Shown piece by piece: positions 1 to 64,000 of a DNA stretch of 64,000 bases. The notes under the pieces are model-generated. The model worked only from the letters and a program-made list of their open reading frames with translations, was not told the origin of the DNA and did no database searches. Both the position numbers and the translations under genes were made by a program. Origin of the DNA: Draconibacterium orientale (GTDB lineage Bacteria > Bacteroidota > Bacteroidia > Bacteroidales > Prolixibacteraceae); the NCBI RefSeq assembly GCF_000626635.1, contig NZ_CP007451.1, forward strand, positions 4,570,501 to 4,634,500. Direction: 5' to 3'. Within the stretch, counting starts at the first letter, position 1; every line of letters starts with the position of its first letter.

Positions 1-90
1 TCGGCAAGTTTAAAAGTAAACAGCACCAATCGCCAGTTTATTTCCTATAATGGCGACTTGGTTCCGATTGAAGAAAAAGAGAAAAAGTAG
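1..90 (+). CDS. C-terminal end of an unidentified protein (partial)
   Basis: An open frame enters from the left edge and ends at a TAG at 88-90, giving 29 residues that finish in a charged IEEKEKK tail. Too little is present to name the family. It is convergent with sfsA, and a hairpin terminator lies just downstream. Calling it the end of a real gene rests on the frame being open from base 1 and on the well-placed terminator. Confidence 0.5.
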   Translation, partial: SASLKVNSTNRQFISYNGDLVPIEEKEKK

Positions 91-110
91 AATTTTATTT
101 TTCACAGAGT

Positions 111-143
111 AAAGCCGGGATAATTAAATATTCCGGCTTTTTT
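111..143. terminator. Intrinsic terminator, probably bidirectional
   Basis: A perfect 8-bp inverted repeat, AAAGCCGG at 111-118 and CCGGCTTT at 133-140, is followed by a T run on the plus strand and, in the other direction, by an AT-rich stretch. It sits between two convergent genes, so it can end both the partial left-edge gene and sfsA. Confidence 0.7.
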
Positions 144-834
144 ATAGCTCAAAAGGTAGTTTTTTGCTCCATGTAATTTCCGAGGGAGTTACTTTGGCCT
201 GCATCGGAAAAATCTCGACACCGGCCCTGTGAGCTTGCTTTAACAAGTCGGCATACACCGGATCGATTTCTTTGGCAGGGGCAAATAGCTGCACATCGCT
301 GCGCTGAATAATATAAAGCATAACAGCACGCATTCCCTGCCTTTTTACATCCATCAGTGTTTTCAAATGCTTCTGTCCGCGTGTAGTAACGGCATCCGGG
401 AACAAGGCGTATTCGTTTTCTTTCATAGAAACGTTTTTTACTTCAACGAAACACTTTTCTGTCTCATTCTCCGCATACACATCAAAACGCGAATCGCCAA
501 ATTTCACTTCGCGCTTTACGGTTGTATATTCATCCAGTCCCGGAATTTCTCCGTACAAAAGGGCTTCGTACGCCAACTTATTCGGATTGCCGGTATTAAT
601 ACCTACCCAGTCGCCGTTTATTTTTATCATTTCCCAGGTGAACTTTGTTTTTCGTTTTGGGTCGTCAACCGGTGTAAGATATACCTCTGCCCCATTTTCG
701 AGGCAACTTTTCATCGACCCGGAATTGGTGCAGTGCGCCACAATAATTTCACCGGTATCCAATTCAATATCAGCCAAAAACCGTTTGTAACGTTTTATCA
801 GCCGGCCATGAACAAGTTCTTTCTCAAATTTCAA
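142..834 (-). CDS. sfsA: DNA/RNA nuclease-like sugar fermentation stimulation protein SfsA
   Basis: The protein matches SfsA, a family with an N-terminal OB-like part and a C-terminal PD-(D/E)XK nuclease-like domain; its physiological role is uncertain. Visible signatures are GRLIKRYKRFLADIEL near the start, the HCTNSGSM motif, SRFDVYAE and CFVEVKNVSM (nuclease-like E-x-K), and TRGQKHLKTL. Length is 230 aa, which is normal for the family. The only ATG in frame is at 891, inside the 3' end of tsaD, and adds 19 residues that do not look like SfsA. I therefore prefer the TTG at 834, giving MKFEKELVHGRL. It lies directly downstream of tsaD on the same strand, so the two are probably cotranscribed. 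Confidence 0.88.
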   Translation of the reverse strand: MKFEKELVHGRLIKRYKRFLADIELDTGEIIVAHCTNSGSMKSCLENGAEVYLTPVDDPKRKTKFTWEMIKINGDWVGINTGNPNKLAYEALLYGEIPGLDEYTTVKREVKFGDSRFDVYAENETEKCFVEVKNVSMKENEYALFPDAVTTRGQKHLKTLMDVKRQGMRAVMLYIIQRSDVQLFAPAKEIDPVYADLLKQAHRAGVEIFPMQAKVTPSEITWSKKLPFEL

Positions 835-859
835 AATCAGGTATTTTCTGGTAATAATA

Positions 860-1888
860 TTACAGCTGAGTTCGTGCAAACGGAACGGCATCCTGACCGG
901 TAAATTCCTTATTCAGGTATTTGTAATAGCCGGTAATGGCAATCATAGCTGCATTATCCATGGTGTATTCAAACTTTGGAATAATCAGGTTCCAGCGGTG
1001 CTTTTTGGCATTATTCTGCAGTGCCTTACGCAACCCCGAATTGGCAGAAACACCACCGGCAACAGTAATTTCGTTAACGCCTGTTTCGCGGGCAGCCCGT
1101 TTTAATTTGCTAAGCAAAATTTCAATAATGGTGTGCTGCAACGATGCACAAAGATCGGCCAGGTTCTCTTCCACAAAGTTTTCATTCTCTTTCAGATTGT
1201 CGCGCAAAAAGTACAGAAAATTGGTTTTTAAGCCACTAAAACTGTAGTCTAAACCCGGAATCCGTGGGCGCGAAAATTCAAAACGGTGCGGATCGCCTTC
1301 TTTTGCCAAACGATCGACATGCGGACCTCCCGGATAAGGCAAGCCCATAACTTTTGCACATTTATCAAACGCCTCTCCGGCAGCATCATCAATGGTTTGC
1401 CCAATCACTTCCATATCCAGATGGTTGCGCACAAGAATAATTTGCGAATTACCGCCTGAAACCAACAAACACAAAAACGGAAATTTGGGCGGGTTAAATT
1501 CCACTCCATTTTCTTTGATAAACAGAGCCAGCACGTGCCCCTGCAAATGATTCACCTCAATTAACGGTATTTTCGAAGCCAGCGAAAAACCCTTTGCAAA
1601 CGAAGTACCTACCAGTAACGACCCCAGCAATCCCGGACCACGCGTAAAAGCTACAGCCGAAATTTCTTCACGTTCAATTCCGGCCCGTTTCATCGCCAGA
1701 TCAACCACCGGGATGATATTTTGCTGATGTGCACGCGAAGCCAGTTCGGGCACTACCCCACCGTACTCTTCATGAACTTTCTGCGAAGCCACCACATTCG
1801 ACAGTATTTCTCCATCGCGAATGATGGCAGCAGAAGTATCGTCGCACGACGATTCGATACCCATTATTATAATTCCTTTATCAGCCAT
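860..1888 (-). CDS. tsaD: tRNA N6-adenosine threonylcarbamoyltransferase TsaD
   Basis: TsaD transfers the threonylcarbamoyl group from TC-AMP to A37 of ANN-decoding tRNAs, with TsaB and TsaE as partners in the cytoplasm. The 342-aa protein has the ASKHA-type start MGIESSCDDTSAA, the metal-binding HLQGH (His114 and His118), the SGGNSQI loop, GEAFDKCAKVMGLPYPGG and the C-terminal DNAAMIA motif. The length is typical. An internal ATG at residue 9 is an alternative start. The gene is divergent from the TamB gene and precedes sfsA. A second t6A-pathway gene, tcdA, occurs at 48262-48975. Confidence 0.97.
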   Translation of the reverse strand: MADKGIIIMGIESSCDDTSAAIIRDGEILSNVVASQKVHEEYGGVVPELASRAHQQNIIPVVDLAMKRAGIEREEISAVAFTRGPGLLGSLLVGTSFAKGFSLASKIPLIEVNHLQGHVLALFIKENGVEFNPPKFPFLCLLVSGGNSQIILVRNHLDMEVIGQTIDDAAGEAFDKCAKVMGLPYPGGPHVDRLAKEGDPHRFEFSRPRIPGLDYSFSGLKTNFLYFLRDNLKENENFVEENLADLCASLQHTIIEILLSKLKRAARETGVNEITVAGGVSANSGLRKALQNNAKKHRWNLIIPKFEYTMDNAAMIAITGYYKYLNKEFTGQDAVPFARTQL

Positions 1889-1942
1889 AAAAATCTTCCC
1901 TTTTTTTACCTCAATAAAACACGATAAACGCTGTTGGGTTTA

Positions 1943-1950
1943 TATCTTTG
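1943..1950 (+). promoter_or_regulatory. -7 promoter element upstream of the TamB gene
   Basis: TATCTTTG fits the Bacteroidota -7 consensus TAnnTTTG and lies 62 bases before the ATG of the TamB gene. No clear TTG is visible at the matching -33 distance, so this is a partial match only. Confidence 0.4.
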
Positions 1951-2011
1951 CACTTATTAAAAATAAATAGTTAACAAAAACGCGCTATCCTTTTTATTGT
2001 TATTAATTGAA

Positions 2012-5000
2012 ATGGATTATGTTCGTTCTAAAATTGCAAAACTATTAAAAAAAGGCTGGAAAATAATCATTGTTTTGCTGGCAGCATTTATAATGTTGCC
2101 GGGCGGTATTTTTGTGCTTATTCAAAACAGCTGGGTGCAAACGCAAATTACGCGACAAATAGCCAAAAATCTCTCAAAAGATTTAAATACCAACATCACA
2201 ATTGGCAAAGTTGATATTGGCTTTTTTAAACGCCTAACGCTGAAAGATGTTTTAATTGAAGATCAGCTGGGCGATACGCTGATTTACAGCGAACAAATAA
2301 AAGCCCGGGTTGACACTTTAAAGTTTAAACGCAAACAGGTTGTTTTAAAAGATCTTTATTTTGAAAATAACCGTATTTACATCTCGAAAGACACGGCCGA
2401 TGTTTTCAATTTTGGTTTTCTGGTAGAAGAATTTGGGGCCAACCCGGAAAAAGACACGCTAAATGCCTGGACCTTTGCTTGCCGTACGTTTAATTTTAAC
2501 GACATGCAAATTCGGTATGTTAATAACGAAAACGAAAGCCACCCGATTTTAGATACCCGGAATTTGAATCTGAAGGTCTCAGATTTTTATTCGTTTCGCG
2601 ATTCTGTTGCGTTCCGGATTGAAGATTTAAGCGTTGATGCCGACCCCAACTTACACCTAAAACAAGCTGCTGCCAACATTACAAACGTTGGAAAAGTACT
2701 TACCGTTGAAAATTTTAATATGGTAAGCAACCATTCGTCGCTAACCAACACCAATATGCGTTTTCAGTTTTACAGCGCCAGCGACTCGATGAACCGCAGC
2801 TTTGATATGGATATTCAAATTGCCGATTCTGAAATTGGAATGCAGGAAATTGGAGCTCTGATTCCTTCGCTTAAAGGAATGCGCGATGAAATAAAACTTT
2901 CAGGAATTATATACGGCAGCCTGAACGACCTGAAAGGAAAAAACCTGTACCTGCAAACAGCCAACGAAACCAATGCACTGCTCGACTTTTATGTGAACGA
3001 CCTGCTTAATCCGGCCAATATGTACCTGTTTCTCGATTTAAAAAATTCAAATACAACGTTTCAGGACATCAGCAGCATTCGCCTACCCAACAGCGTACCA
3101 AACAGCTACATACGCTTTCCCGAGAGTTTTTACGAGGCTGGCCAGCTACAGTTTAAAGGTAATTTTAGTGGTTTCTTAACCGATTTTGTAACCTTCGGAA
3201 CCCTGCAAAGCGAAATGGGCTCATTAACCACCGATATATTGGTTATGCCCGAAAAAGAAGGACAAATTTATTACCGGGGAAATCTTTCAACAGTAAACTT
3301 CCAGTTGGGCGAACTTTTTAAACATGAAGAGCTGGGAGCTATTACCCTGCAAGGATCGGCCGATGGGCAGTTCAACAAAACCACCGAAGCTGTTTCCGGT
3401 ATTTTTAAAGGCACTATTGATAGTATTGAATACAATAACTACAACTACCGGCACCTGTCGATTGATGGAATATTACACGAAAAAATGTTCGATGGTTTAC
3501 TCGAAATTCAAGACCCGAACCTCGATTTCACCTTTATCGGGGAGCTTGACCTGAACAAAAAAATTCCGCGTTTCGATTTTAATATGAATCTGCGACACGC
3601 CTACACGGGTAACCTGAATTTTACGCAAAACTTTCCGGCAAGCAACATGGCTTTTCAAATGGAAGCCAACTTTACCGGCGATAGAATCGACAATATTAAC
3701 GGGATGATCTCGGTAAAAGAAGGATACTACAGTAACCGAAACGGCGAGGTAAACCTGCAAGGAATTGAGTTTCGTGCCAACCAGGAAGCGGGCAAAAACA
3801 AGCTTCGTATCGAGTCTGATTTTCTAGATGCTGAAATATTGGGCGCATACAACTTTCGAAACTTAAAAAACGATTTCTTTCAGTTGGTAAATCATTATGT
3901 TCCGGCCGCAAGAATACCGGCAGATACAACAAGAGCCAATTCAAATAATTTTGATTACAACCTTAACGCAAAAGATATTAACCCGCTGGTAAAAATATTT
4001 ATTCCGGAACTGGAATTTGAAGGGCCGTTTTTATTGTACGGAAAAATAAACGCACCAAGAAATATTCTGAATTTAAACGGAAGTATTCCGGGTGTAAAAT
4101 ACAACAACAATTGGGCACGCGATGTATATATTGGAAACAACGCGCTGAATGGCCGTTATAACTCCAAATTCAGAATTGGAGAATTGTACCAGCGAAATGG
4201 CTTTCTGCTGTACAATTTTACGGTTGACAGCAAAATGGCCAACAACGAACTCGAAAACATAATATCGTGGAGTAATTTTGATGAACTTACCTACAGTGGA
4301 GCTATTCGAACGCAATCGAAATTTTCCTATTCCGATTCCACAAAACTGCGCCACATTGATATTTACGGGCAACCATCGCAAATTTATGTAGCCGACACGC
4401 TTTGGTCGGTAAATCCGTTTTATGCCAGCATTGATACTACGTCGATAAAAGTAGATGGATTTAAAATTCAACATGCCAACCAGATTTTTACTATCGACGG
4501 TAGCATTACCAGCAAAAAAGCAGACCTCGTAAGGTTGGAAATGGAAAACATCGATCTAAACTATCTGGATAAGTATTTCGACAAAACAATTGACCTGGAA
4601 GGTAAAATAAACGGATACTTTGGTTTTTCGCGTTTATTTGACGAGCCTGTTATTTTATCGGATCTGAGAATCGACAGTCTTTCGTACAAAAACGAATACA
4701 TGGGGAATATTTTTCTGTCCAGTCAGTGGAACCAGGCCAACTCCGTTATCGATTCCGAGTTAAAAGTTATCAGGAATAACAAAACAAACTTTCACGCAGC
4801 CGGCTCCTACACTCCTTCGGCCGGAGATTTGGATTTTGATATAGAAGTTGACAGTGCTTCGTTATTGATTTTGTCGGCTTTTATGCGCGAGAACTTTTCC
4901 AATTTCCAGGGGGCAGCATCGGGTAAAGTAAACCTGGGCGGCAATGTAAAAGGTATCCTTTTAAATGGTGCGCTTTATGGGGCCAATGCCGGCTTAACCA

Positions 5001-6448
5001 TCGATGCTACGCAGGTTCCCTATCATTTTTCCGATTCGGTTTATTTTAAGAACAGAAGTATAATATTCGATAATATTACGGTTTTCGACGACCAGAACAA
5101 TACGGCCATTTTTGATGGAGAAATTACGCAGCATAACTTTCAGAACATGACTTACAACCTGAATTTTCAGTCGAATAAAATAAAAGCGCTAAATACTACT
5201 CAAAAAGATAATGACCAGTTTTACGGTGTAGTAATGGCCAACGGAGGTATCGAAATCGAGGGGCAGGCAACACGTGTAAATCTAACTTGCTTTGGGACCA
5301 CTTTGCCCGGAACCGACATTAAAATATCGATGGAAAGCCAGAGCGAACTGAAACAATACGACTTTCTGGAGTTTGTTAAACCGGATGAAGAAAAGGAAGA
5401 ATCGGCTTTTTTTACCAATAGCTCAAACCGCGATGCCGGAGGTTTTAATTTAGGCATTACCGTTGAAGCCACTCCCGATGCCGAAGTTCAGCTGATTTAC
5501 AATTCGCAGATCGGCGACGTTATTCATGCAAAAGGTGAAGGAATTTTGCTTTTTGAAATGGATAATGAAGGAAACATGAGCCTCTCAGGAAACTATAATC
5601 CAACCGAAGGCGATTACCTGTTCACCCTGCAAAATGTAATGAACAAGCGCTTTTCGATTGAGCCGGGCGGTTCAATACTTTGGTCGGGCGATCCTTATAA
5701 TGCAATTGTTGACTTACAGGCAATTTATAAACTAAAAGCATCTTTAAATGATTTGCCAACAAGTTACCAGCAATTTTCTCAAACCAATCGTGTGCCGGTA
5801 GAATGTATTATTAACCTTCAGGATGAACTGGTTAATCCTACTATTGGTTTTGATATCAACTTTCCAAATATTGAAGAACCGCTACGTGATGAGTTACAGC
5901 AGTTTTTTAAAACCGAGGAGGAAATGAACAAACAAATCCTTTCGTTAATCGTTCTCGGAAAATTTTATACGCCCGAATATGTACGGGGAACTTTTGAAGC
6001 CCAAAACCCAAATATGATAGGTACAACGGCCAGCGAAGTTTTTTCGAACCAACTAAGTAACTGGCTCTCGCAAATTGATGAAAACTGGGATATTGGTATT
6101 AATTACCGCCCCGGAAACCAGGTTACCAACGATGAAATTGAGCTGGCACTGAGTACACAGATTTTTAACGACCGGGTAACATTGAACGGAAATATTGGAA
6201 ATAATACGAACCAGTACGGAACCAATAACAACAACAGCAGTCAAATAGTTGGCGACTTTGAAATGAGCGTAAAACTGGTGCGCAGTGGAAAAATTCTTTT
6301 CAAAGTTTACAACCGGTCGAATAACAACCTTATATACGACACAGCTCCTTATACCCAGGGAATTGGTTTATCGTTTAAAGAAGAATATAATTCGATTGAT
6401 GAACTGATTACAAAATTTGGCAAACTTTTTAAAAAGAAAGAGAACTAG
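2012..6448 (+). CDS. Translocation/assembly module TamB domain protein
   Basis: This is a very long (1478 aa) envelope protein of the AsmA/TamB type, thought to bridge inner and outer membranes for phospholipid transport and outer-membrane protein assembly. An N-terminal basic segment is followed by one membrane anchor (IIVLLAAFIMLPGGIFVLIQ), then long repetitive beta-rich sequence. The C-terminal part carries the TamB domain, with the characteristic EGDYLFTLQNVMNKRFSIEP and a GGSILWSGDPYNA motif about 250 residues from the end. A TTG at 1997 would add five residues, but the ATG at 2012 is the better start because the hydrophobic anchor then follows a short basic N terminus. It is divergent from tsaD and no TamA homologue is adjacent. 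Confidence 0.9.
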   Translation: MDYVRSKIAKLLKKGWKIIIVLLAAFIMLPGGIFVLIQNSWVQTQITRQIAKNLSKDLNTNITIGKVDIGFFKRLTLKDVLIEDQLGDTLIYSEQIKARVDTLKFKRKQVVLKDLYFENNRIYISKDTADVFNFGFLVEEFGANPEKDTLNAWTFACRTFNFNDMQIRYVNNENESHPILDTRNLNLKVSDFYSFRDSVAFRIEDLSVDADPNLHLKQAAANITNVGKVLTVENFNMVSNHSSLTNTNMRFQFYSASDSMNRSFDMDIQIADSEIGMQEIGALIPSLKGMRDEIKLSGIIYGSLNDLKGKNLYLQTANETNALLDFYVNDLLNPANMYLFLDLKNSNTTFQDISSIRLPNSVPNSYIRFPESFYEAGQLQFKGNFSGFLTDFVTFGTLQSEMGSLTTDILVMPEKEGQIYYRGNLSTVNFQLGELFKHEELGAITLQGSADGQFNKTTEAVSGIFKGTIDSIEYNNYNYRHLSIDGILHEKMFDGLLEIQDPNLDFTFIGELDLNKKIPRFDFNMNLRHAYTGNLNFTQNFPASNMAFQMEANFTGDRIDNINGMISVKEGYYSNRNGEVNLQGIEFRANQEAGKNKLRIESDFLDAEILGAYNFRNLKNDFFQLVNHYVPAARIPADTTRANSNNFDYNLNAKDINPLVKIFIPELEFEGPFLLYGKINAPRNILNLNGSIPGVKYNNNWARDVYIGNNALNGRYNSKFRIGELYQRNGFLLYNFTVDSKMANNELENIISWSNFDELTYSGAIRTQSKFSYSDSTKLRHIDIYGQPSQIYVADTLWSVNPFYASIDTTSIKVDGFKIQHANQIFTIDGSITSKKADLVRLEMENIDLNYLDKYFDKTIDLEGKINGYFGFSRLFDEPVILSDLRIDSLSYKNEYMGNIFLSSQWNQANSVIDSELKVIRNNKTNFHAAGSYTPSAGDLDFDIEVDSASLLILSAFMRENFSNFQGAASGKVNLGGNVKGILLNGALYGANAGLTIDATQVPYHFSDSVYFKNRSIIFDNITVFDDQNNTAIFDGEITQHNFQNMTYNLNFQSNKIKALNTTQKDNDQFYGVVMANGGIEIEGQATRVNLTCFGTTLPGTDIKISMESQSELKQYDFLEFVKPDEEKEESAFFTNSSNRDAGGFNLGITVEATPDAEVQLIYNSQIGDVIHAKGEGILLFEMDNEGNMSLSGNYNPTEGDYLFTLQNVMNKRFSIEPGGSILWSGDPYNAIVDLQAIYKLKASLNDLPTSYQQFSQTNRVPVECIINLQDELVNPTIGFDINFPNIEEPLRDELQQFFKTEEEMNKQILSLIVLGKFYTPEYVRGTFEAQNPNMIGTTASEVFSNQLSNWLSQIDENWDIGINYRPGNQVTNDEIELALSTQIFNDRVTLNGNIGNNTNQYGTNNNNSSQIVGDFEMSVKLVRSGKILFKVYNRSNNNLIYDTAPYTQGIGLSFKEEYNSIDELITKFGKLFKKKEN

Positions 6449-6521
6449 TGTTCACTTTTATTCCGGCACATAAAAAGGCCGGTTCTATATTATAAATCAT
6501 AAAAAAAACTGACCGATTTCC

Positions 6522-6551
6522 TTTGCAAATATTTTACTTCCGGTAATTTTG
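6522..6551 (+). promoter_or_regulatory. Promoter of the NhaD antiporter gene
   Basis: TTTG at 6522-6525, an 18-base spacer and TAATTTTG at 6544-6551 match the Bacteroidota sigma-ABfr consensus. The element lies 42 bases before the ATG at 6593. Confidence 0.55.
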
Positions 6552-6592
6552 CAATTCTTTAATACAAAAACTTATACCTAAAATTATTTACT

Positions 6593-7972
6593 ATGTTTAT
6601 ATTAATGGTTGTTGTATTTGTTCTGGGCTATGTTGCCATAGCGCTGGAGCATCCACTTAAAGTCGATAAGGCGGCATCGGCTTTAATTATTGGCACCTTA
6701 TGCTGGGTAGTATATGTACTTGGTGCTGAAGGCATTTTACATCTCGGCTTTAGCCCGGCCTGGGAGGCATTCCTTGTCGCTCATCCCGATTCGCACGGCT
6801 TACATGCTGCTCATGAATTTATTGTTGAATCGGAGATTATCCATCATTTGGGCGAAATCAGTGAAATTTTATTCTTCCTGCTTGGCGCAATGACCATTGT
6901 TGAAGTGGTTGATCAGCACGAAGGATTTAAAATTATTACCGATAAAATAAAAACCACCAATAAAGTAAAACTACTGTGGATATTGAGTTTGCTTACATTC
7001 TTCATGTCGGCACTGCTTGATAACCTCACTACAACAATCGTTTTGGTTGCATTGCTCCGAAAACTGATCGACGACAAACAAACCCGCTGGTTTTTTGCAA
7101 GTATGGTGGTATTAGCGGCCAATGCCGGTGGTGCGTGGTCGCCAATTGGCGATGTTACCACCATTATGTTGTGGATTGGCGGACAGGTTACAGCAGGTAC
7201 AATTATAACGAATGTAATTCTGCCTAGTTTGGTTTGTATGGTTGTTCCGTTGGCCATACTTTCGGTAACCATGAAAGGAAATGTTCAACGCCCGGCAATC
7301 GACGAAGACGAAGTGGAATACAGTACCGAAAAAGAACGGCTTCTGTTCCTTATTTTGGGTGTATCCGGTTTATTGTTCGTTCCGGTATTTAAAACCATCA
7401 CCCACCTGCCTCCTTACATGGGAATGTTACTTTCGTTAGGCCTTTTGTGGGTGGTTGGCGAAATTGTTCACAAAGACAAACCAAAAGAAATTAAAGAAAA
7501 ACTAAAAGTTACAGCTGTAATTCAGCGCATTGATGTACCAACTGTATTGTTTTTCCTTGGAATACTTTCGGCAGTTGCAGCCTTACAATCAGCCGGACAC
7601 TTAAATATCCTGGCCACTTATCTCGATGAGAAACTGGGCAACATTTACCTGATCGACCTTGCCATTGGTGTGCTTTCGTCGGTGGTTGACAATGTTCCGT
7701 TGGTAGCAGGTGCAATGGGTATGTACCCGATTGCCGATGCCGGAGCTGTTGGTTACCAGGCTGCCTTTGTTCAGGATGGAGCTTTCTGGGAATTCCTGGC
7801 CTACACAGCCGGTACCGGTGGCAGTATGTTAATTATTGGCTCGGCTGCTGGTGTGGCTGCCATGGGATTGGAAAAAATCGATTTTATCTGGTACCTGAAA
7901 AAAATCAGCTGGCTGGCTTTAATTGGCTATCTGGCAGGTGCCGCAGTTTACTTTGTAATGTTTGGCCTGTAA
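6593..7972 (+). CDS. nhaD: NhaD-type sodium:proton antiporter
   Basis: A 459-aa polytopic inner-membrane protein of the ion transporter (ArsB/NhaD) superfamily, exchanging cytoplasmic Na+ for external H+. It begins directly with a membrane segment (MFILMVVVFVLGYVAIALEH). Conserved NhaD features are ALLDNLTTTIVL, NAGGAWSPIGDVTTIMLW and, in the second half, SSVVDNVPLVAGAMGMY and GTGGSMLIIGSAAGVAAMG, which together form the pseudo-repeat structure of the family. It has its own promoter and a strong terminator at 8053-8087, so it is probably monocistronic. A second, unrelated antiporter gene, nhaA, lies at 55494, which points to a saline habitat (inference). Confidence 0.93.
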   Translation: MFILMVVVFVLGYVAIALEHPLKVDKAASALIIGTLCWVVYVLGAEGILHLGFSPAWEAFLVAHPDSHGLHAAHEFIVESEIIHHLGEISEILFFLLGAMTIVEVVDQHEGFKIITDKIKTTNKVKLLWILSLLTFFMSALLDNLTTTIVLVALLRKLIDDKQTRWFFASMVVLAANAGGAWSPIGDVTTIMLWIGGQVTAGTIITNVILPSLVCMVVPLAILSVTMKGNVQRPAIDEDEVEYSTEKERLLFLILGVSGLLFVPVFKTITHLPPYMGMLLSLGLLWVVGEIVHKDKPKEIKEKLKVTAVIQRIDVPTVLFFLGILSAVAALQSAGHLNILATYLDEKLGNIYLIDLAIGVLSSVVDNVPLVAGAMGMYPIADAGAVGYQAAFVQDGAFWEFLAYTAGTGGSMLIIGSAAGVAAMGLEKIDFIWYLKKISWLALIGYLAGAAVYFVMFGL

Positions 7973-8052
7973 TATCAAAAATCAGTTGTTCATAACTCTA
8001 TAAGATACGAGGTGCAGAGCAAGCAAAACGGTTAAAATATTACTTATTTTAG

Positions 8053-8087
8053 CGAGGTATAATATTTAAGGTTATACCTCGTTTTTT
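8053..8087 (+). terminator. Intrinsic terminator after nhaD
   Basis: A perfect 10-bp inverted repeat, CGAGGTATAA at 8053-8062 and TTATACCTCG at 8072-8081, is followed by six T. Confidence 0.85.
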
Positions 8088-8122
8088 ATTTTAAGAATTG
8101 TAAAAAAAATAATTGGATAAAC

Positions 8123-8815
8123 ATGTTTAACTTATTGATGATTCAGACTGATCTTCCACAAGAGTTGGAAGCTATGGCGACCGAGCCGGAAGGCATTTCA
8201 ACAAAATTTATAGATCTGGCGATGAAAGGTGGATGGATTATGATTCCGATTTTATTTTTGTCGGTAGTAGCCGTTTACATCTTTTTCGACCGCTATTTTG
8301 CCATAAAAAAAGCCGGAAGATTTGATTCAGGTTTGCTTGAAAAAATAAAAGTTTATATCACTTCAGGAAAAATCGATTCAGCCGTGGCACTGTGCCGCAG
8401 CAATCCCAACCCGGCATCGCGCATGTTGGAAAAAGGAATCAGCCGGATTGGCCGACCGCTAACCGACGTTAATGCCGCTATCGAAAATGTAGGTAACCTC
8501 GAGATTTCGAAACTGGAAAAAGGACTTCCGGTATTGGCATCGGTAGCCGGAGGAGCTCCAATGATCGGATTTCTTGGCACGGTGATGGGAATGATTCAGG
8601 CATTTTACGATATGTCGAACGCCGGAAACAATATTGATGTAACACTGCTTTCAACAGGTATTTACCAGGCAATGGTAACTACAGTTGCCGGATTAATCGT
8701 GGGTATTATCGCCTATTTCGCCTACAATATTTTGGTTTCGAATGTGGAGAAAGTGGTTTTTAAAATGGAAGCTACCACTTCTGAATTTATGGATCTGTTA
8801 AACGAACCGGCATAA
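8123..8815 (+). CDS. exbB: ExbB/TolQ family proton channel protein
   Basis: A 230-aa MotA/TolQ/ExbB protein that forms the proton-conducting stator with ExbD and drives TonB. There are three membrane segments: about residues 35-58 (GGWIMIPILFLSVVAVYIFF), 135-160 and 175-205. The signature GGAPMIGFLGTVMGMIQAF and the TGIYQAMVTTVAGLIVGIIAY helix are present. It is the first gene of an exbB-exbD-tonB cluster, with 10 bases to exbD, so the three are one operon that energises outer-membrane receptors. Confidence 0.94.
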   Translation: MFNLLMIQTDLPQELEAMATEPEGISTKFIDLAMKGGWIMIPILFLSVVAVYIFFDRYFAIKKAGRFDSGLLEKIKVYITSGKIDSAVALCRSNPNPASRMLEKGISRIGRPLTDVNAAIENVGNLEISKLEKGLPVLASVAGGAPMIGFLGTVMGMIQAFYDMSNAGNNIDVTLLSTGIYQAMVTTVAGLIVGIIAYFAYNILVSNVEKVVFKMEATTSEFMDLLNEPA

Positions 8816-8825
8816 TCTGTAGTAA

Positions 8826-9233
8826 ATGGCACTAAAAAAGAGAAATAAAGTAAATGCTGCATTTAGCATGTCGTCGATGACCGACATTGTATTTCTGTTG
8901 CTTATTTTCTTTATGGTTACCTCTACCCTGATTGCGCCAAATGCGCTGAAATTGTTGCTTCCGCAAAGTAACAATCAAACAGCTGCCAAGCCGATCACAA
9001 CCATATCGATAACATCCGATTTGAAATACTATATCAACGACGACAACAAGCTTCAAAGCGTAAAATTTGGTGAAATTGAGCCGTTTTTAACCAATAAGTT
9101 TGGTTCGGGTAACGACGATATTTTTATTTCGTTGCACGCCGATCAATCTGTTCCGGTTAACGAAGTGGTAAAAATAATGAACATTGCCCGCCGAAATAAG
9201 TATAAAATGATACTGGCAACATCGCCTGAATAG
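8826..9233 (+). CDS. exbD: ExbD/TolR family biopolymer transport protein
   Basis: A 135-aa single-pass inner-membrane protein, partner of ExbB. The membrane segment MTDIVFLLLIFFMVTSTL carries the conserved proton-binding Asp (residue 20). The periplasmic part (about residues 45-135) has the ExbD fold, with FISLHADQSVPVNEVVKIMN near the end. It starts 10 bases after exbB and stops 7 bases before the tonB start. Confidence 0.94.
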   Translation: MALKKRNKVNAAFSMSSMTDIVFLLLIFFMVTSTLIAPNALKLLLPQSNNQTAAKPITTISITSDLKYYINDDNKLQSVKFGEIEPFLTNKFGSGNDDIFISLHADQSVPVNEVVKIMNIARRNKYKMILATSPE

Positions 9234-9240
9234 ACGAAGA

Positions 9241-10330
9241 ATGATAGAAAGAGAGGAATATAGCGAGAAGAAAAAGGGGCTTATCGGAACGATTGTTTTT
9301 CACACAATTGTACTGATATTATTGCTTGTGCTTGGCTTTTTCACGCCACTTCCTCTGCCCGGAGAAGAAGGAATTCTGGTTAATTTCGGAAATTCAGAGA
9401 ATGGATTGGGCGACCGCGAACCAAGTCCGGCGCGCCGACAACAACAAACCACTCCTCCTCCACCGCCACAAACGGCACAAAAAAAATCTACGCCACCAAC
9501 GGCTCAACAAACACCTCCGCCTCCGGTAAAAAACTTCGGAACCGGAACCTGCCAAGGAAGTTGCAATGACACAGGACTACGAAAAAACAGTAGCCATTGA
9601 AGCAGCCGAGAAAAAGAAAAAGGAAGAAGAGCGCAAACGTCAGCAGGAGCTGGATGAAAAAAAACGTAAAGAACAGGAAGAAATAGACCGCAAAAATGCT
9701 GAAGAAGCGGAACAAAAGCGTTTGGCAGAAATTGAACGCAAAAAGCAAGAAGAAATAGAACGCCAGCAACGCGAGGAGGCAGAAAGAATTGCCCGCGAGG
9801 AAGCCGAACGCAAAGCACGTGAAGAGGCGGAGCGCCAACGTAAGCTGGAAGAACAACGAAAAATTGCAGAGATAAACTCGCGCACGCAAGGCGCTTTTGC
9901 AAACAGTGGCTCAGGAAGCGGCGGCACCGGCAACAGCGACGGGAAAAGCCAGGGAGCAACATTCCCGGGTGGTAACCAAGGTGTGCCAACCGGCGACCCG
10001 AATGCAACAAATTATGGCGATGGTGGCAGCGGTGCCGGAAACCAGGGAACAGGCGCAGGCATTTCATTCGACCTTGGAGGACGCTCAGCAATTTCGTTGC
10101 CCAAACCGGAATACCCGGGTAACGATGCCGGAATTGTGGTGGTAAAAGTTATCGTGGATAAAAACGGAAGAGTTACTTCTGCCGAACCGGGAGTTCGCGG
10201 AACAACGATTGCCAATAAGGCATTTTGGGACGAAGCCAAGCAGGCAGCATTAAAAGCCAAATTCAACGTCGATCCTGATGCGGCAGCTTTCCAGCAGGGA
10301 ACTATTTCGTATCGTTTCAGATTGGATTAG
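9241..10330 (+). pseudogene. tonB: Energy transducer TonB, reading frame broken by one extra A
   Basis: TonB spans the periplasm and transmits ExbB/ExbD energy to outer-membrane receptors. The first frame (9241-9600) gives a cytoplasmic start, one membrane helix (IGTIVFHTIVLILLLVLGFF) and a proline-rich stretch, then runs out of frame and stops. A second frame (to 10330) continues with a long Glu/Lys/Arg coiled coil, a Gly/Ser/Asn-rich linker and a C-terminal TonB domain (PKPEYPGNDAGIVVVKVIVD ... GTISYRFRLD). The change occurs at the A6 run 9528-9533. With A5 the frames join into one 362-aa protein of normal layout. It may be a sequence error, a real mutation, or be rescued by transcriptional slippage. 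Confidence 0.85.
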
Positions 10331-10352
10331 TATCGAAACTCAAGCTACGAGG

Positions 10353-10422
10353 ATCCAGCATCCAGGATCCAGTATCTAGTATCTAGTATCTAGTATCTAG
10401 CATCCAGCATCCAGTATCCAGC
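10353..10422. repeat. Ten-copy tandem repeat of a 7-bp unit (ATCYAGN)
   Basis: Ten uninterrupted heptamers, alternating ATCCAG and ATCTAG followed by C, G or T, fill the space between tonB and the yitT gene. The unit order is not random: three ATCCAG, four ATCTAG, three ATCCAG. Confidence 0.95.
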
Positions 10423-10495
10423 ATAAATCTTTGCTGACAATTATCTGTTTTTTAATCCATTTAAATTGTGTTCTTTTGCGAAAAATTTCAATACA

Positions 10496-11419
10496 ATGGC
10501 ATTTCTGACAAAAGACAAAATTTTCAGTAAAAAGTGGATTCAGGATAATCTGCTTTTAATTTCGGGCTCATTTGTTTTGGCCGCTTCTTTTGTATTTTTT
10601 GTTACCCCGCATAAAATTGTTCCGGGTGGCGTTTACGGAATCGCCATTGTTGTACACTACCTAACCGAAGGTGTTTTTTCGTTTTGGCCCGATGGGATTC
10701 CGGTGGGTACATTTGCACTGATGATTGACATTCCGCTGATTATTACCGGAATTAAAATTCTCGGTCCACGTTTTGGAATAAAAACCATTACCGGATCGGT
10801 GTTAACCGCTGTTTTTACCGATTTGCTGACCATGATGCGCCCGGATGCAAACTTGCCACTGGTGAATGATATTCTTTTATCGTGCCTGTTTGGCGGTGTT
10901 TTAATGGGATTTGGACTGGGTTTGATTTTTAAATCGCGTGCTACATCCGGCGGATCGGATATTATTGCCATGATTATTGCAAAATACACCCATCTGCAAA
11001 TTGGCAGACTGATGATTTATGTTGATTCAGTAATCGTATTATTTGGCTTGCTCGCCTTCCGCGACTGGGCCATCCCACTCTACTCGCTAATTGTAATTTA
11101 CATTTGCGGAAAATTGATCGACACTGCTCTTGAAGGTGCCAATTACAACAAAGCCCTTCTAATCGTTTCGCGAAAACATGAAGAAATAAAAGAAAAGTTA
11201 TTGGTTGATTTAGAGCGCGGAGGAACTTATCTGAATGGTGAAGGTATGTTTACCGGCGAGCAAAAACGAATTATATACACCGTTGTGAGTCGTCGCGAAG
11301 TGGCAGTACTGAAAGAATACATCAGTAAAATAGATCCAGACGCATTTATTACCGTTATGGATACTAAAGAAATTCTTGGCGAAGGATTTCAGAGCCTGAA
11401 TCAAAAAGGTAACAATTAG
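10496..11419 (+). CDS. YitT family membrane protein (DUF161/DUF2179)
   Basis: A 307-aa protein with about five N-terminal membrane helices. The conserved stretches are VTPHKIVPGGVYGIAIVVHY and GLIFKSRATSGGSDIIAMII, followed by a soluble C-terminal DUF2179 domain (about residues 215-300) with RGGTYLNGEGMFTGEQKRI and DPDAFITVMDTKEILGEGF. The transported substrate, if any, is unknown for the family. A GTG at 10466 would add ten poorly matching residues; the ATG at 10496 is preferred. It stands alone between the heptamer repeat and an SDR gene. Confidence 0.88.
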   Translation: MAFLTKDKIFSKKWIQDNLLLISGSFVLAASFVFFVTPHKIVPGGVYGIAIVVHYLTEGVFSFWPDGIPVGTFALMIDIPLIITGIKILGPRFGIKTITGSVLTAVFTDLLTMMRPDANLPLVNDILLSCLFGGVLMGFGLGLIFKSRATSGGSDIIAMIIAKYTHLQIGRLMIYVDSVIVLFGLLAFRDWAIPLYSLIVIYICGKLIDTALEGANYNKALLIVSRKHEEIKEKLLVDLERGGTYLNGEGMFTGEQKRIIYTVVSRREVAVLKEYISKIDPDAFITVMDTKEILGEGFQSLNQKGNN

Positions 11420-11555
11420 CAGCCATAGTTGGTTAAATGTACATTTTAACAATCTTAACGATTTTTAAATTCAACGGCATGTAAAAATAGCCCTCTTTCA
11501 TTTTATCCGGCTGAATATTCTGTTATCTTCGTGCCACGCTGAAAGTAAGTAGAAA

Positions 11556-12350
11556 ATGGATTTTTCGGGAAAAACAATTTGGATTACAGGAGCATCATCG
11601 GGCATTGGCAAAGCGGTGGCTATTGAGTTATCATCAAACAACGTAACACTCATTCTTTCGGGCCGAAAAGAAGAGGCCTTAAAAGACACCGAAAAATGCT
11701 GCATAAAAAACGGCTGCCAAACCGTTATTCTTCCTTTCGATTTAGGAAACGAACAATCGATTGAAGAAGCGGCTCAGTTCATTAACGAAAACAACATAAA
11801 AATTGATGCGCTATACCAGTTTGGCGGAATTAGCCAACGTTCGTATGTAGCCGAAACCCCGTTAAGTGTCGATCGCAAAATTTTCGAAGTAAATTATTTT
11901 GGAACAATTGCTTTAACCAAAAAGGTTTTGCCGCAAATGATTAAAAATGGTGGCGGGCAAATTGCTGTTACCTCCAGTATTGTTGGTAAATTTGGATTTC
12001 CATACCGGTCGTCGTATTCGGCATCGAAACAAGCTTTACACGGCTTTTTCGAAAGTTTACGGGCCGAGAACGCCAAAAACAAAATTGCCGTTTCGGTTAT
12101 CATTCCCGGACGTATAAAAACGAATATTTCGGTGAATGCGATCAATAAAGACGGAAAAACTCACGCGCAAATGGATGCCGGCCAAGACGAGGGCATGTCG
12201 GCAGAAAAATGCGCAAAAGTGATTTGTAAAAAACTGAAAAAAGAGAAAAAGGAAATATTGGTAGGTGGTTCAGAAGTTATTATGGTACACATCAGACGGT
12301 TTTTGCCGCGTTTGTATTATTACATGGCTTCGCGCGTTAAACCACTGTAA
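11556..12350 (+). CDS. SDR family NAD(P)-dependent oxidoreductase
   Basis: A 264-aa classical short-chain dehydrogenase. It has the cofactor motif TGASSGIG at residues 11-18, a catalytic Ser in VTSSIVG, and the YSASK catalytic Tyr/Lys pair near residue 155. Arg in LSGRKEEAL suggests NADP preference (inference). The sequence resembles the DHRS7-like group, acting on lipid or steroid-type ketones in other organisms, but the substrate here cannot be told. It stands alone with no obvious operon partners. Confidence 0.9.
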   Translation: MDFSGKTIWITGASSGIGKAVAIELSSNNVTLILSGRKEEALKDTEKCCIKNGCQTVILPFDLGNEQSIEEAAQFINENNIKIDALYQFGGISQRSYVAETPLSVDRKIFEVNYFGTIALTKKVLPQMIKNGGGQIAVTSSIVGKFGFPYRSSYSASKQALHGFFESLRAENAKNKIAVSVIIPGRIKTNISVNAINKDGKTHAQMDAGQDEGMSAEKCAKVICKKLKKEKKEILVGGSEVIMVHIRRFLPRLYYYMASRVKPL

Positions 12351-12425
12351 ATATAAGGATTAAGCAAAATGAAACGAGCATAACAAGAGCGATTTTAATA
12401 GTCGGGAGAATGAATATGCGAGTTA

Positions 12426-12444
12426 CCTGCCTACCGCAGGCAGG
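12426..12444. repeat. Short hairpin flanked by an 8-bp direct repeat
   Basis: CCTGCCT-ACCGC-AGGCAGG forms a perfect 7-bp stem. GAGTTACC occurs on both sides (12420-12427 and 12448-12455). No T run follows, so it does not look like an intrinsic terminator. Confidence 0.6.
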
Positions 12445-12479
12445 CATGAGTTACCGTAAAAATCAACAATTGTAAACGA

Positions 12480-13554
12480 ATGAAAGCACAAATAAACGGA
12501 ATCCAGCAGTTAGGAGTTGGAGTTGAAGATCTTCAGGAAGCATGGAAATGGTATCGCGAACATTTCTCAATGGATATTCGAATGTTTGAAGATGAAGCCA
12601 CAGCAGAGTTGATGCTGGCACACACAGCAGGAAAAACACGCGACAGAAAAGCTGTTTTGGCACTAAATATGCAAGGTGGTGGAGGTTTTGAAATATGGCA
12701 ACATACCGGAAAAAAACCTGAGCCCATCAATTTCGAGATTCAACTGGGCGATTTGGGCATTAACATCGGAAAAATAAAAACCGAAAATGTACAGGCAGTT
12801 TACGATAAATTCAGTGCTTCAAAGCTAAATCTGCTTACTCCTGTTTCGAAAGATCCGGCCGGCAACGACCATTTTTTTTATGAAAGACATTTACGGAAAC
12901 ATGTGGGAAATAAAAAACCAGGAAGGTGTTTTTCGTAAAAAAGAAAAGTCGTTAACCGGTGGTGTACTGGGAACGGTAATTGGGGTAAAAGATTTGGATA
13001 CCAGCCTGAAAGTTTACCAGGAGATTCTGCAATACGACGAAGTTGTTTACGATGAAACCGGTGTTTTTGAAGATTACAAAAGTATTCCGGGTGGCGACAA
13101 AAAATTCCGTCGCGTTTTGCTTCGTCATTCCGATGTAAAACAAGGCGCTTTTAGTCCTTTCTTCGGGCAATCGGTTATCGAGCTGATTCAGGCCTTTGAT
13201 TACGAGCCCCGAGATATTTACGAAGGAAGAATATGGGGCGATCCGGGTTTTATTCACCTTTGTTTCGACATTAACGGTATGGACCAATTCCGCGAAAAGG
13301 CAAAAGCAATTGGTTATCCGTTTACCGTCGACAGTGCAAAAGCGATGGAATCATTCGATATGGGCGAAGCTGCCGGAAATTTTGCCTATATACAGGCCCC
13401 CGAAGGAACATTGATCGAATTTGTTGAAACACATAAAATACCGATTGTCAAAAAAATTGGCTGGTACATCGACCTTCGTAAACGAGGCTACCACCCGCTT
13501 CCGAAATGGATTATGAATATGTTTCGTTTTATGCGGGTGAAAGACAAAAAGTAG
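12480..13554 (+). pseudogene. Two-domain VOC (glyoxalase/dioxygenase-like) protein, split by one extra T
   Basis: The first frame (12480-12938) carries one vicinal-oxygen-chelate domain, starting INGIQQLGVGVEDLQEAWKW. The second (12880-13554) begins with the end of that domain (DIYGNMWEIKN) and contains a second domain starting GTVIGVKDLDTSLKVYQEIL and ending with TLIEFVETHK. The switch is at the T8 run 12872-12879. With T7 the sequence reads straight through as a 357-aa protein with two VOC domains. The ATG at 12880 could also give a separate protein, but it would start in the last strand of the first domain, so a broken single gene is more likely. The substrate is unknown. Confidence 0.82.
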
Positions 13555-13641
13555 TCAAATAACAGGACTTTTTTAAGGCACTGCTAAATATCATAAACTA
13601 CAACAATTTCTATTCTTTTATTGAATCAGTAAAATAGAAGT

Positions 13642-14847
13642 ATGGAATCGATAAAGGAAATCTATAAAATAGGACACGGCCCATCAAGCAGTCACACCAT
13701 GGGACCGAAAAAAGCTGCAGAAAGGTTTCTGGCAGAAAACAATGATGCCAACCATTTTGAGGTAACACTGTATGGTAGTTTGGCCGCCACCGGAAAAGGT
13801 CACCTTACGGATTATGCAATCGAACAAAGTTTTGGCAAGCGTCAGTTACAAATTAACTGGGAGCCGAAAACCTTTCTAAAAAGACACCCGAATGCGATGT
13901 GTTTCAAAGCTTTCGACAAAGCAAATAACCTGTTGAAAGAATGGACCTGCTACAGCATTGGCGGAGGTGCCATTATCGATGATTATACGCAAACCGAAAC
14001 GGTTGATGTGTACGAACACACCACCATGGCCGAAATACTGAACTGGTGTAACCGCAACGGAAAAAGCTTTTGGGAATACGTGGCCGAGTTTGAAGAACCC
14101 GATATTTGGGATTACCTGGAGGAAGTTTGGCACGTAATGTTCGACAGCATTAAGCGCGGCTTAAAAACCGATGGAGTTTTACCCGGAGGTTTAAAACTTC
14201 CGCGAAAAGCACAAAGTTTTAATACCAAGGGACGCAATTTTGCCACACCTTTTAAACGACGTTCGCAGTTGTTTTCATACGCACTGGCGGTAATGGAAGA
14301 AAATGCTTCGGGAGGTAAGATTGTGGCAGCTCCAACGTGCGGAGCAAGCGGCGTAATGCCTGCAATCCTAAAGTATTTCCAAAAAATTCATAATACCGAT
14401 AAGAAAAGTATAATCAGGGCATTAGCTACCGCAGGAATCATCGGTAATCTGGTAAAAACAAATGCATCAATTTCAGGAGCAGAAGTAGGTTGCCAGGGCG
14501 AAGTAGGAACAGCCTGTGCGATGGCTTCAGGCGCTGCAACACAAATGATGGGCGGCACCATTTATCAAATCGAGTATTCGGCAGAAATGGGCCTCGAGCA
14601 TCATTTGGGATTGACTTGCGATCCGGTGGCCGGGCTGGTACAAATACCTTGTATAGAACGAAATGCATTTGCTGCCGAACGGGCCGTATCGCACAATAAT
14701 TATGCTTTACTTACCGATGGGCGCCACCGCATTAGTTTCGATGAAGTGGTGGAAACCATGTATAAAACAGGAATTGACTTACAAAGTAAGTATCGTGAAA
14801 CATCGGAAGGCGGACTGGCAATTTTTGATGCTTTGCCAAACTGCTGA
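13642..14847 (+). CDS. sdaA: L-serine ammonia-lyase (iron-sulfur, single chain)
   Basis: Converts L-serine to pyruvate and ammonia in the cytoplasm. The 401-aa protein has the beta domain at the N terminus (GHGPSSSHTMGPKKAA) and the alpha domain after about residue 190. The four conserved cysteines are at 233 (APTCGASG), 284 (EVGCQGEVG), 326 (LTCDPVAG) and 337 (QIPCIERN); family members use three of these to hold an oxygen-sensitive 4Fe-4S cluster. No ACT domain is present. It is monocistronic, followed by a palindromic repeat at 14870. Confidence 0.95.
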   Translation: MESIKEIYKIGHGPSSSHTMGPKKAAERFLAENNDANHFEVTLYGSLAATGKGHLTDYAIEQSFGKRQLQINWEPKTFLKRHPNAMCFKAFDKANNLLKEWTCYSIGGGAIIDDYTQTETVDVYEHTTMAEILNWCNRNGKSFWEYVAEFEEPDIWDYLEEVWHVMFDSIKRGLKTDGVLPGGLKLPRKAQSFNTKGRNFATPFKRRSQLFSYALAVMEENASGGKIVAAPTCGASGVMPAILKYFQKIHNTDKKSIIRALATAGIIGNLVKTNASISGAEVGCQGEVGTACAMASGAATQMMGGTIYQIEYSAEMGLEHHLGLTCDPVAGLVQIPCIERNAFAAERAVSHNNYALLTDGRHRISFDEVVETMYKTGIDLQSKYRETSEGGLAIFDALPNC

Positions 14848-14869
14848 TTCGTTAAAGAATTCATAAAGT

Positions 14870-14936
14870 CGTCATTCCGAATTTATTTCGGAATCTTTTT
14901 GAAATAGTTGGATGCTGAACCAAGTTCAGCATGACG
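14870..14936. repeat. REP-like element: two hairpins inside a CGTCAT/ATGACG frame
   Basis: The element starts CGTCAT (14870-14875) and ends ATGACG (14931-14936). Inside are ATTCCGAA facing TTTCGGAAT (14874-14894) and GCTGAAC facing GTTCAGC (14914-14930). It lies between sdaA and a convergent lipoprotein gene, and could also act as a terminator. Confidence 0.75.
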
Positions 14937-14960
14937 ATTTATGCTGTGAAAAGCTGGATA

Positions 14961-15689
14961 TTAATGAAGACGAGCTTGATAGTTTTCTATCGGCAACTCA
15001 ATCTCAACCACATCACCTTGTTTCCATTTTTTGGCAATTACACAGTAACTGCCTGGCTGCGTGAAATATTTCACCTTTTTTACGACCACACTCGTTCCCT
15101 CGGCCCATTCCGGAATTCGAATGTACAACTCTATGTAACTATTTTCAGCATTGTCGAAATGTAAGCGTACACTTCCCGACTCCGGATAAGTGGTTTCCTG
15201 CCGAAAAGTAACCTCGCCGCCAAGCGAATGCTGGTAGTTTATTTCAACCGGATTGAACAGGTTAACGTAAATGTGATCACCATTTTTTGTCAGCACAAAA
15301 GGTTCGATGTAGTTCGCCATATTTTCGTTTGCCGATATTTCTTCCAGTTCCTGTGCATATTTTGCCTCGCCTGTTAATTCAAGTAACAATCCGTTTATTT
15401 CTATCCAGGCAGGCAATTCCGGACTATCATAAACGGCCTTTTTTTTAGCTGCATAAAACTGATCGTATTTATCTTTAAACACCTGTAAATCAAAGGCTGA
15501 ATCTTGTGCATCAAACTGATTCACAAAAGTAAAAAGATTTTCAAAAGGCCCGTAATCATTACCATAGTCTTGTGTTACAGATGTATTGACGGTTGAAATA
15601 CGTTCCGACTTTTTTACTGGAAATTGATCGTTGTAATTGCATGAAACAAGTACAAAAAACAGAATAATAAAATACAGTTTAGGATTCAT
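14961..15689 (-). CDS. Small lipoprotein resembling the C-terminal beta-sandwich of GH127
   Basis: A 242-aa lipoprotein: a signal peptide ends in the lipobox LVSC (Cys17). The mature part is about as long as the C-terminal portion of GH127 beta-L-arabinofuranosidases and resembles it. The resemblance covers LLLELTGEAKYAQELEEI, DHIYVNLFNPVEIN, FRQETTYPESGSVRLHF, YIELYIRIPEWAEG and KKWKQGDVVEIELPI. The catalytic (alpha/alpha)6 barrel of that family is absent, so it is probably a non-catalytic carbohydrate-related or structural envelope protein. This is my own family recognition and should be treated as tentative. It is convergent with sdaA and stands alone. Confidence 0.72.
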   Translation of the reverse strand: MNPKLYFIILFFVLVSCNYNDQFPVKKSERISTVNTSVTQDYGNDYGPFENLFTFVNQFDAQDSAFDLQVFKDKYDQFYAAKKKAVYDSPELPAWIEINGLLLELTGEAKYAQELEEISANENMANYIEPFVLTKNGDHIYVNLFNPVEINYQHSLGGEVTFRQETTYPESGSVRLHFDNAENSYIELYIRIPEWAEGTSVVVKKVKYFTQPGSYCVIAKKWKQGDVVEIELPIENYQARLH

Positions 15690-15771
15690 TTGTAGTTACT
15701 TTTCAGCTCATAAACACGAATCAGTGTGAAGTGTTCAAACAAATGGCAATTAAAAGTTTATTGAAAATTGA

Positions 15772-15804
15772 TTTGTTTTTTAAGAACTAATTTCTATAAC
15801 TTTG
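15772..15804 (+). promoter_or_regulatory. Promoter upstream of the MATE gene
   Basis: TTTG at 15772-15775, 21 bases, then TAACTTTG at 15797-15804 match the Bacteroidota consensus. The predicted transcript start is about 125 bases before the MATE ATG, leaving room for a leader peptide. Confidence 0.6.
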
Positions 15805-15832
15805 TTACACTCAAATAAAAAGAGAACTAAAA

Positions 15833-15880
15833 ATGAATAGCTCAATAAATATCACCGTTACTGATTACCGACCGTTCTAG
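15833..15880 (+). CDS. Possible 15-aa leader peptide
   Basis: ATG at 15833, closed by TAG at 15878-15880, encodes MNSSINITVTDYRPF. It is the first ATG after the predicted promoter and is preceded by AGAGAAC. It ends 55 bases before the MATE start. No codon is strongly repeated, so any regulatory role is speculative. Confidence 0.3.
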   Translation: MNSSINITVTDYRPF

Positions 15881-15935
15881 GTTGGCCAAGAGAGATTATT
15901 CAATTAGTTTATTCATTTATTTCCATAATTTTATC

Positions 15936-17375
15936 ATGTTACGCAAAAGAGTAAATGTTTTGTCTTTACAAAAACTAAAAGACATTGATTTTAAAGAGCT
16001 CTGGATTGATGTAAAAGAAGCAATAGGCGGTACAGAGCGCGATTTCACTGAAAGCAGCCTGGGCAAAGCCATTTTTATTTTGGCAGTGCCGATGGTGCTC
16101 GAAATGATTATGGAATCGGTATTTGCCGTAGTTGATATATTTTTTGTTTCGAAATTAGGAGCCGATGCAGTAGCAACGGTTGGCCTCACTGAATCGGTAA
16201 TGACCATTGTTTACGCCATTGGAATGGGATTAAGTGTGGCAACCACAGCGCTCGTTTCGCGAAGAATTGGCGAGAAAAACAACAAGCAAGCCGGTGTTGT
16301 GGCGTTTCAGGCTATGATGGTCGGTTTAATATTTTCAGTTTGTTTAGCCATTCCCGGTGTTTTATTTGCCGGCGAATTTTTAAAGCTTATGGGCGCAACC
16401 GACTCCATGGCTGCCGAAGGTTACCTTTTCCCTGCCATTATGTTTGGCAGTAATGTGGTAATTATGCTGCTGTTTATTATTAACGCGGTGTTCCGCAGTT
16501 CGGGCGACGCAGCCATCTCAATGCGGGTAATGTGGTTGGCTAATATTATCAACATCATTCTCGACCCATTGCTGATTTTTGGCATTGGCCCTTTTCCTGA
16601 ACTTGGGCTTGCGGGAGCAGCAATTGCCACTACAATCGGGCGTGGACTGGCAGTTTTGTACCAGTTTTACCTTTTGTTTGGCGGGCATCACCGCATTCGG
16701 CTTTACTGGCACAGTTTAAAAATCCGTTTCAATGTAATGCTGAAACTCGTGAAAATTTCCGGTGGTGGAATTTTACAAAACCTGATTGCCACTTCGAGCT
16801 GGATTTTGCTGGTTCGCATTATTGCCGTTTCAGGACCGGAAGCGTTGGCCGGTTATACCATTGCCATCCGGATAATTATTTTTGCGCTGTTGCCTGCCTG
16901 GGGCCTCAGCAACGCTGCTTCAACGCTGGTTGGGCAAAATCTTGGTGCCAATCAACCTGAGCGTGCCGAACGATCGGTTTGGATAACCGGATACGTAAAC
17001 ATGATTTTTATGGGATTTATGGGAATTATACTGGCTGTATTCCCCGAGTTCTGGATAAAATTGTTTATCGGCGAAGCGGCAGTTATTGATAACGGCACAC
17101 TGGCACTGCGCATAATCAGTTTTGGTTTTCTGTTTTATGCACTTGGAATGGTTCTGATGCAGGGATTTAACGGAAGCGGCGATACGATTACACCTTCAAA
17201 AATCAATTTTATCAGCTTTTGGCTCTTCGAGATACCATTGGCCTATTTCCTGGCCATTGTGCTGAATATGGGGTTGTTTGGAGCCAGTATGGCAATTGTA
17301 ATAGCCGAATCGTTTTTGGCAATCATAGCCTTATATGTGTTCCGCAAAGGCAAATGGAAACAACAAAAAGTGTAA
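15936..17375 (+). CDS. MATE family efflux transporter
   Basis: A 479-aa multidrug and toxin extrusion protein with about 12 membrane helices, exporting cationic or other small compounds against Na+ or H+. Recognisable features are the start of helix 1 (LGKAIFILAVPMVLEMIMES), FFVSKLGADAVATVGL, and the matching second half starting around FLWL/SWILLVRIIAVSGPEALAGY with ASTLVGQNLGANQPERAE. An upstream TTG at 15882 would add 18 residues, but the ATG at 15936 gives the usual short cytoplasmic start. rsgA follows after 24 bases, so they may share a transcript. Confidence 0.93.
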   Translation: MLRKRVNVLSLQKLKDIDFKELWIDVKEAIGGTERDFTESSLGKAIFILAVPMVLEMIMESVFAVVDIFFVSKLGADAVATVGLTESVMTIVYAIGMGLSVATTALVSRRIGEKNNKQAGVVAFQAMMVGLIFSVCLAIPGVLFAGEFLKLMGATDSMAAEGYLFPAIMFGSNVVIMLLFIINAVFRSSGDAAISMRVMWLANIINIILDPLLIFGIGPFPELGLAGAAIATTIGRGLAVLYQFYLLFGGHHRIRLYWHSLKIRFNVMLKLVKISGGGILQNLIATSSWILLVRIIAVSGPEALAGYTIAIRIIIFALLPAWGLSNAASTLVGQNLGANQPERAERSVWITGYVNMIFMGFMGIILAVFPEFWIKLFIGEAAVIDNGTLALRIISFGFLFYALGMVLMQGFNGSGDTITPSKINFISFWLFEIPLAYFLAIVLNMGLFGASMAIVIAESFLAIIALYVFRKGKWKQQKV

Positions 17376-17399
17376 ATTTATCTCTTAAGACTCTTTATC

Positions 17400-18461
17400 A
17401 TGAAACAACAACTTCCTGTTTCGATTGAAAATTATTCAAAAGAGAATAACATCTCAACCGCTGAACTGGCGCGGGTTATAACGGTGCACAAAGAACGTTA
17501 CATTATTCAAAGCAGCACATCGGTTTTAAAAGCCGAAATAACCGGTAATATAAGGTTTGGGGCTCAATCTGCCGCCGATTTCCCTACTGTTGGTGATTGG
17601 GTACACTTTGTGCCAATGGACGATGACAATGCAATCATTAATGAAGTTCTGCCCCGTTTTTCGAAACTCGAACGCCAGGCTGTTGGCAAACACGGCGATG
17701 TGCAGCTTATTGCCGCCAATGTTGATGTAGCGTTTATTGTACAAGCTGTTGGGCACGATTTTAACCCGAACCGTCTGGAAAGATATTTCGCAGTTTGTTA
17801 TGCCGGAAATATCCAACCGTTTTTGGTACTCTCAAAAACTGATTTGGTTAGTGAAACCGAGTGTAAAACCTTAATGGATGAAGTAAAAAATCGAATCAGG
17901 AATATTAAAATAATTGCCATAAGCAATGAAACCAAACAAGGTTTTAACCTTCTGAGAAATGAACTGGAAGCGAGAAAAACCTATTGTTTCCTGGGCTCTT
18001 CCGGTGTTGGCAAATCAACAATTATTAATCACCTGCTAAACAGGGAAGCCCTCGAAACCCGGTCGATTAGCGAAAGTACCAGTAAAGGGCGGCATACAAC
18101 AAGCCATCGCGAATTGTTTGTGCTGGAGAACGATAGCATTGTGATCGACACACCGGGAATGCGCGAGTTGGGAGTAACCGACTCGGCCGATGCACTTGAA
18201 ATGACCTTTGATGCTATTTCTGATCTGACTTCCGATTGCCGGTTTAGCGATTGCAGCCATACCAACGAAACGGGCTGTGCCGTGTTGGCAGCACTTGAGC
18301 GTGGCGAATTAAGCGAAGATGCCTACGAAAACTATTTAAAACTAAAGCGCGAGCAAGAACATTTCAGCAGTACCCTTTACGAAAAACGGCAGCGCGATAA
18401 GGAGTTTGGCAAAATGATAAAATCGGTGTTGAAAGAGAAAAAGCGTTCAAAACCAAAATAG
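17400..18461 (+). CDS. rsgA: Ribosome small-subunit-dependent GTPase RsgA
   Basis: A circularly permuted GTPase that checks late 30S assembly. The 353-aa protein has an N-terminal OB fold (residues about 20-90), then G4 SKTDLV, G1 GSSGVGKST, G3 DTPGMREL and a C-terminal zinc knuckle CRFSDCSHTNETGC. The order G4-G1-G3 is the hallmark of the permuted family. It starts 24 bases after the MATE gene. The LDTPG-type His found in many family members is not obvious here. Confidence 0.95.
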   Translation: MKQQLPVSIENYSKENNISTAELARVITVHKERYIIQSSTSVLKAEITGNIRFGAQSAADFPTVGDWVHFVPMDDDNAIINEVLPRFSKLERQAVGKHGDVQLIAANVDVAFIVQAVGHDFNPNRLERYFAVCYAGNIQPFLVLSKTDLVSETECKTLMDEVKNRIRNIKIIAISNETKQGFNLLRNELEARKTYCFLGSSGVGKSTIINHLLNREALETRSISESTSKGRHTTSHRELFVLENDSIVIDTPGMRELGVTDSADALEMTFDAISDLTSDCRFSDCSHTNETGCAVLAALERGELSEDAYENYLKLKREQEHFSSTLYEKRQRDKEFGKMIKSVLKEKKRSKPK

Positions 18462-18520
18462 TTGATGAACAATAAGTCCCTCTGATTCATTGTTAAACTG
18501 AAACCAAAACTTATTTATCG

Positions 18521-18997
18521 ATGAAAAAATTCGCAATTGAGATGAAATGGGCCGTTTTATTTGCTGTTGTTCAGCTGGTCTGGATGCTAGGAGAACGACT
18601 TGCCGGCCTTCATGATGAGAACATTGAAAAACACGCCATTGCAACCAACTTCTTCGCCATTGTGGCCATTGCAGTTTATGTGGTTGCCCTGTTCGACAAA
18701 CGGAAAAATGATTTCAACGGCAAAATGACCTGGATACAGGGATTTATCAGCGGATTGATCATTACTTTGGGAGTTACCATTCTTACTCCCCTCACCCAAT
18801 ACCTTACGGTTGAAGTGATTACTCCACATTATTTCGAAAACATGATTCGCTATGCGGTTGAAAATGGCTTGCAAACGCAGGAAGAGGCAGCAAGTTATTT
18901 CAACCTGCAAAGCTATATGCTACAAAGTATTCTTACAGCACCAATTATGGGACTGGCAACCTCGGCAATTATTGCCATTTTCACCCGAAAAAAATAA
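18521..18997 (+). CDS. DUF4199 domain membrane protein
   Basis: A 158-aa protein with four predicted membrane helices (KWAVLFAVVQLVWMLGERLA, FFAIVAIAVYVVALF, GFISGLIITLGVTILTPLTQY, SILTAPIMGLATSAIIAIF). This is the standard size and pattern of DUF4199 proteins, which are widespread in Bacteroidota and of unknown function. Its stop codon directly abuts the next start region, suggesting coupling with the YdeI-like gene. Confidence 0.85.
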   Translation: MKKFAIEMKWAVLFAVVQLVWMLGERLAGLHDENIEKHAIATNFFAIVAIAVYVVALFDKRKNDFNGKMTWIQGFISGLIITLGVTILTPLTQYLTVEVITPHYFENMIRYAVENGLQTQEEAASYFNLQSYMLQSILTAPIMGLATSAIIAIFTRKK

Positions 18998-19600
18998 GTG
19001 GCTATGCCAGGTGCAAAAACAGTTGACGAGTATATTTTAACTGCCCGATCAAGGCAGGATATTTTGATGATACTGCGTGATTTGCTAAGATCTACGGAAC
19101 TATCGGAAACTATAAAATGGGGTGCGCCGTGTTACACTATTAATGGAAAAAATGTAATCGGGCTCGGTGTTTTTAAAGAACACGTGGCTATTTGGTTCTT
19201 TCAGGGTGCGCTGTTAAAAGACGAAGCAAAAGTGCTTTTTAATGCACAAAACGATAAAACCAAAGCATTGCGTCAGTGGCGCTTTGTAACGGTCGACGAT
19301 CTTGATGCAGAAATGATTATTGCTTATGCAAACGAAGCTATTTCCAACGAAAAGCAAAACAAAAGGGTAAAAATCATCCGAAATAAAAAGTTAATTATTC
19401 CGCCCGAATTGAAAGAAGCCTTAAACCAGGATAATCATCTGAAGCTTTCATTTCAGGAATTTTCGCCGGGCAAACAACGCGAATTTGCCAATTATATCGC
19501 ACAGGCAAAACAGGTAAAAACCAAACAATCGAGGTTGAATAAGATTATCCCAATGATTAATAATAACATCGGTTTAAACGATAAATACCGCAATTATTAA
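18998..19600 (+). CDS. YdeI/OmpD-associated, DUF1801-type protein
   Basis: A 200-aa soluble protein. The N-terminal part (about residues 10-115) matches the DUF1801/YdhG-like fold: LLRSTELSETIKWGAPCYT, GLGVFKEHVAIWFFQG, KALRQWRFVTVDDLD. The C-terminal part carries the YdeI/OmpD-associated segment PPELKEALNQDN ... FSPGKQREFANYIAQAK. GTG at 18998 directly follows the DUF4199 stop; the ATG at 19004 is an equally good start. Function is unknown. Confidence 0.88.
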   Translation: MAMPGAKTVDEYILTARSRQDILMILRDLLRSTELSETIKWGAPCYTINGKNVIGLGVFKEHVAIWFFQGALLKDEAKVLFNAQNDKTKALRQWRFVTVDDLDAEMIIAYANEAISNEKQNKRVKIIRNKKLIIPPELKEALNQDNHLKLSFQEFSPGKQREFANYIAQAKQVKTKQSRLNKIIPMINNNIGLNDKYRNY

Positions 19601-19650
19601 GGCTTATTAAGAATTGTTTCTAATTTCATCAGATCAAAATTTGATGAATA

Positions 19651-20718
19651 ATGAAATTACAGTTTTTCCTAATATTTTTGTTTATAACCGGTCAGCTTTC
19701 TGCGCAATCCTCAAAACTTAGCTTCGATGAAAAGAAAGCCGAATACCTTTATCATTTTGCTTACGAGTGTATCGACCAGGAATACCCGAATAAAACCGGG
19801 CATGTTTTGGGCGACGACAGTTACCTTCAGCCTCCGCGAGTAATGCACCCTGCTTTTTATGGTTGTTTCGATTGGCATTCGTCGGTGCACGGGCACTGGA
19901 CTTTGGTGAAAATTTTAACTGAATTTCCGGATTTCAAGTACCGTGATGAGATCATTAAAAAGCTCAAGAAAAATATTACCGAAGCAAATATTCTCCAGGA
20001 AGTTGCTTATTTCGACGATAAGCACAACACCACCTACGAACGCACTTACGGTTGGGCCTGGTTGTTAAAACTTGATGAAGCTTTGCGCGAATGGAATGAT
20101 CCGGTAGCACTTGAATTACAGGCAAACCTGTCGCCACTGGTTGATTTGCTGTCGGATAAATTTGGTGAATTTCTCGACAAACTGATTTACCCTATACGAA
20201 TTGGCGAACACTGCAATATTGCCTTCGGAATGTCGTTTGCCTACGACTGGGCAAAAAAATACGATACGGCACTGGCCATTCAAATTGAACGGAAAGCAAA
20301 AGAGTATTACGCTTCCGATTGTGATTGTCCGCTGACCTGGGAACCGGGCGGTTTCGATTTTCTTTCGCCTTGCCTGCAGGAAGCTTCGATAATGCTAAAA
20401 GTATTACCAGAAAAAGAGTTTGAAGAGTGGCTAAAAAAGTTTCTTCCAAAGTTTGAAAAACATCATGAAAAGTTTCTTGAGATTGCAACTGTTACCGACC
20501 GCAGCGATGGCAAACTTGCCCACCTCGATGGCTTAAACTTCAGCCGTGCCTGGTGCTTATACGAAATGGGTTACGCCTTAAATAACCAGCGACTAATTGA
20601 TTTTGCCGACGCCCATTTTAATTACAGTTACGAAAAAATGGATTCGGGCGAATATGCCGGAGCACACTGGCTGGCATCCTTTGCCACCTACGCATTAATA
20701 AAAAGTCACAATAAATAG
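19651..20718 (+). CDS. Secreted DUF2891 family protein
   Basis: A 355-aa protein with a signal peptide (FFLIFLFITGQLSAQ, cleavage after about residue 19). The body matches DUF2891: PRVMHPAFYGCFDWHSSVHGH, TYERTYGWAWLLKLDEAL and WEPGGFDFLSPCLQEA. The fold is likely an alpha/alpha toroid and the conserved His and Asp residues suggest an enzyme, but no activity is known to me. It precedes the M1 peptidase by 24 bases, so the two exported proteins are probably cotranscribed. Confidence 0.88.
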   Translation: MKLQFFLIFLFITGQLSAQSSKLSFDEKKAEYLYHFAYECIDQEYPNKTGHVLGDDSYLQPPRVMHPAFYGCFDWHSSVHGHWTLVKILTEFPDFKYRDEIIKKLKKNITEANILQEVAYFDDKHNTTYERTYGWAWLLKLDEALREWNDPVALELQANLSPLVDLLSDKFGEFLDKLIYPIRIGEHCNIAFGMSFAYDWAKKYDTALAIQIERKAKEYYASDCDCPLTWEPGGFDFLSPCLQEASIMLKVLPEKEFEEWLKKFLPKFEKHHEKFLEIATVTDRSDGKLAHLDGLNFSRAWCLYEMGYALNNQRLIDFADAHFNYSYEKMDSGEYAGAHWLASFATYALIKSHNK

Positions 20719-20742
20719 GTTCGGAGCTCAACTCACTCGATA

Positions 20743-22359
20743 ATGAATATTACAAAATTTTGCTGCCTGCTGCTATTTTGGGGCAACGTTGTATTTTCGT
20801 CTGCCCAAAATCACCAATCTCGTTTTGAGAAGATTGATGTACAACACCACAAGTTCGAAATCCATTTAAACGATACAACAAACCAGATAGAAGGAGTTGC
20901 TACCATCTCAATTAAATTTCTAAAAGCCGGTAACGATATCACACTCGATTTAGTTGAGAATTCCGGCGACTACGGAATGCTGGTTCATATGGTAAAAAAG
21001 GAAGACATTGAACTTGACTTTAAGCAAGCACACAATAAGCTTGTAATTCTTTTAAACGAACAGGCACAAGCGGGCGATATTCTCGATTTTACCATTGGCT
21101 ATTCCGGCGTTCCTGCCGATGGCTTGATCATATCAGAGAATCGCTATGGAGATCGTACATTTTTTGGCGACAACTGGCCCAATCGCGCCCAAAACTGGCT
21201 CCCGTGTGTCGATCATCCTTCTGATAAAGCTACTTTAGAGTTCCTTGTTTATGCTCCGGCGCATTACGAGGTTATCTCAAACGGAAAGCTCGTGGAGAAA
21301 AAACAACTTGACGATGCAGTTGAATTTACCCACTGGAAAGAAGATGTGCCGCTGGCTACCAAATTAATGGTAATTGGAGCTGCCGATTTTGCGATTGGAA
21401 ACAAGCAGGAATTTCAGGGCATACCGGTGAGTTCGTGGGTATTTGAACAGAACAAAACAAAAGGATTTGAGAATTATCAATACGGCACAAAGGCATTGGA
21501 GTACTTTTCTGAATTGATTGGTTCCTACTCCTACGAAAAGCTGGCGCATGTACAATCAAAAACACGTTACGGCGGAATGGAAAACGCCAGCTGTATTTTT
21601 TACCATGAAAATTCGGCCATAAGCGATCGTATTCCGGAACAGCTGTTTGCACACGAAGTGGCTCATCAGTGGTTTGGAAATTCCGTTACCGAGCAAAACT
21701 GGCATCATGTGTGGCTCAGCGAAGGATTTGCTACCTACCTCACGCATCTTTATGTACAGCACTTTTATGGCGACGAACAATTTAATGATGGACTGAAATA
21801 TGATCGTGAGCGCGTTATTGCATTCTCAAAACAAAAATACATTCCGGTAATCGATACAACTGTTCAGGAATATACCCGCCTATTAAATGCCAATACGTAC
21901 GAAAAAGCCGGCTGGTTTTTACACATGTTACGAAATAAATTGGGCGACGACACTTTCTTTAAAGGATTACAAGAATATTATCACGATTTCAGAAACAAAA
22001 CCGCTTTGACAAAAGATTTTCAATCGCTTATGGAATCTGTTTCGGGTAAAGATCTTGATCGTTTTTTTCATCAGTGGTTATGGAGTGCCGGACATCCGGT
22101 ACTTAAAGTTTCGTGGGGAACAGAAACCACCGGGAAACAAATAGACAACCAGGAAATTCTGATTCAACAAAGGGGCAAGCAACTTTTCAGTTTCCCGCTG
22201 GAAATGAATATTCTTTATGAAGATGGTTCGGTGGATCTCGTAACCGTAATGATCGAAAAAACAAAAAGAACACAGCAATTTCAGGCAAGAACAACTTCCG
22301 GGATTAAAGATATTTTCATTGATCCGAATGTGAAATTGCTTTATGAACTAGCTCAATAA
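20743..22359 (+). CDS. Secreted M1 family metallopeptidase
   Basis: A 538-aa zinc aminopeptidase of the gluzincin type, exported through an N-terminal signal peptide (FCCLLLFWGNVVFSSAQ). It has the exopeptidase motif GGMENAS and the zinc site HEVAHQWFGN followed 18 residues later by Glu in WLSEGFATYL. The C-terminal part contains a short Ig-like domain from about residue 450 and lacks the ERAP1-like domain of long family members. It would trim N-terminal residues from peptides in the periplasm or at the surface. Confidence 0.93.
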   Translation: MNITKFCCLLLFWGNVVFSSAQNHQSRFEKIDVQHHKFEIHLNDTTNQIEGVATISIKFLKAGNDITLDLVENSGDYGMLVHMVKKEDIELDFKQAHNKLVILLNEQAQAGDILDFTIGYSGVPADGLIISENRYGDRTFFGDNWPNRAQNWLPCVDHPSDKATLEFLVYAPAHYEVISNGKLVEKKQLDDAVEFTHWKEDVPLATKLMVIGAADFAIGNKQEFQGIPVSSWVFEQNKTKGFENYQYGTKALEYFSELIGSYSYEKLAHVQSKTRYGGMENASCIFYHENSAISDRIPEQLFAHEVAHQWFGNSVTEQNWHHVWLSEGFATYLTHLYVQHFYGDEQFNDGLKYDRERVIAFSKQKYIPVIDTTVQEYTRLLNANTYEKAGWFLHMLRNKLGDDTFFKGLQEYYHDFRNKTALTKDFQSLMESVSGKDLDRFFHQWLWSAGHPVLKVSWGTETTGKQIDNQEILIQQRGKQLFSFPLEMNILYEDGSVDLVTVMIEKTKRTQQFQARTTSGIKDIFIDPNVKLLYELAQ

Positions 22360-22397
22360 AGAGGATTATTTTATTCTGCAGCCCAAAATAAGGGCAT

Positions 22398-22428
22398 AAA
22401 AAAAGTCCTGACGAAACCGTCAGGACTT
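22398..22428 (-). terminator. Intrinsic terminator of the thrS-infC-rpmI-rplT operon
   Basis: A perfect 11-bp stem, AAGTCCTGACG at 22403-22413 and CGTCAGGACTT at 22418-22428 with an AAAC loop, is followed on the minus strand by seven T. Confidence 0.92.
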
Positions 22429-22458
22429 ACAATGTATTTCACCTAAATAATAAAGTCT

Positions 22459-22803
22459 TTATTTTACTTTTTCTACGATTGCTTTGAACGCCTCAGGTTG
22501 GTTCATCGCCAAGTCGGCTAAAACTTTCCTGTTAATTTCAATGTCGTTCTTTTTCAACAATCCCATGAATTGTGAATACGACATTCCTTCCAATCGCGTT
22601 GCAGCGTTAATACGCTGAATCCACAATGCACGGAATGTTCTTTTTTTCGCTTTTCTATCGCGGTACGCAAACTGTTGACCTTTTTCCCAGGTATTTTTTG
22701 CAACCGTCCAAACGTTACTACGCGAACCGAAATAACCTCTAGTTTTTTTCAGTAATTTTTTTCTTCGGGCGCGTGATGCTACATGATTTACACTTCTTGG
22801 CAT
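22459..22803 (-). CDS. rplT: 50S ribosomal protein L20
   Basis: A 114-aa primary 23S rRNA-binding protein. It shows the L20 start [20 protein letters not shown], then [19 protein letters not shown] and [20 protein letters not shown]. It is last in the thrS-infC-rpmI-rplT operon. In other phyla L20 represses this operon by binding the infC-rpmI leader; whether this holds here is not visible. Confidence 0.98.
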
Positions 22804-22934
22804 ACTTTTTACTTTTTTGATAATCGGCGGTCTCCGTCAACCAACGGAAATACTTTAAAGCACAATTATCAGGTTTTTAACTTTTTTTACCTCTCTCAAT
22901 TAAAAGGTTTAATGTAAGTCCGTCAACCGACGGA

Positions 22935-23132
22935 TTACTTCATGCACAACAAAAGTTTTACGTTGCTTTCGTTTGTCTTATCGATTGTTGTCCAATAAGT
23001 CAAATTACGCTTACGTTTTGTACTTTTTTTAGTCAAAATGTGACTTTTGTAGGCGTGCTTCCTTTTAATTTTACCACTTCCGGTTAATCTAAAACGTTTT
23101 TTAGCACCGGAGTTCGTTTTCATTTTTGGCAT
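22935..23132 (-). CDS. rpmI: 50S ribosomal protein L35
   Basis: A 65-aa basic protein, [20 protein letters not shown], followed by the [11 protein letters not shown] motif. It lies between infC and rplT, as in almost all bacteria. The 131-base gap to rplT is larger than usual and holds no recognisable feature. Confidence 0.98.
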
Positions 23133-23213
23133 AATTCCTACTAATTAAAATGTTATCAAAGAACTTTATTATATATGGTTTAACACCAAAAAACAAGTTT
23201 CGTTAACCGAAAC

Positions 23214-23780
23214 CTATTTCTTTTTAGGTGAAATAAACATTGTCATTCGTTTTCCTTCCAATTTTGGCATTTGTTCAACGCTTCCCCATTCTTCCAATGC
23301 TGTTGCCAGTCTCAGCAACAGAATTTCGCCCTGGTCTTTAAATAAGATCGAACGTCCTTTAAAGAATACAAACGCTTTCACTTTTGCGCCTTCCTGAAGG
23401 AATTTTTCGGCATGTTTCAGTTTAAACTGAAAGTCATGCTCATCAGTTTGCGGACCAAAACGTATTTCTTTTACCACAACTTTTGTGGTTTTTGCTTTCA
23501 TCTCCTTTTGTTTCTTTTTCTGCTGATAAAGAAACTTCGAGTAATCAATAATTTTACAAACCGGTGGATCGGCTTTTGGCGAAATTTCTACCAAATCCAA
23601 TTCCATCTCGTCTGCTAATTTTAGTGCATCACGTAAGGGGTAAACACCTTGTTCTTCGATGTTATCACCCACTAAACGTACTTGTGGCACCCTGATCTTG
23701 TGATTTATCCGGTGTTGCGGTTCCTGCTCTCTTCGGGGCTGGAATTTTCTTCTCGGACCTCTTCTTTTAATAGCTATAAT
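23214..23780 (-). CDS. infC: Translation initiation factor IF-3, with an ATT start codon
   Basis: IF-3 binds the 30S subunit and rejects non-standard start codons. The body is clear: [17 protein letters not shown], the linker [10 protein letters not shown] and a C-terminal domain ending [10 protein letters not shown]. Between the thrS stop (TAA, 23796-23798) and a GTG at 23690 there is no ATG, GTG or TTG in frame. The conserved N terminus [11 protein letters not shown] lies upstream of that GTG. The start must be ATT at 23780, or ATA at 23777, 5 and 8 bases after a strong AAGGAGG. That gives 188 or 187 aa. An AUU start is the classical autoregulatory device of infC in enterobacteria. Confidence 0.92.
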
Positions 23781-23793
23781 GCGTTCCTCCTTA
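23781..23793 (-). promoter_or_regulatory. Strong Shine-Dalgarno of infC
   Basis: AAGGAGG on the minus strand precedes the ATT start by five bases. Such a full anti-SD match is unusual in this phylum, where most genes in this window have none, and it fits an initiation site with a weak start codon. Confidence 0.8.
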
Positions 23794-23795
23794 AG

Positions 23796-25744
23796 TTAGT
23801 TATATAATCCTGATAATTGATCTCTTACTTCTTTATTAATAAATTCAGCGAATTCCTCTAGTGTCATTGTTCCTTTATCACCTTCGCCTTGCCGGCGTAC
23901 AGCAACCGAGTCAGATTCTGCTTCTTTTTCTCCTACGATCAAAAGATAAGGAATTCGTTTTAATTCGTTGTCGCGTATCTTCCTACCAATCTTTTCGTTA
24001 CGATCGTCAACGACGGTGCGAATATCGGAAATATTTAGAAAATCTGAAACTTTTTTAGCATAATCGTTATACTTTTCGCTAATAGGTAACACTACCACCT
24101 GCTCTGGTGTAAGCCACAACGGAAACTTACCTGCAGTGTGCTCAATTAACACGGCCACAAAACGTTCCATCGAACCGAACGGTGCGCGGTGAATCATTAC
24201 CGGACGGTGACGGTTATCATCAGCGCCAATATATTCCAACTCGAAACGTTCGGGCAGGTTATAATCCACCTGGATAGTTCCCAGCTGCCAGCTACGTCCT
24301 AAAGCGTCTTTAATCATAAAGTCGAGTTTTGGACCGTAAAATGCAGCTTCACCCAGTTCGGTAACCGTATTTAAACCTTTTTCTTCGCAGGCTTCAATAA
24401 TTGCCTCTTCAGCCTTGTCCCAGTTTTCCGGCGATCCGATATACTTTTCGGGTTTATTCGGGTCGCGCAACGAAATTTGTGCAGTATAATTTTCAAAGTT
24501 CAATGCTTTGAAAATGATGAAAATAATATCGATTACTTTCTTAAACTCATCTTTCAACTGATCCGGGCGACAGAAAATATGCGCATCGTCCTGCGTAAAA
24601 CTTCGTACACGTGTTAAACCGTGCAACTCGCCACTTTGTTCATAACGATAAACCGTACCAAACTCGGCCATACGCACCGGAAGGTCTTTGTATGAACGTG
24701 GCCATGCTTTGTAAATCTCGCAGTGGTGCGGACAGTTCATCGGCTTCAACAGATACTCCTCGCCTTCTGCCGGTGTACTTATCGGCTGAAAAGAGTCTTG
24801 TCCGTACTTTTGAAAGTGACCTGAAGTTTTATACAACTTCACATCGCCAATATGTGGTGTCATCACCTGCTCGTAACCGTATTTCTTTTGTACCTTTTTC
24901 AGGAAATTCTCCAGCTGTTCGCGCAATTGCGCACCTTTTGGCAACCACAACGGCAAGCCTTGTCCAACGGCTTCAGAAAAGGCAAACAATTGCATTTCCT
25001 TACCGATTTTACGGTGGTCGCGCTTTTTGGCTTCCTCAAGCATTTGCAGGTACTCCTCAAGCATTTTTGCTTTTGGGAAAGTAACACCGTAAACACGGGT
25101 AAGCATTTTATTTTTTCGTCGCCACGCCAGTAAGCACCCGCAATCGCCGTTAATTTAATGGCTTTAATATAGCTGGTGTTGGGCAAGTGTGGGCCACGGC
25201 ATAAGTCAGTAAAATTTCCCTGATTGTACAGGGTTATGGTTCCGTCTTCCAGTTCGCTTATCAACTCCTGCTTTAGCTCATCGTTTTTATCGGTGAACAT
25301 AGCCAGAGCATCTTCTTTCGAAATATCAGAGCGAACAATATCGTTTTTCTGACGTGCCAACTCAAGCATTTTCTGCTCGATTTTTTGCAGGTCATTTTCC
25401 GAAAGCACTTTTCCTTCCGGAAGATCGATATCGTAGTAAAATCCTGTGTCAACAGTTGGCCCGATACCAAATTTGGTACCCGGAAAATAAGCTTCAATAG
25501 CTTCAGCCATTAAGTGAGCTGATGAGTGCCAGAAAGTCTCTTTTCCTTCTCTGTCGTCCCACGTGTGCAGTTTTATGTTGGCATCGTGGTCAATTTTCCG
25601 CGATAAATCCCAAACTTCGCCGTCAACCGAAATCGACAGCACATCCTTTGCCAGACGGTTCGAGATCGATTTGGCAATCTCTAAACCATTAACAGGCTCC
25701 GCAAACTCGCGCACACTGTTGTCAGGAAGTGTAATTTTTATCAT
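23796..25744 (-). pseudogene. thrS: Threonine--tRNA ligase, reading frame broken by one missing A
   Basis: ThrS charges tRNA-Thr. The first frame (25744 to 24899) has the TGS domain, the editing domain ([30 protein letters not shown]) and reads GAYWRGDEK before going wrong. The second (25106 to 23796) carries the class II core: [47 protein letters not shown] and the C-terminal anticodon domain. They join perfectly if the T6 run at 25111-25116 (A6 on the coding strand) is A7, giving 649 aa, the normal length. The enzyme is normally essential and no other copy is seen, so a sequence error is the most likely explanation. It heads the thrS-infC-rpmI-rplT operon. Confidence 0.93.
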
Positions 25745-25877
25745 TTTACTGTTACTATTTTTTGTTTCAATATTACTATTGAAATCTATCTGTTATTTTA
25801 AATCTTGTAATTCAAATGCAGTCAGAAGTTTTTGAATTAAAAACCTTCATTTCCAAACCTAAATCACTTTTGCGCGG

Positions 25878-25907
25878 CAAAGATAATCAATCCATTGATA
25901 CTAGAAA
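25878..25907 (-). promoter_or_regulatory. Candidate promoter of the thrS operon
   Basis: On the minus strand TATCTTTG (25878-25885) is preceded by 18 bases and TTTC (25904-25907). The -7 element matches the Bacteroidota consensus fully; the -33 element is imperfect. It implies a leader of about 130 bases. Confidence 0.45.
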
Positions 25908-26280
25908 GAATCGAGCGCCTGCATGTTAGGCAATTGTAACGTTTTTTCAACACTCAGTTGTTAAATTACAAATCTATTAAAAGTTACCAACTTCTGATTA
26001 ACGCTGCCGGGGTTCAGGAACAGTTGCTATACTTATTGATTTACAGCTCTTTTACATGCAAAACAAACCACTTGGGTTAATGCCAGCTTATTATTTCCGG
26101 TGCTATTTTAATTTTTTGCAATAGCGAACAATACGAATTAAGAGATATTTTTTCGAAATAAGAGGAATCAAGTTATGAAAGACTGTTTTCGTTGAAAATT
26201 TTACGAAACAAGATGGATGAAATTAATTTGCGATTTCTGATATTCTTTAAATGTCATTAAACATTCGATAAACATTTTTC

Positions 26281-26288
26281 TATTTTTG
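26281..26288 (+). promoter_or_regulatory. -7 element of the S9 peptidase gene
   Basis: TATTTTTG lies 21 bases before the ATG at 26310, implying a very short leader. No clear -33 TTG is visible. Confidence 0.4.
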
Positions 26289-26309
26289 CTCACACACAAA
26301 AGAAATAAC

Positions 26310-28511
26310 ATGAAGAAACTGCTTATTTTACTGGTCATATTTCTGACTACTTTTTCGGTAAAGGCACAACAGCCGCAAAAAATTACATTAGAAGAAATTT
26401 TACAAAAAGGCACTTTTCGGGCACAATCGGTTTACGGCCTGCGCTCGATGAACGATGGCATCCATTACACTACCCTGGAAAAACAAACCCAGATAGTTAA
26501 ATACAGCTACCAAACCGGTGAAGAAATTGAGGTACTTTTTGATATTACCAAGGTTAAGGATGCCCCTATTTCTTCCTTTTCGGCCTACGAATTCAGTAAC
26601 GATGAAACAAAAATATTGCTGACAACCGAGCGCAAACCGATTTACCGACGCTCTTATACTGCTGAATTTTATGTATGGAATTCGGTTACCGAAGAACTTA
26701 CCCAATTATCAGATAAAGGGGCACAGCAACTGGCAACTTTTTCGCCCGATGGAAATTACGTGGCCTATGTGCGCGACAACAATATCGTCATCAAAAACCT
26801 GAAATTTGGAAGCACTCACCAGGCAACAAAAGACGGTAAGTTTAACGAGATAATCAACGGAGCTCCCGACTGGGTTTACGAAGAAGAATTTGGCTTTAAC
26901 AAAGCATTTTGGTGGTCGCCCGACAGCAAATTTCTGGCTTACATTCGTTTTGACGAAACCGAAGTACGCGAGTTTTCAATGCCGATGTATGCCGGAGCGG
27001 CGCCAACACTCAACAACAATAAATTGTATCCCGGAGAATACACCTTTAAATACCCGAAAGCCGGTGAAGCGAACTCGAAGGTAGAAGTTTATTCGTACGA
27101 AGTGAAAACAAAAATTGCCATTAAAGTTGACATTGGCGAAAAATCGGATATTTATGTTCCGCGTTTAAACTGGACACCCGACGACAACGAATTGGTGGTA
27201 ATGCGTTTAAATCGTCATCAAAACCAAATTGATATTTTATATGCCAATCCTTACACAGGCGACTCGCGCAACTTCCTGACAGAGAAAAACGACCGCTACA
27301 TTGCCGAGGATTTCCTCGATGCTTTTACTTATCTTCCAGACGGGAGTTTTGTTGTACAAAGCGAACGTGATGGCTGGTCGCATTTGTACCTCTACGACAA
27401 ACAGGGCTTCGAAATTGCCCAACTTACCGAAGGCGAATTCGATGTAACCGACTTTTATGGCTACGATGCCGAAAAAGAACTATACTACTATCAGGCGGCG
27501 GCCGAATCGCCATTGCGCCGCGAGGTTTACTACATTAGCCAGGATAAAGAAGAGAAAGGAAAACTATCGACATTAGAAGGAACAAACCGTGCTGTATTCA
27601 GTACCAACTTTAAATACTACATTAACTATTACAGCAGCGCAAAAGTGCCGAATTACATCACTTTGCACGACAATAAAAAAGGCGAACAAATCCGCTTTCT
27701 GCAGGACAATACGGTGCTGAAAAACACGATTAAGAGTTTGCAAATTCCACAAAAGGAGTTTTTCACGTTTACCACCTCTGAAGGCGTTGAGTTGAATGGC
27801 TGGATGTTAAAGCCAACCGATTTTGATGATTCGAAAAAATACCCGGTTTTAATGACACAGTACAGTGGTCCGAATTCGCAAAGTGTTACCGACTCGTGGG
27901 GTGGCATTAGCTGGAACGAATACCTGGCACAGGAAGGTTTTGTGGTGGTTTGTGTCGATGGGCGTGGAACTGCTGCCCGTGGCGAAGATTTTAGGAAAGC
28001 AACCTACATGCAGCTGGGAAAATACGAATCGGACGACCAGGTGGAAGCAGCGAAATACTTAACTACCCTGCCCTATGTCGATGCTGAAAACATTTCGATT
28101 TTCGGGTGGAGCTACGGTGGTTTTATGACATTGCTAACGCTTGAAAAAGGTGGAGACCTGTTTAAAGCCGGTATTGCAGTTGCTCCGGTAACCAGCTGGC
28201 GTTTTTACGACACGGTTTATACCGAACGTTTTATGCGCACTCCGGAAGAAAACCCGGAAGGCTACGACGATAATTCGCCGCTTTCGTACGCAGGAGACAT
28301 AAAAGGAAACTTATTGATTGTACATGGAACTGCCGACGACAATGTGCATGCACAAAACACTTATGAAATGACCGAAAAAATGGTGCAGGCGGGCGTACAG
28401 TTCGAAATGGCAATGTACACCAACCGCAACCACGGAATACGGGGTGGCAACACAAGTATGCATTTGTACACCAAAATGGTAAATTTCCTGAAAGATAATT
28501 TGATGGAGTAA
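26310..28511 (+). CDS. Secreted S9 family dipeptidyl peptidase IV-like protease
   Basis: A 733-aa serine peptidase with a signal peptide (KLLILLVIFLTTFSVKAQQ). Residues about 40-480 form the DPP4-type beta-propeller, including DWVYEEEFG, where the Glu pair binds the substrate N terminus. The C-terminal alpha/beta-hydrolase domain holds the catalytic Ser in GWSYGGFM, Asp in GTADDNVH and His in NRNHGIRG. It removes X-Pro-type dipeptides in the periplasm. A TTG at 26286 would add eight residues, but the ATG at 26310 gives a normal signal peptide. Confidence 0.95.
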   Translation: MKKLLILLVIFLTTFSVKAQQPQKITLEEILQKGTFRAQSVYGLRSMNDGIHYTTLEKQTQIVKYSYQTGEEIEVLFDITKVKDAPISSFSAYEFSNDETKILLTTERKPIYRRSYTAEFYVWNSVTEELTQLSDKGAQQLATFSPDGNYVAYVRDNNIVIKNLKFGSTHQATKDGKFNEIINGAPDWVYEEEFGFNKAFWWSPDSKFLAYIRFDETEVREFSMPMYAGAAPTLNNNKLYPGEYTFKYPKAGEANSKVEVYSYEVKTKIAIKVDIGEKSDIYVPRLNWTPDDNELVVMRLNRHQNQIDILYANPYTGDSRNFLTEKNDRYIAEDFLDAFTYLPDGSFVVQSERDGWSHLYLYDKQGFEIAQLTEGEFDVTDFYGYDAEKELYYYQAAAESPLRREVYYISQDKEEKGKLSTLEGTNRAVFSTNFKYYINYYSSAKVPNYITLHDNKKGEQIRFLQDNTVLKNTIKSLQIPQKEFFTFTTSEGVELNGWMLKPTDFDDSKKYPVLMTQYSGPNSQSVTDSWGGISWNEYLAQEGFVVVCVDGRGTAARGEDFRKATYMQLGKYESDDQVEAAKYLTTLPYVDAENISIFGWSYGGFMTLLTLEKGGDLFKAGIAVAPVTSWRFYDTVYTERFMRTPEENPEGYDDNSPLSYAGDIKGNLLIVHGTADDNVHAQNTYEMTEKMVQAGVQFEMAMYTNRNHGIRGGNTSMHLYTKMVNFLKDNLME

Positions 28512-28535
28512 TAAATCGGAAATACAAGTAAAAAT

Positions 28536-28576
28536 AAAGGCTGTCCAATTTAACTTTTTTGGACAGCCTTTTATTT
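28536..28576. terminator. Bidirectional intrinsic terminator
   Basis: AAAGGCTGTCCAA at 28536-28548 pairs with TTGGACAGCCTTT at 28559-28571. A/T runs lie on both sides. It sits between the convergent S9 peptidase and codB genes. Confidence 0.88.
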
Positions 28577-28667
28577 TTATCCCAATTGTGCGTTAAAAGC
28601 TGTATTGAATTTTAAAGATTACAATCCCGAAATCCTCTGGGAGTTAAAATGTTTTGCATCAAAGACA

Positions 28668-29909
28668 CTAAAGCGTTTCTGTTTTTAAAATGGCTTTTTC
28701 AATGATCACATAAGCTACAATCGAACTCACAACACTGTTTACCGGTGCTACACCGGGCAAATAAGTTGCGGCCAAAACGCCAATTCCCCAGGCAACTACT
28801 GCCGACCAGCGGAAATTACGAATTTTCCGTTCTGCAAAATCAATGTATTTTGCTTTATGAACGATGAAGAAGTCGGCAATCAACACTCCACCAATCGAAG
28901 GCAACATAGAATTCAGCACATTCAAGAATCCCACAAAATTGTTGTATAAATAAATTGCCAGTAGCGTACCGATGATTCCATTCACAATCACCATGATCTT
29001 TTTGGGTAAACGGGTGATGTTCGAGAATCCCAGCCCCGATGCATAAAGCGCATTGTCGTTGGTAGTCCAGATGTTTAATCCCAGAACAATCATCGCCCAA
29101 ACAATCATCCCCTGGTTCACCAAAACATCACTGATATCCGATTGCTGATAAAAGGCAGATCCAACAGCGCCAAAGAAAAACATCAGCGAGTTACCCAGAA
29201 AAAAGGCAATCAGCGTAGTGGATACCGCAATTTTGCTGTTTTTGGAGAAACGGGTAAAATCGGGTGTTAAAGTTCCGCCACTAATAAACGAAGCCACACA
29301 GATTCCAATCGCTGTATAAAGCGTCATCGGATTTTCAGGAACAACATCAAACCAGGCAGCTGTTCCGCCAAAATCGCCAAAGGCTTTTCCCACCGATGTC
29401 AACCCCAACACGGTAATCGCAGGCACGGCCACAAAGCTAAGCGCAGTAAGTGCCTTGATCCCAAACCATGCCGTAGCTGTCATTATTATTCCCGAAACGG
29501 CAACAATCATGTAAATATTTAAGCCGGTGACTTTTTGTACCGGAATGGCAAACATGGCCACTCCAACGCCAAACCATCCCACTTGGGTAATTCCCAGCAA
29601 GAACGAAGGGAGAATCGATCCTCTTTCGCCAAATGAGTACCGCGCCAGCAAGTGTGTCGATAAACCCGTTCTGGAAGCAGTATAAGCAAGCAAACCTGTA
29701 TAAATTCCCAATATCAGGTTTCCGACCAAAATGGCGGTTATAAATTTCGACGCAGTTAAGCCAGCACCCAGTTTTCCTCCGGCCCACATACTGGCCGAGA
29801 AAAAGGTAAAGCCCAGCATTACTACAAGCATTACCCAAAATCCTTTTTTACTGTTGCTCTCAACTGCCGATAACGAAAAATCGTGATCGTGATGCGATGG
29901 TTTTTCCAT
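28668..29909 (-). CDS. codB: Cytosine permease-like NCS1 transporter
   Basis: A 413-aa inner-membrane symporter of the NCS1 nucleobase family with about 12 helices. CodB-like features are FFSASMWAGGKLGAGLTASKF, TGLSTHLLARYSFGERGS, GITQVGWFGVGVAMFAIP, SGGTLTPDFTRFSKN and TTNDNALYASGLGF. It likely takes up cytosine or a related pyrimidine with H+ or Na+. It follows a phosphoribosyltransferase-like gene by 24 bases on the same strand. No cytosine deaminase gene is present in the window. Confidence 0.9.
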   Translation of the reverse strand: MEKPSHHDHDFSLSAVESNSKKGFWVMLVVMLGFTFFSASMWAGGKLGAGLTASKFITAILVGNLILGIYTGLLAYTASRTGLSTHLLARYSFGERGSILPSFLLGITQVGWFGVGVAMFAIPVQKVTGLNIYMIVAVSGIIMTATAWFGIKALTALSFVAVPAITVLGLTSVGKAFGDFGGTAAWFDVVPENPMTLYTAIGICVASFISGGTLTPDFTRFSKNSKIAVSTTLIAFFLGNSLMFFFGAVGSAFYQQSDISDVLVNQGMIVWAMIVLGLNIWTTNDNALYASGLGFSNITRLPKKIMVIVNGIIGTLLAIYLYNNFVGFLNVLNSMLPSIGGVLIADFFIVHKAKYIDFAERKIRNFRWSAVVAWGIGVLAATYLPGVAPVNSVVSSIVAYVIIEKAILKTETL

Positions 29910-29933
29910 TGTTAGTTTTTTATAAGTTGATTT

Positions 29934-30929
29934 TTAAGAATTTGCAATGCTTTTTAGTTTCGTGAGTTGAGCTGAAGCCAGTTCTTCCAGATCAACCGCT
30001 CCAAACTTACTGCAGTCGAGATTCGGTACACGCTCTCCCACTTGTTGTTCAAAGGTTCGGCCTCGACGGGCCATGGTATGCACCTGTCCCCAGTATTCGA
30101 TCACATCTTCGAGGTATTCGGGTAACCAAAACGCGCGTGAACCGGCATCGTAAATCACACAGCGTTCCATCGGAAAAGCCGGATTTTCATACTGGCTTTC
30201 AACAAACTCGGGGGCCATCAGCGCTTCGCGTTTTACCAAATCGGTTCCGGTAAGTTTAATGGTTAAAGGCGTTGAAACGGTAGGCACCGTAAAACGTCCT
30301 TCGATATAGCACAAGGTGGTGGATTGATATCCTTTAAACTTCGCACGACAAAGTGCATCCACATTCTCCAGGATCTCCTCGGTTCGTTTCCCTCCATAGG
30401 TAAAAAACAGGATCGATTCGATGTTCGTATTGTTGATTTCGGCTTGTTTTACCAGGGCTTCCAACCCAAACTCGAGGCTGGTGCCGGTTGCAACCACATC
30501 GCCAATTACAATTTGCGCCGATTGCGGCATATAAACCTTTTGGTAGTCGCTTTCGATAATGTGCCACTCTTCCGAATCGGGATTAATACGGGCCCGCTGG
30601 GCACTGATAAACGACGAACCGTGTAAATTCCAGTCGAACGCGTCGGCGATGGCTTCGCGCAAACCAAAATTCAGTCCGCCCCGCAAAATATTAAACACTA
30701 TGGTTTTTCTTTCTTCCAGGCAAATTACCTGTTCTTCCTGCAAACTCTTCATCGCCATCGAACACGCCTTGCGCAGCTTGCGGGTATAATTTACCCCCAT
30801 TACCGTGGTATCGTTGCAAATGGCGCGCGTTTCAGCGTTGGAAATCACCAGTCGGTTTACACTCGTCTTCCCCTCCTCTTCAATTTTGTAGATTGAACAG
30901 TCGTTTCTCTTTGAAATTCTATTCAGCAT
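29934..30929 (-). CDS. Large phosphoribosyltransferase-like protein next to codB
   Basis: A 331-aa protein with a type I phosphoribosyltransferase core. The PRPP-binding loop is IVIGDVVATGTSLE (around residues 140-153), and an earlier FNILRGGLNFGLREA resembles the first PRTase loop. N- and C-terminal extensions of about 80 and 110 residues make it longer than UPRTase (about 210 aa) or orotate PRTase. No closer family is recognised. Its operon with the cytosine permease gene, 24 bases downstream, suggests it converts the imported base to a nucleotide; this is inference. Confidence 0.75.
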   Translation of the reverse strand: MLNRISKRNDCSIYKIEEEGKTSVNRLVISNAETRAICNDTTVMGVNYTRKLRKACSMAMKSLQEEQVICLEERKTIVFNILRGGLNFGLREAIADAFDWNLHGSSFISAQRARINPDSEEWHIIESDYQKVYMPQSAQIVIGDVVATGTSLEFGLEALVKQAEINNTNIESILFFTYGGKRTEEILENVDALCRAKFKGYQSTTLCYIEGRFTVPTVSTPLTIKLTGTDLVKREALMAPEFVESQYENPAFPMERCVIYDAGSRAFWLPEYLEDVIEYWGQVHTMARRGRTFEQQVGERVPNLDCSKFGAVDLEELASAQLTKLKSIANS

Positions 30930-30989
30930 TTCTCTCGTAAATTTTAAAAAATAAATGGGAAAACAAGAGACCGGGATGGTCTCCGGACG

Positions 30990-31026
30990 TGTCCCCGAAA
31001 TTCAGGAATGTTCCCCAAATTCCGGA
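30990..31026. repeat. Two imperfect 18-bp direct repeats in the PRTase-codB leader
   Basis: TGTCCCCGAAATTCAGGA (30990-31007) and TGTTCCCCAAATTCCGGA (31009-31026) agree at 15 of 18 positions and are one base apart. They lie just downstream of the predicted promoter, so they could be an operator. Confidence 0.65.
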
Positions 31027-31029
31027 TGA

Positions 31030-31059
31030 CAAAAATGACTCTTTTATTCCAAAAGTCAA
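31030..31059 (-). promoter_or_regulatory. Candidate promoter of the PRTase-codB operon
   Basis: Minus strand TTG (31057-31059), 19 bases, CATTTTTG (31030-31037): one mismatch to the TAnnTTTG consensus, with an ideal spacer. Confidence 0.45.
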
Positions 31060-31272
31060 AAATTAATGTTCAAAAATCTTTCAGATTTAAAATAAGAGTT
31101 CTGTTTATTTCGGATAAAAATAACTCAGCGCATATTATGATAATAAATGCCCGGATTTTCCAGAAATCGCAGACAACACGCTGTGCGTTTAGTTTTCTGC
31201 GCCGGGCGACACTGAACAGCCATTCTGATGGCAGCAAAAAAAAAGACCGCCCTTTTGAGACAGCCTCTTTTT

Positions 31273-32148
31273 TTACTTCATATAATTCTGATAAAATTTT
31301 GTTTTGTCTTCGTTGCCAAACCGGGCGTAAATATTGGCCAGATAACCGGCATATTCTTTTCCGGGATTCAGCTTCCACAACTTATTTAAATAAGGTAAAG
31401 CCTTTTTAAAATCCGCTGTTACCAAATCCAGTTCTTTTAAAAGCGTATTGTAGTTTTTTCGGGTTTTGTTTGCATTGTATTTTGCCATTTCGCGCTCGTA
31501 GCGGTTTTGTCCGGCCCAGTAGTATTTTTTGGCATTCCATTCCAAGGCCTCCAAATGCTCCGGATTTTTACCCAGCAAAACGTCAGCCAGACTATCGCAA
31601 ACCGCTTCGTTTTCCAGCGCCTTGTTCACTTCGAAGTAATGATCGAGGTTTTCCTCCTTATTTTTCGAGGCACCATCCATTTTGCTCCATACTTCCAGCG
31701 CTTTATCGTTTGCATCAATTTCGGTGTAAATAGCCAGTAAACGCGCATTTACTTCGTTATTATCGCTTCCGTAATTTTCGGTGATGTACTCCAGCGCCGA
31801 CAATTCTTTCGATAAATTATCCTGTTGCTGGTAAATGGCTGCCAGTGTTTGATACATATCAGCATCGGCATAATTTTTATAACGTGCCTGATCGAACCAA
31901 CTGATAGCCTGCGCAGCGTTGCCCGCTTTGAATGCCGTTTTTGCCGCCTGAGCAAAATCGGCTCCCGCCACCTCTTCAATTGCTGTTGTTTCGAAATAAC
32001 TCGTCCAGGCTGTTAGCGCCTGCGAATAATTTCCTGTTGCTTCAAAATTTGTTGCTTCTGTTTTTGGGGTGGTCAGTACTTTTGGTGCCCCGCACGACAC
32101 CAGAAAAACAGCCATCGCGGCTCCCCATAATAATTTCTTTTTCGCCAT
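31273..32148 (-). CDS. TPR-repeat lipoprotein
   Basis: A 291-aa lipoprotein with the lipobox FLVSC (Cys19). The mature protein is helical with several tetratricopeptide-like repeats: GNYSQALTAWTSYFET, GNAAQAISWFDQARY, ADADMYQTLAAIYQQQDNL, NDKALEVWSKM and NPGKEYAGYLANIYARFGN. Such proteins act as scaffolds at the outer membrane; the partner is unknown. It is monocistronic by spacing. Confidence 0.85.
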   Translation of the reverse strand: MAKKKLLWGAAMAVFLVSCGAPKVLTTPKTEATNFEATGNYSQALTAWTSYFETTAIEEVAGADFAQAAKTAFKAGNAAQAISWFDQARYKNYADADMYQTLAAIYQQQDNLSKELSALEYITENYGSDNNEVNARLLAIYTEIDANDKALEVWSKMDGASKNKEENLDHYFEVNKALENEAVCDSLADVLLGKNPEHLEALEWNAKKYYWAGQNRYEREMAKYNANKTRKNYNTLLKELDLVTADFKKALPYLNKLWKLNPGKEYAGYLANIYARFGNEDKTKFYQNYMK

Positions 32149-32167
32149 ATTTTATAATTTCGTGGGC

Positions 32168-32175
32168 CAAAACTA
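32168..32175 (-). promoter_or_regulatory. -7 element of the TPR lipoprotein gene
   Basis: TAGTTTTG on the minus strand lies 19 bases upstream of the ATG and fits TAnnTTTG. A TTTC stretch is near the -33 distance. Confidence 0.4.
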
Positions 32176-32344
32176 AATAAATTATCGGGAAACACCTTTT
32201 ATGTGCAGGTATAGCTAAGAATCGTTAACCAGATTTAATTAAAAGCTGTCTGACTGTCAGGGAAATCTGCTTAATCGTCTTTCTTCTCCTCAATATTTTT
32301 GTTGATGTTCTGAAGGATTTCATCCTGTTGTACAGGACTATAAA

Positions 32345-33178
32345 TTACCTTCCAAAAGTATTGAAAAACTCATCAGTATCTTTCATTTCCTGTAATCCCA
32401 AAATCCAGCAAACTTCGCAAAGATCTGAGAAGTCAAGTCCTCCACTTGCAACAGCTTCATTGTTGTATCGTCCGTTTTTGCCGTTGTATTTTAAGCCTAT
32501 TTCAACGGCCAGTTCCCACAGGTTGATAAGATCAGTATCTTTTACTTTTGTTTGCCAATCGTTGTAGCCGGGCGTTCGAAATCCGGGCGTTCCGTTTCCC
32601 ACTGCATTCCCATCCGGAATTTTATGGTAATTGCTGTTCGCTTTCACGTATGCCAGGCTGTTGGCCGATGTTACTTTTTCATTCCAATCGCTGTGTTGGA
32701 CGATATGAATGCGTTCGGAAGTATTAATTTCGGGCGCATCGTTTTGAATAGCCTTTATTAACGCCGCCGAAAAATCGGACTGACCGGCTTCAGCAATCCA
32801 TACATTTCCTCCATTTTGCAAACATTCGAGTGTTATATTTTTCATCTTCACAATTGCCTTTGGGCGGTTTGTATGTGCATCGATCCAATTATCCCTAAAA
32901 GCCTGTTGAAAAAGCTCGTTTGGCGGCACATATAAACCTTCCTGAATGCCGTATGTTCCGGCAACTGCAAAGTAATTTATTGCACTGAAATCAGGACACG
33001 AAAGCAAGGTTTTAAAAGCTGCGGCCGAATGAATATCATCTACATCGGTTTTGCAATCAAACTGCATCACCAGCAAGTCCTTTTCGGCATTAAAACGTTT
33101 TTCCTTTTCCGGTTTGTTAGCCCATGAAAAACAAAAAGCTGAAAGGGTTAAGAAAATAAAAATGCAGGTCTGTTTCAT
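32345..33178 (-). CDS. Secreted nucleoside hydrolase-like protein, C terminus probably out of frame
   Basis: A 277-aa protein with an N-terminal signal peptide (CIFIFLTLSAFCFSWA). The early motif MQFDCKTDVDDIHSAAAF resembles the DxDxxxDD calcium-binding start of nucleoside hydrolases and related DUF1593 proteins. VWIAEAGQSDFSAALIKAI and IHIVQHSDWN also fit that fold. Substrate is unknown. The frame ends FFNTFGR. If the A5 run at 32364-32368 were A6, the protein would continue FFQYFWKVIYSPVQQDEI to a stop at 32271, giving 302 aa with a plausible charged tail, so the true gene is probably 32271-33178. Confidence 0.75.
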   Translation of the reverse strand: MKQTCIFIFLTLSAFCFSWANKPEKEKRFNAEKDLLVMQFDCKTDVDDIHSAAAFKTLLSCPDFSAINYFAVAGTYGIQEGLYVPPNELFQQAFRDNWIDAHTNRPKAIVKMKNITLECLQNGGNVWIAEAGQSDFSAALIKAIQNDAPEINTSERIHIVQHSDWNEKVTSANSLAYVKANSNYHKIPDGNAVGNGTPGFRTPGYNDWQTKVKDTDLINLWELAVEIGLKYNGKNGRYNNEAVASGGLDFSDLCEVCWILGLQEMKDTDEFFNTFGR

Positions 33179-33288
33179 CTATTATTTTTTTTTGATTTCT
33201 GGTTGCTTATTTGGTTCTTTGATAAAGCTACTCAATAAATAAAAACCGACATCGGTTTTGAACAAAAATAATAACAGTACATTATTGT

Positions 33289-33313
33289 TAATACACAATG
33301 TGTTGTTGTATTA
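33289..33313. promoter_or_regulatory. Inverted repeat upstream of the 224-aa membrane protein gene
   Basis: TAATACACAA at 33289-33298 faces TTG-T-TGTATTA at 33303-33313 around a TGTG centre. It lies 16 bases before the start, a suitable place for an operator. Confidence 0.4.
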
Positions 33314-33328
33314 AACGCTTTAAAATGA

Positions 33329-34003
33329 ATGGAAAAAATAAACACGGTATTTCTTTTTGGAATTAAAATTGACGAGCCTGTTGTAACGCTCACCGACCTC
33401 CTTGTTTCGGTGTTATGTTTCATATTTGCCTACAAAATCCACAATAATAACCGGTCTGAAAAAGTATTTACCTATTTCAAACTTTATTTCCTGATTATGG
33501 GAATAGCCACCGCTTTGGGCGGCCTGATCGGTCATGCCTTCCTGTACAAATTAAACTTCTACTGGAAATTACCGGGATGGATAACCAGTATGTTCGCTAT
33601 AATGTTTGTTGAACGGGCAGCAATCGAACACACTCGTATTCAGCTCTCAAAACAGATTGTTAAAATTTTGAGCATTCTGAATATTATTGAGTTCCTGACT
33701 TTTTTAACCTTAACGATCATTACCCTCAATTTCTTTTATGTTGAATTTCATTCGGGTTACGGATTAATGTTTGTTGTGCTCTCGCTGGAAGGATTTTTAT
33801 ACGTAAAAACACGTAATAAATCCAGCAAGTTTATTCTTATTGGAGTTGCTTTTGCAGCAGTTGCAGCTCTGTTTTTCATGAATGATATATCCATACACCA
33901 GTGGTTTAACCACATTGCTGCAAGCCATGTTTTAATGGCCGTTGCAGCCTGGTTTTTCTATATTGGTGCCAGCAAAATCAACATGAAAACAAGTCTGAAA
34001 TAA
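33329..34003 (+). CDS. Seven-helix membrane protein of unknown function
   Basis: A 224-aa protein made almost entirely of about seven membrane helices (VVTLTDLLVSVLCFIFAYKI, YFLIMGIATALGGLIGHAF, LPGWITSMFAIMFVERAAIE, ILSILNIIEFLTFLTLTIIT, and three more). A histidine in GGLIGHAF and one in HQWFNHIAASH are possible metal ligands. I think it belongs to the DUF6962-like group, but I am not certain. It stands before the DUF5916 gene, 74 bases away. Confidence 0.7.
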   Translation: MEKINTVFLFGIKIDEPVVTLTDLLVSVLCFIFAYKIHNNNRSEKVFTYFKLYFLIMGIATALGGLIGHAFLYKLNFYWKLPGWITSMFAIMFVERAAIEHTRIQLSKQIVKILSILNIIEFLTFLTLTIITLNFFYVEFHSGYGLMFVVLSLEGFLYVKTRNKSSKFILIGVAFAAVAALFFMNDISIHQWFNHIAASHVLMAVAAWFFYIGASKINMKTSLK

Positions 34004-34077
34004 GGTCCACTCCCAAGAAAATCACATTTAGCTGTAACACTTCTCTGATTTGGCAGTCTTATAAAAAAACCAATTCA

Positions 34078-36699
34078 ATGAAAGTTGCAGCTGTCTTCGG
34101 GTTATTATTCCTTTTTTGCACAATATCAGCCCAGGAGAAACGAACTTACAAAGCTACAACCTTCAATAATCTGGATATTACAATTAACGGCGTTTTTGAT
34201 GAACCGGAATGGCAAAATGCCAACTGGGAAAACGACTTTATACAGCATGAACCTAACGAAGGCGAAGCGCCAACCCGCCAAACAGAATACGCCATTTTAT
34301 ACGATGCCAACAACCTTTATGTGGCAATTCACTCGTTCGACGATCCGGACAGTATTTCAATGCGAATGACACGACGCGATGAAACGGATGGCGACCTGGC
34401 AGGCGTTTACATCGACTCGTATTTTGACAAACGAACCTCGTTTGCATTTATCGTTTCAGCAGCCGGAGTACGCTCGGATATGGTGAATACCAACGATGGC
34501 GATAACGAAGACGACACCTGGGACCCGATCTGGTATGCAAAAACAGCCGTTACAAAAAATGGCTGGAATGCCGAAATGCGCATTCCTCTCACCCAACTTA
34601 GGTTTGACGAAAACGAAGAACAGATTTGGGGACTGAATGTATTACGCTATATTTTTAGGGAAGACGAACTTTCGTCGTGGCAAGCTATGAAACGTGAAAC
34701 GGCCGGTTTTACCTCGCAGTTTGGCATTTTGCGAGGCATTGAAAATATAAAGCCGCAAAACTCGCTGAATGTTACGCCGTATATGGTTGCCCGTACCGAA
34801 CGTTTTGAAAAAGAACCTGAAAATCCATTTCTGAAATCAGGAAAATCAAATGGTTTTGATGCCGGTTTAGATGCCAAAATCGGCCTCACCAATTACCTTA
34901 CCATGGACCTCACCATTAATCCGGATTTTGGCCAGGTTGAAGCTGATCCGTCGCAGGTAAACCTGAGTACTTACGAAACTTTTTTCAGAGAAAAACGCCC
35001 GTTTTTTATCGAGGGAAACAATATCCTGTCGTACAAACTTGCTTTTGGCGACGGAGATCAATCGGCCAATAACCTGTTTTACTCGCGCCGAATCGGACGC
35101 CGTCCCAATCATTCGCCCGATTTGGCGGATGATGAATATGCCGATCTGCCCGATTTTACCCGAATATTGGGTGCAGCAAAAATAACCGGCAAAACAAAAA
35201 GCGGCTGGTCGATTGGTGTAATTGAAAGTGTTACTGCCAGAGAAGAAGCTGAAATCAGAGGACTATCAGGTAACAAAACCGAAGCGGTTGAGCCTTTAAC
35301 CAACTATTTCGTAAGCAGAGTTCAAAAGGATTTTAACGAGGGAAATACCTATATCGGAGGAATGCTTACCGCTGTGAACCGAAATATAAATGATGAACAT
35401 CTTGAATTTCTGCACAAAAGCGCTTACACCGGTGGAGTTGATGTTGTACACAAATGGCACAACAAAGACTGGTTTGTAGATGCCGGAGTATATTTTAGCC
35501 GTGTTGAAGGTAGCGAAGAAGCGATTCTTAACACGCAAACTTCCTATTCGCGAACCTATCAGCGCCCTGATGCCGATTACGTAACACTCGATTCAACACG
35601 AACTTCGCTTGCTGGTACCGGAGGCAAATTCACCATTGGCAAAACAGGTGGCAAGCTGAAGTTTGCGGGAATTTTTAGCTGGAAATCACCGGGACTGGAA
35701 ATTAACGACATTGGCTATACACCCGAAGTTGACGACATTACTCAGGCACTTTGGGTAGGCTATCGCTGGTACGAGCCTTTCTCCATTTTCAGAAGTATGG
35801 GACTTAATTTTAACCAGTGGACCGATTATGATTTTGGCGGAAACTTATTGGGTGCAGGTGGCAATATTAACGGCAATACACAGTTTAAAAACTTCTGGAA
35901 TGCCTTTTCGAGTATAAATTTTAATGGCGAACAGCTTTCTCATTCTGCACTACGAGGCGGCCCATCGATGAAAATTTCAGGAAACCACAGTTTTTATACC
36001 GGAATATTCTCAAATCCACAAAAGAAGTTTACCTACGGAGCCGACGGTGGAATGAACTGGAGTAACGAAAAAGGCTACTTCTCGAGCAAAAGTTTTGAGG
36101 TAGAATTTGGTTATCGCCCGATAAAAGCCATGCAAATTGAAATTAGCCCCGAATATGGCGTAAGCGACAATCAGCTTCAATATATTACGCAGCAAGACCA
36201 CCTGAACGACACACGCTACATTATGGGAACCATTCAGCGTAAAACGTTCAGCACCTCTGTTCGGATAAACTATAATGTTACGCCCGATTTAACGGTGCAG
36301 TTTTGGGGACAGCCTTTTATTGCAACGGGCGATTACAATGCGTTTAAGTATATAACTGATAGTAAGGCTAATGAAATTCACGACAGATTTGCACTCTATT
36401 CCAAAGACCAGATTACCTACGATGCACAAAACAGTGTTTACAACATTGATGAAACCTTAAATGGACAAACCGATTATAGTTTTGATAATCCTGATTTTAA
36501 TGTGAAAGAATTTTTATCAAACCTGGTAGTTCGGTGGGAATATCGTCCCGGCTCGATGATTTACCTGGTGTGGTCGCAAAATCGGGGACGTTACGATAAC
36601 TGGGGCAAATTTAATTTTGGAGACGATATTACTGATCTCTTTGACGAGAAACCACATAATGTCTTCCTGGTAAAATTTTCGTACCGTATCGGAAGATAA
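34078..36699 (+). CDS. DUF5916 outer-membrane protein with N-terminal CBM9-like domain
   Basis: An 873-aa exported protein (signal peptide VFGLLFLFCTISAQ). Residues about 25-220 form a carbohydrate-binding family 9-like domain: ITINGVFDEPEWQNANW, YAILYDANNLYVAIHSFD and WNAEMRIPLTQLRF. The remaining 650 residues are DUF5916, with DLTINPDFGQVEADPSQVNL, FFREKRPFFIEGNNI and a beta-rich end closing VFLVKFSYRIGR, typical of an outer-membrane barrel. The function is unknown; related proteins occur throughout Bacteroidota. Confidence 0.92.
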   Translation: MKVAAVFGLLFLFCTISAQEKRTYKATTFNNLDITINGVFDEPEWQNANWENDFIQHEPNEGEAPTRQTEYAILYDANNLYVAIHSFDDPDSISMRMTRRDETDGDLAGVYIDSYFDKRTSFAFIVSAAGVRSDMVNTNDGDNEDDTWDPIWYAKTAVTKNGWNAEMRIPLTQLRFDENEEQIWGLNVLRYIFREDELSSWQAMKRETAGFTSQFGILRGIENIKPQNSLNVTPYMVARTERFEKEPENPFLKSGKSNGFDAGLDAKIGLTNYLTMDLTINPDFGQVEADPSQVNLSTYETFFREKRPFFIEGNNILSYKLAFGDGDQSANNLFYSRRIGRRPNHSPDLADDEYADLPDFTRILGAAKITGKTKSGWSIGVIESVTAREEAEIRGLSGNKTEAVEPLTNYFVSRVQKDFNEGNTYIGGMLTAVNRNINDEHLEFLHKSAYTGGVDVVHKWHNKDWFVDAGVYFSRVEGSEEAILNTQTSYSRTYQRPDADYVTLDSTRTSLAGTGGKFTIGKTGGKLKFAGIFSWKSPGLEINDIGYTPEVDDITQALWVGYRWYEPFSIFRSMGLNFNQWTDYDFGGNLLGAGGNINGNTQFKNFWNAFSSINFNGEQLSHSALRGGPSMKISGNHSFYTGIFSNPQKKFTYGADGGMNWSNEKGYFSSKSFEVEFGYRPIKAMQIEISPEYGVSDNQLQYITQQDHLNDTRYIMGTIQRKTFSTSVRINYNVTPDLTVQFWGQPFIATGDYNAFKYITDSKANEIHDRFALYSKDQITYDAQNSVYNIDETLNGQTDYSFDNPDFNVKEFLSNLVVRWEYRPGSMIYLVWSQNRGRYDNWGKFNFGDDITDLFDEKPHNVFLVKFSYRIGR

Positions 36700-37138
36700 C
36701 TACTATGCGAAGGATAATAAAACAATCATGATTCTCAGGAATCACCAACAGGAATGAAAGTGAGGTCTAACGACAGCATTTCATAAAAACATTGAGAGTA
36801 CGAGGCGCATACAGCAGCTGTGCGTTGAATAACTGATTATTTGCGCCTTTGATTTACTTTCTCATCACCCCCGGGTTTTACCCGAGGTTAGTCACATTCT
36901 ATCCCCTCGGGATATTGACCTGAATTACAAAGTTAAAACGACTTTATTGAGCTGCTATGTCGTAATTGCAAATTTTTCACGACGCTGGAAGCGTCTAATA
37001 TGAATAACCCGGTGCGTAGCGCCGGGATCAAATAACCAAAGTAAAATCGTCTGGCGAAGAAAGCAGATCGAAGCCAGATGGTTCTCCCGGACGAAACTCA
37101 AAAGGCAATACACATAAAAAAATGGGGACTTTCAGAAA
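36700..37138. other. Long intergenic region with a structured repeat
   Basis: Nearly 500 bases without a gene separate the DUF5916 gene from the convergent GH3 gene. The centre (36866-37027) holds four hairpins, listed separately. The first 160 and last 110 bases show nothing recognisable. Confidence 0.55.
36866..37027. repeat. Hairpin-rich non-coding repeat
   Basis: Four stems follow one another: CCCGGGT-TTT-ACCCGAG (around 36870-36886), TATCCC-CTC-GGGATA (36900-36914), GACGCT-GGA-AGCGTC (36980-36994) and CCCGGTGC-GTA-GCGCCGGG (37008-37026). This regular spacing of GC-rich stems in AT-rich spacer suggests a dispersed repeat or structured RNA. Confidence 0.6.
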
Positions 37139-37175
37139 AAAGGCCGTTTCCGAAAAAATTCGCGAAACGGCCTTT
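37132..37175 (-). terminator. Intrinsic terminator of the GH3 gene
   Basis: AAAGGCCGTTTC at 37139-37150 pairs perfectly (12 bp) with GAAACGGCCTTT at 37164-37175. On the minus strand it is followed by seven T. Confidence 0.9.
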
Positions 37176-37192
37176 ACTTTTTACCTGCTTTT

Positions 37193-39805
37193 TTATTCAA
37201 TAAAAGTGTTATTTCCTTTCAATTCAATTGTTCTTGAAAGACCATTTTTTCCTTTTCCTTCGGGCTGACTTCCGCCTACAAACAGCAAAAAATCTCCGGG
37301 TTCGATAACCCGCTTATCATCGGCTCCAATAATGGAAAACTGGCGTGGTTCAAGTACAAACTTCACCGTTTTTGTTTCTCCGGGCTTTAAAGCAATCCGC
37401 TGAAAACCCTCCAACTGATATTTCGGACGCGGTGTTGATGCGATCAAATCTTTCATATATAACTGCACAACCTCTTCGCCTGCTACATTTCCACTATTCG
37501 TTACTTTCACACTAATTTCGATAGTATCGCCAATTTTTGCTTTTTTAGCCAGATTTACATCTGAATAAGTAAAAGAGGTATAACTCAATCCGTAGCCAAA
37601 AGGATATAAAGGCTCTCCGTTGAAGTACTTGTAAGTGCGGTTTTCCATGTCGTAATCTTCGAACGGCGGCAACTGATCAACTGATTTGTAGTAGGTAACC
37701 GGCAAACGTCCGGCCGGGTTATAATCGCCTGTCAACACATCGGCAACAGCGTTACCGCCTTCCTGCCCCGGATAACCGGCAGTAATGATTGCCTCCAGGT
37801 TTTCGTCGGCCCAGTTAACAGCCAGTGCACTTCCGTTAAGTAAAACCAGAATCACTGGTTTACCGCTTGCTTGAATGGCTTTCATCAATTCGCGTTGTGT
37901 TGCCGGAAGTTTTAAGTGGGTGCGGTCGCCGCCTTCAAAACCATCTACTTCCAATTCCATTTCTTCACCTTCAAGGCGTTGCGACAGGCCAAGCACCAAA
38001 ACAACAGCATCAGCTTTTTTAGCTACCTCTACGGCTTCCTGTTTCAGATTTTGGTTGGGCATGGCCCACAACAGTTTTGCATCGCCGTCGCCATGATCGT
38101 TGGCATATTCATATACAAATTTATACTTTTTGCCCGCCTCCATTTTAACTGCCTTTTCATGATGAAAAGCATGATGCTCGGATTTATGACTTAGTAACTT
38201 TTCTCCTTCAAGCCAAATATCAAGTTTTGGCATTCCCCAACTTCCAATCCGGTATTCACCACTCACCGGTGGTACAATGTAACCTGTCCAGCGCACACTA
38301 AAGTCATCATCGTTAATCTCGGGTGTTGGCGCGTCAGCTTCCCAGTAAAAATCGATATTTTCATCTATTCTGGAAAACACCGGTTCTCCTTCTAATTTCG
38401 CATTATTGAAATACGCTCCTTTAACGCCTTTTGTACCATCTCCAGTTTGTAAAAACTCTGAAGGAATAGCATGCAGATTACTCACTCCTTTTGCCAAATG
38501 ACTTCCTTCGGCATAAAGAATTTTGGTGTTCGGCAGTTTATTTTGCAATCCTTTTAACACAGTTACCGGATTTTTGGCAATACCATTATAGTTTCCAACC
38601 AACGACTCCCAGTTATCGGCATTTGGGCCAATAACAGCAAGTGTCTCAATGTTTTTTGAAAGCGGTAATGTGTTATCCTGGTTTTTCAGCAAAACAATGC
38701 TTTTGCGTGCGGCTTCCAGTGCCAGCTCATTATTTTCTTTCGATGTATTTACCGAAAATGGAATTTGGGCATAAGGCACTTCTTCATTCGGATCAAACAT
38801 TCCCAACTTAAAACGGGCGGTAAACAAGCGTTTTACTGCAACGTCAATCTCCGCTTCGTTGATCAAACCGCGTTCAACAGCCTCAATAAGATGACGGTAT
38901 GAATTTCCACAATTTAAATCGGTACCGGCTTTAACTGCCACGGCCGCTGCTTCGGCAGCATCTTCCGAGAAATCCTGAAAAGTAAAAAAATCGGAAATTG
39001 CCCAACAGTCGGACACGATGTATCCATCAAATCCCCAGTCGTTGCGCAGAATGCCAATTAACTCATCGCTGGCACAACACGGAACTCCCCGAAACTGGTT
39101 GTACGCGCCCATTACCGAATACGCACCACCATCTTTCACCAACATGCGGAATGCCGGCAAATAGGTTTCCCGCAAATCGCGTTCGCTCACCAGTGCATTA
39201 AATTCGTGGCGCAATGGCTCGGGACCGGAATGAACGGCATAGTGTTTTGCCGTAGCTACTACTTTCAGGTATTTCGGGTCGTCGCCCTGAAGTCCTTTAA
39301 CAAATTCAGTTCCCAGAATACCGGTGAGGTATGGATCTTCTCCATAAGTTTCGTGTCCTCGTCCCCAACGCGGATCGCGGAAAATATTTATGTTAGGCGA
39401 CCAAAACGTAAGTCCCTGGTAAATGCCTCGTTTATCGCGGCGAACAAATTCATGGTGTTTGGCACGCGCTTCATCAGAAATAGCCACTGCAACACGGCTT
39501 ACCAAATCGGCGTCCCACGAGGCAGCAATACTTATCGATTGCGGAAAAACCGTTGCATAACCGGCCCTTGCCACTCCGTGTAAACACTCGTTCCACCAGT
39601 TGTATTCCGGCACTTGTAAACGATCAACCGCTTTTGAGGTATATTCCAGCTGATCAACTTTTTCCTGCAATGTCATTTGCGACACCAGCAAATCAACACG
39701 TTCCTCCATCGGAAGCGATGGATCTAAAAAATCGAGATTTTCATTTTGTGCAAATACTACGAAAGCACAAAAAATTAGAATTAGGTTTAAAATTGATTTC
39801 TTCAT
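37193..39805 (-). CDS. Secreted GH3 family beta-glycosidase with PA14 domain
   Basis: An 870-aa exo-acting glycosidase with a signal peptide (LNLILIFCAFVVFAQ). The GH3 barrel (about residues 30-330) shows NWWNECLHGVARAG, WSPNINIFRDPRWGRGHETY, AKHYAVHSGPEPLRHEF and the nucleophile Asp (near 266) in GYIVSDCWAI. The alpha/beta domain is interrupted by a PA14 insert (about 455-600). A fibronectin III-like domain closes the protein (ESFTYSDV-type strand GLSYTSFTYSDVNL to the end). The NWWNECLHGVARAG/VSDCW pattern is common in beta-xylosidases, so xylan or arabinoxylan side products are the likely substrate (inference). Confidence 0.94.
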   Translation of the reverse strand: MKKSILNLILIFCAFVVFAQNENLDFLDPSLPMEERVDLLVSQMTLQEKVDQLEYTSKAVDRLQVPEYNWWNECLHGVARAGYATVFPQSISIAASWDADLVSRVAVAISDEARAKHHEFVRRDKRGIYQGLTFWSPNINIFRDPRWGRGHETYGEDPYLTGILGTEFVKGLQGDDPKYLKVVATAKHYAVHSGPEPLRHEFNALVSERDLRETYLPAFRMLVKDGGAYSVMGAYNQFRGVPCCASDELIGILRNDWGFDGYIVSDCWAISDFFTFQDFSEDAAEAAAVAVKAGTDLNCGNSYRHLIEAVERGLINEAEIDVAVKRLFTARFKLGMFDPNEEVPYAQIPFSVNTSKENNELALEAARKSIVLLKNQDNTLPLSKNIETLAVIGPNADNWESLVGNYNGIAKNPVTVLKGLQNKLPNTKILYAEGSHLAKGVSNLHAIPSEFLQTGDGTKGVKGAYFNNAKLEGEPVFSRIDENIDFYWEADAPTPEINDDDFSVRWTGYIVPPVSGEYRIGSWGMPKLDIWLEGEKLLSHKSEHHAFHHEKAVKMEAGKKYKFVYEYANDHGDGDAKLLWAMPNQNLKQEAVEVAKKADAVVLVLGLSQRLEGEEMELEVDGFEGGDRTHLKLPATQRELMKAIQASGKPVILVLLNGSALAVNWADENLEAIITAGYPGQEGGNAVADVLTGDYNPAGRLPVTYYKSVDQLPPFEDYDMENRTYKYFNGEPLYPFGYGLSYTSFTYSDVNLAKKAKIGDTIEISVKVTNSGNVAGEEVVQLYMKDLIASTPRPKYQLEGFQRIALKPGETKTVKFVLEPRQFSIIGADDKRVIEPGDFLLFVGGSQPEGKGKNGLSRTIELKGNNTFIE

Positions 39806-39939
39806 CTGTTTTATAATTGTTCTATTTTAGTTGGCAACAGACGTAACACACACACTTTTTTATTTTTCGTCGTTTAAATTTTAGTACATGTGCGTTTCAT
39901 TTCACAAACTACTATTCTGTTCTATTCTGCAAAAGACTA

Positions 39940-39947
39940 CAAATATA
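39940..39947 (-). promoter_or_regulatory. -7 element of the GH3 gene
   Basis: TATATTTG on the minus strand fits TAnnTTTG and lies about 135 bases before the start codon. No clear -33 element is visible. Confidence 0.35.
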
Positions 39948-40038
39948 CGACTAATTGAGTGATTTGTTTTCTAAAAAAAGACACTTCTGTTTTAATAACA
40001 GACAAATTTCATACTTCTACTCTTTTCGATTGATTGCT

Positions 40039-40046
40039 TACCTTTG
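40039..40046 (+). promoter_or_regulatory. -7 element of the YkgJ-like gene
   Basis: TACCTTTG fits TAnnTTTG and lies 24 bases before the ATG at 40071. Confidence 0.4.
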
Positions 40047-40070
40047 CAATTTAAAACACAACATAAAAAT

Positions 40071-40583
40071 ATGGATTTTACAGCTTACAAAACATTAGTA
40101 AACACTATTGATGAACTATCAGAAAAACTGGAGAAGCAACACAATAAGCACATGAAGTGCAAAGCCGGATGCGATCTGTGCTGCATGGATTACAGTATTT
40201 TTCCGGTAGAATTTTACAGCATTGCTAAAGCGCTAAAAGAACGCGGGGATAAACCCGTTTTAAACACCAATAAGGATGAATCAAGTTGTATTTTTCTGAA
40301 TAACCACAAATGCGAAATCTATGCCGAGCGGCCGATAATATGCAGAACACACGGTCTGCCCTTGTTATTTATGAATGAAGACAATGGTTGGGAATTATCG
40401 GCATGCGAACTGAACTTCACTGAATTTGACATGGACGACTTTTCGGAAGGGAACACATTTCCACAAGATAAATTCAACAGCAAACTCTATTTATTGAATA
40501 AAGAGTTTATTGCTAAGAACGGATTAACCAACCATTCGGAGCTTGATTTAATACCGATTAAAGAATTGGCAAAACACATTTAA
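40071..40583 (+). CDS. YkgJ family cysteine cluster protein
   Basis: A 170-aa protein with the CxxxCxxCC cluster KCKAGCDLCCMDY and a second site CEIYAERPIICRTHG, the pattern of the YkgJ/DUF3109-like proteins that probably bind zinc or an Fe-S cluster. The function is unknown. The start at 40044 adds nine residues; the ATG at 40071 is preferred because it follows the predicted promoter by a normal distance. The DsrE-like gene follows 11 bases later, so they are likely an operon. Confidence 0.85.
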   Translation: MDFTAYKTLVNTIDELSEKLEKQHNKHMKCKAGCDLCCMDYSIFPVEFYSIAKALKERGDKPVLNTNKDESSCIFLNNHKCEIYAERPIICRTHGLPLLFMNEDNGWELSACELNFTEFDMDDFSEGNTFPQDKFNSKLYLLNKEFIAKNGLTNHSELDLIPIKELAKHI

Positions 40584-40594
40584 AAACTGAGATT

Positions 40595-41014
40595 ATGAAA
40601 CGTATTTTTGTAGTATTATTTTTAATCCTGCTTTGCAATATTGCAATGGCAACAAATAATAAACCAATGGAAGAAAATAAAAACAAGTTGGCAGTGCTGT
40701 GGACCAGCGGCGATCCGGAAGTGGCAGAAAAAATGGCTTTTATGTACACCTACAATGCCAAAACGCAAGGTTGGTTCGACGAGGTAGTTCTAATTATCTG
40801 GGGACCATCGGCAAAACTGGCTGCCGAAAATGAAATGATACAGGAACACATTAAAAAGATGCAGAAAGCAGGTGTAAAAACCGAAGCGTGTTTATACTGC
40901 GCAAAAATGTACGATGTTGACGAAAAATTAGCCGAAATGGGTGTTGATGTTAAAGGAATGGGTGTTCCGTTATCCGACTACTTAAAAGAAGGCTGGAAAA
41001 CATTAAGCCTCTAA
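40595..41014 (+). CDS. Exported DsrE/DsrF-like family protein
   Basis: A 139-aa protein with a signal peptide (IFVVLFLILLCNIAMA) and one DsrE-like domain: LAVLWTSGDPEVAEKMAFMY, EVVLIIWGPSAKLAAENE and CLYCAKMYDVDEKLAEMG. The Cys pair in ACLYCAKM occupies the position used for sulfur relay in cytoplasmic DsrE proteins, but export makes a redox or metal role more likely here (inference). It shares a transcript with the YkgJ-like gene. Confidence 0.85.
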   Translation: MKRIFVVLFLILLCNIAMATNNKPMEENKNKLAVLWTSGDPEVAEKMAFMYTYNAKTQGWFDEVVLIIWGPSAKLAAENEMIQEHIKKMQKAGVKTEACLYCAKMYDVDEKLAEMGVDVKGMGVPLSDYLKEGWKTLSL

Positions 41015-41023
41015 AAAGAAAAT

Positions 41024-41056
41024 AAAAAAAGCATCCACCATCAAGGCGGATGCTTT
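41024..41056. terminator. Bidirectional intrinsic terminator
   Basis: AAAGCATCC at 41028-41036 pairs with GGATGCTTT at 41048-41056. On the minus strand seven T follow, serving the DUF2795 gene; it also closes the DsrE operon. Confidence 0.82.
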
Positions 41057-41075
41057 ATATACTATCATCTAATTG

Positions 41076-41297
41076 CTAGTATTCATCTTCGTTAAAAAAG
41101 AAATCATCCTTACTCGGATAATCCGGCCAGATATCCTCAATACTTTCGTACATTTCACCTTCATCCTCAATCTCCTGCAAGTTTTCAATTACTTCAAGCG
41201 GAGCACCCGAACGTATTGCATAATCAATTAACTCGTCTTTTGTTGCCGGCCAAGGTGCATCTTCTAACTTCGATGCTAATTCCAGAGTCCAATACAT
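41076..41297 (-). CDS. DUF2795 domain protein
   Basis: A 73-aa acidic protein matching DUF2795: LASKLEDAPWPATKDELIDY followed by AIRSGAPLEVIENLQEIEDE and IWPDYPSKDDFFF. Bacteroidota carry this small protein widely and its role is unknown. It is a single gene with its own terminator. Confidence 0.9.
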   Translation of the reverse strand: MYWTLELASKLEDAPWPATKDELIDYAIRSGAPLEVIENLQEIEDEGEMYESIEDIWPDYPSKDDFFFNEDEY

Positions 41298-41391
41298 GTG
41301 TATATAGTTTTATGTGGTTAAACTCGATTTTTTACTTTGGCGCGAATATAACAAAAAATAAATACCAAAAAACGTTCCTGAAAAAAAAATA

Positions 41392-41949
41392 TCAATACTG
41401 CCAGGTTGTTTCGTCAATCCCTTTATCATGAGCGAGTTTTCGGGCCAATACAAACAGGTAATCCGAAAGCCGGTTAATGTACTTTATCAATTCGGGCTGA
41501 ACCGGCGTTTGTTCTGCGAATTCAACGATTCGTCGCTCTGCCCTTCGGCAAATTGTTCGGGCTATATGACACTGAGCAGCTGACAGTTCTCCTCCCGGAA
41601 GAATAAAGTTTCGTAATTCTGGCAGTGTTTCATGATACGCGTCAATGGCTTTCTCCAACACCTCAATATCTTCATTTTTAACAATAAGTTTCGCGGTAAA
41701 CTCCTGTCCTTTTTCATCCGATGCCAGTCGCGAACCAATGTTGAAAAGTTTATGCTGAATTTTTAGCAGCAAATCCTTCACCGCCACATCAATGTCGAAC
41801 GACCGGATAACGCCAATACACGCATTTAATTCATCAACTGTTCCGTAACTTTCTAACCGCAGATCGTATTTTTTTACGCGGCTGCCACCAACCAGTCCGG
41901 TTGTACCGTCGTCGCCGGTTTTCGTGTATATTTTAAAATCTCCTGACAT
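41392..41949 (-). CDS. Cob(I)yrinic acid a,c-diamide / cob(I)alamin adenosyltransferase, PduO type
   Basis: A 185-aa enzyme that attaches the adenosyl group of ATP to cob(I)alamin to make coenzyme B12. The PduO signatures are KTGDDGTTGLVGGSRVKK, LESYGTVDELNACIGV, GSRLASDE, RTICRRAERRIV and YINRLSDYLFVLAR. A start at 42000 would add 17 residues and cross the ABC gene terminator; the ATG at 41949 is the family-typical start. No other B12 gene is in the window. Confidence 0.94.
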   Translation of the reverse strand: MSGDFKIYTKTGDDGTTGLVGGSRVKKYDLRLESYGTVDELNACIGVIRSFDIDVAVKDLLLKIQHKLFNIGSRLASDEKGQEFTAKLIVKNEDIEVLEKAIDAYHETLPELRNFILPGGELSAAQCHIARTICRRAERRIVEFAEQTPVQPELIKYINRLSDYLFVLARKLAHDKGIDETTWQY

Positions 41950-41985
41950 GTTTATTCTTTTGTAAAGTGAAAACATAAAAAATCC

Positions 41986-42008
41986 CGAGATGTTTACCAT
42001 TCGGGATA
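41986..42008 (-). terminator. Intrinsic terminator of the ABC ATPase gene
   Basis: ATCCCGA at 41992-41998 pairs with TCGGGAT at 42001-42007 across a tight centre (or with extended loop), and the minus strand continues into six T. It separates the ABC gene from the PduO gene. Confidence 0.6.
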
Positions 42009-42031
42009 ATTGTTATTAATGTTTTGCAAAG

Positions 42032-42733
42032 TTAATAAATAGGATTTTCATTAATTACATCCGACTCCACTTCTCCATCTTTTAACCGAATAATACGGTG
42101 TGCGTGCTCGGCAATATCTTCTTCGTGAGTTACCATAACCAGCGTATTCCCTTTTCGGTGAATTTCGGCAAAAAGCTTCATAATTTCTTCCGATATTTTT
42201 GAATCGAGGTTACCGGTTGGCTCATCGGCCAGCAGCAAAGCGGGCTTATTTACCAACGCACGGGCAATGGCCACACGTTGGCGTTGTCCTCCCGACAATT
42301 CGTTGGGCTTGTGTTCCATACGGTCTTCCAAACCTACGTCAACAAGGGTGGCTTCGGCCATTTGCTTGCGTTCAGCCTTGCGTTTCCCGGCGTAAACCAG
42401 TGGCAACATTACGTTTTCAAGGGCTGAATTACGTGGTAAAAGGTTAAAAACCTGGAAAACAAATCCGATTTCCGAATTTCTTATTTCTGCCAAACGATCG
42501 TCCGACAGGCTGCTCACATCTTTTCCATTCAACACGTATTTCCCACTGGTTGGAGTATCTAAACAGCCAATAATGTTCATTAAGGTTGACTTTCCCGAGC
42601 CCGAGGCGCCCATAATGGCCACGTATTCGCCTTTGTAAATATCAATAGAAACCGAACGAAGGGCGCGAACTTCCTGCGTTCCAACTTTATAAGTTTTTAC
42701 AATATTCTCAACATGAATAATTTTTTCCGGCAT
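42032..42733 (-). CDS. ABC transporter ATP-binding protein (LolD/MacB type)
   Basis: A 233-aa nucleotide-binding subunit: Walker [10 protein letters not shown] (about residues 42-50), Q loop [18 protein letters not shown], signature LSGGQRQR, Walker [14 protein letters not shown] and switch His in VMVTHEED. This is the MacB/LolD/FtsE-like group that acts on envelope lipids, lipoproteins or peptides with a separate FtsX-type permease. No permease gene is adjacent, so the partner is elsewhere. Confidence 0.93.
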
Positions 42734-42936
42734 AGCTTTGTTTTATGTATTTGTAGTATTTTTTCTGTTGTATTACACGAATTGATCGAATCGATGTTAA
42801 AAATATGATTTTCCGCGCGTTTACCGGCCAGAAATAGCATTTTTTAAGATTTATTATCATAAGTAAAACTTTCGCTTTATAACAAAAACTGTACCCAACA
42901 GTTAATTATTTTTGAATAATTGGTTGTATTTCTCTG

Positions 42937-42967
42937 TTGCCGCACTTTGTGTGAATATGTATATTTG
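42937..42967 (+). promoter_or_regulatory. Promoter of recG, placed almost on the start codon
   Basis: TTG at 42937-42939, 20 bases, TATATTTG at 42960-42967. The ATG of recG is at 42972, so transcription should start at or within a few bases of the start codon. Confidence 0.55.
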
Positions 42968-42971
42968 CTGC

Positions 42972-45072
42972 ATGCCAGAATTTCTCGATCAGGAAATAAA
43001 ATTCTTACCCGGTGTGGGGCCAAAACGTGCGGAAATTTTATTCAAAGAGCTGAAAATAAAAACCTTCAGAGATTTGATCTATTATTATCCGTATAAATAC
43101 ATCGACCGCACCAAATTTTACAATATCTCCGACATTAACACCGAGATGGCGTACATTCAGGTGAAAGGCGTTTTGCGCTCGATGGAAACTGTTGGCACCG
43201 GAAGCAAACAGCGGCTTGTTGCCCGTTTTTCGGATAGCACCGGCACCATGGAATTGGTGTGGTTCAGAGGGATAAAATGGCAAAAGGAACAACTCCGCAT
43301 TAACAAAACCTACATTGTTTTTGGCAAGCCGGCTTTGTTTAGCGGCCGCATTAGTGTGGTGCACCCCGAAATGGAAACTGAGCAGGAAATGCAACTTAAA
43401 CCGATCGGGCTTTTCCAGGGGCATTACAACACCACCGAGAAAATGAAAAAGCAGTTTCTCACCTCGAAAACCATCAATAAATTCCAGCTCACTTTACTTG
43501 GGCTGGCAAAAGGTAAAATCAGAGAAACACTGCCGGAATACATCACCAGCGAGCTAAAATTAATGCCGCTTGAGCAGGCACTCTCGGCCATTCATAAACC
43601 GGAAAACCAATTGAGCTTAAAAACGCCACCTTCCGCTTAAAGTTTGAAGAGCTGTTTTTTATTCAGTTGAAAATACTGGCATTAAAACATAATCGTAATC
43701 AAAAATTTAAAGGATTTCATTTTGAAAAAGTAGGTTACAACTTCAATACCTTTTACGAAAAATACCTGCCTTTTGATCTTACCAATGCACAAAAAAGGTG
43801 ATCAAAGAAATTAGGCGCGATGTTAACGGCACATCACAGATGAACCGTTTGCTGCAGGGCGACGTGGGAAGCGGAAAAACACTGGTAGCATTAATGACGA
43901 TGCTACTGGCCATGGACAACGAATTCCAGAGCTGTTTAATGGCACCAACCGAAATTCTGGCTCAGCAACACTACCAATCGATTTCAAAAATGGTAGATGG
44001 AATGGGAATAAACGTTGGACTATTAACCGGATCGACAAAAGCCAGGCAGCGCCGCGAATTGCATGCCGCATTACAATCGGGCGAAATGCAGATTATTATT
44101 GGGACGCATGCATTAATTGAAGATACGGTTAGTTTTAAACGGCTGGGACTTGTTATCGTTGACGAGCAACATCGATTTGGTGTGGCTCAACGGGCAAAAC
44201 TCTGGAAAAAGAACGACCTTATCCCGCCGCACATTTTGGTAATGACGGCCACTCCTATTCCACGAACATTGGCCATGACTGTTTACGGCGACCTGGAAGT
44301 ATCGGTAATTGACGAATTGCCACCGGGACGGAAACCGATACAAACCATGCACTTTTTCGAGAACAAAAGAGCGCAGTTAAACCGTTTTCTGAAACAGCAA
44401 ATTGAAAAAGGCACACAAGTTTATATCGTTTATCCGCTAATTTCCGAGTCGGAAAAAATGGACCTGAAAAACCTGGAAGAAGGCTACCGTCATATTTCGG
44501 AGACTTTCCCCGATTACAAGATCAGCATGGTGCACGGGAAAATGAAACCCAACATTAAGGAAAATGCCATGCAGGCTTTTAAACGTGGCGAAACACAGAT
44601 TATGGTTGCCACAACCGTTATTGAGGTGGGTGTTGACGTGCCAAATGCTGCAGTTATGGTAATTGAAAGTGCCGAACGTTTTGGCTTGTCGCAGTTGCAC
44701 CAGTTGCGTGGCCGCGTGGGACGTGGCGCCGAACAATCGTATTGTATCCTGATGTCGTCGTATAAAATAAGCACTGAAAGCCGCAAACGATTGGATACCA
44801 TGGTACGCACCAACGATGGTTTTGATATTGCCGAAGTTGACATGAAACTACGAGGCCCCGGCGATTTGGAAGGCACACAACAAAGCGGTATGGGTTTCGA
44901 CCTAAAAATTGCCAACCTCGGGAAAGACGGCGAAATCCTTCAAAAAGCCCGAAACATTGCGAACGATATTCTCGACGACGATCCGTTTTTGCAAAAAGAG
45001 CAAAACCAACTGCTGCTAAAAAACCTGTTATCATCAAAAGATACAAGCTTCGACTGGAGTTCGATAAGTTAA
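42972..45072 (+). pseudogene. recG: ATP-dependent DNA helicase RecG, reading frame broken twice by a missing A
   Basis: RecG remodels stalled forks and recombination junctions. The N-terminal wedge domain begins FLDQEIKFLPGVGPKRAEIL and has the OB strand LVARFSDSTGTMELVWFRG. The helicase part shows LLQGDVGSGKTLVALM, MAPTEILAQQH, VIVDEQHRFGV, VMTATPIPRTLAM, ATTVIEVGVDVPNA and QLRGRVGRG. The frame changes at the A5 run 43619-43623 (expected A6) and again at the A6 run 43791-43796 (expected A7). Between them an open frame reads FRLKFEELFFIQLKILALKH to LTNAQK. With both bases restored the protein has 700 aa, the normal RecG length. Sequence error is likely. Confidence 0.93.
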
Positions 45073-45121
45073 ATTTTATCCCTAACTTCCCGAAACATAG
45101 TCACCTGAAAAGTTTAACATC

Positions 45122-46117
45122 ATGGATAAAGTTCAGTTACCCGAATCAGACGTAAAAATTACACCGATAACTTTTGGAGCCTGGGCCATTGGCGGCTGGT
45201 TTTGGGGCGGAGCCGAAGAAAATGAGTCGGTAAAAGCCATTGAAGCAGCTATTTCAAACGGTATGACAACCATTGATACCGCGCCGGTTTATGGTTTCGG
45301 ACAAAGCGAAGAGTTTGTAGGGAAAGCCATAAAAGGCAAACGCAGCAAAGTTGAACTGTTAACCAAGTTTGGTTTGGTGTGGGACCGGAAATCGGGGCAT
45401 GTGCATTACGAAAAGACTTTCGATAACCAGGGAAACGAGGTAAGCCTGTATCGTTTGGGTAGTAAAGAAAGCATCATAAAAGAGTGCGAGGATAGTTTAC
45501 GAAGACTTGGCACCGATTTCATCGATCTTTATCAACAACACTGGCCCGACAGTTCTACTCCGGTTGAAGAAACAATGGAAGCACTGGAAATACTTAAAGA
45601 TCAGGGGAAAATCCGAGCAGGTGGTGTTAGCAATTATTCGGTGAACGAAATGAAGAAAGCTGAAAAATATTTCGAACTCTCATCGAACCAGGTTCCGTAT
45701 AGCATGGTTAACCGCGGCATTGAAAAGGAATTGGTGCCGTATTGCATCGCCACGAATAAGGCAATTATTCCCTACAGCCCGCTGCAAAGAGGTGTTTTAA
45801 CCGGAAAAATTACTGCCGGGTATAAATTTTCAGAAGGTGATCATCGGCCGACAACTCCATTTTTTAAGGAGCCGAATTTGTCACGAATCAATGCATTTCT
45901 TCACAAAATAAAACCGATTGCTGAAGCCAATCAAGCAACGTTAGCACAACTGGTTTTAAAATGGACTTTGCAACAACCCGGAATAACCTGCGTGTTGGCC
46001 GGTGCCCGAAATGAAAAGCAGGTATTGGAGAATCTGAAAGCTGCTGAATTAAACATTTCGGATGAAGAGTTTACTTTCATACAAAATGAACTTGATCAAC
46101 TTGTTTTGGAAGTCTAA
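45122..46117 (+). CDS. Aldo/keto reductase
   Basis: A 331-aa NADPH-dependent oxidoreductase of the aldo/keto reductase superfamily. The catalytic set is Asp in TIDTAPVYGFG, Tyr in the same motif, Lys in LLTKFGLVWD and His in DLYQQHWPD. The C-terminal cofactor loop includes VLAGARNEKQVLENL. The pattern YSPLQRGVLTGKIT places it near the YajO/general stress AKR group. The substrate is unknown. It follows recG by 49 bases. Confidence 0.92.
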   Translation: MDKVQLPESDVKITPITFGAWAIGGWFWGGAEENESVKAIEAAISNGMTTIDTAPVYGFGQSEEFVGKAIKGKRSKVELLTKFGLVWDRKSGHVHYEKTFDNQGNEVSLYRLGSKESIIKECEDSLRRLGTDFIDLYQQHWPDSSTPVEETMEALEILKDQGKIRAGGVSNYSVNEMKKAEKYFELSSNQVPYSMVNRGIEKELVPYCIATNKAIIPYSPLQRGVLTGKITAGYKFSEGDHRPTTPFFKEPNLSRINAFLHKIKPIAEANQATLAQLVLKWTLQQPGITCVLAGARNEKQVLENLKAAELNISDEEFTFIQNELDQLVLEV

Positions 46118-46695
46118 GATTTGGCTTTCCAAATCTCCTATATTGAAATCTGTTCGATTCTAATTGTGACATGGTTGAGATGATAAAGATTATACACAAG
46201 AATTTAGTTCCTATAGCCTTATCAGGCGGATTTTACTTTTTGTCTTGAGACAATAAGTAAACAAAAAACTCAAGGCTGCGCCCACTTCACTCGGAAAAAC
46301 TACGCGATACCAGCTAAAATTCCTGAAACTCGTCGTACCTCCTCAAACATCAGTAATTTTTTAACGCCGTCACCACTTGTTTTCCGGTTCACCGGCCGAG
46401 GCCGAAGCTTCGATATTGCTTTCGTATCTGCTAACAATACTTAAGTGGACCGGCCTCTTTTGGTATTTACCCGGAGTGGAAATGAAACCTTAGTGAGAGC
46501 GGGAAGCTCCGAGGGAGCGAGGAGATCACCCGCCAGAACTTAGGTTTTATGAAAATGTAGGGTGAAGATCAAAAGCAGCCTTGATCTTTTTGCTTCGTTT
46601 TTGCATTAAGGCAAAAATGAAGGCCGCCGGCAGGCAAAAGCACAACCTACAGGTAATCCCCATTTTGAATGTATAAATTTGCAAGAACAAACTAA
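46118..46695. other. 578-bp intergenic region filled by a structured element
   Basis: No gene is visible. Most of the region is the terminally inverted, hairpin-rich element at 46235-46622. The first 115 bases and last 70 bases show nothing recognisable. Confidence 0.55.
46235..46622. mobile_element. Candidate non-autonomous element (terminal inverted repeats, nested stem-loop)
   Basis: The left end (46235-46280) ends in AAAAACTCAAGGCTGC, and the reverse complement of the right end (46575-46622) ends in AAAAAGATCAAGGCTGC. About 45 bases align over the two ends. Inside, 46485-46547 forms a three-level stem: AAACCTTAGT facing ACTTAGGTTT (9 of 10), GCGGG facing CCCGC, and GCTCC-GAG-GGAGC at the tip. 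No transposase gene is present. It may be a MITE-like remnant or a structured RNA. Confidence 0.5.
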
Positions 46696-47529
46696 TTAAA
46701 CCAACGCAAAAAACAGCTTTTGAAGCAAACGTGTTATTTCTCCCGGTTTTCCGTTACCAACCAATTGCTCTTCGATTTGCACAACAGGGCATATTTCGCT
46801 ACCGGTTCCGGCGATAAAAACTTCATCCATTTCGTTAAGCTCTTCTTTGGTGTACAGGCGCTCCTCAACCGGGATATTATTGACCGCGCACAGTTCCATA
46901 ATTACTTTTCGGGTGATGCCCGGTAAAATAAGGTTCGATAACGGACGTGTAACTACTGCGCCATTTTTTACACACAGTACGCTTGAATGTGTTGCTTCTG
47001 TGACAAATCCGTCGCGAATAAGAATACACTCTCCTGCCCCGCTTTGGTGCGCTTCGTTGTAAAGCATGGTGTTGGGCAGCAACGACACCGATTTAATGTC
47101 GCAGCGTTGCCAGCGAATATCGTTGCGGGTAATCACTTTAATACCGTTCTCCAGTTTTTCGGTTGCTGATGGCAGATCAAAAGCAAAGGCGTAAACGGTT
47201 GGAGTAATCTCATCTGGGAAATTATGCGTTCGTTTGGCTGCGCCCCGCGAAATTTGAAGGTAAATTCCGGCATGTTTGTTAAGCATATCGTTTTTCTGCA
47301 TCAATTCCATAAAAACAGCCTTAAGATTTTCAGTATTATAGTTAATACCAATTTCTTTTAAACTGCGGTTTAAACGATCCAAATGATCCAGAAAACGAAA
47401 AGCCTTGCCATTATAATATTTGGCTACTTCGTAAACACCATCGGCAAACAGAAATCCACGGTCGTTTGGTGAGATTTTTGCGTCGTCGGCTGCTATAAAT
47501 TCTCCGTTCAGATAAACGATATTGCTCAT
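46696..47529 (-). CDS. dat: Class IV PLP aminotransferase, D-amino-acid transaminase type
   Basis: A 277-aa fold-type IV aminotransferase. It matches D-alanine transaminase: MSNIVYLNGEFIAADDAKIS, DRGFLFADGVYEVAKYYNGK, the PLP Lys in CDIKSVSLLPNTM, EATHSSVLCVKNGAV and LPGITRKVIMELC. It would interconvert D-alanine and D-glutamate for the cell wall or D-amino-acid metabolism. Branched-chain or aminodeoxychorismate specificity is less likely given these motifs. It is preceded by a -7 element at 47556. Confidence 0.9.
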   Translation of the reverse strand: MSNIVYLNGEFIAADDAKISPNDRGFLFADGVYEVAKYYNGKAFRFLDHLDRLNRSLKEIGINYNTENLKAVFMELMQKNDMLNKHAGIYLQISRGAAKRTHNFPDEITPTVYAFAFDLPSATEKLENGIKVITRNDIRWQRCDIKSVSLLPNTMLYNEAHQSGAGECILIRDGFVTEATHSSVLCVKNGAVVTRPLSNLILPGITRKVIMELCAVNNIPVEERLYTKEELNEMDEVFIAGTGSEICPVVQIEEQLVGNGKPGEITRLLQKLFFALV

Positions 47530-47555
47530 AATTTTAATCGGCTTGAATTGTATCT

Positions 47556-47563
47556 CAAAAATA
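47556..47563 (-). promoter_or_regulatory. -7 element of the aminotransferase gene
   Basis: TATTTTTG on the minus strand fits TAnnTTTG and lies 27 bases before the ATG. Confidence 0.4.
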
Positions 47564-47595
47564 GAAAAACATTGAATTCTCGTCTTATAAAAACA

Positions 47596-47625
47596 AAAAG
47601 GGATTCAACTTAATGAACCCCTTTT
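47596..47625 (-). terminator. Intrinsic terminator of the RNA-binding protein gene
   Basis: On the minus strand AAAAGGGGTTCA and TTGAATCCCTTTT form an imperfect stem, followed by TTTTTGTTTTT. Confidence 0.7.
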
Positions 47626-47654
47626 CTATATTATCAAAAAATTCTTTTCTGATT

Positions 47655-47975
47655 CTAGTAACGGTCACGACGTCCGTAACCACCACCGCCACCACGGTTG
47701 TAACCACCGCCGCCACCGCCACGGTTGTTGTTTTCGCGAGGTTTTGATTCGTTAACTTTGATGTTACGACCTGCAACCTCAGCGTTGTTCAGTTCTTCGA
47801 TAGCTTTGTTAGCTTCAGAATCGTCTTCCATTTCAACAAAACCGAAACCTTTGCTTCTACCGGTAAATTTATCCATGATAATTTTAGATGAAGCAACTTC
47901 ACCATACTCTTCAAAAATTTCTCTCAAATCTTCTTCGCCCATGTTGAAGGGCAAATTTCCAATGTAAATGTTCAT
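47655..47975 (-). CDS. RRM domain RNA-binding protein with glycine-rich tail
   Basis: A 106-aa protein with one RNA recognition motif (residues 1-80). RNP2 is IYIGNL and RNP1 is KGFGFVEM. The tail alternates GGGGGGYNRGGGGGYGRR. Such proteins bind single-stranded RNA, and Bacteroidota use them in place of cold-shock or Hfq-like factors (established for related Bacteroides RNA-binding proteins). A promoter 230 bases upstream implies a long leader, and a short ORF overlaps the start by ATGA, so expression is probably controlled after transcription. Confidence 0.95.
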   Translation of the reverse strand: MNIYIGNLPFNMGEEDLREIFEEYGEVASSKIIMDKFTGRSKGFGFVEMEDDSEANKAIEELNNAEVAGRNIKVNESKPRENNNRGGGGGGYNRGGGGGYGRRDRY

Positions 47976-48007
47976 TTTATACTATAATTTAAAGTTAATA
48001 TATCCAT
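47972..48007 (-). CDS. 11-codon upstream ORF overlapping the RRM gene start
   Basis: ATG at 48007 encodes MDILTLNYSIK and its TGA overlaps the ATG of the RNA-binding protein gene (ATGA). This arrangement allows translational coupling. Support is the exact overlap only. Confidence 0.35.
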   Translation of the reverse strand: MDILTLNYSIK

Positions 48008-48201
48008 CTTACTGATCACCAGAAGAACCAATCAAAATGCATCACGTCCTGGTGTTACTTGAATACAGTATAAAAAGAAGCTTTATTTACGATCGAAATA
48101 ACGTCGGGAAAAACACAAGAGAGATAAACTGTCCGGTTTATTAATATCAATAAAAAAAGACCAAAATGCTAATTGCCAGACTTTTCTAAAAATTAACAGC
48201 C

Positions 48202-48231
48202 CAAAGGTAATTCTTTATTCGAACTAACAAA
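48202..48231 (-). promoter_or_regulatory. Promoter of the RRM protein gene
   Basis: Minus strand TTTG (48228-48231), 18 bases, TACCTTTG (48202-48209), a full match to the Bacteroidota consensus. The predicted leader is about 220 bases. Confidence 0.6.
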
Positions 48232-48261
48232 GTAAAATTAACATATTTCTTTAACATACTT

Positions 48262-48975
48262 TTATTCCGCAAGCAGATCGCGAATTACCGCGCTGGCAAT
48301 AAAGCCTCCAAACAGCGGTGGCATGTACGAAATAGTGCCTACAGTTGATTTTTTATTCCGGCCTTCCTCGATTCGTACCGCATTTTCGTCAATATCTTCG
48401 GACGAAAAAACCACTTTTACGCCCTTTTTAACGCCCAAACGACCAAGTCGTTTACGCATCATTTTTGCCAGTTTGCAATTGTGAGATTTTTTGATGTCGG
48501 TGATTTCTATTTTCGACGGATCCATTTTTCCGCCTGCCCCCATCGAACTGATTATACGAAGTTTTAACTGCAGTGCGTGGTAAACCAGAAATACTTTTGG
48601 CGAAAGTGTATCGATGGCATCAACCACATAATCGAAAGGCTCGCTTTTTAAGAGCTCTAGCGTTTGCTCGTCGTGAATAAAATCATTTACCACCCTTAAT
48701 TTCAAATCAGGGTTTATATCCATAAAACGTTTTGCCAGAATTTCGGCTTTTGGCTGTCCTTTGGTGCTTATAAGCGCAGGCAACTGACGGTTGCGGTTGC
48801 TTTCTTCCACTACATCGCCATCAACAATGGTCATTTTTCCTATTCCGGCCCGGCATAATTGTTCGGCGGCATAAGCTCCAACTCCCCCTAAACCAATCAC
48901 CAGAACATTGGCATTTTTCAATTTGGCCAGTTTTTCTTCTCCTAACAATAACTCAGTTCGTTCTAACCAATACAT
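48262..48975 (-). CDS. tcdA: tRNA threonylcarbamoyladenosine dehydratase TcdA
   Basis: Cyclises t6A37 of tRNA to ct6A with ATP. The 237-aa E1/ThiF-like protein has the adenylation motif VLVIGLGGVGAYAAEQLCRAG, the acidic VDGDVVEESNRNRQLPAL, YVVDAIDTLSPKV, and a C-terminal stretch KKSTVGTISYMPPLFGG. It acts on the product of the TsaD pathway, whose tsaD gene is at 860-1888. The upstream gene is a TatD protein on the same strand. Confidence 0.95.
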   Translation of the reverse strand: MYWLERTELLLGEEKLAKLKNANVLVIGLGGVGAYAAEQLCRAGIGKMTIVDGDVVEESNRNRQLPALISTKGQPKAEILAKRFMDINPDLKLRVVNDFIHDEQTLELLKSEPFDYVVDAIDTLSPKVFLVYHALQLKLRIISSMGAGGKMDPSKIEITDIKKSHNCKLAKMMRKRLGRLGVKKGVKVVFSSEDIDENAVRIEEGRNKKSTVGTISYMPPLFGGFIASAVIRDLLAE

Positions 48976-49022
48976 TACTCTCTAAAACTTAATTTTCGTG
49001 GGGCAAAGAAACAAAATTGTGT

Positions 49023-49712
49023 TTACATTCTTCCGGGCATCAACGATTTTTCTATCTGGTTAAAGTTGGTCCACACCGCCTTTTTAAGCACCTCAACCGG
49101 CACCTCTTTTAAGGCTGCTGCCTGCTCGTAAATGGTATCTACATTTAAATCCAGCTCATCGGTCTCGAAGAAAATTTTATTCAAAGGAAGGTATTTAAAT
49201 GATTTTACCGCTTTTGAATCCTCCCTGAAAAGGTTCTTCCCAAACGAAAACAAAAATCCTTTATCCATCAATTGTTTTGTAATTTCGACACTCCCGTTGT
49301 ATCCATGCATAATCCAGGGCATAGCGGGATTAAGTTTTTCGCGAAGCGCAACGACCTCGTTCAATGCTTTCACACAATGTATGATAAGCGGATATTCATA
49401 CTCTTCGGCAATAACAGCCTGCGCTTCAAACACCCGAAGCTGCTCGATAAAATCGCCGCCGTTAATTTTGTCGAGGCCTGCTTCCCCCACAAAAATTACA
49501 TGATCGAATTCAAGTGCTTCCTCTACCATTTGCAGCGCCTCGTTGTTTTCCTGTTTGCTGCCAAGATGCCACGGATGAAGCCCTACCGAATAAAAATTAC
49601 GCCCGTTAAAAGCCGCAAATCCATCGCTCGGAAATATGTTTTGTACCGTTACCGTTTCCAGTTCATTATGAAACGGATGTGTGTGAATATCGATATAGGG
49701 AATTGAACTCAT
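49023..49712 (-). CDS. TatD family metal-dependent hydrolase
   Basis: A 229-aa TIM-barrel metal-dependent hydrolase of the TatD/DNase family. Metal ligands appear in IDIHTHPFH, VGEAGLDKI, PLIIHCVKA, MHGYNG and FFETDELDL. Family members are DNases or tRNA-processing nucleases. It is shorter than usual (about 255 aa) because some loops are missing. It lies between elbB and tcdA with short gaps, so these three genes may be one transcript. Confidence 0.9.
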   Translation of the reverse strand: MSSIPYIDIHTHPFHNELETVTVQNIFPSDGFAAFNGRNFYSVGLHPWHLGSKQENNEALQMVEEALEFDHVIFVGEAGLDKINGGDFIEQLRVFEAQAVIAEEYEYPLIIHCVKALNEVVALREKLNPAMPWIMHGYNGSVEITKQLMDKGFLFSFGKNLFREDSKAVKSFKYLPLNKIFFETDELDLNVDTIYEQAAALKEVPVEVLKKAVWTNFNQIEKSLMPGRM

Positions 49713-49743
49713 AAACCAGTTTTATTAGCTAAATCCTCCTCAA

Positions 49744-50391
49744 CTATGCCATCTCCAGCATTTTAGCAACCACATTTGAAGCACCATCAGCAATTTGCGT
49801 GATAGTAGCATCGAGCATATAACATGGCGTTGTAATTACCTTGTATTTTTCGTCAACTACAATTTCGCCGTGGGTGGTGTTAATGTGTGTGACGCCCAAC
49901 GATTCCAGCGCATCGGCGGTTCCTTTATCCTGCCCGATAGTAAGTGTTACATCGCCTAATACTTTGGCAATTATGGCCGGCGAAATGCACAGTGCCCCTA
50001 CAGGTTTCTTTGCGTCAACAGTCGCTTTTATGGCTTTCTCAACATCGGGATTTACTTTACAATCAGGGCCATCAAAAGCAAAAGTGCAAAGGTTTTTGGC
50101 CGCCCCAAAACCACCCGGAAAAATTATGGCATCGTAATCGGCAGCATTATATTCCGACAATGCTTTTATATTACCCCGCGCAATTCGGGCAGCTTCTACC
50201 AACACATTACGGGTTTCCGGCATTTCTTCGCCCGAAATATGATTTACCACATGCGCCTGATCCACATCGGGAGCAAAACACTGGTAAGCTGCACCTTGCT
50301 GTGCAATAGCCAGTAAAGTTAATGTGGCTTCGTGAATTTCGGCACCGTCATAAACACCATTTCCTGCTAATACTACTGCTATATTTTTCAT
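49744..50391 (-). CDS. elbB: Isoprenoid biosynthesis glyoxalase ElbB
   Basis: A 215-aa DJ-1/PfpI superfamily protein. It has the ElbB start IAVVLAGNGVYDGAEIHEA, YDAIIFPGGFGAAKNLCTFA, the nucleophile elbow GALCISPAIIAKVLG and CYMLDATITQIADGA. In E. coli ElbB shows weak glyoxalase activity and was linked to isoprenoid synthesis. The ATG at 50421 adds ten lysine-rich residues; 50391 is the family start. It follows metA by 77 bases on the same strand. Confidence 0.92.
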   Translation of the reverse strand: MKNIAVVLAGNGVYDGAEIHEATLTLLAIAQQGAAYQCFAPDVDQAHVVNHISGEEMPETRNVLVEAARIARGNIKALSEYNAADYDAIIFPGGFGAAKNLCTFAFDGPDCKVNPDVEKAIKATVDAKKPVGALCISPAIIAKVLGDVTLTIGQDKGTADALESLGVTHINTTHGEIVVDEKYKVITTPCYMLDATITQIADGASNVVAKMLEMA

Positions 50392-50468
50392 TTTATCTCC
50401 TTTTTTAATTTTGTATTTCAAAGTTACAAGATAAAAAGTGAATCAGAAAACGTAATTAAGATCTGTAC

Positions 50469-51386
50469 TTAACTAATCTGCTCCAGGTCGTACGGTGTTT
50501 CCTGGTAAACATAGTAATTCAGCCAGTTGGAGAACAACAGGTTTGCCGTTGATTTCCATCGCATAACCGGTGTTTTCGACGGATCGTTATCCGGATAGTA
50601 ATTTCTTGGAATTTCGATGGGCAAATTTTTTGCTTTATCGCGTTTGTACTCTCCATCCAGTGTGTGGCGCGAGTATTCAGAATGTCCGGTAATAAACAAC
50701 TGCCGGCCGTTTTTGGCTTTTACGATTGACACTCCGGCATCATCAGAACAGGAAATAATCTGCAATTCATCCACTTTTTCGATATCTTCTTTTCGAATCT
50801 CGGTATGGCGAGAGTGAGGAATAAAAAAAGCATCGTCAAAACCTCTGAAAATAGGCAATGTATTGTCGGACAAACGATGCTCGAAAACGCCAAACATTTT
50901 TTTGTCGAGCGGGTATTTGGGCACCTTGTAATAATGAAACAAAGCCGCCTGTGCCGCCCAGCAAATAAACAACGACGAAGTTACGTGATGTTCGGCCCAG
51001 TTGAGAATCTCTTTCATTTCATCCCAATAGGTTACTTCCTCAAAATCGAGCTGTTCAACCGGCGCTCCGGTAATAATCATGCCATCGTACTTTTTGTTTT
51101 TCAGCTCATCAAAAGTGTCGTAAAACTCACTCATGTGCTCGCTTGGTGTATTCTTTGGCGTGTGTCCCTTTATTTTCAGAAAATCAATTTCAATTTGTAG
51201 CGGTGAATTGGATAACAGACGAAGCAGATCTGTTTCGGTAGATATTTTCAGCGGCATCAGGTTTAAGATCACAATTTTTAGCGGTCTGATATCCTGGTGC
51301 GATGCCCGCGAAGTATCCATTACAAAAATATTCTCCTCGCGAAGAATTTCAATTGCCGGTAATTTGTCGTTTATATTTAATGGCAT
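50469..51386 (-). CDS. metA: Homoserine O-acyltransferase MetA, predicted acetyl-CoA specific
   Basis: Activates homoserine in methionine synthesis. The 305-aa protein starts MPLNINDKLPAIEILREENI. Catalytic residues fall at the numbers known from E. coli MetA: Cys142 (FICWAAQAAL), His235 and Glu237 (FITGHSEYSR). Residue 111, in GAPVEQLDFEEV, is Glu. In this family Glu111 gives acetyl-CoA and Gly111 gives succinyl-CoA specificity, so the product should be O-acetylhomoserine, which fits the neighbouring metY. The ATG at 51419 would add 11 residues and shift this numbering, so 51386 is chosen. A -7 element (51456-51463) may give it its own promoter within the operon. Confidence 0.95.
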   Translation of the reverse strand: MPLNINDKLPAIEILREENIFVMDTSRASHQDIRPLKIVILNLMPLKISTETDLLRLLSNSPLQIEIDFLKIKGHTPKNTPSEHMSEFYDTFDELKNKKYDGMIITGAPVEQLDFEEVTYWDEMKEILNWAEHHVTSSLFICWAAQAALFHYYKVPKYPLDKKMFGVFEHRLSDNTLPIFRGFDDAFFIPHSRHTEIRKEDIEKVDELQIISCSDDAGVSIVKAKNGRQLFITGHSEYSRHTLDGEYKRDKAKNLPIEIPRNYYPDNDPSKTPVMRWKSTANLLFSNWLNYYVYQETPYDLEQIS

Positions 51387-51455
51387 TTTATATTCCTTTT
51401 TTCGTGACGAGAAGACCAATTTTCAAATCTCGTCGCTCCATTTTTTCAGTTCGTG

Positions 51456-51463
51456 CAAAATTA
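51456..51463 (-). promoter_or_regulatory. -7 element upstream of metA
   Basis: TAATTTTG on the minus strand fits TAnnTTTG, 70 bases before the metA start. No clear -33 element; an internal promoter is possible. Confidence 0.4.
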
Positions 51464-51492
51464 ACCAATAGTATGAAGTTGGAAAATATTTA

Positions 51493-51523
51493 TTCACCCG
51501 CTGACTTGAAGCCAGCAGGTGAA
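51493..51523. terminator. Hairpin between metY and metA
   Basis: TTCACCCGCTG at 51493-51503 faces CAGCAGGTGAA at 51513-51523 (10 of 11 pairs). The following minus-strand sequence is AT-rich rather than a clean T run, so it may be a partial terminator or an mRNA processing structure. Confidence 0.5.
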
Positions 51524-51532
51524 TTGTTCTGA

Positions 51533-52861
<1,329 letters not shown>

Positions 52862-52871
52862 TTACTACTAA

Positions 52872-53033
52872 ATCCCCTGAAAGGGACTTACCCCTCTGCT
52901 TGTCAGCATCTCCACTTACAAGCGGAGAACGTTTAAATATAGGCCTCTGCAAATCTTTTCCGCAGAAGCTTCCCTTTAATATTTTCCCCTTTTTAAGGGA
53001 AAATGGCGACAGCCAAAAGGGTAAAATCATTAT
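52872..53033. repeat. Hairpin-rich spacer between the aspartokinase-like gene and metY
   Basis: Several GC-rich pairs occur in 160 bases: TCCC-CTGAAA-GGGA (52873-52886 region), TCTGC facing GCAGA (52945-52970 region) and TTTTCCC facing GGGAAAA (52984-53001 region). No gene is seen. I did not find a SAM riboswitch core here. It resembles a dispersed repeat more than a regulatory RNA. Confidence 0.45.
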
Positions 53034-53056
53034 TTTTTTTTTAGAACTATTTTGGA

Positions 53057-54370
53057 CTAGAAAAAAGCCTTATAAATTTCACGTACACTCTTTTCTTTGT
53101 CGGATTCCTGCACCACCAAATAGCTTACCAGGTCGGATGCGCCGGAGCCGCTAAGTATTACATTTATTTTGTTGTTGGCCACCGCGGCAAATATCTTGGC
53201 TGACACACCGTAGGCCTGTTGCATTCCGTGCCCAACAATACCTATAAGCGCCACATCGTTCACCACTTTGATATCAGTAACAGCCGAAAAGCCCAATTTG
53301 TGCACGAGTTTTAGTGCTTTTGCACCATTTTCTTTGCTTAAAATAAAATTGATGGAAGTTTGCGAGGTAATCACCGACTTAATGTTTAGTCCGGCATCGT
53401 TTAACTGGTTGGTAACTTTTGCCAGGATACCCGGTTTTAAACCAACGCCCGGCCCGTCGAGCTTCAGCAGCGAAATATCGTCGGTGCAGGCTACACTTTT
53501 TACAATCTGCTCTTCAATATATGTCTCGGTGTTGATAACGGTTTGCACTTCGCCATCGGGCGTATCCGGACTTAGTACCTGGATCGGGATATGCGCGTGT
53601 TCCAGCGGTTCTACCGTTCGCGGGTGAAACGAGTAGTGTTCGAAATAGGCCAGTTCACTGGCTTCGGAATACGTAAGGCGTTTAATGATTTCAGGATTTT
53701 CGATAATGGCAGGCTTGGCCCGCTGAAAATCGTTATCGAGGCCCCAAAGTTTTAGTGTATCGATACCCAATTCTTTGGTAAGAAAAGCGGCGGTATAATC
53801 AGCTGCCGTTTTACCGGTTCGTGCCAGTTTATTGTTCTCGTTGATCCCGTATGTTCCGGGAATCAGGAAAACACCGGGCTCCTGCTTATTGAGCTTAAAT
53901 GTATCGACCGAAAGGAAAGTTGCATTTCCGAAATCGGACGACACCTGCAAGTCAATGTCTTCGGGAAGAATAATACTTGCTTCATTCCAAAGCGACGAAA
54001 GAATCTCAACCGACAATTTTTCGGCAAAACTCAGTACCTGGTCTTTTAAAGCCTGCGAATAATCGCCGATAAGTCCAATTCCTTTTAATAATCCAACCAA
54101 TTGTTTGGCCAAATCAGAATACACTTCTGATGGTTGCTCATCAACGGTACTGATATAAAATCCATAGATCTCGTTCAACAATTCCTCTTCATCCAGTTCT
54201 TGCAGAAATACCTGTTGCAGGTTAAACTGAACAAGATCGAGCAATTGCGGAATAGGCGAAACCACTACATAATTGCGGCTATTGCAACCTGTTAACCAAG
54301 CTTTTAAATTGTGCAATGCTATTTGGTTGCCAATATGGCTTCCACCAAATCGAATAACATTATCCGACAT
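53057..54370 (-). CDS. Aspartokinase-like protein with degenerate catalytic motifs and two ACT domains
   Basis: A 437-aa protein with the aspartokinase fold and a C-terminal pair of ACT domains (about residues 293-437; PGVGLKPGILAKVTNQLND and IGIVGHGMQQAYGVSAKIF). The family catalytic signatures are altered. KFGGTS is RFGGSH (residues 7-12), so the ATP-binding Lys is Arg. TTLGRGGSDYTAA is NKLARTGKTAADYTAA (around 180-195). WTDVDGVYTADP is WGLDNDFQRAKP (209-220). Kinase activity is therefore doubtful, while the ligand-binding ACT part looks intact. It is the first gene before metY and metA, behind a Met-rich leader peptide. It may be a regulatory subunit or sensor for methionine synthesis (inference). 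Confidence 0.9.
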   Translation of the reverse strand: MSDNVIRFGGSHIGNQIALHNLKAWLTGCNSRNYVVVSPIPQLLDLVQFNLQQVFLQELDEEELLNEIYGFYISTVDEQPSEVYSDLAKQLVGLLKGIGLIGDYSQALKDQVLSFAEKLSVEILSSLWNEASIILPEDIDLQVSSDFGNATFLSVDTFKLNKQEPGVFLIPGTYGINENNKLARTGKTAADYTAAFLTKELGIDTLKLWGLDNDFQRAKPAIIENPEIIKRLTYSEASELAYFEHYSFHPRTVEPLEHAHIPIQVLSPDTPDGEVQTVINTETYIEEQIVKSVACTDDISLLKLDGPGVGLKPGILAKVTNQLNDAGLNIKSVITSQTSINFILSKENGAKALKLVHKLGFSAVTDIKVVNDVALIGIVGHGMQQAYGVSAKIFAAVANNKINVILSGSGASDLVSYLVVQESDKEKSVREIYKAFF

Positions 54371-54422
54371 AAAAATATTTTTTTTGAAATTTTTGTTTGC
54401 TTAATAAACACTTGTACGGAAT

Positions 54423-54456
54423 GCCTTCAAACAACGAATAACCATCGAATGAAGGC
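54423..54456 (-). promoter_or_regulatory. Leader hairpin overlapping the end of the Met-rich leader peptide
   Basis: GCCTTCA at 54423-54429 pairs with TGAAGGC at 54450-54456. The outer arm touches the last base of the leader stop codon, so a ribosome that reaches the stop would block it and a ribosome stalled on the Met codons would not. No clean T run follows, so whether it is a terminator or antiterminator is unclear. Confidence 0.5.
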
Positions 54457-54548
54457 TATCGCATAGACATATACATAGACGACATAAACATTGCTTCGCA
54501 ACGGATTGCTGCGCTGGAAGAAGTAGTATTTCTTTTGTCAATGTTCAT
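54456..54548 (-). CDS. Methionine-rich leader peptide (candidate attenuator)
   Basis: ATG at 54548 opens a 30-codon ORF with TAG at 54456-54458. Residues 19-30 read AMFMSSMYMSMR: five Met codons among the last 11 codons, in addition to the start. It is the first ATG after the predicted promoter and ends about 85 bases before the aspartokinase-like gene, ahead of metY and metA. This is the layout of a ribosome-mediated attenuator sensing Met-tRNA charging. Confidence 0.65.
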   Translation of the reverse strand: MNIDKRNTTSSSAAIRCEAMFMSSMYMSMR

Positions 54549-54569
54549 TCTTGCCGAATTTGTTTAGCG

Positions 54570-54599
54570 CAAATATAAATTGATTTTTGAAAAACGCAA
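54570..54599 (-). promoter_or_regulatory. Promoter of the methionine operon
   Basis: Minus strand TTG (54597-54599), 19 bases, TATATTTG (54570-54577), a full match to the Bacteroidota consensus. The leader would be about 195 bases and includes the Met-rich ORF. Confidence 0.65.
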
Positions 54600-54705
54600 G
54601 CTTATCTGGATTGATTTTAGATAAAGTTTATATTGGGTAACAAAGGATGCAATCCGTATTTATTGCAAATTCTACGAATTGTATCTCCTGTTTTATGCTT
54701 ACAGC

Positions 54706-55266
54706 TTACTCGTTATATTGCTCAGGGCCAACAGATATTTTGGTGATAAACACCCCATTCTTATCCACATATTTGTAGTTCATGGTTACCTGGTTAACGC
54801 GGAATAATTCCATATCAGGATTGGTTTTTATGTTATTGGTTATTTGCGGAATCAGGTACGCTTCAAAACTGCTGATGTCGATCGAGTCTTTTACCAAAGT
54901 CATTAGCGAATAGTTGTACTGAAAAGTATTATCGGGCATTGCCGCAGCATTATCGAGACGGGTTTCGGCATCCACCATAAAAGGGCAGGCTTCGTTTAAT
55001 TCGCTGGCGGTTTTCATTAACACCTTATCGAAAGAAAAAACACGCTGCACCAACTGCTGCACCACCAAAAAGGCAACAACAAAAGCCACCACACTAACAA
55101 GCGCGACGATCAACTTCTTTTTGGTCGAACTTTTTGTTTGTTTAGCCACCTGTTTTTCCAGGAGCTCTTTGGGCGCTGCTTTGGGAAGCTCGTAGCCACA
55201 ATAGCGACAGTATCTGGCGTTGGTTTTATTGTCTTCGTTGCAATGTAAACACTTAATCAGTTCCAT
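54706..55266 (-). CDS. Zinc-ribbon membrane protein
   Basis: A 186-aa protein. The N terminus is a zinc ribbon (CLHCNEDNKTNARYCRYCGYE). A basic linker precedes one membrane helix (KLIVALVSVVAFVVAFLVVQQL) and an extracytoplasmic domain of about 110 residues with ELNEACPFMVDAETRLDNA. The extracytoplasmic part is found with similar layout in other bacteria but has no known role. It stands alone, divergent from nhaA. Confidence 0.82.
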   Translation of the reverse strand: MELIKCLHCNEDNKTNARYCRYCGYELPKAAPKELLEKQVAKQTKSSTKKKLIVALVSVVAFVVAFLVVQQLVQRVFSFDKVLMKTASELNEACPFMVDAETRLDNAAAMPDNTFQYNYSLMTLVKDSIDISSFEAYLIPQITNNIKTNPDMELFRVNQVTMNYKYVDKNGVFITKISVGPEQYNE

Positions 55267-55493
55267 TTTGCTTCGTTTTTTTTGATCGGTTTTAAATTGT
55301 TTTAGTCGGTTGTGAATGTAGTAATATTTTGGATAAATGAATTTATGTTTAAGGAAATTGAAAGGGCTTAAAATCCGTAATACTCCGCTCTAATATATTA
55401 GAAACTCTTTAAAGCACATACGCGTAAATACATGGAAAACTGTTATTTCTGAAATTTATTAAGGCTAAAGAGACACAGAAAACTTAATGACAC

Positions 55494-56792
55494 ATGGAGA
55501 TAAAATTCGATCCCTTACGGCGGTTTATAAAAATTAAGTCACTGAGCAGTATTTGTATGCTTTTGGCTGCCATTGCTGCGCTGATAGTCTCCAACACCAA
55601 CCTGTACAGCTATTACGAACAATTATTAGAACTCGAATTTTCTATCGGTTTTTCCGGCTTCCACTTATCAAAATCGGTGCTGCACTGGATTAACGATGGC
55701 TTAATGACCATCTTTTTCTTTGTTATTGGGCTGGAAATAAAACGCGAATTTATGATTGGGGAACTCAGCTCGGCCAGAAAAGCCATACTACCTATTTTGG
55801 CAGCCATTGGCGGAATGATCTTCCCTATTGCCATCTTCTTTTTACTGAATTCGGGCAACGAAAGCACACATGGCTGGGGAATAACCATGGCTACAGATAT
55901 TGCCTTTTCGTTGGGTATATTAGGAATTCTTGGGAAAAAAGTACCTTTTGGCCTTACCATTTTCCTTGCGGCGTTTGCCATTATCGACGATCTGGGTGCG
56001 GTTATGGTTATTGCGGGATTCTACAGTTCTCTTATATCCTGGCACTTGGTCGTCATAGCTTTTGTTTTATTAATTGCGCTATCACTTTTGTCGATAAAAA
56101 ACTTATATTTCAGCTATATCCATATTCCTGTAGGCATTGTTGTCTGGCTGCTGTTTTTAGAGTCGGGCATACATCCTACAATTGCAGGTGTTCTTTTTGC
56201 ATTTACCATTCCTTCGCATCGCAAAAAAAGGCTTGCATATGTAATTGGAAAAGGTAAAAATGCCCTTAACGAGTTATCGCAACTAATCGGGAAAAAGGAG
56301 GTAGAATTTAAAAATCATAAAACAGCCATTAACATTCTGGACAATATAACTTCCGAGATTCAATCGCCTTTACAACATCTGCAAAACAAGTTGAGCACAT
56401 TGGTTTTCTTTTTTATTATTCCGCTATTTGCCTTTGCCAATTCGGGCATAAATTTAATGGGCAACGAAGGTGCTTTTACACCTTTAACCACAAGCATTGC
56501 GATAAGTTTGGTTTGTGGCAAAATAATCGGGATAAGTTTATTTTCGTGGCTGGCCATAAAACTAAAAATAGCTGTACTGCCTCAAGATGTCGATTTCCGA
56601 CAGATTTTTGGCTTATCCTGCTTAGGCGGATTTGGTTTTACAATGTCCATTTTCATCTGCAATCTTTCCTACGTGTCTGTTCATTTACAGCACTCCGCAA
56701 AATTGGGAATATTGATTGCTTCGTTGATCGCTGGTGTTGGCGGGTATCTGGTTATCCGGTATTCGCTAAAAAAAAAGCACCGAAACCAATGA
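55494..56792 (+). CDS. nhaA: Na+/H+ antiporter NhaA
   Basis: A 432-aa electrogenic Na+/H+ antiporter with 12 helices. NhaA hallmarks: HWINDGLMTIFFFVIGLEIKREFMIGELSS, ATDIAFSLGILGILGKKVP, the ion-binding Asp pair in FAAFAIIDDLGAVMVIAGFY, and the C-terminal GFGFTMSIFICNLSY. Residues 255-290 form a longer than usual central loop. Its 3' end overlaps a minus-strand terminator that belongs to a split tRNA gene. Confidence 0.95.
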   Translation: MEIKFDPLRRFIKIKSLSSICMLLAAIAALIVSNTNLYSYYEQLLELEFSIGFSGFHLSKSVLHWINDGLMTIFFFVIGLEIKREFMIGELSSARKAILPILAAIGGMIFPIAIFFLLNSGNESTHGWGITMATDIAFSLGILGILGKKVPFGLTIFLAAFAIIDDLGAVMVIAGFYSSLISWHLVVIAFVLLIALSLLSIKNLYFSYIHIPVGIVVWLLFLESGIHPTIAGVLFAFTIPSHRKKRLAYVIGKGKNALNELSQLIGKKEVEFKNHKTAINILDNITSEIQSPLQHLQNKLSTLVFFFIIPLFAFANSGINLMGNEGAFTPLTTSIAISLVCGKIIGISLFSWLAIKLKIAVLPQDVDFRQIFGLSCLGGFGFTMSIFICNLSYVSVHLQHSAKLGILIASLIAGVGGYLVIRYSLKKKHRNQ

Positions 56793-56804
56793 TTTCAGTG
56801 CTTT
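56768..56804 (-). terminator. Terminator of the tRNA-Arg transcript, left behind at attL
   Basis: AAAGCAC-C-GAAA at 56774-56785 faces TTTC-A-GTGCTTT at 56793-56804, with one mismatch. The minus strand then has nine T. It lies 15 bases beyond the tRNA 3' end and also overlaps the end of nhaA. Confidence 0.8.
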
Positions 56805-56818
56805 AATGTAACTCGTTG

Positions 56819-56863
56819 TACTCCGGACGGGATTCGAACCCATGACCTACTGCTTAGAAGGCA
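56819..56863 (-). other. attL: 3' half of tRNA-Arg(TCT) at the element boundary
   Basis: On the minus strand: anticodon loop CTTCTAA (56860-56854), 3' anticodon stem GCAGT, variable AGGTC, T stem ATGGG/CCCGT around TTCGAAT, acceptor arm CCGGAGT and discriminator A at 56819. No D arm or 5' acceptor strand follows upstream; the 5' anticodon stem pairs at only three of five positions. The truncation lies next to an integrase gene, so this is the displaced 3' end of a tRNA used as an integration site. Confidence 0.85.
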
Positions 56864-56940
56864 CAACTAGTATTTCCTGACACTTCACGATTTTTCACAC
56901 AAAACTAGTAAAACATACTATTACAGAATATTACAAGCTA

Positions 56941-56970
56941 TTGAAAAATGAAATAAAATACATATTTTTG
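56941..56970 (+). promoter_or_regulatory. Promoter of the integrase gene
   Basis: TTG at 56941-56943, 19 bases, TATTTTTG at 56963-56970, a full match to the Bacteroidota consensus, 41 bases before the integrase ATG. Confidence 0.6.
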
Positions 56971-56978
56971 AAATAAAT

Positions 56979-57000
56979 GTTTCACTATTGTTTCACTATT
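56979..57000 (+). repeat. Tandem 11-bp direct repeat before the integrase
   Basis: GTTTCACTATT occurs twice without a gap (56979-56989, 56990-57000), between promoter and start codon. It is a candidate operator or arm-type integrase site. Confidence 0.7.
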
Positions 57001-57010
57001 CAATTTCAAG

Positions 57011-58237
57011 ATGGCATCTGTAAAAGTAAAGTTGAAAAACGACTTGTTACTAAAAGACGGTTCAAAGGCAATCATAATTCAAGTTCTTCACAATAGAAAG
57101 AAAAAAGTATTCCATCTTGGTTATTCCACTTTAGACCACCAATGGGATGATACAACCAACTTGCCAAATAGTAAACACCCGGACCATAAAATCATCAAAT
57201 CAAGGTTGAAGAATGCCGTGTTGCTACTTAAAACTATAATCACCGATTTTGAAAACAGACATGTCCAATTTTCGTTAACTGACGTGGAAAACAAGTATAA
57301 ACTTAGTGGTTCAAAGGAAATGTTCTTCCAATATACGGATGATATAATTCAATCACTAAGGAAATCTGGGAAAAAGGGGAATGCTATAGTTTACAAAAAT
57401 TGTCTGGATTCAATATCTGCGTTTAGAAGTGGAAAAGATATATCAATAGAAAATATAGACTATCACTTTATAAAACGATTCCAAAAATACCTGGAACAGA
57501 AAGTTGTTATAATTAATAAAGGTAAAAGCAACGAGGTCAAGAAGAAACTAACTGTTAATACCATATCCGTTTATTTAAGGACACTTCGAGCAATAATCAA
57601 TAAAGCCATTAAGGAAGGACTTATTGAAGAAGCCTCCTACCCTTTCAAGAACATATCGATAAAAACACAAAAAACTCGTAAAAGGGCTGTCAATAAAGAT
57701 GTAATTAAACTGGTGGAAGATCTGGACGTTGATAAGAGCCTACAGCTTTACAAAGACCTTTTCATGTTCAGTTTCTATAACCGAGGGATGAATTTTGTAG
57801 ATATGGCGTTTCTAAAAGTTAGTAATATAAAAAACGGCAGAATTGAATATACACGCCAAAAAACCGGTCAGCAATTCAGCATCAAAATGACTGATAAGGC
57901 AAGGGCAATTATTATCAGGTATAACGACCTGAAACAACCAGATTCCCACATATTCCCAATTATATATAGAAAAGACAAAGAATACCTCGACTACAGAAAT
58001 GCCATGAGGCTAATGAATAAAAAGTTGAAGAAAATTTCTGAAATATTAAAGCTTGATGTACCTTTAACAACATACGTATCCAGACATTCATGGGCTACTA
58101 TTGCAAAAAGATCAGGTATATCTACTGCAATAATTAGTGAAGGTCTTGGACATGAATCAGAAGAGACAACACAGGTGTATCTGGATAGCTTTGAAAATGA
58201 TGTACTAGATGATGCAAACGAACTTATAATTAACTAA
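57011..58237 (+). CDS. int: Tyrosine site-specific integrase
   Basis: A 408-aa recombinase of the Bacteroidota element type. It has an N-terminal arm-binding domain (residues 1-90), a SAM-like core-binding domain (about 105-215) and a catalytic domain. The catalytic set is Arg258 (SFYNRGMNFVD), Arg358 with His359 (TYVSRHSWATIA), His381 (GLGHESEETTQ) and the nucleophile Tyr390 (VYLDSF). It lies next to the split tRNA-Arg and so should recombine that site. Transcription runs away from attL. Confidence 0.95.
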   Translation: MASVKVKLKNDLLLKDGSKAIIIQVLHNRKKKVFHLGYSTLDHQWDDTTNLPNSKHPDHKIIKSRLKNAVLLLKTIITDFENRHVQFSLTDVENKYKLSGSKEMFFQYTDDIIQSLRKSGKKGNAIVYKNCLDSISAFRSGKDISIENIDYHFIKRFQKYLEQKVVIINKGKSNEVKKKLTVNTISVYLRTLRAIINKAIKEGLIEEASYPFKNISIKTQKTRKRAVNKDVIKLVEDLDVDKSLQLYKDLFMFSFYNRGMNFVDMAFLKVSNIKNGRIEYTRQKTGQQFSIKMTDKARAIIIRYNDLKQPDSHIFPIIYRKDKEYLDYRNAMRLMNKKLKKISEILKLDVPLTTYVSRHSWATIAKRSGISTAIISEGLGHESEETTQVYLDSFENDVLDDANELIIN

Positions 58238-58245
58238 TACAAAAA

Positions 58246-59517
58246 ATGAAAATTACTCCTGATATCATTGATCATGTAAAAGATGTATTATGTGATAAAA
58301 ATCCGAAGTACAGGTTTAGTATGGAATCAATTCCCGGCACCAATGAAATAACAATGATTTTGTATTATAAAGATTACACAGATCCAAGCTCCTTTGGAAA
58401 TTCATTTAAGGGAAAAATTGATAAAACAATATTTCACATAAAGGAGCAAATATTATCGAACAAAATTGAATACGATTATGTGCGATTGTTATTAAATGAA
58501 CTATCAGAAACACTTGACACGTTCAAACTATATAAATTAAGAGATAAAAAATTCCAATATCAACCTGAAGCAGTAATTCCAGTTTGGGAAGGCTATGAAT
58601 ATGAAGGAAATATTGAAAAGGTAAAAGACGAAATTTTTGACAAAATTGTTGAAGTATCACAGCTCAAATATGATTATACAGTGGAACTAATAAACGGATT
58701 GAAAGAAATGTTGGATAATGATAATGAACCTAAAAAACAGAAATTAAATATTGATGATTTCTTTGATCTATTATCGGATCATGTACCGACATTTCAAGAG
58801 GCATTGGATGAGATAGAAGATGTTCATGGCACAATAAAAGCCATCAATTCTTACCTTTCTTATAAAGATTTCAAAAATGCTGAGAGCTACCACAATTTCA
58901 TGGTCAGCAATGCAAGAAAAATTATACGAGAAATAAGAACCGAGTTTTCGAAACAGGAAATTGGTATTGAATATATTAATGCACAGCTGCACTTTTTAAA
59001 TGATATTTCATTGGACTTTGTACAAAAAGATATTAACGACACAGAGTATTTATGCCACATAAACTCAAGAATTATTTCGGAATTTGGAATTTTGAATAAA
59101 CAAAACGTTTTGATTGAACAATACGATTTAAAGTCACCTGACAATGAGTTGATTATTAAAGAATTTGTGGCTTATAATAAATCGAGGCATGAGGTAATTA
59201 CAAGTATGATTGAAGAACTCGAAGAAATCATCAGCAATAATTCCAATAAAGATGAATCGACTGTGGGTAAACTGGAACTCAATGTGCCATTATCAGATAT
59301 TGCTTTACTATTCCGTCTTTTAGAAGAAAACAAGGTATTTTCCGCTAAACATCGAACGCACATCCACAGAGTGCTAAAAAACTCATTCAAGAGCCCAGAT
59401 AAATCTTCATTCAACGAAGGATCTATAAAAAATGCCTACAATGATCCAGATCCTAATTCTGTGCAAAACCTCAAGATTTTGTTGTCCAACATGAAAGGAT
59501 CATTAAATAAATTCTAA
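58246..59517 (+). CDS. Unrecognised 423-aa element protein
   Basis: A soluble, AT-rich gene product rich in Asp, Glu, Ile and Lys, mostly helical. It starts 8 bases after the integrase stop, so the two are coupled. The last 85 residues (LNVPLSDIALLFRLLEENKV, then a stretch rich in His, Lys and Ser, ending NLKILLSNMKGSLNKF) resemble a C-terminal segment seen in proteins of other Bacteroidota elements, possibly the RteC-like group; this is uncertain. No catalytic motif is visible. Confidence 0.7.
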   Translation: MKITPDIIDHVKDVLCDKNPKYRFSMESIPGTNEITMILYYKDYTDPSSFGNSFKGKIDKTIFHIKEQILSNKIEYDYVRLLLNELSETLDTFKLYKLRDKKFQYQPEAVIPVWEGYEYEGNIEKVKDEIFDKIVEVSQLKYDYTVELINGLKEMLDNDNEPKKQKLNIDDFFDLLSDHVPTFQEALDEIEDVHGTIKAINSYLSYKDFKNAESYHNFMVSNARKIIREIRTEFSKQEIGIEYINAQLHFLNDISLDFVQKDINDTEYLCHINSRIISEFGILNKQNVLIEQYDLKSPDNELIIKEFVAYNKSRHEVITSMIEELEEIISNNSNKDESTVGKLELNVPLSDIALLFRLLEENKVFSAKHRTHIHRVLKNSFKSPDKSSFNEGSIKNAYNDPDPNSVQNLKILLSNMKGSLNKF

Positions 59518-59549
59518 TATAAATCACTGAAATACTACCCCTTACACAA

Positions 59550-59572
59550 CATGCCGACATGATGTCGACATG
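59550..59572. promoter_or_regulatory. Imperfect 23-bp palindrome upstream of the excisionase gene
   Basis: The arms CATGCCGACAT and ATGTCGACATG match at 10 of 11 positions around a central G. It lies 114 bases before the HTH gene, in the only gap of this cluster, and may be an operator or recombination control site. Confidence 0.5.
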
Positions 59573-59610
59573 AAATCCTATGTGCATTTCACCATACCTT
59601 AGTGTTGGAA

Positions 59611-59644
59611 ATTGAAACTGAGTACACTCCATCTTGGTTTCAAT
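59611..59644. promoter_or_regulatory. 8-bp inverted repeat before the excisionase gene
   Basis: ATTGAAAC (59611-59618) faces GTTTCAAT (59637-59644), 18 bases apart. It is a possible regulator or excisionase binding site. Confidence 0.4.
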
Positions 59645-59685
59645 GAACTGGAGGTTCTTAAAGTAATAATCTAAAATCAATAGTC

Positions 59686-59988
59686 ATGGACTTGAATTTA
59701 GAATTTGAAAAATTGAAAGCTGGTCAGGATCAAATCCTGAGAATGCTAACGCAAAAAAACAATGTAAAAAAAGAATTGAAGGTTTATTCACTAGGTGAAT
59801 TAGCTACCTTCTTTGGAGTAACAAAAAGAACCATTTACAACTGGAAAGATGAAGGAAGACTTCCTCTGACCATTGTGAGCTCCAAAACCTATATGACTGA
59901 AGATCAGCTTCAATCATTTTTGGAAACCAATGAAGTTAAACCCATTAATGGGCAGCCTTTGCTCAAAAGATCAAAGATTAAAAAATAA
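59686..59988 (+). CDS. Excisionase-like helix-turn-helix protein
   Basis: A 100-aa protein with a short N-terminal coiled coil (LEFEKLKAGQDQILRMLTQK) and a MerR/Xis-like winged helix: YSLGELATFFGVTKRTIYNW then DEGRLPLTIVSSKTYMTEDQ. This size and layout is typical of excision factors in Bacteroidota integrative elements. It lies after integrase and the 423-aa gene, as expected for a recombination module. Confidence 0.85.
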   Translation: MDLNLEFEKLKAGQDQILRMLTQKNNVKKELKVYSLGELATFFGVTKRTIYNWKDEGRLPLTIVSSKTYMTEDQLQSFLETNEVKPINGQPLLKRSKIKK

Positions 59989-60014
59989 GTCTTAAACAAT
60001 AAAAATTTAATAAA

Positions 60015-60137
60015 ATGAACAAAGATTATGAAATGGCAGCTACTCCTACAAATGGATCTGCTGAAGTAAAAGAAGAAGCAAAAGAGAGTGCTGAGGTAAA
60101 AAATGGTGAAACAATCAATCTTTTCGACAAAAAATAT
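60015..60137 (+). pseudogene. 5' fragment of a ParB-like gene, cut by an IS1595-family insertion
   Basis: ATG at 60015 gives 41 codons (MNKDYEMAATPTNGSAEVKE ... INLFDKKY) before the IS begins at 60138. The frame runs 16 bases into the IS and stops at 60153. The remainder of the gene resumes at 61140 in the same frame after removal of the IS and one target copy. The joined protein would have 319 aa. Confidence 0.85.
60130..60137. repeat. 8-bp target site duplication, left copy
   Basis: AAAAATAT, identical to 61132-61139, directly flanks the IS. Eight bases is the usual duplication length for IS1595-family elements. Confidence 0.9.
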
Positions 60138-61131
60138 TTGAATATCCGTATTTAGTCATAGTCCAGTAATTCCAGCAATAACCAGCCTGTCAAAGAGTTT
60201 TTCTCCAAAATACCTCCGGTTTAGCTTGTAGACGAACTCATTCAAATACATTTGAAGGTATTTCCCCTTAATCTTGTGGTAATTACCAAGGAAGTTTCGT
60301 TTAGCATTGCTTATTGTAATATGAACCCAACGCAATGTTTCTTTGGTGAGCTTTTCGCTTGACTTTTCAGAAAAATGAAGTTCCACATAATCCGAAATAT
60401 CAACATAAGACGTACTGTCGTCGGTAAATACAATACTTTTTTCATCAAAAGATTCCCTGACCGTATCATTAATTTCATCTGCATGGTGACTCTCAAGAAC
60501 CCTGGCTTTGAAGTAACGGCATTGACTTGTTTTTTCCCCGGTCTCTACATCTTCAAGCTGAGCCGACTCTGCCATTACTGATACCGGCGACTTGCCTGCA
60601 GCACCACGTCCTCTTTTCCCTCTCGACTTTTCCACTTCAGAAGATTCTACTGTAAAATATCCCTCGTCCATTTCAATCATCCCCTCCAAGGTATAACGCG
60701 CATCGCGGTTACCCATGGCTTTACGAAGTTTGTGTACCATTGCCCAAACAGGCTCATAGCGTTTCATTCCAAGTTGCTTTTGGATTTCCTTGCTGGAAAA
60801 ACCTTTTTTGGTGGCAGTCATTAAGAACATGGTTTTGTACCAGATCATGAACGATAGGTTTGATCCCTGCATTATAGTGCCACTACGCAATGAAGTACGG
60901 TGTCTACACTTTTTGCACTCGTAACTCCAGCGACTTTTTATCCAGTAATGCTCTGTATGTCCACATTCCTTGCAGACTACACCTACCTTGTCCCTTTCCT
61001 CTTTAAAATGGTTTCGGCAAGCTTCCTCGCTATCAAAATGTGCTGTGAAAGTAAATAGGTTCATCTATATCGTTTTAACTACCTTAAAGATAATGAAATA
61101 AATCAAATTATGAGTATTTACGGATATTCAA
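60138..61131 (-). mobile_element. Complete IS1595-family insertion sequence (994 bp)
   Basis: Both ends carry the same terminal inverted repeat, TTGAATATCCGTA at 60138-60150 and TACGGATATTCAA at 61119-61131, identical over 13 bp. An exact 8-bp direct repeat flanks it. One transposase gene fills the element. All parts are intact, so it is a recent insertion. Confidence 0.95.
60156..61064 (-). CDS. IS1595-family transposase
   Basis: A 302-aa transposase. The N-terminal zinc ribbon has Cys31, Cys34, Cys50 and Cys53 (CKECGH ... CKKCRH), followed by a helix-turn-helix (GFSSKEIQKQLGMKRYEPVW). The ISXO2-like DDE domain has Asp133 (MIEMDEGYF), Asp215/216 (IVFTDDSTSY) and a C-terminal VHITISNAKRNFLGNYHKIK. 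All catalytic parts appear intact. It is transcribed against the interrupted ParB-like gene. Confidence 0.93.
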   Translation of the reverse strand: MNLFTFTAHFDSEEACRNHFKEERDKVGVVCKECGHTEHYWIKSRWSYECKKCRHRTSLRSGTIMQGSNLSFMIWYKTMFLMTATKKGFSSKEIQKQLGMKRYEPVWAMVHKLRKAMGNRDARYTLEGMIEMDEGYFTVESSEVEKSRGKRGRGAAGKSPVSVMAESAQLEDVETGEKTSQCRYFKARVLESHHADEINDTVRESFDEKSIVFTDDSTSYVDISDYVELHFSEKSSEKLTKETLRWVHITISNAKRNFLGNYHKIKGKYLQMYLNEFVYKLNRRYFGEKLFDRLVIAGITGL

Positions 61132-61973
61132 AAAAATATAATGTCGTGGATAGTTTCCAAGGGTTAAAAACCATCAAAGAACTCAAGACTTTTCTTCCTG
61201 AAATGGAACATAAATTATTCAGACATCTGAAAGCCGATATTAAAAGGAATGGGATGAATGATCCTATTTTATGCATCAGAACATCAAGTGGTCATCAATT
61301 GGTGATTGAAGGACATACGAGATTAAGAGCAGCACTTGAGCTTAAACTGAAGTATTTTCCAACGAAAGAAATTTCAAATGATTTTAAGGATTTGGATGAC
61401 ATCAAGCTGTGGATGATTGAACATCAATTTCAAAGAAGAAATCTTTCAAGTGTTGAAAAACTTACAATCTCCTTCAAATCAAAAGAGACAATTGAAAGAC
61501 GGGCAAAAGAAAATCTCATGAAAGCTGGAAAGAGCGCTCCTGTAAATGAAAAAATTGATACAAATAGTGAAATAGCAAAGATTGCAGGAGTTTCAAGGTC
61601 AACTGCGGTGAGGTATAATAATGTTATAAAAAATGCTTCTGAGAAAGTAAAGCAAAAAATGCTTAAAGGTGAACTTTCAATATCTGGGGCATCCAAAACT
61701 ATTAAGGAATCGCATAAAAAACAACAAAGGATATCTCCAGAAAATAAAACACCTGAAATCCAGCCACTTATGACTTATGAAGAAGGAATCGAGAGTCTCA
61801 GTAAAGGTAAAATTGAAGCATTGGTTACATTGAAAGACCGAAAGCAGATTGACGCTTTTAACTCAAGACAAATCGGAAAATTTGGATTTTATGTGCTGCA
61901 AAGTCAATCACATGAGACTTCAGATAAAAGATCCTTGGGTGGGTATGAAGAATTAGTAAGCTATGGCAAATAA
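61110..61973 (+). CDS. ParB-like nuclease/partition protein, 5'-truncated by the IS
   Basis: A 287-aa frame starting at an ATG inside the IS end; the first ten residues (MSIYGYSKKY) come from IS and target duplication. The native part begins NVVDSFQGLKTIKELKTFLP. It contains the ParB N-terminal domain (residues about 35-110, with IEGHTRLRAALELKL) and a DNA-binding helix-turn-helix (NSEIAKIAGVSRSTAVRYNN). Such proteins act in partition or replication control of mobile elements. The IS-supplied start may still allow expression of a near-complete protein. Confidence 0.85.
   Translation: MSIYGYSKKYNVVDSFQGLKTIKELKTFLPEMEHKLFRHLKADIKRNGMNDPILCIRTSSGHQLVIEGHTRLRAALELKLKYFPTKEISNDFKDLDDIKLWMIEHQFQRRNLSSVEKLTISFKSKETIERRAKENLMKAGKSAPVNEKIDTNSEIAKIAGVSRSTAVRYNNVIKNASEKVKQKMLKGELSISGASKTIKESHKKQQRISPENKTPEIQPLMTYEEGIESLSKGKIEALVTLKDRKQIDAFNSRQIGKFGFYVLQSQSHETSDKRSLGGYEELVSYGK
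61132..61139. repeat. 8-bp target site duplication, right copy
   Basis: AAAAATAT, identical to 60130-60137. Confidence 0.9.
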
Positions 61974-62331
61974 TGATGTATGTAAATTAATAAGGGTTTA
62001 GCTTTAGCTAGCCCCCTTTTTATGCTCACAAATTGGCTCCAATAGATTATTCAAAATATGTATCCGGCACTTGCATACCCCATAATCCTTCTACAGAGTA
62101 TCAGTGCATAAAATATATTTCTAAAAGTTTTACTAATTCCTAAATCCATACACCCAAAGTATTATAGACATTGATGGTTTGATGGATTTGGGCTAGATGT
62201 TGTGGGGCAGAAATATGGTTTAGAATGAAAATGATTTGTAGTAGCCCCTGTTACATCGCTCTAGATAATAAGCTATCAAAAATTGGAAGTACTACTTAAC
62301 AATAAGATATATTTAACCCAAATTGAAAGAT
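61974..62331. other. 358-bp intergenic region in the element
   Basis: After the ParB-like gene a possible terminator lies at 61993-62021 (GGG-TTTAGC facing GCTA-GCCCCC, then TTTTT). The remaining AT-rich sequence shows no gene or repeat that I can support. Confidence 0.45.
61993..62021 (+). terminator. Possible terminator of the ParB-like gene
   Basis: An imperfect stem, GGG-TT-TAGC with GCTA-GC-CCC, ends in five T. Internal mismatches weaken the call. Confidence 0.4.
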
Positions 62332-63363
62332 TTAGTTGAAATAATAAACCTCTCGCTCTATCACATATTTTGGAATTGTATTTTCATACTTTATTTGTTT
62401 TATCCAATTGCCAATTTTATCAAACTCATAGGAATATGTAATCTTTCGACGAATATCACCATTAACAATCTCACTATCTTCAATTATATTTCCATTTTCA
62501 TATTTCGTTATTCCTAGAGGATGATCCTTGCTGTGTACATAGTTTTGTGATTCCGATAAATTACCTTTGTCATCGTATGAATAGATAAATCCATTGTAAA
62601 TATTTCCACTAGAGGAAATCCAATTTTCTTCAGCTAATTTACCGTTATCAAAATACTTATATGTATATATTCCAGAAATTTCACCTTCTTTACTATAGTT
62701 TATTTCTTCGATTAATTTATCGTTTTCATCGTAGGTGGATACTCTTTTAAGCTCTAAAGCACCATCTTCATAGTAAGAGTTGAGTTCAACTACTTTATCG
62801 CTTTCATAATACTTATATTCTCGCTTTTTTTCTAAATTCCCATTTCCATCGTAGAAGTTGCTTTTCAATATCTTATTATGAGTATATTTATAATTGTATT
62901 TTGAATTTATTCTACCATCAGCATTATAACGAATTTCATTGATTAAATCACCACTTTCACTATATGTTGAAATAGTCTTTTCTGTCAGATTACCTTTTGA
63001 ATTATATTCTAGTTTTTCAATCAAATTTCCTTTTAAATCATATCGATAGATTATTTTAGAACTTAGTTCACTTTTAGTGTATCCGTAACCGGTATTTCGG
63101 AAATAGCTTTCCTCAGTTTTCATTCCTTCAATATTAAATTTGATGTAAATATCTTTTTTAGGATATCCTAGAATTGTCATCTCTCTTTCTCTATTACCTC
63201 TTTCTATTGTCCCAAATTTATCCACGGCGGTATAAGAAACTTCATAGACTGATTCAACTTGACCTTTTAAGTTCATTAGGGTCAAATCCGTTTTCTTTGG
63301 AGTTGTATTACAACTACTCATGGCTAGAATCATTAGGAACATAATTATAAATCTATTTTTCAT
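62332..63363 (-). CDS. YD-repeat lipoprotein
   Basis: A 343-aa lipoprotein with the lipobox AMSSC (Cys18). The mature part is built of about ten repeats of roughly 20 residues of the type YDLKGNLIEKLEYNSKGNL, the RHS/YD-repeat or 'antitoxin component'-like beta pattern. No C-terminal toxin domain is present. In mobile elements such proteins are often surface structures or immunity-type proteins; the role here is unknown. Composition is very AT-rich, like the rest of the element. Confidence 0.78.
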   Translation of the reverse strand: MKNRFIIMFLMILAMSSCNTTPKKTDLTLMNLKGQVESVYEVSYTAVDKFGTIERGNREREMTILGYPKKDIYIKFNIEGMKTEESYFRNTGYGYTKSELSSKIIYRYDLKGNLIEKLEYNSKGNLTEKTISTYSESGDLINEIRYNADGRINSKYNYKYTHNKILKSNFYDGNGNLEKKREYKYYESDKVVELNSYYEDGALELKRVSTYDENDKLIEEINYSKEGEISGIYTYKYFDNGKLAEENWISSSGNIYNGFIYSYDDKGNLSESQNYVHSKDHPLGITKYENGNIIEDSEIVNGDIRRKITYSYEFDKIGNWIKQIKYENTIPKYVIEREVYYFN

Positions 63364-63462
63364 TTTTTATTGTTTTGTCATTATACGCTGCATATGAAGT
63401 ATTATTCCAAGATGAATTATGAAACCATAGTCAAATCGGGAAATCTAAAAGGCTATCACGAA

Positions 63463-63480
63463 GTTATCATATATGATAAC
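63463..63480. promoter_or_regulatory. Perfect 18-bp palindromic operator
   Basis: GTTATCATATATGATAAC is a perfect palindrome, 48 bases before the XRE gene. A further half-site, TGATAAC (63520-63526), lies two bases before its ATG. The site is between two divergent genes, so it could control both. Confidence 0.8.
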
Positions 63481-63528
63481 CGCTTAATAAAGATAAAACA
63501 AAATCTTAGTTGTCAGAAATGATAACTA

Positions 63529-63744
63529 ATGAAAATTGACCTGCTTCAAATAAAAATTGGTAACAGAATCAGAGAATTGAGGGAATCCAAGGGGATTTCC
63601 CAACAAAATCTGGCTGCTATCTGCAATTTTGAAAAAGCTAATTTATCTCGCTTGGAAGCTGGTCGTACAAATCCAACAATATCCACCCTGTATAAGATCA
63701 GTGAAGCTTTGGAAGTAACATTATCGGATTTGGTTAATGTTTAA
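63529..63744 (+). CDS. XRE family transcriptional regulator
   Basis: A 71-aa protein that is almost only a Cro/C1-type helix-turn-helix: IGNRIRELRESKGISQQNLA, FEKANLSRLEAGRTNPTIST and LYKISEALEVTLSDLVNV. With a perfect palindrome upstream and a half-site at the start codon it is probably autoregulated. It may control the divergent YD-repeat lipoprotein gene or the element's excision. Confidence 0.9.
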   Translation: MKIDLLQIKIGNRIRELRESKGISQQNLAAICNFEKANLSRLEAGRTNPTISTLYKISEALEVTLSDLVNV

Positions 63745-63747
63745 CCA

Positions 63748-64000
63748 TTAAGGAGGAAGTCCATTCTTTTCAATATCCTGTAGCTTGTTAAAAATAATCC
63801 CACACCATTTGGTCAGTTTTTCATCCATGTTGTAATATGAAGTATCTTCCACCGCCTTTTCAATAAGCTCAAAATAATGTTGATACAACCGATCCGGTTT
63901 TGCTTTAAACCCCAAAAGTGTAAGAATTTCCTCGCTGATATTTAGGGTATATTGTGTGCAGTCGAATCCTAGTTTTTCCAATGCTAATATTAGTATCTGA
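63748..64000 (-). CDS. Unidentified element protein (partial, 5' end outside the window)
   Basis: The frame ends at 63748, three bases after the XRE gene on the opposite strand. It stays open to the right edge (... LALEKLGFDCTQYTLNISEE). The visible 84 residues are helical (LYQHYFELIEKAVEDTSYYN, KWCGIIFNKLQDIEKNG). A TTG at 63981 is an alternative start but upstream codons remain open, so I treat it as partial. No family is recognised. Confidence 0.55.
   Translation of the reverse strand, partial: QILILALEKLGFDCTQYTLNISEEILTLLGFKAKPDRLYQHYFELIEKAVEDTSYYNMDEKLTKWCGIIFNKLQDIEKNGLPP

Follow-up and report, generated by a model that had tools for sequence, protein, structure and literature searches.

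The trp, his, thr and leu leaders of the enterobacteria are ribosome-mediated transcription attenuators of amino-acid operons. The locus analyzed here, in a 64,000-nt stretch of Draconibacterium orientale DNA (NZ_CP007451.1:4,570,501-4,634,500; hereafter the window), is like them in having a short leader ORF, a run of end-product codons, a hairpin next to it and a biosynthetic operon after it. It is unlike them in that the codons are Met codons, there is no clear antiterminator and mostly no U-tract, and in relatives the leader is combined with a SAM-I riboswitch. From its name, the Bacteroid-trp RNA (RF01692) is presumably linked to trp genes. PMC2864571 names it in a table among candidate cis-regulatory RNAs of Bacteroidetes; it differs from the present element in that Rfam scans of the window and of leader loci did not match it. 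In Streptomyces lividans a metL leader was proposed before metNIQ (PMC8079986). metL resembles the present leader in its Met codons (in metL also Cys codons) near the peptide end and in hairpins without a typical Rho-independent terminator; it differs in coming from one strain, preceding a transport operon and having a leaderless start, and the likeness is one of description. The leader peptides of actinobacterial cys operons, for which Rho has been suggested, also carry a run of sulfur amino acid codons near the stop and no obvious terminator, but the codons are Cys rather than Met, no conserved hairpin is described and the phylum is another (PMC1262725). The SAM-II metA leader of Sinorhizobium meliloti is alike in placing a SAM riboswitch and a further downstream control before a methionine gene; it differs in that the riboswitch is SAM-II and in having a terminator and a second start in frame, and its abstract names no leader-peptide sensing of Met (PMC9373788). 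In Flavobacterium, strong clues for leader peptides before amino-acid operons are given in PMC9723704, whose lists might include a Met case. No earlier description of a methionine leader peptide in Bacteroidota was recognised in a search mostly of non-subscription literature, including PMC7366714 and PMC6230763.

The element is read on the minus strand (Table 1). A sequence-only reading had placed a promoter ahead of a Met-rich leader ORF, a hairpin arm touching the leader stop codon, and an aspartokinase-like gene, metY and metA downstream, and each of these was located. The promoter consists of TTG and TATATTTG elements, and it is called Bacteroidota-type by what we take to be the -7/-33 consensus of the phylum; TATATTTG was also recognised by eye in all 30 best-scoring loci of the family. 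The inverted repeat next to the promoter is visible, with changes, in related loci (by eye), and it is a possible protein-binding site for a regulator. In some relatives both arms of the repeat are altered, as in locus L023 (TTATTT...AAATAA). The genes of the operon were assigned from Pfam domains and NCBIfam models above cut-off, and the aspartokinase-like gene matched no NCBIfam aspartokinase model at its cut-off. The same genome has a bifunctional aspartokinase-homoserine dehydrogenase gene, and no Thr leader was seen in the 801 bases read ahead of it.

Table 1. Positions of the leader element, its operon and the second leader locus (window numbering unless L202 is given)
Feature	Position	Strand	Description and basis
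Imperfect inverted repeat TTTATCT-N11-AGATAA	54602..54625	minus	Just 5' of promoter; conserved DNA
Promoter	54570..54599	minus	TTG 54597-54599 and TATATTTG 54570-54577; Bacteroidota-type
Leader ORF, 30 codons, MNIDKRNTTSSSAAIRCEAMFMSSMYMSMR-TAG	54456..54548	minus	ORF listing and conservation
Helix H1	54484..54548	minus	Leader start 54539-54548 pairs with stretch up to Met -7, 54484-54493
Small hairpin H1a	54497..54513	minus	Within leader ORF; fold; top segment pair of pairing scan, 35/45 clusters
Met codon run	54462..54491	minus	Codons -9, -7, -4, -2, 0 relative to last Met: 54489-91, 54483-85, 54474-76, 54468-70, 54462-64
Hairpin H2, GCCUUC-N22-GAAGGC with inner stem	54423..54456	minus	Fold, covariation; without U-tract
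Aspartokinase-like gene	53057..54370	minus	First of operon; Pfam AA_kinase and ACT domains above cut-off
metY, O-acetylhomoserine sulfhydrylase	51533..52834	minus	TIGR01326 above cut-off
metA, homoserine O-acetyltransferase type (acetyl-type)	50469..51419	minus	NF047918 above cut-off
SAM-I aptamer, own genome, second locus	L202:204-314		RF00162 match
Second leader MKKLHYKLFFTSYLHGANMCMHQRF	L202:326-403		Behind SAM-I; MCM near end (HGANMCM)

The leader has five Met among its final 11 codons, and the earlier view that this is far above chance was borne out (binomial P 2.7e-6). The window has 707 ORFs of 20-60 codons; no other of them has five late Met, or even four, and two have three. In 45 window ORFs of at least 200 aa, none of 16672 11-codon windows has five Met. 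When the aspartokinase was used as a query against 101 genomes, 98 matched, and in the best 30 of these loci a leader with a Met-rich end was present at a similar position in all 30 (29 besides the window). Of 18 further stretches, 14 same-family loci and one partial same-genus locus have a leader, which is Thr/Ile-rich in L046 and has fewer Met in L040 and L041; of the other three, L044 comes from another family and has its leader behind SAM-I, L045 has SAM-I and showed no leader, and L048 lacks upstream sequence. Thirty-six leaders were used to build a covariance model, which at E<=0.1 matched 118 of the 140 family genomes and at E<=1e-6 matched 108, counts that include the model's own members. 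There was one strong match per genome, with extra weak matches in some; the runner-up in the window's own genome had an E of only 1.1. Seven of 72 model hits (L180, L181, L182, L184, L186, L187, L188) were discarded as false, having no leader or gene context. An order-wide search of 295 genomes with strict filters at E<=0.02 matched 22 genomes, four in the same family and 18 in others; ten of these 18 were judged to be chance matches and eight were accepted as leaders. The first set of 45 leaders, the remaining 65 model hits and the eight from other families form a set of 118, with close duplicates retained; L044 was not part of it, and L045 and L048 were unusable.

Codons were numbered from the last Met as codon 0, an anchor that makes the constancy of the last Met partly one of construction. 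Met is found at codon -2 in 115 of the 118 leaders, at -4 in 74, at -7 in 92 and at -9 in 23. In the 11 codons upstream of the last Met there are 345 ATG triplets in frame versus 19 and 3 in the other two frames (22 out of frame). The leader frame is open across 17 codons in 117 leaders, the other two frames in 47 and 75. Confinement of the ATGs to a conserved open frame looks like selection for Met at the coding level, not for a bare RNA motif. Other positions are also constrained: Ser or Pro at codon -3 (77/118) and -6 (81/118), Ser at -5 (65/118), Arg (95/118) or Gln (12/118) after the last Met, and the stop TAG at codon +2 (107/118). Codon -12 is Cys in 55 of the 118 leaders, and the switch might conceivably take a Cys input there. 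A leader-peptide attenuator has a short ORF behind the promoter of the operon and end-product codons clustered near a hairpin; judged from sequence, the first appears to be present here in the conserved open frame with its frame-specific ATGs, and the second is seen in Met -2 of nearly all leaders (115/118) ahead of an aspartokinase-metY-metA operon.

The conserved 5' arm of hairpin H2 (GCCUUC) starts on the G of the leader TAG at 54456, 8 nt past the A of the last Met codon, and codon +3 is CCT in 109 of 118 leaders. In 11 leaders the stop lies elsewhere than at codon +2; the distance from last Met to hairpin is kept nonetheless, partly by construction. In an alignment of 36 leaders (A1), H2 pairing is maintained in 91.5% of cells and 37 cells are changed on both sides. 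None of 500 shuffles matched the pairing or the double-change value, and 24 of 500 matched a third measure, further pair types. Sliding the partner strand cuts pairing to 29-57%. Most double changes fall within the inner stem; among the outer pairs in A1, six in number, four are invariant and one has a single double change. Elsewhere, outer arms are swapped for other complementary arms in L040, L093, L096, L103, L136 and L159. In L093, L096, L040 and the second leader of the D. orientale genome the stem differs in sequence and still starts at +8; outside the family it sometimes begins a few nt later (L092, L103). Minimum-energy folds extend the stem upstream to +3..+7 in 98 of 118 leaders. For the 60 nt following last Met+5, the mean z is -3.8 versus single-letter shuffles in 22 cluster representatives, the weakest being L091 (-0.4), and RNAalifold recovers H2 on a long alignment (A2). 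H2 is mostly not followed by a U-tract: there are at most three T in the 8 nt past the folded stem in 96 of 118 leaders and 4 to 6 in 22, and no terminator-like match was found at H2 in the window. H2 was rejected as an ordinary terminator on account of the missing U-tract.

A scan of 378 pairs of 16-nt segments, from about -96 to +93 around the last Met, compared own with cross-clade pairing in 49 cluster representatives and yielded three elements: H1a, H1 and H2. In a duplex test H1 was supported in 15 of 22 clusters (P 0.0016; control region 2/16), clusters that are very unequal, one containing 83 of the 118 leaders. H1 is weaker with SAM-I present, in 3 of 7 clusters versus 12 of 15 others. 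It was not recovered by RNAalifold on A2, and its support comes from the duplex tests. In the predicted pairing H1 could mask the leader start, and Met at -7 may be retained for this pairing. No clear antiterminator partner competing with H2 was found in the scan, which extended to about +93; a weak pair between -72..-57 and 24..39 (t=-3.0, 27/42) reaches the 3' side of H2 and could be due to chance. An AGUGUU motif lies at 54407-54412 of the window, and AGCGUU is found in many same-genus leaders and a few others (L030, L031, L038), 12-15 nt past the hairpin; no consistent pairing partner of this motif was evident by eye.

The sequence-only reading set a Met leader against the usual SAM riboswitch. 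The window itself has no Rfam match, to SAM-I or any other family; in addition, no SAM match was found in L014, L001, L006, L019 or L030, and the members of the window's genus that were checked have no riboswitch at this operon. The contrast needs changing for other families, in which SAM-I mostly lies directly before the leader, and for the window's own genome, in which SAM-I precedes a second leader. RF00162 matched in L043, L044, L046, L090-L094, L097, L103, L156, L183, L185 and L202. Rfam scans of the window and the leader loci gave only SAM and one tRNA at gathering score, with no T-box or other family. Within the family, SAM-I together with a leader is found in L043, L046, L156, L183 and L185. 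In L046, L183 and L185 a Thr/Ile/Asn-rich leader replaces the Met-rich one, behind SAM-I and ahead of aspartokinase-metY-metA.

In the other families SAM-I is directly upstream of seven of the eight leaders, the exception being L096, and the next ORF after SAM-I is the leader peptide in these tandem loci. The downstream gene is metY in L090, L092, L094 and L103, metX in L091, aspartokinase in L093 and L097, and metH in L096, names that we assume from the likeness of the first residues. Six of the eight leaders end alike, [ND]F[TI]MP-x-x-P-M-[CS]-M; L093 (EISMCMR) and L096 (KPMCMC) have only the last residues in common with them. Over all leaders the genes downstream (aspartokinase, metY, metX, metH, HcyBio) serve the synthesis of methionine or homocysteine. 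Genus g11, represented by three genomes, has a Thr/Ile-rich leader with one late Met (MITMTTITRTSISML) behind SAM-I and before aspartokinase-metY-metA, which is expected if the codons report charged tRNA.

The spacing behind SAM-I was surveyed in the best-scoring 30 SAM-I loci of the order, three of which repeat leader loci already counted. A Met-rich short ORF lies 45-57 nt past the GGTGC motif in 15 of the 30, and the gene itself in four; seven control windows gave 0-3 Met-rich ORFs. In other orders none of 29 usable SAM-I loci had a Met-rich ORF, in a sample of which 22 of 30 came from one family. Genes starting 44-52 nt past the GGTGC are metH-like by their first residues (L220, L229, L233, L241) or HcyBio (L196, 44 nt). 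The little room left there for a terminator suggests that SAM-I acts by translational control in Bacteroidales. SAM should repress metH, and the same spacing to the leader suggests that SAM blocks initiation at whichever ORF follows.

The second leader of the D. orientale genome has its own stem, which starts at 394 of L202; the A of the last Met is at 386, 8 bases earlier. It is followed by an HcyBio-family gene (PF01837, homocysteine synthesis) and then a NIL/ferredoxin gene. Among 17 leaders of this class measured in relatives, 11 have a stem at +8, GCGG or GCGC, as judged by eye; when the longest stem was chosen automatically, +8 came out in only 3 of 17, other stems being placed differently or unclear. 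No leader was found at L209 and L210. HGAN precedes MCM in this class, and its H, N and C residues are conserved with synonymous codon variation.

Together, the comparisons give a coding-type constraint on a short frame, a Met run and a covarying H2 at near-constant distance past the last Met. On sequence evidence the element is probably a cis-acting attenuator of aspartokinase-metY-metA that works through a methionine leader peptide: a ribosome stalled there would keep H2 open. If charged Met-tRNA is scarce, the ribosome would stall once the last Met codon, or the Met codon before it, enters the A site. With the usual ribosome footprint, the last Met codon in the A site would leave the six bases of the arm just covered. 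A ribosome stalled at the last Met codon would cover the H2 5' arm, nt +8 to +13; H2 could then not form and the operon would be read. If Met is plentiful, the ribosome would finish at the UAG and leave, H2 would form and expression would drop. Where SAM-I lies directly upstream, SAM would probably block leader initiation and H2 would also form, so that tandem loci would have two inputs, SAM and Met-tRNA, and one output. At this operon, where the checked members of the window's genus have no riboswitch, H1 may limit re-initiation by masking the leader start. Two points argue that formation of H2 means OFF: high SAM, by leaving the leader untranslated, is expected to switch the operon off, and it is from the two most constant Met codons that a stalled ribosome would reach or cover H2. 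H2 might lower expression by termination in spite of the missing U-tract, by Rho-dependent termination (the D. orientale genome has a rho gene) or through RNA stability.

Of the attenuator proposed in the earlier reading, the conservation, the in-frame Met and the covariation stood: in orthologous upstream regions the short ORF, the clustered ATGs and the stem are all kept. Its classical form was not borne out, for want of a clear antiterminator in the scan and, mostly, of a U-tract, and for the same two reasons the attenuator leaves the output step of H2 unexplained. In addition, ribosomes stalled at Met -4, -7 or -9 would by the same footprint not reach H2, and the early Met codons are accounted for only where H1 uses them. 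The conserved non-Met residues also exceed what simple tRNA sensing needs, and an arrest-peptide effect may contribute to the switch. A broader scheme, which we put forward tentatively and rate a little short of an even chance, is that Bacteroidales SAM-I has no terminator of its own and uses the leader start as its expression platform, while the leader ribosome works a minimal hairpin switch with no antiterminator and no U-tract, about +8 nt from the last Met. SAM and Met-tRNA would then be read in series, and some lineages including the window's genus would have kept the leader without a riboswitch at this operon.

The non-Met residues could also point to a nascent-peptide sensor, which we consider unlikely: an arrest peptide (F-x-M-P-x-M-P-M-C-M-R or HGANMCM) would stall on Met, Cys, SAM or peptide geometry and not on empty Met-tRNA. 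It would explain why such residues are kept despite synonymous codon change, as for Ser -5 (TCC, TCT, TCG, TCA), Arg +1 (mostly CGC and CGA) and the H, N and C of the second class, and why NF[TI]MP-like ends are common to six of the eight other-family leaders. However, codon -1, between the last two Met, is highly variable (S 27, C 27, I 24, F 23, R 4, A 4 and others in the 118 leaders), the number and place of the upstream Met vary, and the Thr/Ile-rich replacements in genus g11 favor codon sensing. An arrest peptide would also be hard to fit to the tandem loci, where a stall at high Met or SAM would put the ribosome on H2 but the SAM-I block would remove it.

The early Met codons, which are often present, and the overlap of the H2 5' arm with the stop codon would find a use in a logic of the Trp type, which we regard as distinctly improbable. 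In it H2 is antiterminator-like and means ON; a stall at an early Met lets H2 form, and a ribosome terminating at the stop masks the 5' arm and switches the operon off. Such a logic is opposed by the lack of a structure competing with H2 downstream in the range scanned and by the most constant Met codons being those nearest H2, and it would conflict with SAM-I gating if SAM blocks leader translation. It is more doubtful still that the leader and hairpin mask the start of the first gene and thereby control its translation. Inspection by eye and the minimum-energy fold of the window both favored a pairing between the 5' end and the aspartokinase start (H0), but this pairing failed the cross-clade test (9/17 clusters, P 0.46), the spacing from leader stop to gene varies from about 80 to over 200 nt, and the identity of the gene differs. 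The almost invariant GCCUUC/GAAGGC arms in the family would suit a structured RNA with no coding role, its AUG triplets being mere sequence motifs, but this is very improbable with ATGs held to one frame (345, 19, 3), that frame open in 117 of 118 leaders and intervening codons that change freely.

If the attenuator driven by a methionine leader peptide is correct, the Bacteroidota would gain methionine-specific leader-peptide control, for which no prior description was found. It would also provide a tandem arrangement in which a riboswitch governs translation of a leader peptide and not of a gene. The logic can be tested directly with the genome's second copy and with the naturally occurring series of SAM-I only, SAM-I plus leader and leader only. 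The hairpin without a U-tract poses the question of how such attenuation works in Bacteroidota.
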